Shown: piece by piece, positions 1 to 35,005 of the stretch
How positions within the stretch are numbered: position 1 is the first letter of the stretch
Layout of the letters: every line of letters starts with the position of its first letter
Origin: Planctomycetota bacterium
GTDB lineage: Bacteria > Planctomycetota > Planctomycetia > Pirellulales > Pirellulaceae
Assembly (NCBI GenBank): GCA_026692885.1
Contig: JAPLNJ010000576.1
Location: forward strand, 1-35,005
Direction: 5' to 3'
Length of the DNA stretch: 35,005 bases
Made by a program: the position numbers and the translations under genes
Notes under the pieces: generated by a model
What the model saw: only the letters and a program-made list of their open reading frames with translations
Database searches by the model: none
What the model was told of the DNA's origin: nothing

Positions 1-467
1 TGCTGGTTGGCTATTGCCGCGTCTGCCCTCCCTTCCCGATTCCTCTGCCCAACATTCCCTTGCCCAAGAAATGTGTATCTTGGTAAGCGTCGTGAAGCCC
101 CAGAACGATCGTGGATCGACTTGCCTGCGTCGGTCACATCGACCGACGCTTCGAAGGGAACCGGGGATGGGAGTTGTTCTCATTGTGCGGAAACGACTCC
201 CGTCCCGAGGCGTCTTGTTGCGCGTCTGACCGACGAGACTCATCGGGTGCGTTTCCTGTGACGTCTTTCGCCGACCAAAGAGGACCTGATAGTCACGGAG
301 ACGGCTGTCCCTTGCGTAAAGCCGGCAGATACGCCGAAGCAGAAGACAACTCACACATCAATATCGCGCGAGACGTTGGCGACCGGCCGAGTCGCGGATA
401 TCTTGGGGCAAGTTGAAACCCGACACTAACCCGACACGCCAATGGGCATCTCGGCTGGGAGAGTCAC
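1..467. other. Leading spacer, no convincing gene
   Basis: No open frame here has recognisable protein character. The frames that are open are short, overlap one another and have no start context. Just before the next gene the 8-base word CCCGACAC occurs twice, at about 419-440, and GGGAGAG lies about 6 bases before the ATG at 468. The region could hold the promoter of the forward run, but I see no clear -35/-10 pair. Confidence 0.4.
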
Positions 468-947
468 ATGCACATCAACCGTGGTTGGCTGAACTTCGTC
501 GTCGTGCTGCTGCCCTTTTTCGCCGGTGCCACTTCTTCCGGCGAAGGGACGCACGAGATTGTGCCGGTTGCCGTGTGGAGCCCTTCGCCCACCTACCCAC
601 CGCAACCGCAGCCGCTCGACAACCTCATCGACGGCAACCTGGCCACCTGCTGTTGCTTCCTCGACGATACGCCCACCGGAACGGACCCTAAAACGTCTCC
701 GCCGCATGGCAACTCGCCGGTGACCGCCCGTTTCGTCCTCGACCTGGGCAAGCTGCAACCGGTCGGAGGAATCCGCTTGGTTGCGCCACGCACATGGGCC
801 AACTGCATGGCGGAAAACGTCAGTGTCTTTGCCTGCGACGACCGGGAAGGGACGAGAAACGTCCGCTGCCTGAAAGACCACTGCCAACTTCCGCCGGTCA
901 ACACCTTCAACGCGGCCTTCGTCACGTGGGAGCCGGTTCCCTCATGA
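468..947 (+). CDS. Secreted discoidin (F5/8 type C)-like protein, truncated
   Basis: This encodes 159 residues. The N-terminus looks like a signal peptide (hydrophobic run at residues 6-20 ending in small residues). The rest resembles the first half of an F5/8 type C (discoidin) domain: a 'NLIDGNLAT' motif near residue 48, then ARFVLDLG and a strand-like GGIRLVAPRTW, as in carbohydrate-binding discoidin folds. It stops right after TWEPVPS, where family members continue for another 30-50 residues, so the domain looks cut short. GGGAGAG before the ATG is a plausible ribosome site. The ceramidase-like gene starts 21 bases downstream. It may be the remnant of a larger glycosidase or sulfatase-type protein. 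Export is likely. Function, if any, is probably glycan binding (inference). Confidence 0.55.
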   Translation: MHINRGWLNFVVVLLPFFAGATSSGEGTHEIVPVAVWSPSPTYPPQPQPLDNLIDGNLATCCCFLDDTPTGTDPKTSPPHGNSPVTARFVLDLGKLQPVGGIRLVAPRTWANCMAENVSVFACDDREGTRNVRCLKDHCQLPPVNTFNAAFVTWEPVPS

Positions 948-968
948 CCAACTGCCGGAGGTTCCTTC

Positions 969-2297
969 ATGAAGAACTTATCTATCCTTGCTACCCTGCT
1001 GCTTGCGCCGCTGGCGGTGCTGAACGCCGGGGAGGGTGAAGCAGCGACATCCCGCGGCTATCTCGATGCGGGGGTCGGCAGCGTGGACATCACACCCAGC
1101 GAGCCAGTCGTGCTGGCGGGTTCGCCGACTCCGCAGAAGTCTTCATCGGTAAGCACTCGCCTGTACGTGAGGGCATTGGTTCTTTCGTCAGGAGGGCAGA
1201 AGGTGGCGATTGTCACCTTGGACACGTTGAAATATCCCGTGGAACATGCGGTGCGGGCGGGCCAGCAGATCGAGAGGACCACCGGCATTCCAGCCAGCAA
1301 CGTCATCATCTGCGCTTCACATACTCACTACGGCCCGTTGTGGAGCTACTACAAGGACCAACTGGTAACACCGATCGCGGAGGCGGTGGCGATTGCTGCG
1401 CGCGATCTCACGCCATGCAACCTCGGAACCTCGAAGGGCAGGGCGGAGGGCGTGAGCGAGTGCCGCAGGGTGATGAAAGATGGGCACGCCTGGAATCGAT
1501 GGCAATTGGCTCCTTCCGAAAGCGATAAATATTCGGCGGAAGGTCCGGCCGATCCCGAGTTCGATGTGCTGGCGGTAATTGGCAAAGACGGAACCTACAA
1601 GGCCGTGGTGTATAATTTTGCCTGTCACGCCGCCAACACACGGGCTTCTGTCATCGCGGCGGATTATCCCGGTGATGTTCAACAGTACGTCCAGAAGCAC
1701 CTGGGCTATGACGTGCCCACGCTGTTTCTGACGGGCGCCTGCGGCGACGTGAATCCCATTTACAGCGTGAGAAGGGAAGTCTTTGGCGAAAAGTTGGGCG
1801 GAGAAATCATCCGGTGCCTTGGGCAACTTGAACCCATCGCCAAACCGTCGCTGGCGACTGAATGCTGCGAAATGCAGCTGCCGGGACGAGAGCATCCGGA
1901 ACTCAAGGAGGCGGAGATCGCCCGCAACTGGCCCCAACAGCTCGAACATTACAAGAAGGCGTTCAACGACATGAAGAAGAGGGAAAAGCCGAGCTATCCG
2001 TGCTTCCTCACTGGCATCCGCATCGGTGACGATTTCGCGATCGCGACCAATCCCGCCGAACTGTTTTGTGAAATCGGGATGAGCATTAAGAAGCAATCGC
2101 CCTTCCAGCACACGATGGTCGCGGAGCAGACCAACGGCGCTCACGGCTACGTGCCCACAGCCAAAGCGTTTGCAGGCGGCAGCTATGAAACCTGGTTCGG
2201 AGAGCACTCCTATCTCACCACACGGGCCGGCGAGATTATTGAGAAGGAATCGCTGGACATCCTGCAGCGATTGAAACCTGCTGGACGCATGCCATGA
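969..2297 (+). CDS. Neutral/alkaline ceramidase-like secreted hydrolase
   Basis: The product has 442 residues. It begins with a signal peptide (residues 1-20, MKNLSILATL then a Leu/Ala core). The body matches the N-terminal catalytic domain of neutral ceramidases: VGSVDITPSEP near residue 36, VAIVTLDTL near 79, and the metal-binding CASHTHYGP with H118 and H120. A further NFACHAANT and GACGDVNP follow, both typical of the family. It is shorter than full neutral ceramidases (about 650 residues) and lacks their C-terminal immunoglobulin-like domain, which is usual for bacterial 'ceramidase N-terminal domain' proteins. The known family hydrolyses the amide bond of ceramide using one zinc ion, but the planctomycete substrate is unknown. 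GGAGG lies about 6 bases before the ATG. Its stop overlaps the start of a degenerate leader ORF (ATGA at 2294). Confidence 0.85.
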   Translation: MKNLSILATLLLAPLAVLNAGEGEAATSRGYLDAGVGSVDITPSEPVVLAGSPTPQKSSSVSTRLYVRALVLSSGGQKVAIVTLDTLKYPVEHAVRAGQQIERTTGIPASNVIICASHTHYGPLWSYYKDQLVTPIAEAVAIAARDLTPCNLGTSKGRAEGVSECRRVMKDGHAWNRWQLAPSESDKYSAEGPADPEFDVLAVIGKDGTYKAVVYNFACHAANTRASVIAADYPGDVQQYVQKHLGYDVPTLFLTGACGDVNPIYSVRREVFGEKLGGEIIRCLGQLEPIAKPSLATECCEMQLPGREHPELKEAEIARNWPQQLEHYKKAFNDMKKREKPSYPCFLTGIRIGDDFAIATNPAELFCEIGMSIKKQSPFQHTMVAEQTNGAHGYVPTAKAFAGGSYETWFGEHSYLTTRAGEIIEKESLDILQRLKPAGRMP

Positions 2298-2365
2298 AAC
2301 TTTCACTCCTCACGGCCCTGCTGCTCGCGCCGCTGGCCGTAGTCTGCAAGAACTGGAGGTGCTGA
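2294..2365 (+). pseudogene. Orphan signal-peptide leader, remnant of a lost secreted gene
   Basis: A 23-codon frame starts at the ATGA overlapping the ceramidase stop and reads MKLSLLTALLLAPLAV followed by VCKNWRC and a stop. The first 16 residues are a near copy of the ceramidase leader at 969 (MKNLSILATLLLAPLAV), and the DNA is also similar (CTGCTG..GCGCCGCTGGC). The simplest reading is that a paralogous secreted gene once followed in an ATGA-coupled operon and was deleted, leaving its leader. Too short to be a working protein. Confidence 0.5.
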
Positions 2366-2397
2366 ACGTGCGAGGAGACCCGCTGCTTGTAGAGGGA

Positions 2398-4812
2398 ATG
2401 ATGATCCAGATGCGAGACACGTTCGTCGCCGTGGTCCTGACGCTGGCCCTCGTCAGCACGCGCTGCGGCGGCCAGGAAGCTGCCGCTCGTACGGGCACGA
2501 CAATTCAGTTGGCGGCCGATGGGAAGACGGGTTACATCGTCGTGGTCCCGCCGAAGGCCACCCCGGCCGACCACTTCGCGGTCAGCGAACTCATTACGTT
2601 CTTGAACAAGAGCACCGGCGCGGAGTTCCGGCCCGGCCACTACGAGTACTTCGAGCGGCGGATCTTCGTCGGGCTGGGCGAAGGCACGCAGCCCGCGTTG
2701 GGAAAAGACCCGCTCGCGGGGTTCGCTCCTGAAGAGCACGCCGTCAAGACGGTCGGCAAGGACCTGTGTCTGTACGGCCAGGGCCAATTCGGCAATCTCT
2801 GGGCCGTGTACGATTTCCTGGAGAACGAAGTGGGCTGCCGTTTCTATTCCAGCTTCGACCCGCCGGCCGTGCCCGAACATCGACGACTCACGCTGGGAGC
2901 GATCGACCGGCGGACGAAGTTGCCGCTGCCCATCCGCGCGGTACACAACCATCAGTTCCGCGGCCGGCTGGGAGCCAACGGCCTGCTCTTTCTTCTGCGG
3001 AACAAGATCAACTGGGACATCCTCGGCGACTTCCCCGGCGGCCTCAAGCAGGCCAACATCAACCCAGGCTACGAGGAGCTCCCGTTGATCGGGGCCTGGG
3101 TGCATACGCTGTTCTATTACATCCCGCCGACCCCGACTCCCAAGCCGAGCAACGGGCCGTACCAGGACTGGCTGCACAGTCGGGGCTACTTCGACAGCCA
3201 TCCCGAGTTCTTCTCCCAGGCCGAAAACGGCAAACGGGTCGCCAACCGGCAACTCTGCTTCGCCAATCCGGGACTCCGCGAGGAACTGACCCGGAACATC
3301 GAGGAGACGCTTCGGTGTAGCGGCACAAACCGGGGGATCGTGACGGTCGATGCCTGCGACACGCCCGGCGCGTTCTGCTGCTGCTCGGAGTGCAGGAAAT
3401 TGGAAGAGAAATATCGATCTCCTGGGGGGCCGCTATTCGACTACGTGCTGGAACTGGCCGGCATGCTCAAAAGCAAGCATCCCGAGGTCTGCGTAAAGAC
3501 GCTCGCCTACCGCCGGGCCCAGACCCAGATCCCGGCGGCCGAAGTAAGATTCCCCGACAACGTCATCGTGATCTTCGCGCCCATCGAAGACAACTTCGCC
3601 GCCGACTGGAACGAGACGACCGCCTGGCCAGACTATCACGACGGCCACAACCGGCAAAACGCCGAAACCTACGGGCATCTGAAGCAATGGTGCCAGACGG
3701 CCAAGAACGTCTGGGTCTGGTATTACCCCAACACCTACGACGGCCGGTACGGCGCGATGGGGAACGTAGACCGTCTGGTGAGCGACATCCGTCTCATGCA
3801 CCAGGCCGGCGTTTCCGGAGCATGGTTCGAACACGATGTCGACGTTAACTGCGACTTCGGGTTCGCCGACCTGCAAAGCTACCTGATGGTCAAGCTCCTG
3901 CAGAATCCGGAATTCGACGCGGAGAAACTGACCGCCGAGTTCCTGCGGCTGAAGTACAGCAAGGCCGCGCCGCTCATGCGTCGCTACTTGGCTGAGTTGG
4001 AACGAGCCACCCGGGCCGCGAAGCTGAACGTCCCTTGCGGATCGTATCTTGCCCAGACGGTGCGATTCACTTCGGCCGACGACGCCCTGGGATGGCAGAA
4101 GCTCTTTGACGAGGCGGAGCAATCGGTCGCCGACGACCCGGCGCGGGTCGCCGCCCTGCAGCGAACCAGGATCTATCTGGATATCACGACGCTCTTCACC
4201 TGGCGACGAAACGCTGCCAAACATCCGGAGTATTTTCGCGATCCCCAACTGGTCGCGCAGCGCGCCAGGCAATCTGCCGCGGGCCGCAAGGAACCGGAGA
4301 TGGTGATCGACACCTTGCACCTCACCGCCAGCAGTCCGGGCAAGCCGCTTCCGGAGCCGCTGGCGCACGTAGCACCTGACCGCATCGTCCAGGTGGTCCC
4401 CGATTACGGCGCCTACGTTTCGCGCGATAAAGTCAAGGATCCGGAGGCGGCATTCGGGATCGCCACGGAAACCGTGCAGGAGAATCCGTTCCATTTCGGC
4501 TTCTATGATTTCGCCGAGAAGCGTGGCCCCCGCAAGGTCCTCGATCTCAAGGACATCACGCCTGACCAGTACCGGTTGTACCCGCTGGACCGCGTGACCG
4601 TTACTCCTCGAAGCCTTGTCTGGCTGTCGGCCCACAGTTGGATGGTCGGGTACAACGGCGAGTTTCTTTATCGGCCGGGCGAGGACAATCAGTGGGACGT
4701 CTATATCTCGTTGAAATTCGAGGGGCCGTTGTACTCAAAGTCCGGCAAGACCGACAGGAATCGCATCCTCTGCGACCGAATTGTGTTTGTCAGGCCCGAG
4801 TCGGCACGGTGA
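2398..4812 (+). CDS. DUF4838 secreted protein (glycosidase-like)
   Basis: About 804 residues from the ATG at 2398. ATGs at 2401 and 2410 are equally possible, and GAGGG at 2392-2396 fits 2401 or 2410 better. A signal peptide follows (hydrophobic FVAVVLTLALV). Residues of about 40-120 resemble the alpha-glucuronidase (GH67) N-terminal fold: IVVVPPKATPADHFAVSEL, then an IFVGLG strand. The DUF4838 core follows: GNLWAVYDFLENEVGCRFY near residue 130, AWVHTLFYYIPP near 233, HPEFF, and the cysteine cluster FCCCSEC near 326, which could bind a metal. DUF4838 proteins are frequent in planctomycete and Bacteroidetes glycan loci, and I know of no settled activity. The C-terminal 120 residues have no recognised domain. 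The deacetylase gene begins 29 bases later, so co-transcription is likely. Confidence 0.8.
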   Translation: MMIQMRDTFVAVVLTLALVSTRCGGQEAAARTGTTIQLAADGKTGYIVVVPPKATPADHFAVSELITFLNKSTGAEFRPGHYEYFERRIFVGLGEGTQPALGKDPLAGFAPEEHAVKTVGKDLCLYGQGQFGNLWAVYDFLENEVGCRFYSSFDPPAVPEHRRLTLGAIDRRTKLPLPIRAVHNHQFRGRLGANGLLFLLRNKINWDILGDFPGGLKQANINPGYEELPLIGAWVHTLFYYIPPTPTPKPSNGPYQDWLHSRGYFDSHPEFFSQAENGKRVANRQLCFANPGLREELTRNIEETLRCSGTNRGIVTVDACDTPGAFCCCSECRKLEEKYRSPGGPLFDYVLELAGMLKSKHPEVCVKTLAYRRAQTQIPAAEVRFPDNVIVIFAPIEDNFAADWNETTAWPDYHDGHNRQNAETYGHLKQWCQTAKNVWVWYYPNTYDGRYGAMGNVDRLVSDIRLMHQAGVSGAWFEHDVDVNCDFGFADLQSYLMVKLLQNPEFDAEKLTAEFLRLKYSKAAPLMRRYLAELERATRAAKLNVPCGSYLAQTVRFTSADDALGWQKLFDEAEQSVADDPARVAALQRTRIYLDITTLFTWRRNAAKHPEYFRDPQLVAQRARQSAAGRKEPEMVIDTLHLTASSPGKPLPEPLAHVAPDRIVQVVPDYGAYVSRDKVKDPEAAFGIATETVQENPFHFGFYDFAEKRGPRKVLDLKDITPDQYRLYPLDRVTVTPRSLVWLSAHSWMVGYNGEFLYRPGEDNQWDVYISLKFEGPLYSKSGKTDRNRILCDRIVFVRPESAR

Positions 4813-4841
4813 AGAACCGAAGCGCCAAACAGGAGTGCGCC

Positions 4842-5744
4842 ATGCAACGCCAATTCGCCTTGGTTCTATTGATGCTGGTGGTGATCGTGCCCTGGGGGGC
4901 GGCGGCCGAGCCCCGTGACCGTCCCGTGGAGTTACTGGTACGCGGCGACGACATGGGGCACTCGTTGGACGTGAACCAGGCGTTCATCAAAGCCCATACC
5001 GAAGGAATCGTCACCTCGGCCAGTCTGATGCCACCGGCGTTGTACTTCGACGATGCCGTGGCACGCTGCCAGGACCATCCCACGCTCTGCCCGGGAATCC
5101 ACGTGATGTTGATGGCCACTGTGCCGATGCGTCCGCTCTCTCCTCCCGACGAGGTTTCGAGCCTGATCGCTCCCAACGGATTCTTCTACCGCGGGCTGGA
5201 GGATTTTTCCGCGGCCCAGCCGAAGATTGAGGATGTCGAGAAGGAAGTCCGCGCGCAGATCAAGAAGTGCCTCGGCACCGGCCTCCGATTCGTCTACCTC
5301 GACTGGCACATGGCGTCCGACGGCGGCGGGAAGCGTCCTGACATCGTCGCCTTGTTCCAGCGTCTGTGCCGAGAGTACCGGCTGCTGTACACTCATGACG
5401 CGCAGGACATCGACGGTCGCTACTCCGGCGCGAAGTATTTCGGAGCCAACCTGGAGGCGTGGGGGACGGTGCGGCTTCCCGATGGCAAGCTCGCGTACTG
5501 GTGCGGGCCGGACCTGCCGGAAAAGACCCGCCTGAAGTTCCTCGACACGCTGCGCAACCTGCCGCCGGGTACGTGGTACACCGTCTGTCATCCGGGGACG
5601 TACGCCCGTCGCCAAGCCCAATCGGTGGCCGTGCTTTGCTCGCAGGACGTGAAGGACATCCTCCGGCAGCGCAACATCCACCTGATCAGCTACGCCGATC
5701 TGCGGCAGCGGCAATTTGGCGACAAGGAAGCGGCCGCAAAGTAA
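4842..5744 (+). CDS. YdjC/ChbG-type carbohydrate deacetylase, secreted
   Basis: The product has 300 residues. The ATG at 4842 is chosen because AGGAG (4831-4835) sits 6 bases upstream and a signal peptide follows (residues 1-22). YdjC/ChbG enzymes remove acetyl groups from N-acetylated sugars such as chitobiose, using one divalent metal. The expected ligands are visible: RGDDMG (D36, D37), PGIHVML (H87) and LDWHMAS (D154, H156). A late VCHPGTY near residue 245 is also typical. Most ChbG proteins are cytoplasmic; a leader peptide suggests the periplasm or outside here. It closes the run of ceramidase-like and DUF4838 genes, which hints that the substrate carries N-acetyl hexosamine (inference). 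The frame stays open upstream of 4842 into the previous gene, but that part is not family-like. Confidence 0.82.
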   Translation: MQRQFALVLLMLVVIVPWGAAAEPRDRPVELLVRGDDMGHSLDVNQAFIKAHTEGIVTSASLMPPALYFDDAVARCQDHPTLCPGIHVMLMATVPMRPLSPPDEVSSLIAPNGFFYRGLEDFSAAQPKIEDVEKEVRAQIKKCLGTGLRFVYLDWHMASDGGGKRPDIVALFQRLCREYRLLYTHDAQDIDGRYSGAKYFGANLEAWGTVRLPDGKLAYWCGPDLPEKTRLKFLDTLRNLPPGTWYTVCHPGTYARRQAQSVAVLCSQDVKDILRQRNIHLISYADLRQRQFGDKEAAAK

Positions 5745-5760
5745 CTCCCTCGCCCCGGTG

Positions 5761-5892
5761 CTCCGGGAGCCTGCTGAAAAAGTCCCGTTGGGCCGGCGGA
5801 GGTAGGTCCCGCGAGCCGAGCGGGACCGGGAGGCGCCCGTCGATCCTGTGTCGCTCGGCCCGCGGCACCTACTTTTTCAGCAGCCTCTCCGG
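5761..5892. repeat. MITE-like element nested in a GC-rich repeat
   Basis: A 13-bp perfect inverted pair, CTGCTGAAAAAGT at 5771-5783 and its complement at 5871-5883, extends to about 17 bp with one mismatch. Inside lies a perfect hairpin, GGTCCCGC (5805-5812) with GCGGGACC (5820-5827). Just outside, CTCCGG occurs at 5761-5766 and again at 5887-5892. Removing the insert rejoins CCCTCGCCCCGGTG...CTCCGG...GGAGAGGGCCGGGG, itself an imperfect palindrome, so CTCCGG looks like a target duplication. No transposase is encoded. Confidence 0.6.
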
Positions 5893-6356
5893 GGAGAGGG
5901 CCGGGGAACCTAACCCGTCACGTCACGGAGTCAGAAATCATCGTGATTCCGTTCGCCGTCAACGCCGCAGCCTAGCCACCGCAGGCCCGGTATCGGAAAC
6001 AGACGCCCAGAAGGCCGGTCAGGTTCGCAGCTTGACTGGCCTTCTTGCGTTGACGGGCCGCAAGCACCGGACGGAGACGGGGGCCACGACGGGCCTTGCC
6101 TCTCCCCCAAAGAGGAAACCGGCCCGCCGGCCTGCATCGGCCAATAGACTCGGCAGCCGCGAACCAGCAGAACTTCGGCAGCATCTCTTGCTCAAGGGGC
6201 ACTCGCAGAAAGCACTCGGAGAAAGCCGCTTGCCATGAAGGCGATATGGAGCGAAAATGCCCCGATTCGGTGCCAGCTTGGCGCAACTCTCCGAAAGGCG
6301 GTTTATGGCCATCGACAGGAAAACGGCAATAGGGCCACGAATCGAACGAGAGTCGA
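5893..6356. other. Spacer without a gene; one strong hairpin
   Basis: Neither strand has a convincing protein; the arginine- and serine-rich minus-strand frames look like by-products of GC content. A 13-bp stem with one G-T wobble pairs 6009-6021 (AGAAGGCCGGTCA) with 6033-6045 (TGACTGGCCTTCT) across an 11-base loop. It could act as a terminator or mRNA-end structure for the upstream deacetylase operon, but no clear U-run follows. A structured RNA in this spacer cannot be excluded by eye. Confidence 0.35.
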
Positions 6357-6411
6357 AACGGGGACGCAGCTAGTTCTTTGAGCCTCGGCCAATACCGGCT
6401 GCGTCCCCGTT
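6357..6411. repeat. 14-bp perfect inverted repeat
   Basis: AACGGGGACGCAGC at 6357-6370 is perfectly complementary to GCTGCGTCCCCGTT at 6398-6411, with a 27-base loop. A third partial word, AGGACGCAG, follows at 6412-6420. The length and spacing fit a REP- or MITE-type element rather than a simple terminator. It lies about 60 bases before a possible promoter. Confidence 0.6.
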
Positions 6412-6444
6412 AGGACGCAGTGGTGCAGAAGCCGTCAAGCCCCT

Positions 6445-6474
6445 GGGACAAGCTCAGGGGCGAAAGGGTATACT
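6445..6474 (+). promoter_or_regulatory. Possible sigma-70 type promoter
   Basis: GGGACA (6445-6450) and TATACT (6469-6474) are separated by 18 bases, matching 4/6 and 5/6 of the consensus. They lie 35 bases before the GTG start of the membrane protein gene at 6509. Only a weak call. Confidence 0.25.
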
Positions 6475-6508
6475 GGGAACTACTGAGTGAGTGCCGGAGG
6501 CGACCGCC

Positions 6509-7315
6509 GTGCAGAGACCATCCTGGCAGTGGGAGAAGAGTTGCCTGAGCTGCGGCAACGCAACCGCGTTGCTCGCCGCAGCGGCGCTGGCCGCCACGCC
6601 GCCACCCGCGGCGAAGGTGTTGGAGATGCTGCTGGTCCGTGTCGGCAGTGACTTGCCCGAGGCGTCGGCCCGCATGGGTGCGTTCACTGCGGCGGCGGCA
6701 ACGCTCTGGGCGGCGGGCACGGCGGCGGTCGCGTTTGGCTTCGCAGCCTTGCTGCGTGCCGGGCTGCTCCCGGTGCTGAGCCGGCGGTTGGTGCTGGCGG
6801 CGGGCGTCGTAGGCATCGTCGCCGTCGGCATCGTCGCCGTTGGCATCGTCGTGGTCGGCCAGTGGCACGCCCAGGATTCCTTCGCCATCTACTCCGCCAA
6901 ACCGTCTGCGTCCGTCGCGTCGACTTCCGCGTCGACCGGCAGCCCAGCGTTGTTGATTCAGATCGGATACGGCGTACTCGGGCTGGTGCCGGTGCTGCTC
7001 GCGGCGGCGAGCCTGACGCTGGGTTCTGCGGTGACTCCCACGGCACAACGGCGCGGCGATTTGGCGCCGCTGGTCCTCGCCGTGGTTGTGCTCGTGCTGG
7101 GCGTCGCCTTCGCCCTCCTGCACCTGTTGAGTTGGCACCAAGCGACAGCGCTTGCGGAGCAGGTCGCGGGGCCCCAGCCTGTGTCAGCCAGGACGGTGGT
7201 CGGCGTCCTGTCCGGCCTCTTCCACAAGAGCGTGCTGGCGGGGATCGCCTTGCTTTTTCAGGGCGTGGCCTGGGTGCTGATGGGATGTGTGTTGCCGGAA
7301 CAGAACGGTGGTTGA
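6509..7315 (+). CDS. Multi-pass membrane protein of unknown function
   Basis: I do not recognise this family. From the GTG at 6509 it has 268 residues; GGAGG at 6496-6500 sits 8 bases before it. An earlier in-frame GTG at 6491 would add six residues but would swallow the ribosome site. About five hydrophobic segments can be read: an Ala-rich one after CLSCGNATALL, MGAFTAAAATLWAAG..., VVGIVAVGIVAVGIVVVG, QIGYGVLGLVPVLLAAA, LVLAVVVLVLGVAFALL, and a last one ending VLMGCVL. The third segment is encoded by a 15-base near-tandem repeat (about 6808-6858). No enzymatic motif is visible. The gene is flanked by repeats and seems monocistronic. Confidence 0.6.
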   Translation: MQRPSWQWEKSCLSCGNATALLAAAALAATPPPAAKVLEMLLVRVGSDLPEASARMGAFTAAAATLWAAGTAAVAFGFAALLRAGLLPVLSRRLVLAAGVVGIVAVGIVAVGIVVVGQWHAQDSFAIYSAKPSASVASTSASTGSPALLIQIGYGVLGLVPVLLAAASLTLGSAVTPTAQRRGDLAPLVLAVVVLVLGVAFALLHLLSWHQATALAEQVAGPQPVSARTVVGVLSGLFHKSVLAGIALLFQGVAWVLMGCVLPEQNGG

Positions 7316-7453
7316 GGAAGATGCCTACGCCGTGCGGGAGGACTTCCGCAAACACCGTCCTGCCCTGCCCGAAGAGTTACGGCCCTGGCGGAGCCACTTC
7401 AGGCCTGTGTCGCACCGGAGTTCGAGCATGACGCCAACGAAGCTCGGCTGAAT
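7316..7453 (+). other. Spacer with a possible coding remnant
   Basis: The +1-shifted frame after the membrane gene reads VEEDAYAV then EDFRKHRPALPEELRPW, which has protein-like composition, and ends at a TGA near 7452. No start codon or family match is evident. It may be a broken downstream gene. Confidence 0.2.
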
Positions 7454-7476
7454 GGCAAGCTGGAAGCTTGCCCCAC
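7454..7476 (-). repeat. Dispersed 23-bp repeat, copy A
   Basis: In reverse orientation this reads GTGGGGCAAGCTTCCAGC and then TTGCC. The same word, with small changes, recurs at 10417-10440, 28160-28182 and 28204-28225. It contains the self-complementary core CAAGCTTCCAGCTTG. Such short dispersed words suggest a REP-type family. Confidence 0.6.
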
Positions 7477-7580
7477 GGTGTCTGCCGCTCGCCTTAGCAG
7501 GCCGCTGGTGGCAGAATAGGAGACCTGAAGGACTGAACCGTGATTCGGCCACGAACATCGTCCCAACGGAGACAATCAGC

Positions 7581-10259
7581 ATGTCAAGACACCTTCTCCT
7601 CCTGTGTTTGGCGGCAGTGGCGCCGGCCACGGCGTACGCTGCGGATCTCGTCATCGCCGAAAAAGGCAAACACGACTACCAGATCGTGGTCCCTGACAAG
7701 TGCCACGACGACATTGTTGACCATTGGCTCCTGATAGCCGCGAAACTGATGCGGGCGACGTTCGAGAAGAACGGCTTCCCGATCGAGGTCGTCAAGGAGG
7801 CCGCGCGGGCGCAGGACAAGCACGGCATCTACCTCGGGGCGACCGCGTTCGCAACACAGCACGGAATCTCTGTCGAACGGTACGACGACTGGACTTACCA
7901 CATCAAGGCCGTCGGCCGGGACCTGATCATCGCCGGAAACGACAAGCAGGACCCGGTCTATACCGTCCGCGGCGCGAAGACTCCGCTGGCACTGCTGGGA
8001 ACGGTCAAGGGCGTCTGCGACTTCCTCCGCGAATCTGCCGGCGTGCGCTTTCTGTTCATGAACATGGACCAGAGCCTGTACGCCCCGCGGAGCGACGCAC
8101 GCGGCGCCTTCAACGCCGACGGCGCGTTGAAGATCGATACGCGAAGCATCGCTTTTCTGCCGCTGGAGAAGATCGCCGTGCCGGACGCGATCGACGTCAA
8201 GCAGGTGCCGCTGATGCGGGCCAGCTACGACCACTCGGACGAGACCTTCTACAACATCGCCATGAATTTCTTCCCGCGTCTGAGCAACGTCGAGGGGGCA
8301 GGAGTTGCCTGGTATGAGATCCTTCCGACGGCCAAGTTCGCCCAGAGCCATCCCGAATTCTATGCGCTCACCAAGGAAGGAAAACGCGCCTGCGACCTGA
8401 AGTGGGGCTTCGACGACCACGTGCCCTATTGCGTGACCGACAAGGGCGCGCAGGACCTCGTCTACCAGCAGGCCGAGAAGCTGCTTGCCTCCGGCGCAAA
8501 GACGATCTCGATCAATACCATGGACGGTTTTCGACTGTGCCAATGCAATTGCGACGAGTGCAACAAGCTGTTTGGCCTGCAGGCTGAATCCTGGGACCAG
8601 ATCCACGCCCGGGGCCGATCGGGCCAGCTCTGGCAGGCCGTGTTCCGCATCACCGAGCGCATCCGCGAAAAATACCCGGAGGCGAGGATCGTCCTGCTCA
8701 ACTACCAGGATACGCCCATCTCGGCGGACGTGATCAAGACCTTCCCCCAGAACGTGATTGTCAGGATTCAGTTCGCCTCGCAGCTTGATTTCGACCGGCT
8801 CAAGGGTGTCGAGTTTCCCGCCGGCATCTGCGGCTTCGAGGAGACCTTTACCGGGTTCGGCCAGGCCGGGCCGTATCTGCCGGAGCGCACGCCCGAGCAT
8901 ATGGCGGAAGTTGTCCAAGCCCTGGCCCGCAACAACGTGAAATGGTCCATGCGCGACGGGGCGATCGGCTACGTGCGCGGGATGCAGGCACCGGCCTACT
9001 ACGTCTACGGCCGCCTGCTGGACGACCCAGCCGCCGACTGGAAGGCCGTCCACAAGGAATTCTGCACCGCCGCGTTCGGCAATGCGGAACCTCAGATGAC
9101 ACAGTTCTTCGACCTCCTGCACAAGCAGCTCGCCATCTATTCGGATTTCTTCGGCGTCTTCATGCCCGCCTGGAGCCGCAAGTATTCCCGTTCCACCTAC
9201 CATGACAGCAAATGGCACGTGATGAGCATGTATCCGCCGGAATACTGTGCGGATGCGGACGCGCTGCTGACTTCGGCGGAGAAGGCGGCGAACGATCCGG
9301 ACGTGAAGGCACGGCTCCATCTGATCCGGATCGAGTTCGACTACATTCGGAAGATGGCGCGCATCTTCTTCCTGCAGAACGCCTGGACCATGAATCCCTC
9401 TCAGGCGAATCTGGACCCGCTGCTCGACGCGATCGACGATTGGCACGCGGATCTCGAAAGGCTCGCCGGAGGCACCGGCCGGAGCACCTTCCAGCCGCTC
9501 GGTGACTGGCCTGAAATGCGCCCGTTCAACGGCCATTTTTATCTGCATGCGGCGCTGGAAAACGAGGGTTACCAGCAGCAGTGGAATAAGACGTGCCTCA
9601 ACTGGGACACGCGGGCGATCCACGCCGGAATCCTCACGGACAAGCACCAGCTGAAGGTCGCCGCGGTCGACGCTCCGCCGACCATCGACGCCAAGGCGTG
9701 GGACAACGTGCCCGAATCGTTCTTCCAGGACCGCGGCGGCATGCCGTTCACCAACGTGAGGACCAGCATGAGAATCCTCCGCGACAGGGATGCCCTCTAT
9801 GTCCGTCTGGAAAGCCTGTATCCCGCGCAGCACCCGGAAGACATGTACGAGAAAGAGCCCGATGGGAATATCTTCACGCAAGAACACGTCGAGCTCGGAA
9901 TCATGCCGCCGGGTGCGGCGGGAAAGGTCTACCGGCTGGCCGTCAATCCGGTCGCAGGCTCGCACTACGATTCGGTCGTCGCGCCGCACCAAAGGAACGG
10001 GATGACCGAGGACGTGAAATGGAACGGCACGTGGGAGTTTGCCTTCAAGACCAACGTGGAAAAAGGCCCGTGGACTTTGCCCGGAAGAATCTGGACGGCG
10101 TGGTTCAGGATCCCGTTCGCCGATTTCGGTGCGAAGACGCCGGGTGCGGGGGAGACTTGGCAGTTCAACGCCGCCAGGAATAGGATCGGCCAGTACCTGC
10201 TCTGGAGCGACGCCCCGCGCGTGACTGATACCAAGGCGTTGGGTGCTCTCGTCTTCTAG
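7581..10259 (+). CDS. DUF4838 secreted protein with C-terminal CBM9-like domain
   Basis: The product has 892 residues from the ATG at 7581, with a clear signal peptide (MSRHLLLLCLAAVAPATAYA). It has the GH67-N-like first domain (YQIVVPDKC...AKLMRATF), then DUF4838: GVCDFLRESAGVRFLFM near residue 153, SHPEFYALT near 257, and LCQCNCDEC near 316, a cysteine cluster equivalent to that of the DUF4838 protein at 2398. From about residue 692 a CBM9-like (DOMON-type) domain begins: PPTIDAKAWDNVPES, ALYVRLESLYP, HVELGIMP, then TAWFRIPFADFG and WQFNAARNR. CBM9-type modules bind sugar chain ends, so this is probably an exported glycan-active protein, although the DUF4838 activity is not established. It differs from the first DUF4838 protein by this tail, so the two are unlikely to be a recent duplication. 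Confidence 0.83.
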   Translation: MSRHLLLLCLAAVAPATAYAADLVIAEKGKHDYQIVVPDKCHDDIVDHWLLIAAKLMRATFEKNGFPIEVVKEAARAQDKHGIYLGATAFATQHGISVERYDDWTYHIKAVGRDLIIAGNDKQDPVYTVRGAKTPLALLGTVKGVCDFLRESAGVRFLFMNMDQSLYAPRSDARGAFNADGALKIDTRSIAFLPLEKIAVPDAIDVKQVPLMRASYDHSDETFYNIAMNFFPRLSNVEGAGVAWYEILPTAKFAQSHPEFYALTKEGKRACDLKWGFDDHVPYCVTDKGAQDLVYQQAEKLLASGAKTISINTMDGFRLCQCNCDECNKLFGLQAESWDQIHARGRSGQLWQAVFRITERIREKYPEARIVLLNYQDTPISADVIKTFPQNVIVRIQFASQLDFDRLKGVEFPAGICGFEETFTGFGQAGPYLPERTPEHMAEVVQALARNNVKWSMRDGAIGYVRGMQAPAYYVYGRLLDDPAADWKAVHKEFCTAAFGNAEPQMTQFFDLLHKQLAIYSDFFGVFMPAWSRKYSRSTYHDSKWHVMSMYPPEYCADADALLTSAEKAANDPDVKARLHLIRIEFDYIRKMARIFFLQNAWTMNPSQANLDPLLDAIDDWHADLERLAGGTGRSTFQPLGDWPEMRPFNGHFYLHAALENEGYQQQWNKTCLNWDTRAIHAGILTDKHQLKVAAVDAPPTIDAKAWDNVPESFFQDRGGMPFTNVRTSMRILRDRDALYVRLESLYPAQHPEDMYEKEPDGNIFTQEHVELGIMPPGAAGKVYRLAVNPVAGSHYDSVVAPHQRNGMTEDVKWNGTWEFAFKTNVEKGPWTLPGRIWTAWFRIPFADFGAKTPGAGETWQFNAARNRIGQYLLWSDAPRVTDTKALGALVF

Positions 10260-10409
10260 ACGCTGCTCACTCGGCACAACCAGGCGTTTCAGTCCTTCCA
10301 CGAGTCGTGCGAGGACGTGAAGCGTCACTTGGCCGACGCAGCCCATTTGGATCTGATGAAGTCCACCTATCGCCTCGGCCGTACGCTGCAGTTCTCCGGA
10401 GACTGCTGA
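10260..10409 (+). pseudogene. Possible remnant of an AraC-type regulator
   Basis: Directly after the DUF4838 stop, and in the same frame, the sequence reads TLLTRHNQAFQSFHESCEDV, then KRHLADAAHLDLMKSTYRLG and RTLQFSGDC, and stops at 10407-10409. The order 'DVKRHLA..LDL.KSTYRLGRTLQFS' resembles the last helix-turn-helix of AraC/XylS regulators, which normally continues with a phenylalanine- and arginine-rich stretch. No start is present and the end is cut, so it would be a fragment. The assignment is tentative. Confidence 0.35.
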
Positions 10410-10416
10410 ATTGGTC

Positions 10417-10440
10417 GTGGGGTAAGCTTCCAGCTTGCCA
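10417..10440 (+). repeat. Dispersed 23-bp repeat, copy B
   Basis: GTGGGGTAAGCTTCCAGC followed by TTGCCA, matching 7454-7476 in the opposite orientation and the pair at 28160-28225. It sits in the spacer between the second DUF4838 gene and the beta-helix gene. Confidence 0.6.
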
Positions 10441-10494
10441 AATGCGTAGCCGAGGAAGACGAGGACACGGAGAATACGGGAGACTGGCAAGCGG

Positions 10495-10523
10495 TTGGTC
10501 CCAACCCTTCGATCTCGTATAAT
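10495..10523 (+). promoter_or_regulatory. Strong sigma-70 type promoter candidate
   Basis: TTGGTC (10495-10500), a 17-base spacer and a perfect TATAAT (10518-10523). Transcription would begin at about 10530, which is the ATG of the broken small ORF, so that message would be nearly leaderless. It would also serve the beta-helix gene at 10687. Confidence 0.5.
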
Positions 10524-10529
10524 GCCGCC

Positions 10530-10686
10530 ATGCTCCCGAAGATACTGCTTCGAACCATCGAGTCCCCGGACGCCGAAGTCGTGTGCGACGCTTGAGCCCC
10601 GGCGAGCGACTGCAGATGGCGTACGACTCGAATCGTCTGGTGCGTGAGCGGCTTCGAGCCCACTTATCCAATAGGAGAGACGAACA
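10530..10686 (+). pseudogene. Frameshifted small conserved planctomycete ORF
   Basis: From the ATG at 10530 the frame reads MLPKILLRTIESPDAEVVC and then stops at 10593-10595. A second frame entered at about 10586 continues naturally with RRLSPGERLQMAYDSNR and LVRERLRAHLS up to the next gene. Together these resemble small planctomycete proteins of the form 'RLSPERRLAMALDM...RELLRAGLR', of unknown function. One frame change between 10577 and 10592 joins the halves, so the gene looks recently broken. The upstream TATAAT promoter is intact. Confidence 0.5.
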
Positions 10687-13083
10687 ATGGCCGCACCGTA
10701 TCGCTTGGGATGGGTGTGCTTGATTGGCTGGTCGCTGGCCGGGCTTGCCGAGGCAGCCGACATTCACGTGGCAGTCGACGGGAACGATTCCTGGTCGGGC
10801 CATATCGCACAACCGGATGCGCAGGGCACCGATGGCCCGCAGGCCACCCTGGCCGCGGCCCTGGAGGCCAGTCGCCAGGAAGGTGCATCGCAGCGGCGAA
10901 TCGTACTGGGGCCGGGACGGCATTACGTCACTCAGACCGTCGTGATCGAGGCGCGCGACGCGGGGCTGACGGTCGAAGGAGCCGGGGTGGGCAAGACCAT
11001 CGTCTATGGCGGCCGGCAGATCACGGGATGGCGAAAGGACGGTCCTCAGTTCTGGGTTGCCGATGTGCCCGAGGTCCAGCAAGGCAAGTGGGATTTCCGC
11101 GCGCTGGTGGTGAACGATCGTCTGTGCCCGCGATCCCGGCTTCCGCAGACCGGGCGGCTGGAACATGAGACGCGCTTCCCGGTACGCTGGATGAGCACCG
11201 CCGGGGGCGGCTGGGAACGCAAGCCCACGGCCGAGGAACTGACGCACCTGCAATATCGGGCCGGCGATCTGCCGCCGGGGCTGAGCGTGCGCAACGCCGA
11301 GGTCACCGTGTATCACATGTGGGATGAGTCGCTGGTCGGCCTGGCCGCTCACGATCCGGCCACGCGCACGCTCACGTTTTCCCGGCCAGCGGCGCATCCG
11401 GCCGGGGCCTTCGGCGTCAACACGTACGTGGTGTGGAACGTGCGCGAAGGGATGACCGAACCCGGACAGTGGTACCTCGATCGCGACGCGGGACGCTTGT
11501 TTTACTGGCCGTTGGCCGGCGAAGACATGGCCCAGGCTATGATCGTGGCACCGTGCGTGGAGACCATTGTGGAGGTGGCCGGGCAGAAACAGAAGCCGGT
11601 GTGCAACGTTACGCTCCGGGCCCTGACGCTCTCGGCGACGACCAATCCTTGCCAGCCGGGCGGCTTTGGCGCCAACGCGTACCGGGGCGCGGTGCACATC
11701 AGCCGGGGCGAGGCGGTGCGTCTGGCCGACCTGGAGATCACGGCCGTGGCAGGCTACGCGGTGCGCGATTCGGGCACACGCGGGCTGTGCGTCGAAAACT
11801 GCCATCTGCATCATCTGGGCGCCGGCGGGTGCCAGACCGGCGAGGGCGACGGACGTATCGAGAACAACAGCATTCACCATGTGGGCCTGTTCTATCCCAG
11901 TGCCGTGGGCGTGGCCGCCGGCGGCAACGAGGGCTCGTACGTGATCCGCGGCAACGAGGTCCATCACACGTCGTATTCCGGCATGTGCATCGGAGGCAAC
12001 GGGACGATCGTGGAAGAGAACCTGCTGCATCACTGCATGCAGGAGTTGCACGACGGGGCGGCGGTGTACATGGGGGGCGGCAAAGGGCACATCATCCGCC
12101 GTAACGTGGCCCGCGACATCGTCGAGGCGGGCAAGGGCTACGGCGTCTCGTCCTATTACCTCGACGAGAAGTGCCGCGACTGCGTGGTGGAGCGCAACTT
12201 CTCGATCGGCGTGGCGCGTCCCGCCCACAACCACATGACGCTCAACTGCACGCTGCGCGACAACGTGTTCGTGTACGACGGCGACATGGACCTGTCGTTC
12301 GCCCGCAGCGCCGGGTTTCGGGTGACCGGCAATATCTTCCACCTCAACGGGAAGCTGAAGATCAACGATCCGGACGGAATCACGGAGTGGAGCGGCAATC
12401 AGATCGTCCAGTCGGGCGACGTGCGCCCGGCGATTGCCCACGACCTGCCCACGGTGGCCCGCAGCCTGCGGCAGACGCCGCGGTCTCAGCGCGCGACGCC
12501 CATGCCCAAGCCGCCGGTGATCGACGGCAAACTGGACGGCGACGAATGGCCGTCCGGCGGCCTGGATCTGAGTGAGCTGCCCGACCAGCGCCGCGCCCGC
12601 GGAGCCCCGCTCCTGACCAAGCTGTGCGCCGACGCGACCAATCTGTACGTCGGCGTCGTCGTGGTCAGCATGTTCCCCGAGGATCGCAAACTGGGCCGCG
12701 TCTGGGGCGAGGACGAGGCCCTGGAGCTGGCCGTGCAAGGCCAGCGGGCCGACGGCCAGCCGGTCACCTACGTGCTGCGCGGGTTTGCCAACGGGGCCGT
12801 CGATAGCCTGACGCTGGGCGGCGCGGCCCAAGCCGAGGCCCAGTCGCTGGCCCAGGCCAGCGGCTATGCGGCCGCCGTCGACAAACATGTGTGGCGCTGC
12901 GAGTGGCGCATCCCGCTGGCCGTGCTGCGTTTCACGCCGTCCGATAACGCGGTGCTGCCGCTGAACGTGACGGTGTACCGCAGCGAGACCAAGCAGTTCA
13001 TCCAATGGGCCGGGACCCTGGGCGACACCTGGAACTTGGAACGCGGCGGCCAGCTCACGTTCGGCCCGGCCGGCAAGAAGTAG
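10687..13083 (+). CDS. Secreted right-handed beta-helix protein with CBM9-like tail
   Basis: The product has 798 residues. AGGAG at 10673-10677 lies 9 bases before the ATG, and a signal peptide (residues 1-24) follows. The start, IHVAVDGNDSWSG followed by PQATLAAAL, is the usual opening of secreted beta-helix glycan lyases and hydrolases. A beta-sandwich-like insert follows (YHMWDESL near residue 210, then WYLDRDAGRLFYWPL). Parallel beta-helix turns run from about 300 to 560 (VENCHLHHLGAGG, IENNSIHHVG, VIRGNEVHHTSYSG). From about 610 a CBM9-like domain appears (PPVIDGKLDGDEWPSGG, NLYVGVVVVS, WRCEWRIPLAVL). The overall plan resembles GH141-type and related enzymes, but I see no motif that fixes the activity. 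It belongs with the neighbouring glycan-active genes. Confidence 0.8.
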   Translation: MAAPYRLGWVCLIGWSLAGLAEAADIHVAVDGNDSWSGHIAQPDAQGTDGPQATLAAALEASRQEGASQRRIVLGPGRHYVTQTVVIEARDAGLTVEGAGVGKTIVYGGRQITGWRKDGPQFWVADVPEVQQGKWDFRALVVNDRLCPRSRLPQTGRLEHETRFPVRWMSTAGGGWERKPTAEELTHLQYRAGDLPPGLSVRNAEVTVYHMWDESLVGLAAHDPATRTLTFSRPAAHPAGAFGVNTYVVWNVREGMTEPGQWYLDRDAGRLFYWPLAGEDMAQAMIVAPCVETIVEVAGQKQKPVCNVTLRALTLSATTNPCQPGGFGANAYRGAVHISRGEAVRLADLEITAVAGYAVRDSGTRGLCVENCHLHHLGAGGCQTGEGDGRIENNSIHHVGLFYPSAVGVAAGGNEGSYVIRGNEVHHTSYSGMCIGGNGTIVEENLLHHCMQELHDGAAVYMGGGKGHIIRRNVARDIVEAGKGYGVSSYYLDEKCRDCVVERNFSIGVARPAHNHMTLNCTLRDNVFVYDGDMDLSFARSAGFRVTGNIFHLNGKLKINDPDGITEWSGNQIVQSGDVRPAIAHDLPTVARSLRQTPRSQRATPMPKPPVIDGKLDGDEWPSGGLDLSELPDQRRARGAPLLTKLCADATNLYVGVVVVSMFPEDRKLGRVWGEDEALELAVQGQRADGQPVTYVLRGFANGAVDSLTLGGAAQAEAQSLAQASGYAAAVDKHVWRCEWRIPLAVLRFTPSDNAVLPLNVTVYRSETKQFIQWAGTLGDTWNLERGGQLTFGPAGKK

Positions 13084-13170
13084 TCCCGAAGCGACCTGCG
13101 GCTGGACGAACGACTCGCTCAGCAGACGAGTAATCCGCATACGTTCACCCGCCTCGCGCCCCTGTCATCG

Positions 13171-13515
13171 AGACGCACCGGCAACATCTTGCTGGACAAG
13201 GCCGGTCGGCCGTACATCGCCGATTTCGGCCTGGCCAAGCGAGAGGCGGGCGAGATCACCATGACGCTGGACGGCACCGTGCTGGGCACACCGGCGTACA
13301 TGTCACCGGAGCAGGCCCGCGGCCAGTCGCACGCGGCCGACCGTCGCGCCGACGTGTATTCGTTGGGCGTGATCCTGTTCCGCCTGCTGACCGGCGAACT
13401 GCCGTTTCGAGGCAACATCGGCCTCGGCGTGCAGGGTGGCAGTGTGACCTACCACGATTTGACGCTGACAATGTTGGACGGCGAGGCGTGGCTGCTGCGT
13501 CCGCCGCTCCGGTAG
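13171..13515 (+). pseudogene. Serine/threonine protein kinase fragment
   Basis: The frame reads GNILLDKAGRPYIADFGLAK, then TPAYMSPEQARG, DVYSLGVILFRLLTGELPF and RGN. These are the end of the catalytic loop, the DFG motif, the activation segment (APE-like SPE) and the F-helix aspartate region of a Hanks-type kinase (subdomains VIb to IX). The ATP-binding N-lobe, the HRD aspartate and the C-terminal helices are absent. After GELPFRGN the frame runs into unrelated sequence and stops. It is a piece of a PknB-like gene cut at both ends and cannot be a working kinase. Planctomycetes carry many such kinases, so the source may be local. It lies just before the RAYT region. Confidence 0.75.
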
Positions 13516-13524
13516 CTGGAGCGC

Positions 13525-13735
13525 TGGAGTTCACGCTTTAGCGTGTTTTCTTTTCAGCGGCGGGCATGGCCCGCCTAACACGCTAAAGCGTGAACTCCAA
13601 CGGGGAGCACGCCGGTTGGAGTTCACGTCGCGGGGGTTCCTGCTCGTGCGCACTTGTACGGGCCGAGATACGGCGGTAGGTTGGGACCGTCGCGGGACGG
13701 AAGACAATCACGCACGCTAAAGCGTGAACTCCAAC
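13525..13735. repeat. REP-like palindrome cluster upstream of the RAYT gene
   Basis: The core CACGCTTTAGCGTG folds into a 6-bp hairpin with a 2-base loop and carries the tail GGAGTTCA. Copies: 13525-13545 (forward), 13579-13599 (inverted, giving a BIME-like pair), a partial one at 13616-13627, and 13713-13735 (inverted) directly before the transposase gene. The same word recurs after the gene at 14405-14478. Confidence 0.8.
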
Positions 13736-13752
13736 CAAGCGAGACGCTAACG

Positions 13753-14382
13753 ATGCCCCAGGATCCGGATCGTCCGATGTACCGGTGGCGCGAGATGACG
13801 TCGGACCAACGGCAGCAGACGCTGGACTACCGCCGTTCCAGTCGCCTGCCATGGCACAGCCCGCCCCATTATCAGGCAGACACGGCGTATTACCTGATCA
13901 CGGCCGCCTGCTACGAGCATCAGCACGTGATCGGCGTTTCGGACGCGCGGATGCGCGCGTTCGAACAACAACTGGTCGGAACGCTCACGGCACATACGCT
14001 CAGCCTGTTCGCGTGGAACGTGCTCCCGAATCATTATCACGCGCTCGTGGCGGTCCTGGAAGTAAAGCGTTTGCTGCACGAACTCGGCCAACTGCACGGG
14101 CGAACGGCTTATGAGTGGAACGGCGAAGATGACCGGCGCGGCCGCAAGGTGTGGTGCAATGCCGCCGAGACGGCCATGAAGTCCGAAGGACACTTCTGGG
14201 CTTCGTTCAACTACGTCTTGCACAACGCGGTCCGCCACGGCTACGCGCAACGTTGGCAGGACTGGCCGTACAGCAACGCCGAGCAGTACCTGGAGCAGGT
14301 CGGGCGCGAACTGGCCCTCCGCCGCTGGAGAGCGTACCCGCTGTTCGACTACGGCAACGATTGGGATCCGCTAGACTTCTAA
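13753..14382 (+). CDS. REP-associated tyrosine transposase (RAYT, Y1/HUH family)
   Basis: The product has 209 residues from the ATG at 13753. RAYTs are single-strand HUH nucleases, usually domesticated, that recognise REP hairpins. The HUH motif is PNHYHALV, with H94-Y95-H96. The candidate catalytic tyrosine is Y154 in FNYVLHNAVRHG, followed by WPYSNAEQY, which corresponds to the usual 'YPWSS' region. The N-terminal part (ADTAYYLITAACYEHQHVIG) is also typical of the family. Length fits. Palindromes of one type bracket the gene on both sides (13525-13735 and 14405-14478), as expected of a RAYT and its REP partners. Nothing is missing, so the enzyme may be active. Confidence 0.87.
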   Translation: MPQDPDRPMYRWREMTSDQRQQTLDYRRSSRLPWHSPPHYQADTAYYLITAACYEHQHVIGVSDARMRAFEQQLVGTLTAHTLSLFAWNVLPNHYHALVAVLEVKRLLHELGQLHGRTAYEWNGEDDRRGRKVWCNAAETAMKSEGHFWASFNYVLHNAVRHGYAQRWQDWPYSNAEQYLEQVGRELALRRWRAYPLFDYGNDWDPLDF

Positions 14383-14404
14383 CCCACTTCCCCCTGCCGT
14401 GCGC

Positions 14405-14478
14405 TGGAGTTCACGCTTCAGCGTGTCATATTCCGCAGACCTTTCCCGACGTGGGCACGCGAAAGCGTGAACTCCAAC
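14405..14478. repeat. REP-like palindromes downstream of the RAYT gene
   Basis: 14405-14425 is a forward copy of the upstream palindrome with one change (CACGCTTCAGCGTG), and 14456-14478 is an inverted copy (CACGCGAAAGCGTG plus AACTCCAAC). The two face each other as in the pair at 13525-13599, so the transposase gene is bracketed by two similar BIME-like pairs. Confidence 0.78.
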
Positions 14479-14860
14479 CTCGAGGGGCGGAAAGAGGGGC
14501 AGACGCCCTTTCTGCGGCGAGACTACCCAATGCATACTCCTGCCCCCTAATTCCCTCAAAGGTCCTCAAAGGTGAGGTTCGGGAAGGTCTCGCGTAGCCG
14601 CGGCCGAGCGAGGCCTAGCCGCCTCCTCTCCGGGCACCGAACGAGGTTGCTCGACGCTCGCGGGAAATAGTCCACCCGCAGCGCTGTGGCCGGTCTCCCG
14701 ACCGAGCCACCCAGCCGACCGAAGGTCGCCACAATCGCAGGAGACCTTCGGTCGGCGGGGTCGGAGACCCGTGCCGAGCGCGAGCCCGATGCTGACTTCG
14801 ACGGCTTCGGAGAGCCGTCGTACGCGACCCGCGAATAATCCGGGCTCTCGAACCACAATC
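14479..14860. repeat. Spacer packed with palindromes
   Basis: No gene is evident. A 14-bp perfect inverted repeat, GCCGACCGAAGGTC (14714-14727) with its complement at 14743-14756, is nested in a looser pair of GGTCTCC-type words at about 14692 and 14760. A second hairpin, CGACGGCT (14799-14806) with AGCCGTCG (14813-14820), recurs inverted at 31092-31113. At about 14659-14681 GCGGGAAATAGTCCACCCGC resembles the end of the MITE at 21628 (GCGGGAAATAACTTACCCG). A minus-strand frame ends in LARPRLRETFPNLTFEDL (14556-14612), possibly a gene fragment. Confidence 0.5.
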
Positions 14861-16141
14861 TTACTCCACCAGGTCGCCTAGCAGCAGGATCTGGCCGACC
14901 CAGAGGCCGGTGCCCTGGTACTTGGGCTGCTTCAGTTCCGTGTCCGGATCCTTCAACCGGAAGGCCACGCTCTGGCGGTCGGGCTGTTCGGGGTGAATCT
15001 CCACCGTCACCTCGTGGACCAGGTTCGGATCAGCGTTCGCCACGAGATTCAGCGTGGCAAGGCGATGGCCGGTGCAGTAGCTGTCGAATCGTGGAACGGG
15101 CTTCGCACCGGTCTTGCCGTCTACGGTGATGAGGACTTGGCCGCCGTCCGGGCCGAGCAGATCGTACAGCTGGGCGGCCGAGCCCTTGAACTTGAAGTTG
15201 AGCTTGCTGCCGGGCTGGGCAGCCATCCAGATCTGGCCCATGCGATTGCCGAACGCCTTCTGCTTGTCGTCGCTGGCGGGAAGGGCTTTCCAGTCTCCCG
15301 ACAGCATCTTCTCTTGGACGGGAACCATCTTGGCGGCCTCGGCGTTGTCGGCCACGAAGGCCTTGGCGAGCTTCGCCTGATGGTCGGCGGGGCGGCTGTC
15401 CTGCATCTGCGTGATGGCGTCGGCCATGAGCTTGAGATAGATCTCGTGCCCCACGTCGCGGGGATGGCAACCGTCGGCGGCGAACCAGATCTTATCACCC
15501 TCGGGCTGTTTGTCGGCCTTGAAGACCAGCTTGTCCTGCTGCAGCAACTCCACCACGGGCACCTGGAAGTTGACCGACGGAATGCCGTAGAAATCGGCCA
15601 ACTGTTCCATGGCCGAGGCCGATCGCGGGCAGAAGCCTTTCTTCACCTCCTCGATCATGCCCTCGTGAATCGTGTAGGCGAAGACGATGTCGGTCTTGAG
15701 GTCTTTGCGCCAAGTCTGTCGGACGATCCCCTCCATGTTGCGCCAGATGGCCTCCGGCGCTGCCCCGCCGTCGTTCACCGCAAACTCGACGAACAGGAGG
15801 TCGGGGTTGTATTGCAGCACGTCGTGCCCCACGCGGAATACGCCCAGATCGCTGCCCGTGCCGCCGATCGCGCCGTGGACCTCCTCGAACTTCGCACCGG
15901 AGAATGTCTTCTGGAGCCAGGCCGTCGTCTTGGGCCGCCAACCATTGGCCGCCGTGATCGATCCGCCCAGGTAGGCCACGGTCACCTTCTGACCGGCTCG
16001 GATCTTGGCCATCACGTGGCCGATCCCTTCGCGAGGCCGAATCTTCTGGGCGGGGACGGCCTGGTACTCGGCCGCCCCGAGATTCCCCGTCCACGCAACC
16101 GCTATGAGGGCTAAGACCAGACACTGTAGTGTTTGTCGCAT
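14861..16141 (-). CDS. Secreted SGNH/GDSL hydrolase
   Basis: The product has 426 residues. AGGAG lies about 7 bases before the ATG and a signal peptide (residues 1-23) follows. SGNH hydrolases deacylate sugars or lipids with a Ser-His-Asp set. The four blocks are visible: YLGGSIT (S61), AIGGTGSDLG (glycines 93-94), EFAVNDGG (N123) and ADGCHPRDVGH (D223, H226). The catalytic domain ends near residue 245. The rest, about 180 residues containing GSKLNFKFKGSAAQLYDL, looks like a beta-rich accessory domain such as those found on secreted acetyl-esterases. The likely role is removing acetyl groups from a polysaccharide (inference). It stands alone on the minus strand, and both flanks are repeat-rich. 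Confidence 0.83.
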   Translation of the reverse strand: MRQTLQCLVLALIAVAWTGNLGAAEYQAVPAQKIRPREGIGHVMAKIRAGQKVTVAYLGGSITAANGWRPKTTAWLQKTFSGAKFEEVHGAIGGTGSDLGVFRVGHDVLQYNPDLLFVEFAVNDGGAAPEAIWRNMEGIVRQTWRKDLKTDIVFAYTIHEGMIEEVKKGFCPRSASAMEQLADFYGIPSVNFQVPVVELLQQDKLVFKADKQPEGDKIWFAADGCHPRDVGHEIYLKLMADAITQMQDSRPADHQAKLAKAFVADNAEAAKMVPVQEKMLSGDWKALPASDDKQKAFGNRMGQIWMAAQPGSKLNFKFKGSAAQLYDLLGPDGGQVLITVDGKTGAKPVPRFDSYCTGHRLATLNLVANADPNLVHEVTVEIHPEQPDRQSVAFRLKDPDTELKQPKYQGTGLWVGQILLLGDLVE

Positions 16142-16291
16142 CGTGTTTCTCCTGGTTGGGGTTGATGTCGGACCAACCCGACTACGGCGAGGAAGCTGCG
16201 TGTGAAGATAGCCGATTCCGTGGCGTGTGGGGAGGTAGCAACGCTCACGAAATAGTTTCCTCGTTTAGCGGCAAGCCGCAGGCGACTGCGT
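16142..16291. other. Upstream region of the SGNH gene
   Basis: This stretch should contain the SGNH promoter, reading to the left. About 16240-16290 holds CGTTTAGCGGCAAGCCGCAG, a palindromic word of REP type. No gene is seen. Confidence 0.3.
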
Positions 16292-16430
16292 TCACTTGGC
16301 CTTGAGCAGGCCGATCCGCTTCTCGGCGAGCCGACGGATGTAGCGTCCAGCGGCATCGCACGTGAAGAGGTTGCACACGCTCGACCACCAGCAAGGAGCC
16401 GAGAACACGCAACGGGTGGACGTGAGGCGA
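16292..16430 (-). pseudogene. 3' remnant of a split minus-strand gene
   Basis: Read on the minus strand this gives RLTSTRCVFSAPC, then SSVCNLFTCDAAGRYIRRLA and EKRIGLLKAK before a stop. The composition is protein-like and it has no start. It may be the tail of the gene whose first 61 codons lie at 16539-16724, with the MITE-like element at 16427 between them. I do not recognise the family, and that the two pieces belong together is inference. Confidence 0.35.
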
Positions 16431-16547
16431 GCGGCAGGAAATAACCTACCCGTAGGACGGCCCTCCGAGGCCGTCTGGTAAACCAACCTGCGGGACGAAG
16501 TGGACGGCCTCGGAGGGCCGTCTTACGGGAAGACCATCCTACACTTG
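16427..16547 (+). repeat. MITE-like element, copy 1 (right end missing)
   Basis: It begins with the 25-bp terminus found at 21628-21652 (GCGAGCGGCAGGAAATAACC, then TACCC), differing at only 2 bases. It contains a perfect 20-bp inverted repeat: 16456-16475 (GACGGCCCTCCGAGGCCGTC) with 16503-16522. GACCATCCTACA near 16531-16544 also matches copy 2 (21693-21704). The matching right terminus is absent, and at about 16548 the sequence passes into a truncated reverse gene. Confidence 0.65.
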
Positions 16548-16724
16548 ATAGTCGACCAGCAGGCAGCGGCTGCCGTTGCTCACCAGTGGCGGAACATAGC
16601 CGGGCGGAATGGAGTGCGGCCCACCGCTGACCACACGGACGTGCGGCGAGCCATCTCCGGCAACCGCCGTCGCCAAGGTCAGCAGGACGAGACTGACGCT
16701 CGCGAACCTACTCCCGGATTTCAT
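16539..16724 (-). pseudogene. Truncated secreted protein, N-terminal 61 codons only
   Basis: From the ATG at 16724 (AGAGGAG about 9 bases upstream) the minus strand encodes a clear signal peptide, MKSGSRFASVSLVLLTLATA, then VRVVSGGPHSIPPGYVPPLV and SNGSRCLLVDYQ. It then stops inside the MITE-like element. Good ribosome site, intact leader and abrupt loss of homology at about 16548 mark it as the start of a larger secreted gene, perhaps a glycosidase (the 'PPLVSNG.LC.LVDY' start is seen in planctomycete hydrolases, recalled but unchecked). The final residues and stop come from element sequence. Confidence 0.6.
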
Positions 16725-16905
16725 GTTGAGGGCTCCTCTCAGGCGAGATTGTATCCAAAGTTCGCCGGCCGGAAGAGACGGTACAGTGGTCCGCCGGGCC
16801 ACTCTGGGCCGCCCTTTCCTGGGGCGGCGGGGCGGTTCGGCACGCACTTGCCGGTTCGCGAAGAATCGCGTACGCTACGGCACGTCCGCCATTGTCGAGG
16901 ATTCA

Positions 16906-19374
16906 ATGTCTGCCAGCAGCAAAACCCTTGCCGAAGCCATGGCCTGTCACCGGGCCGGTCAATTACCTCGTGCCGAACAGCTCTATCGTCAGGTCCTCCA
17001 GGCGGAGCCGAACCACGCGGAGGCGTGGCATCTGTTGGGTATGGTGGCCTACCAAGTCGGTCAACACGAGGCGGCGCTCGAATGCCTCCGGCACGCGATC
17101 TCCCTGAATCCGCAGGTGCCGGCGTTCTATAGCGACTTGGGGCTGGTCTGCCAGGCGCTACGGGAACTCGGCGACGCCATCACCTGTTACCGGCGGGCCT
17201 TGGAACTGAATCCGGACTATGCGGTGGCACACAACAACCTGGGCAACGCGCTGCGGCAGCAAGGGAACCTGGACGAGGCGGTCACCAGCTACCGGCGGGC
17301 CATCACATTGCGCCCGGAATTTGCCGAGGCCCACAATAACTTGGGGGGCGTCCGGAAGGAACAGGGGCAGTTGGCGGACGCCGTGGCCTCGTACCGGCAG
17401 GCCCTGGAATTGCGGCCGGATTATGCGGATGCGCACCACAACCTCGGCAACGCCTGTCAGGCTCAGGGACAGCTGGAAGACGCCGTGGCCTACTACCGTC
17501 GAGCGTTGGAGCTGAAGCCCGGCTCGGCCGAGACGCAGTTCAGTCTGGGAACGGCCCGGGAGGCCCAGGGGGGGCTAGACGACGCGGCGGCCTGTTACCG
17601 GTGCGCCTTGGAACTACGGCCCAACTATGCCGAGGCCCACTACCGTCTGGGGCTGATTTGGCAGGCCCAGGGCAAGTTGGACGAGGCCGCGGCCTGCTAT
17701 CGCCGCACGCTGGAACTGCAGCCGGATTCGGCCGAAAAGCACAACGATCTCGGCAACCTGTTGAAGTGTCAAGGAAGGCTGGACGAAGCCGCGGCGTGCT
17801 ACCGCCGCGCGCTGGCGCTGCAGCCCGAGTATGCTCCGGCGCACAACAACCTGGGGGTGGTGCGGCAGGCGCAGGGGCAACTGGCGGAAGCCGCGGCCTG
17901 CTATCGGCGCGCCCTGGAGCTGCAGCCGGATTACGCCGAGGCCCACAATAATCTGGGGACGTTGCAGAGCGGCATCGAGCAGGCGGTGGCGTGCTACGAG
18001 CGCGCGTTGGCCCTGAATCCCACCCATGCCGAAGCGCACAACAACCTGGCGGCGGCCCGCTTGGCTCAGGCTCGACCGGACGACGCGATCGCCTGCTGCC
18101 GACGAGCCCTGGAATGCCACCCGGACTTCGCCCCGGCTCACAGCAATCTACTGGCGGCGCTCCAGTATCGAGAGGGCGTGACGCTTCCGGAACTTGCCGA
18201 GGCGCACGACGAGTTTGAGCGGCGTCACACGGCTCGGCTGCGGGCCGAATGGCAGACGCTGCGCAACGAGCGAAATCCCGAGCGCCGTCTGCGGCTCGGG
18301 TTCGTTTCGCCGGATCTGGGTTGTCATCCGGTGGGCTACTTGGTGGTCCGGGCGGTGGAGCATCTCGATCCGCGCGAGACCGAAGTGGTGTGCTACAGCG
18401 ACCGGCCGGCCCACGACAATCTGACGGCCCGTTTTCAGTCCGCCGCCGCGACGTGGCGCGACGTCGTCGGCTGGAGCGACCAACGGCTGGTCGAGCAGAT
18501 CCGTGGAGACGGGATCGACATCCTGTTCGACTTGAGCGGGCATACGGCGCGAAACCGGTTGTTTGTGTTCGCGCGCAAGCCGGCGCCGCTCCAGATCACT
18601 TGGCTCGGTTACGTCGGTACCACCGGACTGGCGGCCATGGATGGGATCTTGGCCGACCGGCATGAGATTCCTCCCGAGGCCGAGCCGTTCTATCGCGAGC
18701 GGCCCTGGCGCATGCCGGATGCCTACGTGTGCTATGATCCGCCGGAGTACGCGCCGCCGGTCTCGCCGCTGCCGGCGCGGCAGGCCGGACACGTGACCTT
18801 CGGCAGCTTCAATCGCCCGGCGAAGATCACGCCGCAGGTGGTCGGCGTCTGGTCGCAGATTCTCAGGCGCCTGCCGCACGCCCGCCTGGTGCTCAAGTAC
18901 AACTGGTTCGACGATCCGGCAGTGGCGGAACGGTTCACAGAACTTTTCGCGGCTGGCGGAGTTGATCCTGCCCGGGTGGAGTTCCAGGGGCCGTCACCTC
19001 ACGCGGACCTGTTGGGCGAGTACGGCCGCATCGATTTGGCCCTCGATCCTTTCCCGTATAGCGGTTGCCTGACGACGTGCGAAGCGCTGTGGATGGGAGT
19101 GCCGGTGATCACCTGCCCCGGCGAAACGTTCGCCAGTCGCCAGTCGCTCAGTTTCCTTTCCGCCGCGGGACTGCCGGAGACCATCGCCCGCGACCTCGAT
19201 CAGTACGTGGAGTTGGCGGTGGACTGGGCACACGATCTGTCCCGGTTGGCGGCGCTACGTGCTGGCTTGCGCGCGCAAGTGGCAGCGTCGCCGCTGTGTG
19301 ATGGACCGCGGTTTGCGGGGCATCTGGTACGCCTGCTGCGGGAGCGGTGGCGCGTGTGGTGTCAGACACCATGA
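16906..19374 (+). CDS. TPR protein with GT41 (OGT/SPINDLY-type) glycosyltransferase domain
   Basis: The product has 822 residues from the ATG at 16906; frames further upstream are not TPR-like. The first 430 residues hold about twelve tetratricopeptide repeats of 34 residues (AEAHNNLG...AVACYRRALELNPDY). The eleventh, near residue 350, is only 31 long. The GT41 domain follows: RLGFVSPDLGCHPVGYL (H474, the position of the catalytic-site histidine of OGT), LFDLSGHTARNRLFVFARKP, APLQITWLGYVGTTGL, then FGSFNRPAKITP (K640, expected to bind the nucleotide phosphates) and LDPFPYSGCLTTCEALWMGV with TFASRQSLSFL. The family moves GlcNAc or other sugars from UDP or GDP to Ser/Thr, and the TPR arm selects proteins. 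No signal peptide, so cytoplasmic. Its stop overlaps the next start (ATGA). Confidence 0.9.
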   Translation: MSASSKTLAEAMACHRAGQLPRAEQLYRQVLQAEPNHAEAWHLLGMVAYQVGQHEAALECLRHAISLNPQVPAFYSDLGLVCQALRELGDAITCYRRALELNPDYAVAHNNLGNALRQQGNLDEAVTSYRRAITLRPEFAEAHNNLGGVRKEQGQLADAVASYRQALELRPDYADAHHNLGNACQAQGQLEDAVAYYRRALELKPGSAETQFSLGTAREAQGGLDDAAACYRCALELRPNYAEAHYRLGLIWQAQGKLDEAAACYRRTLELQPDSAEKHNDLGNLLKCQGRLDEAAACYRRALALQPEYAPAHNNLGVVRQAQGQLAEAAACYRRALELQPDYAEAHNNLGTLQSGIEQAVACYERALALNPTHAEAHNNLAAARLAQARPDDAIACCRRALECHPDFAPAHSNLLAALQYREGVTLPELAEAHDEFERRHTARLRAEWQTLRNERNPERRLRLGFVSPDLGCHPVGYLVVRAVEHLDPRETEVVCYSDRPAHDNLTARFQSAAATWRDVVGWSDQRLVEQIRGDGIDILFDLSGHTARNRLFVFARKPAPLQITWLGYVGTTGLAAMDGILADRHEIPPEAEPFYRERPWRMPDAYVCYDPPEYAPPVSPLPARQAGHVTFGSFNRPAKITPQVVGVWSQILRRLPHARLVLKYNWFDDPAVAERFTELFAAGGVDPARVEFQGPSPHADLLGEYGRIDLALDPFPYSGCLTTCEALWMGVPVITCPGETFASRQSLSFLSAAGLPETIARDLDQYVELAVDWAHDLSRLAALRAGLRAQVAASPLCDGPRFAGHLVRLLRERWRVWCQTP

Positions 19375-20504
19375 AGCTGGTTTTCTTGGATCCGATTCCT
19401 TGGAATTACACGGTCCAGACCGTTCATGGACGGCCTTTGGGGGGCGGACAGTCCGCGCTGTGCTATTTGGCGGAGGCGCTGGCCGCGCGGGGCCACGAGG
19501 TAACGCTGTTGACGAACACCGACCAGCCGGGCCTCCACCACGGCGTGGCCTGCCGGTCCATTGCAGCGACCAGTCCCGAGGCGGCTCGCAACCTGGCTGC
19601 CGACGTCTGCGTCGTGCTCAACGCGGCCCTGGCGCCGGCCAACTTGCGAGATCTATTCGGAGGCCAGCCATTGCTCGTGTTCTGGACCGGGCACGCCGCT
19701 GACGAGCCCGCCGTCCGCAGCTTCCAGGACTCGGCGGCGTGCCGAGGGTACGACTACTTTGTGTTCAAGAGCGATTGGCAGCGTTCGCAGTTCTTGGCGC
19801 GATTCCCCATCCCGCCGGAAGTGGCCGTCATCCTGCACAACGCCGTGGCGCCGGCGTTCGAGGGCCTGTTTCCACCCGGAACGGCGATCCGTGCTGCAAA
19901 GACTCGACCACCCGTGTTGGCCTACACCAGCACGCCGTTTCGGGGCTTGAGCCTGCTGCTCGACATGTTCCCCCAGATTCGCGAAGCCGTGCCCGGAACG
20001 CGGTTGAGAGTCTGGTCCAGTATGCAGGTGTACCAAGTCCCGATCGAGGCGGATCGGCAACACTTCGGCGCGCTGTACCGCGCCTGCCAGCAGATGCAGG
20101 GCGTGGAGTACTTCGGAGCGATCGCCCAGGACCGGTTGGCGCTGGAGTTGCGATCTGTCACGGCGCTGGCCTATCCCAACACCTTCGCCGAGACCTCGTG
20201 TATCGCCGTAATGGAGGCCCTGGCGGCCGGCTGCGGCATCCTCACGAGTCAGCAGGGAGCGTTGCCCGAGACGACGGCCGGCTTCGGCACGCTGATCTCC
20301 TTGGCCGACGGTCCGGTGGCGTACAAGGAGCGTTTTCGGGACGCTGCCGTCGCCTTGCTCCGCCGACATCTGGACGACAGCGACGACGACCTGGAACAGC
20401 ACCTACGCCGCCAGGTAGACTATGTCCAGGCACGCTACGTGTGGACGCAACGTGCTGCAGAATGGGAGCACTGGCTCGGCCACCGGATCCGCGAGTCCCC
20501 GTGA
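19371..20504 (+). CDS. GT4-type glycosyltransferase (GT-B fold)
   Basis: The product has 377 residues. The ATG at 19371 overlaps the stop of the TPR-GT41 gene (ATGA), which indicates translational coupling. The N-terminal half has the start typical of GT4 enzymes (MKLVFLDPIPWNY, then GGGQSALCYLAEALAARGHE). The C-terminal half has the nucleotide-sugar region: PPVLAYTSTPFRGLSLLLDM, VEYFGAIAQDRLALELRSV, and the E-x7-E type motif around YPNTFAETSCIAVMEALAAG followed by C. GT4 enzymes are retaining and use UDP-, GDP- or ADP-sugars; the sugar cannot be told from sequence. It probably extends or modifies the product of the GT41 neighbour (inference). No leader peptide, so cytoplasmic. Confidence 0.85.
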   Translation: MKLVFLDPIPWNYTVQTVHGRPLGGGQSALCYLAEALAARGHEVTLLTNTDQPGLHHGVACRSIAATSPEAARNLAADVCVVLNAALAPANLRDLFGGQPLLVFWTGHAADEPAVRSFQDSAACRGYDYFVFKSDWQRSQFLARFPIPPEVAVILHNAVAPAFEGLFPPGTAIRAAKTRPPVLAYTSTPFRGLSLLLDMFPQIREAVPGTRLRVWSSMQVYQVPIEADRQHFGALYRACQQMQGVEYFGAIAQDRLALELRSVTALAYPNTFAETSCIAVMEALAAGCGILTSQQGALPETTAGFGTLISLADGPVAYKERFRDAAVALLRRHLDDSDDDLEQHLRRQVDYVQARYVWTQRAAEWEHWLGHRIRESP

Positions 20505-20547
20505 CGCCCACTGCTGTGAACGGCTTTGCATCATCCAAACTCCGTAA

Positions 20548-21645
20548 ATGACCATGACACCTGACTCTGCCGAGAACAGTCCGGTCCTGCTCGTTTGCGC
20601 TGCGAACGAGTACTTCGCCGTCGGCTTGGCCGTCTCCCTGTACTCGTTGCTGATCCACAGCGACGCCCGCCGTGCGTACCACATTCACATTTTGGACGGC
20701 GGCATCGCCGACGAGTCCTGGAACCGTTTGGAGAACACGCTGGCGAAGAGCGGCCGGAACGTGCATCTGGGCCGACTGGTCCCGCCCTTGTCACGCTTCG
20801 ACGGACTGCCGCGAGATACGGGAGCCAGCCATCTGGCTTACGCGCGGCTGCTAATTCCCGAGCTGGTGGCGGAGCCGAAGTGCATTTACCTGGATGCGGA
20901 TCTGGTGTTTCAACGGGATCTCGCCCAACTCTGGGACCTGGACTTCTCGGGCCACGCGATCATCGCCACCCAGGACCTGGGCCTGCGGGTGCTGGGCAAC
21001 GAGAAGTGCGATTGCCAAGGGTTGGGGCTGGATCCGCAGGCTCCCTATTTCAACTCGGGCCTGATGGTCCTCGATCTCTGCCGGTGGCGTCAGGCCGGCG
21101 TCTGCGAGGCGACGATGAACTACGTGAAACGCCATCCCGAACGGTGTCCGTATTGGGACCAGAGCGCCCTGAACGTCACGTTGTATCGGCAATGGAAGCC
21201 GGTCGATCCCGGTTGGAACTTCCCCTCGTTGTTCGTGCCGCAGCTGGATTCCGCGGCGGAGCGGGCCGCCGTGAACATCCATTTCGTCAACCGCATCAAG
21301 CCTTGGTTCTTTGGACACGAACAGGCGCCCGCGGCCGGGACGTTCTACCAGTACTTGGACTGCACCGACTTTCGCGGTTGGCGACCAACGCGGTTGAGTC
21401 GCCTGCAAAGTGTGCTGTTCCGGGCCTTCCCGCGTATGGTGGATCGGGGCGATCAGATTGAGATCCATGCCAGCGCGGCCTGGATGGCGTGCCCGCCGAC
21501 GGAACGTCAGCAGGATCTGGCCGCGCTGTGCGACCACTTGGCGGGACAACACATCGGTTATGCGAAGCTTCTGGTTCTCGACCCGCGCGGAAATGTGTAC
21601 TCCGAAATCCAGGGACCGGCAGCCAAAGCGAGCGGCGGGAAATAA
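20548..21645 (+). CDS. GT8 family glycosyltransferase
   Basis: The product has 365 residues; it begins 43 bases after the GT4 gene, so it is the third gene of the operon. GT8 enzymes (LgtC, glycogenin and relatives) are retaining GT-A transferases that use UDP-Glc or UDP-Gal with a metal. Visible motifs are LYSLLIHS near the N-terminus, the metal-binding YLDADLVF (D116 and D118), YFNSGLMVLDL, the YWDQSALN block, and the late HFVNRIKPWFFGH. An extra C-terminal portion of about 90 residues follows the GT domain. The last five sense codons and the stop lie inside the left terminal repeat of a MITE-like element (21628-21736), so the original C-terminus may have been replaced. Confidence 0.87.
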   Translation: MTMTPDSAENSPVLLVCAANEYFAVGLAVSLYSLLIHSDARRAYHIHILDGGIADESWNRLENTLAKSGRNVHLGRLVPPLSRFDGLPRDTGASHLAYARLLIPELVAEPKCIYLDADLVFQRDLAQLWDLDFSGHAIIATQDLGLRVLGNEKCDCQGLGLDPQAPYFNSGLMVLDLCRWRQAGVCEATMNYVKRHPERCPYWDQSALNVTLYRQWKPVDPGWNFPSLFVPQLDSAAERAAVNIHFVNRIKPWFFGHEQAPAAGTFYQYLDCTDFRGWRPTRLSRLQSVLFRAFPRMVDRGDQIEIHASAAWMACPPTERQQDLAALCDHLAGQHIGYAKLLVLDPRGNVYSEIQGPAAKASGGK

Positions 21646-21736
21646 CTTACCCGTAGGTTGGCCTTTCCAGGCCGATCGGGACGGTCTAGGAAGACCATCC
21701 TACATTGAGTTGGGTAAGTTATTTCCTGTCGTTCGC
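21628..21736. repeat. MITE-like element, copy 2 (complete)
   Basis: Its 25-bp terminal inverted repeats lie at 21628-21652 and 21712-21736, with 22 of 25 positions matching, including a perfect 15-bp core GGAAATAACTTACCC. Length is 109 bp with no coding capacity. Copy 1 lies at 16427-16547 in the same orientation. No clear target duplication was seen. Confidence 0.75.
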
Positions 21737-22598
21737 ACAAGGCCAACAAGGCGGTTCCTCACACGCGCATCGTTCGTCAGGCGTGACCAAGGCTTGTGCC
21801 CTGAAAGGGCACCACCCGTTGCAGGTTGCGCCCTTTCAGGGCAGGGATTTCCGGGGGGCTTCCGATCCCAGGGCTGCGCCCTGGGCTATCGAATTACGCA
21901 CCTTTGGTGCGGACGTTCGGACGACCGCCAACAACCGCCGCCGACGATTGGAACCAATCATCGCCAATCACCGGCGTTCGCCGCCAACGGAGGCCAACCC
22001 GATAGCCCAGCGGCTGCCCTGGGAAAGGGGCCGACCCCGATCACGTGCCCGGGGCTGGTGTTCTCAATCCGCTCATAACCCAGGGCGGCGTTACGCGGCG
22101 AACGCCGCTCCGCTGGGCTGATTTGTGGCTGCCCCTAGCGGGGCGAAAACCTGTAGATCAGATCCGGGCGTTGTCCCGGGCTGTCATGTGCGCCCTTTCG
22201 GGGCAAGCAGCGAAACAGGCTCTCGCCCTTGCCATCGTGCCAATTTCCCATGTCATCCCCAACTTTGCATTGCCCTACCCGGACCGTTACCAGCACTAAC
22301 GGCAGTGCGCAACCTTACGATCAAGGCCCCAGACGGGTTCGTTTGACGATCGCCACTCGCCACTCAAATCGCGTCGCAGCACCAGCGCCGAACAATTTTC
22401 CCATGGTCGGCCGTGGCTGCGGCTGGATTGCCGTCCCGTAACCGTCATGGTAGACTCATCCCCGCTGACGCCTTGCTGATCAGCGGCCTGCAGTCCACTT
22501 TGGTCAGCCTTCAAACACCATGATCGCCGACGGCTTCGGGGCCATCTGCAACCAGTTCGGAAGGGCTCCAGAAGCTCGGCGTGCTCTGAGGTTATGAC
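21737..22598. repeat. Repeat-rich spacer, no convincing gene
   Basis: This stretch is a run of short palindromes: GCCCTGAAAGGGC (21798-21810), GCCCTTTCAGGGC (21830-21842), CCCAGGGCTGCGCCCTGGG (21867-21885), and further GGGC-type words at about 22080-22210, for example CCCTAGCGGGGC and GCCCTTTCGGGGC. Open frames here are low-complexity by-products. A weak promoter-like pair, TTGCCG (22428-22433) with TAGACT (22451-22456) at 17 bases, lies before the next gene. Confidence 0.5.
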
Positions 22599-23738
22599 AT
22601 GCCCTGCATGTGTATCCGGAAGTTAAGCGACTTCCTCCAAAGCCTGAAGAACTTGCCGCTGAACTTGCTGGCCGAATTGATCCCCCACTGCCCGGCCCAG
22701 CTGTCCACGTTGGGTGCGTTGGCGAGCGGCGTCGGGACGATGCAGGCCCTGGCGTCGGCCAGCGTCAGCGCCTCCGCGCGGGCCCAGTTGGCGGCGGCGT
22801 TGCATCTGGGGTTGCCACCTTTTCCGTTCCCGGCTCTCGATCTCGGCAAACTGGAAGCGATGGCCTTCCTGGCGGGCACGACCGGCACCAATGTATTTAG
22901 CGCCAAAGCCTCCCTGCAGCTGACCTCCTTAACGAGCTCGATCAACGTCCACCTACCCTCGGTGATGCAGCTGCTGATGGAGCTGCTGCAGCCCCTAACG
23001 GTGCCGCTCATGGACCTCCTGGCCCTGATCGGGGCCTGCGAAGCGGTGCAGGCGACGTTCGGCGTGAATCTGACACTGCCGGGCGCGATGCTGCAGTTAC
23101 GTGCGGCGCTGGCGGCGCGCGTCGGCCTGCACCTGGCCGCGACCGCCACGATGACGGCCAGTGCGGAACTGGTCGCCAACTTGGCCTCGCTGGGATCTTA
23201 CGCGCGGCTGATCAACGCGGCGGCCGCCTTGGGGTTCAACCTGGCCCTGCCCGGGATGGCCCTGCGTTTTTCTGCGGCCCTGCAAGTCGCCCTCGGTCTG
23301 CCGATTCCGCCGCTGAATGTGGACCTCTCCCAGCTGAACACGTTGGCCAACCTGTTGGCGGCTTTGACGCCCCTGCAGCGGAGTGTGTTCGGGATCAATT
23401 TGCGTCTGCCGGGCGCGTGGAAGTTGCTCGCGCTGGCGCTGCGCTCGCTGATGGTGAATCTGGAGGAGTCGCTGAATCTGGCGGCCACAGCCACGGCCAT
23501 GGCGAGTCTCTCGGAGACGGCGCGTCTTGGTTCGCAGCTCAGCGCGGTGCCCCCCGTGCTGGGCTTGGGCGTTAGCCTGCGCGCTATGCTGCACCTGAAT
23601 CTGCAAGGCTGGCCACTGCCCCAATTGCCAAACCTCGGTGCCCTGGCGGCGGCAGCCCGTCTGGGCGCCTCCACCGGCCTGAACGTCTTCGCCAACACTC
23701 CCTGCTCCGCAAGTTGCCCGGTGGGAAGGATGCTGTAG
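22599..23738 (+). CDS. Unrecognised Ala/Leu-rich repeat protein
   Basis: I do not recognise this family. The 379-residue product is about half Ala and Leu and has almost no charge, and no normal signal peptide (it starts MPCMCIRKLSDFLQ). It is built of about six units of 53-58 residues beginning near 40, 97, 154, 211, 264 and 321. The unit start is (F/L)G(V/I/F)NL.LPGA, seen as FGVNLTLPGA, LGFNLALPGM and FGINLRLPGA. Two unit types recur: one with LGLP.PPL..DL..L..LA.L (near 70, 230, 335), the other with LAATATMTAS or LAATATAMAS (179, 295). Cysteines cluster at the ends (C3, C5, C31; CSASC near 369). Helical, probably membrane-associated or self-assembling (inference). Possible start at 22608. 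The ends abut repeats. Confidence 0.6.
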   Translation: MPCMCIRKLSDFLQSLKNLPLNLLAELIPHCPAQLSTLGALASGVGTMQALASASVSASARAQLAAALHLGLPPFPFPALDLGKLEAMAFLAGTTGTNVFSAKASLQLTSLTSSINVHLPSVMQLLMELLQPLTVPLMDLLALIGACEAVQATFGVNLTLPGAMLQLRAALAARVGLHLAATATMTASAELVANLASLGSYARLINAAAALGFNLALPGMALRFSAALQVALGLPIPPLNVDLSQLNTLANLLAALTPLQRSVFGINLRLPGAWKLLALALRSLMVNLEESLNLAATATAMASLSETARLGSQLSAVPPVLGLGVSLRAMLHLNLQGWPLPQLPNLGALAAAARLGASTGLNVFANTPCSASCPVGRML

Positions 23739-23759
23739 GCCGGTTGGTTGCACGCGAGC

Positions 23760-23886
23760 TTAGGATCGGCGCATCAATAAGTGTCGGGTTTTCAAAGTAG
23801 TCATCACGCTCCGCGTGATGACATGTCGTCACGGCGGAGCGTGACGACTACTATTCTTGCGACAGTTATTGATGCGCCGATCCTTA
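23760..23886. repeat. 121-bp MITE with TTA target duplication
   Basis: The element core is 23763-23883. Its ends are an 18-bp perfect inverted repeat, GGATCGGCGCATCAATAA and complement. TTA flanks it on both sides (23760-23762 and 23884-23886), as a 3-bp target duplication. Inside is a second inverted pair built on GTAGTCATCACGCTCCGC (about 23797-23814, partner 23835-23852, one mismatch). No coding capacity. The right-hand TTA is the complement of the stop codon TAA of the neighbouring minus-strand glycosidase gene. Confidence 0.8.
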
Positions 23887-26703
23887 CCGGAACACCACCT
23901 CATAGTACAACGTCTGGTCTCGCGCGCCGTCGATCGTGAAGGCTCCGTTCTTGACCGCCAATTCTCTGTCGGTGCGGCGGCCGTCGTGGTCCAGTACGTG
24001 GACCGCGGCGACCTGGCGATGGGAGATGGCAATGGCCGCCTTGACCGGCTCCAGCAAGATCGGCGCTTGCCCGTTGTCGATCACCTTGGTGTCGAGCGCG
24101 AAATACTTGAAACCCGTGTTGCAGTTGCGCGCGACGACCGTCAGCAAGGCGCTCTTGGTTTTCTCCAAGGTGGCTTGCCGATCCAAAGCGGTCAGGAAGA
24201 TCGACGCATACGGCGAATCCAGTTGAATCGTCACGTCGCCCAGTTTGTGCGGTTTCCCGCTTGCGAAACCGACGACCGCTTTGGTGCCGACCGTGTTGAC
24301 TAGGAAGAAGCCTTGACCCGCCGTGTCCCAGGCTAGTTGCTGGGTGGCCGACACGATCGCGGAACCGCGGCGGTAATTTTCCAGCTGCGGAAACGTGGAC
24401 GGCTGCGGCTGGTCGGTGAACTCGACGACCACCCGGCCGACAGCCAACGCTTCCGCTGGCACAGTACCGCCGAAGGTCTTCACGTCGCCGTGTTGGACAA
24501 CTTGGTCGGAGAACGAAAATGCTCCGGTGCTCAGCTCCGGCGGACTCACCCGCCGCGTGGAAATCACGTCGCCTTCGCGCACGTCGCCGCGATAGATCAT
24601 GCGCGCGAAGGCCGGATACTGACCCAATTGCGTCGGCACGTCCGCTTCCCACACCCCCCAGGCAAACCAGCCGACACGGTCGCTGAACATGCGAGGCGCG
24701 GCTTGCGACTGGAATTCGTAGGAAGCGTCCCAGCCTTGCAGCCCCATCCCGTAGGCCGCCACGATCGCCGGCCCTTCGGCGCTGTACAGCGACGGGTAGA
24801 CGTGGATCCACTCGGAGAGCCCGAACGGGCGGTCGACCGCTTGCTGCAAGCCGCTGGAGAAGTAACCGCTGCCGGGTTGGCTGAGCATCGAATCGAACAG
24901 CTTGCCGCCGAAGTAATTGTGCCGGTCGATGTAGCCCGCCAGATAATCGGACCGCAGGTTGTAGTAGTGGGGCACCATCGACGGCGCTTGCCACGGTGAG
25001 CCGCAGAGAGGACCTTGGTAGCCCGCGTCGCGGATCGCTTTCACAAACTTGCCGTAGAACTTGTTCTGGACGTCGTGCAGGAACTGAGCGTTGTCGAGCA
25101 GTCGTTGCCGCGCTCCGCCCTGTTGCCCCGGCAGGTGGCCGTCGCCAAAGAACCACGGGTTCAGCTGCGGGACGATGTTGCGCGCGGCCAGGCTCTCGTC
25201 GGCCTGCACCGCTCCCGGCCAGGCTGCTTGCAGCTTCTCGTCCGACCCGTACTTCGCCTGCAGCCAATCCGAGAAGCGTTGCACGAACAGCTTCTGGTAG
25301 GTGGGACAGGCCTTGAAGGCGCTCTCCGAGGTGTAGAAGAAAATGTCGTCCTCGTTTTGTAACTCGATAAACGATAAGGCCGGCTCGGCGGCGTAGGCCG
25401 TGCCGGTGTACGGGTTCTCGTGTTTCAAGAGTTTGACGACCATTTCGATCATCAGGTCCTGCACGTCCTCGGCCAGGTTGATGAAGCCGTAGGTGTTGCC
25501 CTTCAGGTTTCGCTCGATCTCGTCGTAAGCGACCAGCCGGTCACGGTTGCCGGAGCAGACGTGGAAGCCAAAGGTATGCGACCAGCCGAAGTAGACGCCC
25601 TGCTTCTTCATCTCGGCCGCGAAGTAGTCCAACCGGTCGAGGCCCTGTGGATCCATCGTGGTCGCGTCGTTCAAGTCGCCGATGCCCATCTGGTTCTTGG
25701 GATAGGAGAACTTGTGTAGCCGCACGCCGTTGACGCCGTACTTGGCATACCGAGCGGCCGTGAACTCGGCCACTTCTTTCTCGGGGGCACAAGCGCCACC
25801 GTACGACAGATTCACGCCCCAGAACTTGACGGGCGTCCCGTCGGCGAACTGAAAGCGATCCCCCACCATTCGCACGCCGCCGTGCTTGCCGGCCGGCGCG
25901 TCGAGCCACTCCTGCATGCCGATCACGCTCGGCCCGAGTTCGTTGGTCGGCTGGAACGGGAACCAGTCGGGCCCGGCCAGCGTCTTGGTCAGCTGGTCCA
26001 GGTCGGCTTGCTTCGCCAGCAGGGCGATCTCTTGCGGGAAAGTGAACGTCAGCGTGACGCTGCGCTCGCCCTGCCGGAACAACTCGGAGGCCAGCATGAT
26101 GCGCATGTCGCCATCGAACGTGATCGGACACGGCGGGTCCAACGCGATCGCGATCGGTCCCACGTTATCGATCTCCAGCACCGCCTTGGCCGTGGCCGGT
26201 TGAACACCGCGGCCGAAGGGCAGCTTGACGGTGCTTTCCTGTCCATCGGCAGGGGACAGAATCAGCTTGCCGCCGGCCACCGTTTTCGCCACGCTCACGC
26301 CAGCGATCACCATCGTGATGGGAACGTCCTTGGCGGCACTGAGGTCATACCGGAACGAGATCTGCCGAGCGGCACTCTTCCAGGCCTGGAATTTGATGTC
26401 GATGACTTGGCCGTTCGCCTGGTTGACGACGAAGGGCGCGGTGACCTCCAACCGTTCGCCGGTGGCCTTTTCCTTCGCCCCGATTCCGACCCAGGCCCAA
26501 CTCGGCCCCCAGCCACCCAGCGTCAGGCCGCCGACCGATGTATCGCCACGGACAAAGTTGAACGCCAGTGAGTTGTCGGGCGACACAACGGCCGACCACG
26601 ACTCGACGGCTGCCGCTGGATAAGCGGACGCAAACCCTCCAAGCAGAATCGCCAGGCTGACCGCCCAATAGCAAAACGCTGGAGCACGGTGCTTGATTCT
26701 CAT
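23884..26703 (-). CDS. Secreted clan GH-A glycosidase (beta-galactosidase/cellulase-like)
   Basis: The product has 939 residues with a signal peptide (about residues 1-32). The first 250 residues form a beta-rich region. A TIM-barrel glycosidase follows: FQFADGTPVKFWGVNLSYGG at about 285-303, GVNGVRLHKF near 323, then FIELQNEDDIFFY with the acid/base candidate E451 (after N450) and FGLSEWIHVYPSLY with the nucleophile candidate E631. This NE...SE arrangement is typical of clan GH-A retaining enzymes (GH5, GH42 and relatives). The last 200 residues look like beta-sandwich accessory domains. Substrate unknown, probably a beta-linked polysaccharide. The stop codon coincides with the target site of a MITE (23760-23886). 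Alone on the minus strand. Confidence 0.8.
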   Translation of the reverse strand: MRIKHRAPAFCYWAVSLAILLGGFASAYPAAAVESWSAVVSPDNSLAFNFVRGDTSVGGLTLGGWGPSWAWVGIGAKEKATGERLEVTAPFVVNQANGQVIDIKFQAWKSAARQISFRYDLSAAKDVPITMVIAGVSVAKTVAGGKLILSPADGQESTVKLPFGRGVQPATAKAVLEIDNVGPIAIALDPPCPITFDGDMRIMLASELFRQGERSVTLTFTFPQEIALLAKQADLDQLTKTLAGPDWFPFQPTNELGPSVIGMQEWLDAPAGKHGGVRMVGDRFQFADGTPVKFWGVNLSYGGACAPEKEVAEFTAARYAKYGVNGVRLHKFSYPKNQMGIGDLNDATTMDPQGLDRLDYFAAEMKKQGVYFGWSHTFGFHVCSGNRDRLVAYDEIERNLKGNTYGFINLAEDVQDLMIEMVVKLLKHENPYTGTAYAAEPALSFIELQNEDDIFFYTSESAFKACPTYQKLFVQRFSDWLQAKYGSDEKLQAAWPGAVQADESLAARNIVPQLNPWFFGDGHLPGQQGGARQRLLDNAQFLHDVQNKFYGKFVKAIRDAGYQGPLCGSPWQAPSMVPHYYNLRSDYLAGYIDRHNYFGGKLFDSMLSQPGSGYFSSGLQQAVDRPFGLSEWIHVYPSLYSAEGPAIVAAYGMGLQGWDASYEFQSQAAPRMFSDRVGWFAWGVWEADVPTQLGQYPAFARMIYRGDVREGDVISTRRVSPPELSTGAFSFSDQVVQHGDVKTFGGTVPAEALAVGRVVVEFTDQPQPSTFPQLENYRRGSAIVSATQQLAWDTAGQGFFLVNTVGTKAVVGFASGKPHKLGDVTIQLDSPYASIFLTALDRQATLEKTKSALLTVVARNCNTGFKYFALDTKVIDNGQAPILLEPVKAAIAISHRQVAAVHVLDHDGRRTDRELAVKNGAFTIDGARDQTLYYEVVFR

Positions 26704-26883
26704 CAGTGGTTCCTTTCCTTCTCGATGGCAGTTCCTACATCAACGGAGCTATTGTAGCGTTGTTTCCAAGGTGCCGGATATCACCCGTGGCCGGCGGGTT
26801 AACCGCGGTGATGCCCTCCGATGTTGGCCTGCTTGTCGATATGGTAAGATAACAGCGAAGTTGGATTTCACGCGGAGGCGATG

Positions 26884-27108
26884 ATGAAAGTGCTAATGAG
26901 CGCCACGGTCGTCGGCGGCGGTCTGGAACTGGACGAGCCGATTGGTTTTCCCGATCACTATCGGGTCCAGGTAAGTGTCGAGCCCCTCCCGGCATCAGAG
27001 CAGGATTGGCGGGCGGCCTTCCAGGCCTTCCAGGAGTTGTGCGACAAGCGTCCGATCGACTCGGGCGGAGCACGCTTCAGCCGTGAGGAACTGCATGAAC
27101 GCCGTTGA
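26884..27108 (+). CDS. Putative VapB-type antitoxin
   Basis: The product has 74 residues from the ATG at 26884; GGAGG (26874-26878) lies 5 bases before it. An ATG at 26881 is the alternative, but only 2 bases from the ribosome site. The start, MKVLMSATVVGGGLELDEP, resembles short AbrB-like or DUF104-like antitoxins that begin with a KVxxATVxxGxxL strand pair. The C-terminal half (REELHERR) is charged and could wrap the toxin. It overlaps the PIN-domain gene by 14 bases, the usual order of antitoxin before toxin. Such antitoxins also repress their own promoter (family knowledge); no operator is obvious here. Confidence 0.6.
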   Translation: MKVLMSATVVGGGLELDEPIGFPDHYRVQVSVEPLPASEQDWRAAFQAFQELCDKRPIDSGGARFSREELHERR

Positions 27109-27520
27109 CACCAATGTGGTGGTCTACTCTCTGGACCAGCATGAGCCGGCCAAACGTGCCAAGGCGGGGGATTTGTTCAACCGCCTCGGCCAGACTGGCG
27201 ACCGCCCCGTTTTGCTGTGGCAAGTGGCCGGGGAATTGCTCAGCTGCCTGCGCAAATGGGAGGATCGCGGACGCATCGCCCGCACGGACACCCCATTCTA
27301 CCTACAACGCATCCGGGCCATGTTTCCTTTGATCATGCCGAGTCCGTTGATCTTGGAGAAAGCCCTGGAATTGAGTGCCCGCTACAGTCTCTCCCACTGG
27401 GACAGCATGTTGTTGGTGTTGGCGGCGTGCCACGACGCAGGAGTTGACACGCTGTACAGCGAGGATCTCGATCCGGGCATGACTTACGAGACCGTGACGG
27501 TCGTCAACCCGTTCGTCTAG
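27095..27520 (+). CDS. PIN-domain ribonuclease toxin (VapC-like)
   Basis: The product has 141 residues from the ATG at 27095, with GAGGAA just upstream. PIN domains are metal-dependent RNases with three or four acidic residues. These are present: D5 (AVDTNVVVYSLD), E47 (VAGELLS), D103 (HWDSMLLV) and D124 in YSEDLDPG. Length is usual for VapC. VapC toxins cleave tRNA or rRNA and are held inactive by the antitoxin encoded just upstream. All catalytic positions are intact, so activity is likely. The pair seems a complete operon; the following HTH gene starts 62 bases later. Confidence 0.85.
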   Translation: MNAVDTNVVVYSLDQHEPAKRAKAGDLFNRLGQTGDRPVLLWQVAGELLSCLRKWEDRGRIARTDTPFYLQRIRAMFPLIMPSPLILEKALELSARYSLSHWDSMLLVLAACHDAGVDTLYSEDLDPGMTYETVTVVNPFV

Positions 27521-27582
27521 CCTCCTCCCGGTACAGAATCCGCCGGGGATTGGTAGCACAAGCAGAAGTGGAAGGACGTTCT

Positions 27583-28005
27583 ATGAGCAAGACGGCGACA
27601 AGAAACAGATTCCGTGAATTGCCCAAGACCTACGGCGAGCTTGTGGCCAAGTTGCCCCCGCGCCCCATTCACGATGAGGTGGACCTTGCCAACGCAACGG
27701 AAATGATCGACCGCTTGGCCGGATTTGATCTTAACGCCGATCAAGAAGACTACCTGGAAGCCCTTTCAACCTTTGTAGAAACCTACGAAGCCGTGCGGTT
27801 CCCGATAGACGATTCCCGCCTTGCTCCGCTGGACACTCTGAAAACGCTGCTGGGCGAGCATGGCCTGACCGCTTCGGACCTAGGTAGACTGCTGGGCAAC
27901 CGAACCTTGGGCGCGGCAATCCTGAGCAGCCGGCGCAATCTGAGCAAGGCGCATATCAAGAAACTGGCGGAACACTTCAAGGTAGAGCCTGGACTGTTCT
28001 TATGA
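27583..28005 (+). CDS. HigA-like HTH antitoxin/regulator without a toxin
   Basis: The product has 140 residues from the ATG at 27583. The first 95 residues form the helical N-terminal half typical of long HigA proteins (TYGELVAKLPPRPIHDEVDL, then a DYLEAL region). The C-terminal helix-turn-helix is LLGEHGLTASDLGRLLGNRT, then RRNLSKAHIKKLAEHFKVEP. HigA proteins repress their own operon and neutralise HigB. No HigB gene lies upstream; the preceding gene is the PIN toxin, and the 62-base gap holds no frame. It may be an orphan regulator left after loss of HigB, or may act on the PIN pair (inference). Confidence 0.7.
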   Translation: MSKTATRNRFRELPKTYGELVAKLPPRPIHDEVDLANATEMIDRLAGFDLNADQEDYLEALSTFVETYEAVRFPIDDSRLAPLDTLKTLLGEHGLTASDLGRLLGNRTLGAAILSSRRNLSKAHIKKLAEHFKVEPGLFL

Positions 28006-28324
28006 GTGACGGGCGTGGCCCTGCTCGGCGAGACGCGGTGGAACTCGTGTGGCACTGCTTGCTCGCAATGCGGCAGTGTCGAGGACGCCGCCACCGTCAT
28101 CAGTGGCCCGACTGACAGCGACACGGCTCGCGGCACCTAGTGCGTCTTTAAGGCAAAAAGTGGGGTAAGCATCCTGCTTGCCTTTCGATTCATCGCGTCA
28201 AACGCAAGCTGGAAGCTTACGCCACCGCATCGGTCACCCCAAGATTAAGCCTTGACGACGTACTAGGTATCGCCGCTTCCCGCCTCCGGCCCCGACTGAC
28301 CGCCGCGAGCGCAGCGCGGCCGCG
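28006..28324. repeat. Spacer with paired dispersed repeats
   Basis: GTGGGGTAAGCATCCTGC plus TTGCC (28160-28182) and the inverted copy GCAAGCTGGAAGCTTACGCC plus AC (28204-28225) belong to the family seen at 7454 and 10417. Facing each other they can form a long imperfect hairpin between the convergent HTH and cytochrome genes, where a two-way terminator would make sense. No gene is seen here. Confidence 0.55.
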
Positions 28325-30196
28325 TTACAGCGACAATACAAACTCGACCAGTTCGTCGAGTTCCCGCTCGGTCCATCCGTCAGCGGGGCCGCGACTTCGG
28401 CCGTGCCGGCCTTCGACCAACAAGTCCTTGAGCGTGGTGTAGCGCCCATCGTGCAGGTACGGCGCGGTGCGCCAGACTTCGACCAGCGTCGGCGTGTCGA
28501 AATGGTCAGTGAAGTCGCTCGGACTTCGCGAACCGACGTTGTGCCGCTTCAGATCGGTGTACAGCGGAGCCGGATGGCATTTGTGGCAGCCCACACGGTC
28601 GCTGCGAAACAGCTGTTGCCCGCGCTCGGCGACCGGGCTGAGTCGCCCGTCGACCAGGCGTGGACTCGGCACCGGTTGCAGAGACTTGAGATACTCGTCG
28701 ATGGCCGCGGCCTCCTCTTCCGGCCGGGTGGTAAACAGGATGTGTTCGAGGCCCGACCGCACGGCTTCCTCGGCCGACATCCGGATGCCCTCCGCCATGG
28801 CCGGCGGAGTCTGGTGGGCCAGCAACATACTCTTGGTGTTCTTCGGATTGCTGAGCCCGTCGTTCAACAGGTCCCAGTTCAGCCCATCGGCGCGGCCGTC
28901 CGGATGACAACTGCCGCAACTCTGCCAGTGTTGGTAGCAGATCGTCGCGTCGTTGAAGAGCAGCTCGCCCCGCCGCCGCACGGTCCATTGCGGCGGCGGG
29001 CCGAGGGCGATTGTGCGGATGGGGCTGGCACCTGTGGCTTGCAGATCCACCACGGCCAGGTCATCGCTGAAGTACTCGGCCACGTAGATCTGCGAGCCGA
29101 CGACGGCCAATCCGCGCGGCCCTTTCCCCGGCAGTTCGAGCCGCTGCCAAGGACCGGTACCCAAACGGGGATCCGCCGAGATGGCGCCGACCTGCGGCGA
29201 CATGAACATCATGCCCAGGGTACTCGCCAGGATCGAGGTGTCCAACAGGCTCAACTCGTGCGTCCCGGCGTGGCTGACGCAGACGACTTTGCCGTCGGAG
29301 GTGCAAGCCACGCCCCACGGGTTGCCCGCCCCATAATACAGCTCATCTAACCCAACCGTGTTCACGCGCCGCTGCTGCGCGATGTCGAGGACCGTGAGCA
29401 CATTCATGTTGATCCAACCCATGTCGACGCGAAACGGCACCAGATTGAAGTTGGACAGGATGTGCGTGACATAGGCGTACTTGCCGTCCGGCGAGACGCA
29501 TAAACCCCGCAGGCTGTTCGAACCGGCGGGCAGGGAAATCGAGGCCGTGGCCTGCGTCTGGGTATCGATGACTGTCACGACAGGCGTCACCTGGCCCAGA
29601 AACGCGGAGTCCGTCCGCGTGTAGGGCAGGTGGTTGGCCACCAGCACCGTTCTGCCATCGGGTGTGACGGCCGCGGCCACGGGTTCCCGCACGACCGGTA
29701 CTCGTGCTACTTCCTTGCCAGCGGCCAGATCGATCACGGAGACGTCGTGATTGAACCGGTTGCAGACGTATAGCCGCTGTCCGTCGGGTGTGAGTGTGGG
29801 AGCCAGCGCCGTATGCCCCGCCGGGATCGTGGCCGTCACTTGGCCCGAAACCGGATTCAACACGACGATGCTGCTCTTAGGCGCCGCGCACGTGACGATC
29901 AGTTTCGTACCGTCAGGTGTCAACACGACGCCCGTCGGCTCGGCCGGCACGTCAACTCGGCGGATGACTTGGCCACCGGGCAATTCGACCCAGACGACTT
30001 GCCTCGCGTCGGCGCAAGCGACGAACAGGAGTTTGCCGTTTTTCGCAGCGACCAGGGCACACGGTCCCTGGTATTCCTCCGCAGCCACCACCGCCGTGGC
30101 CAGCAGTAGCCAGCCACAGACGACCGACGCCGCGAGGGAACGGCAAACTCGCACCGTGGCCCGAGGCAGCTTGATGAAGCAACCCCGGCTGTCCAT
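28325..30196 (-). CDS. Secreted YVTN beta-propeller fused to a di-heme cytochrome c
   Basis: The product has 623 residues from the ATG at 30196, with a signal peptide (VCRSLAASVVCGWLLLATAV near residue 19). The frame stays open upstream but is not protein-like. Residues of about 45-390 form a seven-bladed propeller of the YVTN/YncE kind: repeats such as VVLTPDGTKLIVTC, PTLTPDGQRLYVCN and AAVTPDGRTVLVAN. The C-terminal part has two c-type heme sites, CGSCH (near 425) and CHKCH (near 533), and resembles di-heme peroxidase (MauG/CcpA-like) domains, with TAPYLHDGRYTTLKDLL at the end. The product probably sits in the periplasm or on the surface and does electron transfer or oxidation; the partner is unknown. 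An SGNH gene lies 62 bases upstream in the same direction. Confidence 0.83.
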   Translation of the reverse strand: MDSRGCFIKLPRATVRVCRSLAASVVCGWLLLATAVVAAEEYQGPCALVAAKNGKLLFVACADARQVVWVELPGGQVIRRVDVPAEPTGVVLTPDGTKLIVTCAAPKSSIVVLNPVSGQVTATIPAGHTALAPTLTPDGQRLYVCNRFNHDVSVIDLAAGKEVARVPVVREPVAAAVTPDGRTVLVANHLPYTRTDSAFLGQVTPVVTVIDTQTQATASISLPAGSNSLRGLCVSPDGKYAYVTHILSNFNLVPFRVDMGWINMNVLTVLDIAQQRRVNTVGLDELYYGAGNPWGVACTSDGKVVCVSHAGTHELSLLDTSILASTLGMMFMSPQVGAISADPRLGTGPWQRLELPGKGPRGLAVVGSQIYVAEYFSDDLAVVDLQATGASPIRTIALGPPPQWTVRRRGELLFNDATICYQHWQSCGSCHPDGRADGLNWDLLNDGLSNPKNTKSMLLAHQTPPAMAEGIRMSAEEAVRSGLEHILFTTRPEEEAAAIDEYLKSLQPVPSPRLVDGRLSPVAERGQQLFRSDRVGCHKCHPAPLYTDLKRHNVGSRSPSDFTDHFDTPTLVEVWRTAPYLHDGRYTTLKDLLVEGRHGRSRGPADGWTERELDELVEFVLSL

Positions 30197-30258
30197 TGGC
30201 TGGCATGCCGAAACGAGTTCTGGCTGTTCCGCGCGGGTCCCCGGTAACATTCCCTGGT

Positions 30259-30957
30259 TCACTTCAGATGCTTCCGCACAAGGGACGCCAAGACCTGGTA
30301 GCCATCGTCGTTGAAGTGGAGGCGGTCCTGGACAAACAATTCCTCCCGCGGCTTGCCATCCGCGCCGAGCGTGGCGTCGCAGGTGTCGATGTAGTCCAGG
30401 TTCTGGCCCGCCGCGATGTACGCCTTGATGAGCTGATTGGCCTGCTTCTCCCGCTCGACGTTGGCCCACCGCGACGGCGAGGCGTTGATCGTCAGATAGG
30501 CGATGCGAACCTCGGGAAGCTTGGCGCGCACCTGTTCCACGAACGCTTGGAAGTCAGCCGCCACCTGCTGGGGCGTCTTGCCTGCATGGATGTCGTTACC
30601 GCCCGCCCGCAGCACGATCAGCCGCGGCCGGTATGGGATCACAATCCGGTCGGCATAGCAGACGCTGTCGGCGATCTGTGAGCCCCCAAAGCCGCGGTTG
30701 ATCACCGGGTGTTCGGGAAAGTCCTGGGCCAGCGTCTTCCAGCGGACAATCGTGGACGAGCCGATGAACAGGATCGCGCCTTGGGGCGGAGGATTGGCTT
30801 TGTCGGCAGCCTCGAAAGCATCGATCGCCTTCTGCCAGCGCTCGGAGCCCATTTTTTCGGCAGCCAGGAGCGAGCCGGCGAGCGCCCAGCCCAGCAGGCT
30901 TGCCACGCACGCGCGACCGACCAAGCGGCGGTAAGGGACAGTCTTCATCGTTTTCAT
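30259..30957 (-). CDS. SGNH/GDSL hydrolase, small secreted form
   Basis: The product has 232 residues from the ATG at 30957, with a signal peptide (residues 1-33). The alternative start at 30948 would remove three residues. All SGNH blocks are present: ILFIGSST (S67), INRGFGGSQ (G91-G92), LRAGGNDIH (N121) and the final DRLHFNDDGY (D211 and H214). This is the compact form of the family, comparable to rhamnogalacturonan acetylesterase or lysophospholipase-like enzymes. It lies 62 bases upstream of the propeller-cytochrome gene in the same direction, so the two may be co-transcribed. The likely job is deacylating a glycan or lipid outside the cytoplasm. It is not similar in length or leader to the SGNH protein at 14861. 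Confidence 0.85.
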   Translation of the reverse strand: MKTMKTVPYRRLVGRACVASLLGWALAGSLLAAEKMGSERWQKAIDAFEAADKANPPPQGAILFIGSSTIVRWKTLAQDFPEHPVINRGFGGSQIADSVCYADRIVIPYRPRLIVLRAGGNDIHAGKTPQQVAADFQAFVEQVRAKLPEVRIAYLTINASPSRWANVEREKQANQLIKAYIAAGQNLDYIDTCDATLGADGKPREELFVQDRLHFNDDGYQVLASLVRKHLK

Positions 30958-31000
30958 ACGGTTCGCCTCGGGGCTAGAGTCATGTTGCGCAAACGGTAAT

Positions 31001-31843
31001 TCAGTGTACTGCCAGGGGCAGGCAGCGGCAACGTGCAGTAGGCACAGCAGTGCAGCTCGTCGTACACGACCTACAGGCCGAGAGTCTTGTACGATGGCTC
31101 TCCGAAGCCGTCGACCTGCGCGTCTGCTGCACATCGCGCCTGCCATTGCATGTCGGGCAAGTAATGAATCCCCGTCCATTGCAACCCTTGCAGGTAACGT
31201 TCCAGTTCTTTTTCCGATCTCCTTCTTCGGGATGTTTGCCACCGTTACATTCAGTCTCCCATTTGTTCCAAAAGTACTTCCACTGCATCGTGTAATGACA
31301 CCGTAACTCACCGGCGCCGGAACAGTTCTTACATTGCACGAGTTCCTTGCCGCTCCCCTTACACCGAGGGCAGGTGCGCGTTGCGGGAACTTGCGCCGAT
31401 GGCGGTTGCTGGGCTATCGAGGGCGACGGCGAAATGGATGGTTTCTGTCCCGGAACGGCCGGTTGGGACGCCTTGGCGGCCTTCTCTTTTTCCGGTGCGG
31501 CCACGCCGCGTATGAACACCATGGTGTCAACAGAACCAGATTTGTAGTACACACCGTTCTCGATACAACGCTTCAAAATCTCCTGTAGCTGTTGCGTAGT
31601 TCCCGCGAACACTATTGCGCCGTCAGTACTCGTGAAGGTGTACTCGCGTGCTTTGTTTGGATTCTTCTTCAGATAGTGTAGCCACCAGTCCACCTTTAGA
31701 GCGGTAAAATGCAATGCCTCCGGCGTAACAGTTATAATACCAAATCCGTGTAGACTCCCTTTCGCGTCATCGAACATTTGTTTTACTTTACGTCTTGCAT
31801 CATCTTTGTATCTTCCCCATCCCGCAAATTGTTCAATTGTCAT
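31001..31843 (-). CDS. Unknown protein with DnaJ-type zinc finger, ends damaged
   Basis: From the ATG at 31843 this gives 280 residues. Residues 1-115 are of unknown fold. A Pro/Ser/Ala linker follows (120-155), then DnaJ-like cysteine motifs: CPRCKGSG (158), CKNCSGAG (171), CKGCNGRG (218) and CPTCNGR (229), normally binding two zinc ions. The second and third are separated by an insert of about 40 residues. There is no J domain or DnaJ C-terminal domain. After residue 235 the frame enters a hairpin repeat (31092-31113) and the tail is out of family. Upstream, codons stay protein-like for about 30 residues (FASAAALVARIADTDFVDVT) back to a stop at 31952-31954, with no start, so the 5' end may be lost. 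By eye GC is lower than in the neighbours. Confidence 0.55.
   Translation of the reverse strand: MTIEQFAGWGRYKDDARRKVKQMFDDAKGSLHGFGIITVTPEALHFTALKVDWWLHYLKKNPNKAREYTFTSTDGAIVFAGTTQQLQEILKRCIENGVYYKSGSVDTMVFIRGVAAPEKEKAAKASQPAVPGQKPSISPSPSIAQQPPSAQVPATRTCPRCKGSGKELVQCKNCSGAGELRCHYTMQWKYFWNKWETECNGGKHPEEGDRKKNWNVTCKGCNGRGFITCPTCNGRRDVQQTRRSTASESHRTRLSACRSCTTSCTAVPTARCRCLPLAVH
31092..31113. repeat. Small hairpin repeat, inverted copy of 14799-14820
   Basis: CGATGGCT (31092-31099) pairs with AGCCGTCG (31106-31113), one wobble, loop CTCCGA. The copy at 14799-14820 has loop TCGGAG, its reverse complement, so these are one element in opposite orientations. It overlaps the 3' end of the zinc-finger gene. 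Confidence 0.65.
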
Positions 31844-31951
31844 CGTGACATCGACGAAATCCGTATCTGCGATCCTGGCAACAAGTGCGGCGGCGCTGGC
31901 GAACTTAAGAATTGACTCGATACGTGGCCGGGATACGATAGGTCCGGTGCC

Positions 31952-32296
31952 TCAGCCAGATGAATCTCTAGGCGGGTCGGGCGGCGGTCGTGTGGTCCTT
32001 TGCTGTACCCGTCCCAAAGGCGGCGTCGAACCAACGGATGGACCACCGCGGCCTGCATGGTCCGGGATTGAAACTTGACGGCCGCGTGGTCATCCGTGTT
32101 TGTCCGCCTGAGTAAGACGCAAGATGGAAACGCTTTGGCGATGGTTTTTTCGATCCGTTGTCGGGATCGGCGTCCTATTTTCCGACGAAGGAATTAAAGG
32201 GGTCAGGAGCATATGTTCGGTACTTTAGGGTGACTGGGCCATCGGCGAGCTCTCGACGCCATGCGGTCACCTGCCAACTGTAGGGGAGCGTCTACC
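31952..32296. other. Spacer, no gene
   Basis: Frames here lack family character. The only structured word I noted is AATTAAAGGGGTCAGGAGC (32193-32211), which has the look of a dispersed planctomycete repeat end. The next ORF has AGGGGAG at 32282-32288, 8 bases before its ATG. Confidence 0.3.
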
Positions 32297-32509
32297 ATGA
32301 CCACGACACGAATCCAATTGCTGGAAGTACTGGCTGAACTTAGCGAGTCGTGCCCGGAGATGCGCATGGGGCAACTTCTTGCCAATTTGGCGACTCTGGC
32401 TCCGGGGGCTGTTGCGGGTGCGATTTGGGACGCGTAAGACGAGGAACTACTCGACGTCGCCCGCCGACAGGCCGAGGTTCTTCGCTCGCATCACGCAAAC
32501 GTGGCCTAG
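32297..32509 (+). pseudogene. Small conserved ORF interrupted by one in-frame TAA
   Basis: From the ATG at 32297 (AGGGGAG 8 bases upstream) the frame encodes RIQLLEVLAELSESCPEMRM, then GQLLANLATLAPGAVAGAIW and DA, and meets TAA at 32435-32437. In the same frame it then continues DEELLDVARRQAEVLRSHH up to TAG at 32507-32509. The whole resembles a small planctomycete family with 'EVLAELSE..PE.RFGQLVA.LA......IWDVEDEELL.AAR', of about 70 residues and unknown function. A single GAA-to-TAA change explains the break. Stop readthrough is the less likely alternative. Confidence 0.65.
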
Positions 32510-33104
32510 CTCAAAGATCCGGCCCGGGTGCACGCGAGGCGGCGTTCGCGTCCGGGATGATGGCTGGGTCACACGCGGCGGCCGGGTGACGCCGTCTCGG
32601 CAGAAATCGGCGGCCGACGATGCCGCTGGCATCTGCTGCCACTGGTCCCATTGGCCAAATCGGCGGCTCCCATGACGCCTGCCCGCATGCTGCGGTTGGC
32701 GACGTCTTCGTCGCCGCAGACAAGAAAACGACGTCGGAGCATCCATTGGTTGGCAACGCTGGGAGAGTGTCCCGGAACTCCGTGAAGTCTTTGCGGTGCC
32801 AGCATGAGTCAATGGCCGTCAACCAAAGCATGATTGGTGCTGGCCGCATTGTTTCGGATGGGCTGTCGGCTTCAGCCGACACCCTGTCTGCCACCAGCTT
32901 CAGCTGGCGGCAGCCGCTGCCCGAAGCATTTCCAGGAGCCGGCTTCAGCCGGGCTTCTCGATCTGGGTTTCGACCCTTAGCGATTGTAAAGGATTAACGT
33001 CGCGAATCGGTGGTGGGACGGATTGGCACTTTAGCCCCGAAACGCGGGGCCAAAGTGCCAATCCGTCCTACGGCCAATCTGCGGACTTGCTCTTTTACAG
33101 CCAC
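32510..33104. repeat. Spacer with four hairpin repeats
   Basis: Three hairpins share the loop region GCTTCAGC: TGTCGGCTTCAGCCGACA (32864-32881), one at 32890-32911 (GCCACCAGC...GCTGGCGGC) and one at 32937-32955 (AGCCGGCTTCAGCCGGGCT). A fourth element at 33013-33071 is a long near-perfect inverted repeat of about 27 bp built on GGACGGATTGGCACTTT, loop AACG. The rest (32510-32860) holds no convincing gene. Confidence 0.65.
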
Positions 33105-34416
33105 TTACTGCCCCGGGGCCGCGAGGCTCAACGTCGGACTGGCGATGTAGAGTTCGCCACTGGTCTGCTCGCGGTGGGCACTGTCGATGAGCAGAAGTGT
33201 GTCCCACCGCAGCGGGTAGCGTATGACCCCGTCATCCTGGCCACCCCAGTGGCCGCTCTGGCTGCCGTCCAGCGGAAACCGTACATAACGCCAGCCTCGC
33301 CAATCGAGTTGTCCACCGTCGGGCTGAAAGGTCTGGCCCGTGGCGTCCACTAGGCGGCAGCGGAGGTGATTGCCCGAACCATCGCCGTAGACCCACAGGC
33401 CAAACGCCAGCGGCTGGCCTTTGATGGCCTGGAGGACCGACTCCTGCGGAGCCAACCGGGCGAACTTCCAGCCTTTCTCGAACCGGTATGTGATCCGCAC
33501 GGCCGCCACGCCGGGCTGGGGCGGCCCTGCGGGCGGCGCAGCGAGTGTCATCGTCTGCATCGAAGTCACCTTGGCGTCGCCGTCCGGTACGAGGTGGTAC
33601 GCCTTGGGCAGCGACTCGGCGGTGAGACGCGAGAACTCGTCCACTGCACGATACGCCGTCGTGGGTCGATCCAGTTGGATGCTCCCGTCGGGGCCTTCGA
33701 TCCGCAGGCCGACTCGCCACGACTTCTCCGGGGCGGCGGATAACGGCAGTGACACGTCGCTCGCGCGCCGGCCGGCTTCCCAGGACAGCGGAATCTCGGT
33801 GCGTGCCGGCGACAGCCCTGCGGACTCGGTCACCCGCAGCACGCCACGGAACGCCTCGCCGGATGGACTGGCGATGTGGAAGGGCAGTGTGTCGCGCGTC
33901 GCGGGGAGTACCTCGACGCTCAGCGGATTGGAGACCATTACGCGAGTCGCCTGCGTCAACTCGCCCATCCCGTCGATCACGCACGGTAGCTGGACGGTTC
34001 TGGGATCGGCGTCGCGAAGCACCGGATGCCGGTATTCCAGGGTGACCGTCTGTCCTGGGGCGACGGCGGCCAGTCGGTCGCGCGACACGCCGACGCGGAG
34101 TGGCTCCGCCAGCGGATTGCGGAACGCCAACGACACAACGCTCGGCTGCGGAGCCGTCACCATACGCACTGAAGTCGTAGCGGCCCTGCTCCGGTTCCGT
34201 GCCGTTCCAGGCGAAGTCCATGCGGACCCAGCGAAAGCCGGCAGCAGTCAGCATCTCCATCTCGCCCTGCTGCGGGTCGGTGAAGTGGATGTTGACGCCC
34301 AGCCCCTCGGGCAACACGGGGTTGTTCGGAAGGTGGAAATCCGGCGGGGCCGCTTGGCCCAGCCCGGCCCATGCGGCCAGAGCAGTCAGAGTGCAGGAAA
34401 TCACGGCGGTACGCAT
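33105..34416 (-). pseudogene. Secreted glycosidase gene with internal deletion and frameshift
   Basis: From the ATG at 34416 (AAGGAGAGG upstream) the minus strand gives a signal peptide (MRTAVISCTLTALAAWAGLG) and the first strand and helix of a TIM-barrel glycosidase: GLGVNIHFTDP, EMLTAAGFRWVRMDFAWNGT and RYDFSAYG. At about 34155 the family-like sequence jumps to another frame: RMVTAPQPSVVSLAFRNPL, then about 340 residues of beta-rich sequence ending FPLDGSQSGHWGG...LLLIDSAHREQT and a stop at 33105. The catalytic barrel, with its glutamates, is missing between the two. So a deletion removed most of the barrel and broke the frame. The C-terminal part could still be translated from an internal ATG but lacks a leader. 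Treat as dead. Confidence 0.7.
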
Positions 34417-34686
34417 GACTGGCCTCTCCTTCCAAGGGACGGCAAACGGCAGGAGGCCGGATTACGTCACCACGGAAACTGTGAGGGAAACGAAATCTGG
34501 GATAGACCGCCAGTATAGATGCCGCTTCGACGGCGGACGAGCCGCCTCGGGTGATCGCTTCTGAGAAATCATGGCACGGTCAACGCGAGCGGGCTCAGGC
34601 TACCCGAACCGTGAGGGTAAGTTATCAAGACGGGCTTCACCTGCGGCCATGCTCAACCATCGCGAGCACGGGTTTGGCCGAGGGCA
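34417..34686. other. Divergent spacer
   Basis: It should contain the promoter of the leftward glycosidase remnant. GGGTAAGTTAT at 34615-34625 matches the right end of the 21628 MITE for 11 bases, but the match does not extend. No gene is evident before the HD-like reading frame. Confidence 0.3.
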
Positions 34687-35005
34687 TGGGTTCTGGAAAA
34701 CGGGGTGCGTCTGGCGACCGCCACGGCTGCCAACATCGAAGTGGTCCAACTTTTCGCCGTGTTCCACGACAGCAGGCGGGTCAACGAAAACACCGATTAC
34801 TGTCATGGCTTACGCGGTGCTGAACTTGCTGGCCAACTTCGTGGGCAGTTATTTGACCTTCCCGACGCTGACTTCGACCTGCTCTACCAAGCCTGTGCCG
34901 ACCACACCGATGGTTTGACGGAGGCCGACATCACGGTTCAGTGCTGTTGGGACGCTGATCGCTTGGACTTGGGCCGAGTCAGGATGACGCCCGACCCCCG
35001 CAAGC
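34687..35005 (+). pseudogene. HD-like hydrolase, frameshifted at the start and cut by the window end
   Basis: Reading from 34687 (codons TGG GTT CTG) gives WVLENGVRLATATAANIEVV, then QLFAVFHDSRRVNENTDY, HGLRGAELAGQLRG, LLYQACADHTDGLTEADITV and CCWDADRLDLGRV up to the window end, with no stop. The FHD..., HTDG and WDADRLDLGR motifs match small HD-type proteins in planctomycetes and other bacteria whose substrate is unknown. Such proteins normally begin '..HGLAHWARVLENG'. Here that start appears as TGLAE in one frame, with VLENG in another; two bases seem lost near 34683. No start codon precedes it in frame close by except GTG at 34705. The 3' end lies outside, so intactness is unresolved. Confidence 0.5.

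What the first reader, a model, noticed from the sequence alone, without database searches (positions are those of the whole stretch)
22599..23738. Unrecognised protein made of six ~57-residue Ala/Leu repeats
A 379-residue protein with almost no charged residues, unit starts such as FGVNLTLPGA, LGFNLALPGM and FGINLRLPGA near residues 154, 211 and 264, and two alternating unit types (LGLP.PPL and LAATATA). Terminal cysteines (C3, C5, C31; CSASC near 369) suggest cross-links or metal. It could be a self-assembling surface or membrane protein. It stands alone between a repeat-rich spacer and a MITE. I recognise no family.
Basis: seen in the sequence. Interest (0 to 1): 0.75.

Follow-up and report, generated by a model that had tools for sequence, protein, structure and literature searches.

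The report
Type VI secretion-linked helical repeat protein
The gene is real and belongs to an unnamed family of Ala/Leu-rich, probably helical proteins with four fixed cysteines at their two ends; relatives in planctomycete bacteria often sit among genes of a type VI secretion machine, so it is probably a protein that this machine delivers or uses.

Summary
The ORF at 22599-23738 (+) is a real gene of a planctomycete family for which I found no description. I collected 24 database proteins and members from 22 other genomes. Pfam, NCBIfam, PHROGs and PDB gave no convincing sequence hit, and no solved fold matched significantly.

Constant features: mostly 336-382 aa; a start M-x-C-x-C; an end C-x2-4-C; predicted helical hairpins with G-[IVF]-[ND]-L turns, mostly 50-59 residues apart. 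Net charge drifts from -44 to +17 while the four cysteines stay. 'Six 57-residue repeats' is partly right: three units are clear. 'Almost no charge' is overstated here (30 of 379).

The family is tied to type VI secretion (T6SS). All 19 genomes found by sequence carry the T6SS sheath gene; in 13 of 19 a T6SS gene lies in the fetched flank (VgrG, PAAR, sheath, ClpV/TssF/TssG). A recurrent neighbourhood is family gene, PAAR, methyltransferase, often PpiC. The window copy and its close clade have no T6SS neighbour.

Best reading: T6SS cargo/effector whose ends are clasped by four cysteines (confidence 0.45). Main rival: spike-assembly accessory. Delivery, toxicity and metal binding are inferred, not shown.

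The parts
22588..22591 (+). GAGG, Shine-Dalgarno-like, 7 nt before the ATG
   Evidence: read in the sequence
22599..23738 (+). family gene, 379 aa, type VI secretion-linked helical repeat protein (orphan copy: no T6SS gene recognised in this window)
   Evidence: ORF; homologs; no T6SS domain in the 18 other window ORFs scanned
22605..22613 (+). codons of Cys3 to Cys5 (N-terminal half of the cysteine signature)
   Evidence: both Cys invariant in the 21 rows of A8; motif in 41 of 45 rows
23058..23228 (+). repeat unit, residues 154-210 (FGVNLTLPG turn, then helices)
   Evidence: profile self-comparison; AlphaFold helices 163-182, 189-210
23229..23387 (+). repeat unit, residues 211-263 (LGFNLALPG turn)
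23388..23558 (+). repeat unit, residues 264-320 (FGINLRLPG turn)
23703..23717 (+). codons of Cys369 to Cys373 (CSASC), C-terminal half of the cysteine signature
   Evidence: both Cys invariant in A6 and A8
23762..23884 (.). MITE-like element with 25-nt terminal inverted repeats (neighbour, not part of the gene)

Best explanation
A member of a planctomycete protein family, not described in the papers searched, that works with the type VI secretion system, most likely as cargo (an effector) carried on the VgrG-PAAR spike or in the tube. Proposed working: the chain is made in the cytosol without a visible signal peptide; PpiC isomerases encoded beside several relatives help its proline-rich turns to fold; it forms a chain of alpha-helical hairpins whose first and last segments are held together by four cysteines (metal or disulfide); the machine injects it, and its weakly charged hydrophobic helices then act on the target's membrane. 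Shown here: gene, family, cysteine signature, repeat motif, genome-level and locus-level T6SS association. Predicted only: the helical fold. Inferred only: the cysteine clasp, PpiC as folding helper, delivery, membrane action. The window copy would be an orphan used by a T6SS elsewhere in its genome.
For: T6SS sheath gene (PF05943) in 19 of 19 genomes in which the family was found by sequence: 12 of 12 in a 199-genome draw where 84 have it (P 2e-5); 9 of 9 in a 397-genome draw where 147 have it (P 1.1e-4; 3 of these 9 are also among the 12); and G644. A VipB-family gene within 15 kb in 11 of 19 against about 1.5% expected per genome. Pfam-checked neighbours: VgrG (L037; L041; L026), PAAR, PpiC (L025, L018, L022, L046), TssB/TssC/TssK (L019), TssF/TssG (L021), VipA-VipB fusion (L022; L037). 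Six kinds of T6SS arrangement; on the tree (which lacks three of them) linked members stand in three places, and VgrG-linked G412 is sister to the window clade (96/93). Of 7 further sheath-fusion loci that I picked, 3 held a family member that the profile search had missed. Found so far in 16 of 84 T6SS genomes (a lower bound), which suggests an accessory rather than a core part. GRAVY 0.41-1.19, net charge -44 to +17.
Against: The window copy and its clade (G001, G002, G090) have no T6SS gene recognised nearby (contigs of G002 and G090 are only 10.6 and 7.1 kb), nor does the G379/G472/G462 clade; these flanks were read mostly by eye. No conserved immunity-like gene was noticed beside the family. 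Many members lack a Kyte-Doolittle stretch of transmembrane strength. No toxin domain (one member has Tox-MPTase5 at E 0.08, taken as chance). Related genomes are not independent, so the P values are too small. No whole genome is held for the window, so its own T6SS is unknown. The fold models are of middling confidence and the window's own model is weakest at both cysteine motifs.
Confidence: 0.45

Rival explanations
1. A T6SS spike-assembly accessory protein (chaperone or adaptor) that shields hydrophobic PAAR or VgrG surfaces during loading and is not itself a toxin, by analogy with the Tvp/DUF2169 proteins.
For: Encoded near PAAR, a methyltransferase and often PpiC in a recurrent neighbourhood; no immunity-like neighbour noticed; PAAR proteins have hydrophobic patches and chaperones in the Tvp system (PMC13373197, abstract and found passages); hydrophobic helices could mask such patches.
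Against: Copies without PAAR nearby (window clade and others, read by eye); in L037 VgrG is followed by the family gene with no PAAR seen in the fetched flank (read by eye; a small gene could be missed); no DUF2169 match in 25 members.
Confidence: 0.3
2. A cell-surface, storage or self-assembling structural protein unrelated to secretion; the T6SS neighbours are coincidence or shared mobility.
For: Low charge, Ala/Leu richness, Ala/Ser/Thr blocks in P0012 and P0017; 6 of 19 sequence-found genomes, and the window, without T6SS neighbours.
Against: 11 of 19 with a VipB-family gene within 15 kb; 19 of 19 genomes with the T6SS sheath gene; no signal peptide visible by eye.
Confidence: 0.12
3. A component or partner of a divergent contractile apparatus built on the fused VipA-VipB sheath protein, rather than cargo of the ordinary T6SS.
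For: A fusion-type sheath gene lies beside or within 3 kb of the family gene in G127, G148, G172, G197, G037, G412 and G644; a match to it at E<=1e-50 exists in 10 of 13 sequence-found family genomes of the 199 draw against 24 of the 71 other T6SS genomes (P 0.005; the 24 include G179, G185 and G191, which also hold the family).
Against: No match at E<=1e-50 in G086, G193 and G167; in 4 of 7 fusion loci examined I found no family member by motif scan; canonical TssE/F/G/ClpV genes are also adjacent in several loci.
Confidence: 0.1
4. Spurious ORF or decaying gene.
For: A few truncated or internally shortened relatives (P0007, P0008 = L002 copy, P0011).
Against: Conserved frame, codon-position bias, start signal, invariant cysteines.
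Confidence: 0.02

Closest known systems
T6SS effectors and other VgrG/PAAR-linked cargo
   Same: Apparently accessory gene found beside vgrG, PAAR, hcp, sheath or clpV genes; no signal peptide visible by eye
   Different: No toxin domain, no immunity-like partner noticed; an Ala/Leu-rich predicted helical repeat of mostly 336-382 aa with four terminal cysteines; delivery untested
Tvp accessory proteins (TvpA, DUF2169; PMC13373197)
   Same: Encoded near PAAR; might handle hydrophobic spike parts
   Different: No DUF2169 match in 25 members; copies without T6SS neighbours exist
ClyA/Smh/Ahl alpha pore-forming toxins
   Same: All-alpha, hydrophobic helices; appear among the sub-significant Foldseek rows
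   Different: Foldseek E about 0.55-1.3, TM about 0.1; no PDB sequence match; no evidence of kinship
Designed alpha/alpha toroids (6xr1, 6xr2, 8e0m and kin)
   Same: Helical-hairpin repeats that close on themselves; recur among the sub-significant rows

Membership tests
T6SS-associated protein | Carrier genomes encode a T6SS | tested here: met
   sheath gene in 19 of 19 sequence-found genomes; the window's own genome is not held
T6SS-associated protein | Gene lies among T6SS genes | tested here: inconclusive
   T6SS gene in the fetched flank in 13 of 19 genomes, none recognised in 6 of 19 nor in the window
T6SS core component | Present in nearly all T6SS genomes | tested here: inconclusive
   found in 16 of 84 T6SS genomes of the 199 draw, which speaks against a core part; but only 10 or 5 candidates per genome were scored and at least 4 of those 16 were missed by the first search
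T6SS effector | Exported by the T6SS and active in a target cell | not testable with these tools
   needs secretome and competition assays
T6SS effector (antibacterial) | Cognate immunity gene next door | tested here: inconclusive
   none recognised by eye among neighbours of about 20 loci; no systematic search made
Tvp/DUF2169 PAAR chaperone | DUF2169 domain | tested here: not met
   no match in 25 members at E<=0.1
ClyA-type alpha pore-forming toxin | ClyA-type fold | tested here: inconclusive
   Foldseek E about 0.55-1.3 only; models of middling confidence
Closed alpha/alpha toroid | Circular arrangement of helical hairpins with joined ends | tested here: inconclusive
   model 2 has strand residues only at 3-4, 70, 325 and 359-360, which would fit contact of the ends; pairing not seen, as no coordinates are returned; residues 361-370 average pLDDT 53; the window's model shows no strand
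Integral membrane protein | Several transmembrane segments | tested here: inconclusive
   Kyte-Doolittle 19-mers >=1.6: one in the window protein, none in many members, four in G379, seven in G365a; no transmembrane predictor was run

The most novel reading that the evidence does not exclude
The family is a new kind of T6SS payload: a closed ring of about six helical hairpins whose ends are locked by a four-cysteine (metal or disulfide) clasp, with surface charge free to drift from strongly acidic to basic to almost none. It is loaded with PAAR, helped by a dedicated prolyl isomerase, and opens in the target to insert hydrophobic helices into its membrane.
Probability: 0.15. Interest if true: 0.8.

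Novelty: new variant of a known kind. Interest (0 to 1): 0.57.

Why it matters
T6SS is known mostly from Proteobacteria (recalled; the 2009 survey PMC2660368 named Rhodopirellula baltica as one of only two exceptions then). This gives planctomycetes, for which I found no effector described in the listings searched, a family-level candidate for what the machine carries or needs, with a simple signature (M-x-C-x-C ... C-x2-4-C, Ala/Leu-rich, mostly 336-382 aa) and recurrent neighbours (PAAR, methyltransferase, PpiC) that can be tested directly. The near absence of charge in some members is also unusual for a protein without clear transmembrane segments.

Tried and rejected
Sequence libraries: Pfam (window alone, then the 25 members of A6), NCBIfam (window, L018 and L019 members), PHROGs (25 members), PDB sequences (single and profile): no convincing hit. 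PP-binding at E 1.3 in the window protein, HTH_37 at 0.008 in one member, HTH_30 at 0.02 in four and Tox-MPTase5 at 0.08 in one were treated as chance. PADLOC was not run.

Phage or plasmid origin: no tblastn match in the phage or plasmid collections; in IMG/VR none of 93 pattern matches encodes a relative.

C-terminal CaaX lipidation: a few members end in C-x-x-x (CTIL, CAFL, CHAF, CQFL, CRFF; read in the sequences) but most, including the window, do not; rejected. A redox CxxC site: the spacing of the C-terminal pair varies from 2 to 4; not favoured.

A first HHalign self-comparison inside one search was run with a wrong option and gave nothing usable; repeated, no off-diagonal match. My codon-table gene caller performed poorly and was replaced by a length-greedy ORF list, which still picked antisense ORFs at the family gene in L046-L048. 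An early guess that the 1821-aa neighbour in L037 was TssM was dropped: its NCBIfam hits are caspase-like and adhesin-repeat, both below cut-off (Pfam). The fused-sheath association was kept as a rival only: modest statistics.

Not in print: searches (listings seen; one search found no paper) and two papers consulted, PMC13373197 (outline, abstract, found passages) and PMC2660368 (one found passage); no description of this family seen. Most subscription papers are outside the library.

Full report
The thing itself. The ORF 22599-23738 (+) codes for 379 aa, starts 7 nt after GAGG, and has the codon-position GC pattern of three neighbouring genes. The library of about 5.8 billion proteins gave 24 relatives in three searches: one is 98% identical, the others 61% or less in the search alignments (up to 65% in alignment A6). 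Those that carry a source name are 'hypothetical protein'; two names include an organism (Rhodopirellula sp., Pirellulales bacterium). Each search scored only the 8,000 or so candidates sharing most words. DNA differences between the window and its nearest loci concentrate at codon position 3 (window vs L001 148/87/192), and in a close pair dN/dS is 0.135. The gene is real and under purifying selection; the window pairs themselves are near saturation at synonymous sites (pS about 0.6), so only the bias, not a rate, should be read from them.

Anatomy. Across the 21 diverse rows of A8 the invariant columns are M1, C3, C5, A89, G96, N116, L211, G212, P237, C369 and C373. Of 45 rows (fragments and some duplicates included) 41 begin M/V-x-C-x-C and 41 end in C-x2-4-C; those lacking the first are P0002, P0007, P0011, P0014, those lacking the second G365a, G365b, P0011, P0013. 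The turn motif G-[IVFLM]-[NDEHQ]-[LMIVP] is eight times commoner than in shuffled sequences and 68 of 123 spacings are 50-59 residues. In the window protein three units (from 154, 211, 264) are clear; the first 150 residues and the end are weaker. Net charge ranges from -44 (P0024) to +17 (P0023), with only 2 charged residues in the 317-aa G472 member: charge is free to drift while the cysteines are not.

Context in other genomes. A profile search of 199 genomes of the family around G001 found the gene in 12; 397 of the class gave 9, of which 6 were new; 392 of the phylum gave 2, of which 1 was new, G644: 19 genomes found by sequence. The tool scored at most 10 or 5 candidates per genome, so these are lower bounds: G037 was missed in the first draw, and three more members (G179, G185, G191) turned up when I looked beside fused-sheath genes (7 loci picked, 3 positive, 4 negative by motif scan). 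That look was directed by T6SS genes, so these three are left out of the linkage counts.

All 19 genomes carry the T6SS sheath gene: 12 of 12 in a draw where 84 of 199 do, 9 of 9 where 147 of 397 do (3 genomes overlap), the six new ones again, and G644. A VipB-family gene lies within 15 kb in 11 of 19 (null about 1.5% per genome; P 6e-16 if genomes were independent, which close relatives such as G148 and G172 are not). Counting any T6SS gene in the fetched flank (about 10 kb a side where the contig allowed) gives 13 of 19: G193, G167, G127, G148, G172, G197, G087, G086, G077, G412, G037, G365, G644. For G167 only the ClpB-type ATPase was Pfam-checked; its TssG and TssF were read by eye. The 6 without are G001, G002, G090, G379, G472 and G462; G002 and G090 lie on contigs of 10.6 and 7.1 kb, and these flanks were mostly read by eye.

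Arrangements. (i) L025 (G087): TssE, TssF, TssG, ClpV, family, PpiC, PAAR, methyltransferase on one strand (TssE, ClpV-type ATPase, PpiC, PAAR and methyltransferase by Pfam; TssF and TssG by eye, like those Pfam-checked in L021). Parts of the same set, rearranged, stand in L018, L021-L024 and L046-L048 (not every gene checked by Pfam; PpiC was checked in L018, L022, L025 and L046 and not seen in the ORF lists of the others). (ii) L019 (G077): sheath genes, Hcp-like genes (one of three checked), ImpE, family, with TssK beyond. (iii) L037 (G412): fused sheath, VgrG, then the family gene 105 nt downstream. (iv) L026 (G086): PAAR, methyltransferase, VgrG, family. (v) L041 (G365): VgrG about 6 kb from two tandem family-like ORFs, one found by the profile, one by motif, and a sheath gene about 5 kb away. 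(vi) L061 (G644): family, then a sheath-type gene on the same strand (the fused form is my reading). On a tree of 36 rows the linked members stand in three places (2 label changes at least), and G412 is the sister of the window clade (96/93). The G086, G365 and G644 members are not on that tree, and letter make-up is uneven among the rows, so deep forks are soft.

The window. None of 18 other window ORFs that I chose as likely genes has a T6SS domain at E<=1e-3: among them are glycosyltransferases, DUF4838, GDSL and YdjC-like proteins. In L001 the family gene follows a small ORF that ends 10 nt before its start; in L002 an internally shortened 210-aa copy overlaps the stop of a WD40-like protein (named by eye). 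So the window clade looks like orphan copies.

Mechanism. The T6SS link is the firm part. Cargo is preferred to a core part because the gene was found in only 16 of 84 T6SS genomes (lower bound), turns up beside different T6SS genes and also as orphans. Against cargo stand the lack of a noticed immunity-like neighbour and the recurrent company of PAAR and a prolyl isomerase, which an assembly accessory would also explain; the Tvp proteins show that such accessories exist for PAAR (PMC13373197, abstract and passages), but none of 25 family members matches DUF2169. Membrane action is inferred from hydrophobicity (GRAVY 0.41-1.19) alone, and many members lack a stretch of transmembrane strength.

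Novelty. T6SS in Rhodopirellula baltica was noted in 2009 (PMC2660368, one passage). I found no description of this family (searches; listings). It is a new family attached to a known machine: a new variant of a known kind.

Noticed in passing
L025:7509-8585, L018:6291-7358, L021:11607-12698, L022:11473-12552, L024:17108-18202, L026:9966-11063: A methyltransferase gene follows the PAAR gene by 5-7 nt in these six loci. In L025 it has a weak Trm112-like Zn ribbon hit and resembles the OvoA C-terminal 4-mercaptohistidine methyltransferase domain (TIGR04345, E 8e-32, below its cut-off). The PAAR partner has a His-rich stretch (PHCHAPIHP), so PAAR histidine methylation is conceivable.
   Followed up: partly
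L022:7280-8815, L037:4989-6563 and others: A fused VipA-VipB sheath protein (both Pfam domains in one ORF); a match at E<=1e-50 in 34 of 199 genomes, 33 of them spanning both parts; sometimes beside the family gene.
   Followed up: partly
L018:8941-9327, L022:10480-10857, L025:9050-9328, L046:12678-12965: Small PpiC-type prolyl isomerase genes inside T6SS loci, beside this Pro-rich family.
   Followed up: partly
window:23762-23884: MITE-like element with 25-nt terminal inverted repeats and an inner inverted repeat.
   Followed up: no
window:16609-19374: TPR protein with a glycosyltransferase family 41 domain, followed by two more glycosyltransferase genes; L001 also has a TPR-like protein (8189-9514, by eye) just before the family gene.
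   Followed up: no
L002:7-2807: WD40-like protein (by eye) whose stop overlaps the start of a 210-aa family copy that has lost its middle part but keeps both cysteine motifs.
   Followed up: no
L037:12246-17711: 1821-aa protein with a caspase-like (EACC1-associated) N-terminal hit, E 3e-10 but below cut-off, near the VgrG-family pair.
   Followed up: no
L026:14452-15966: Longer family form with tandem PALATPGMEL repeats after the usual length, cut by the contig end.
   Followed up: no
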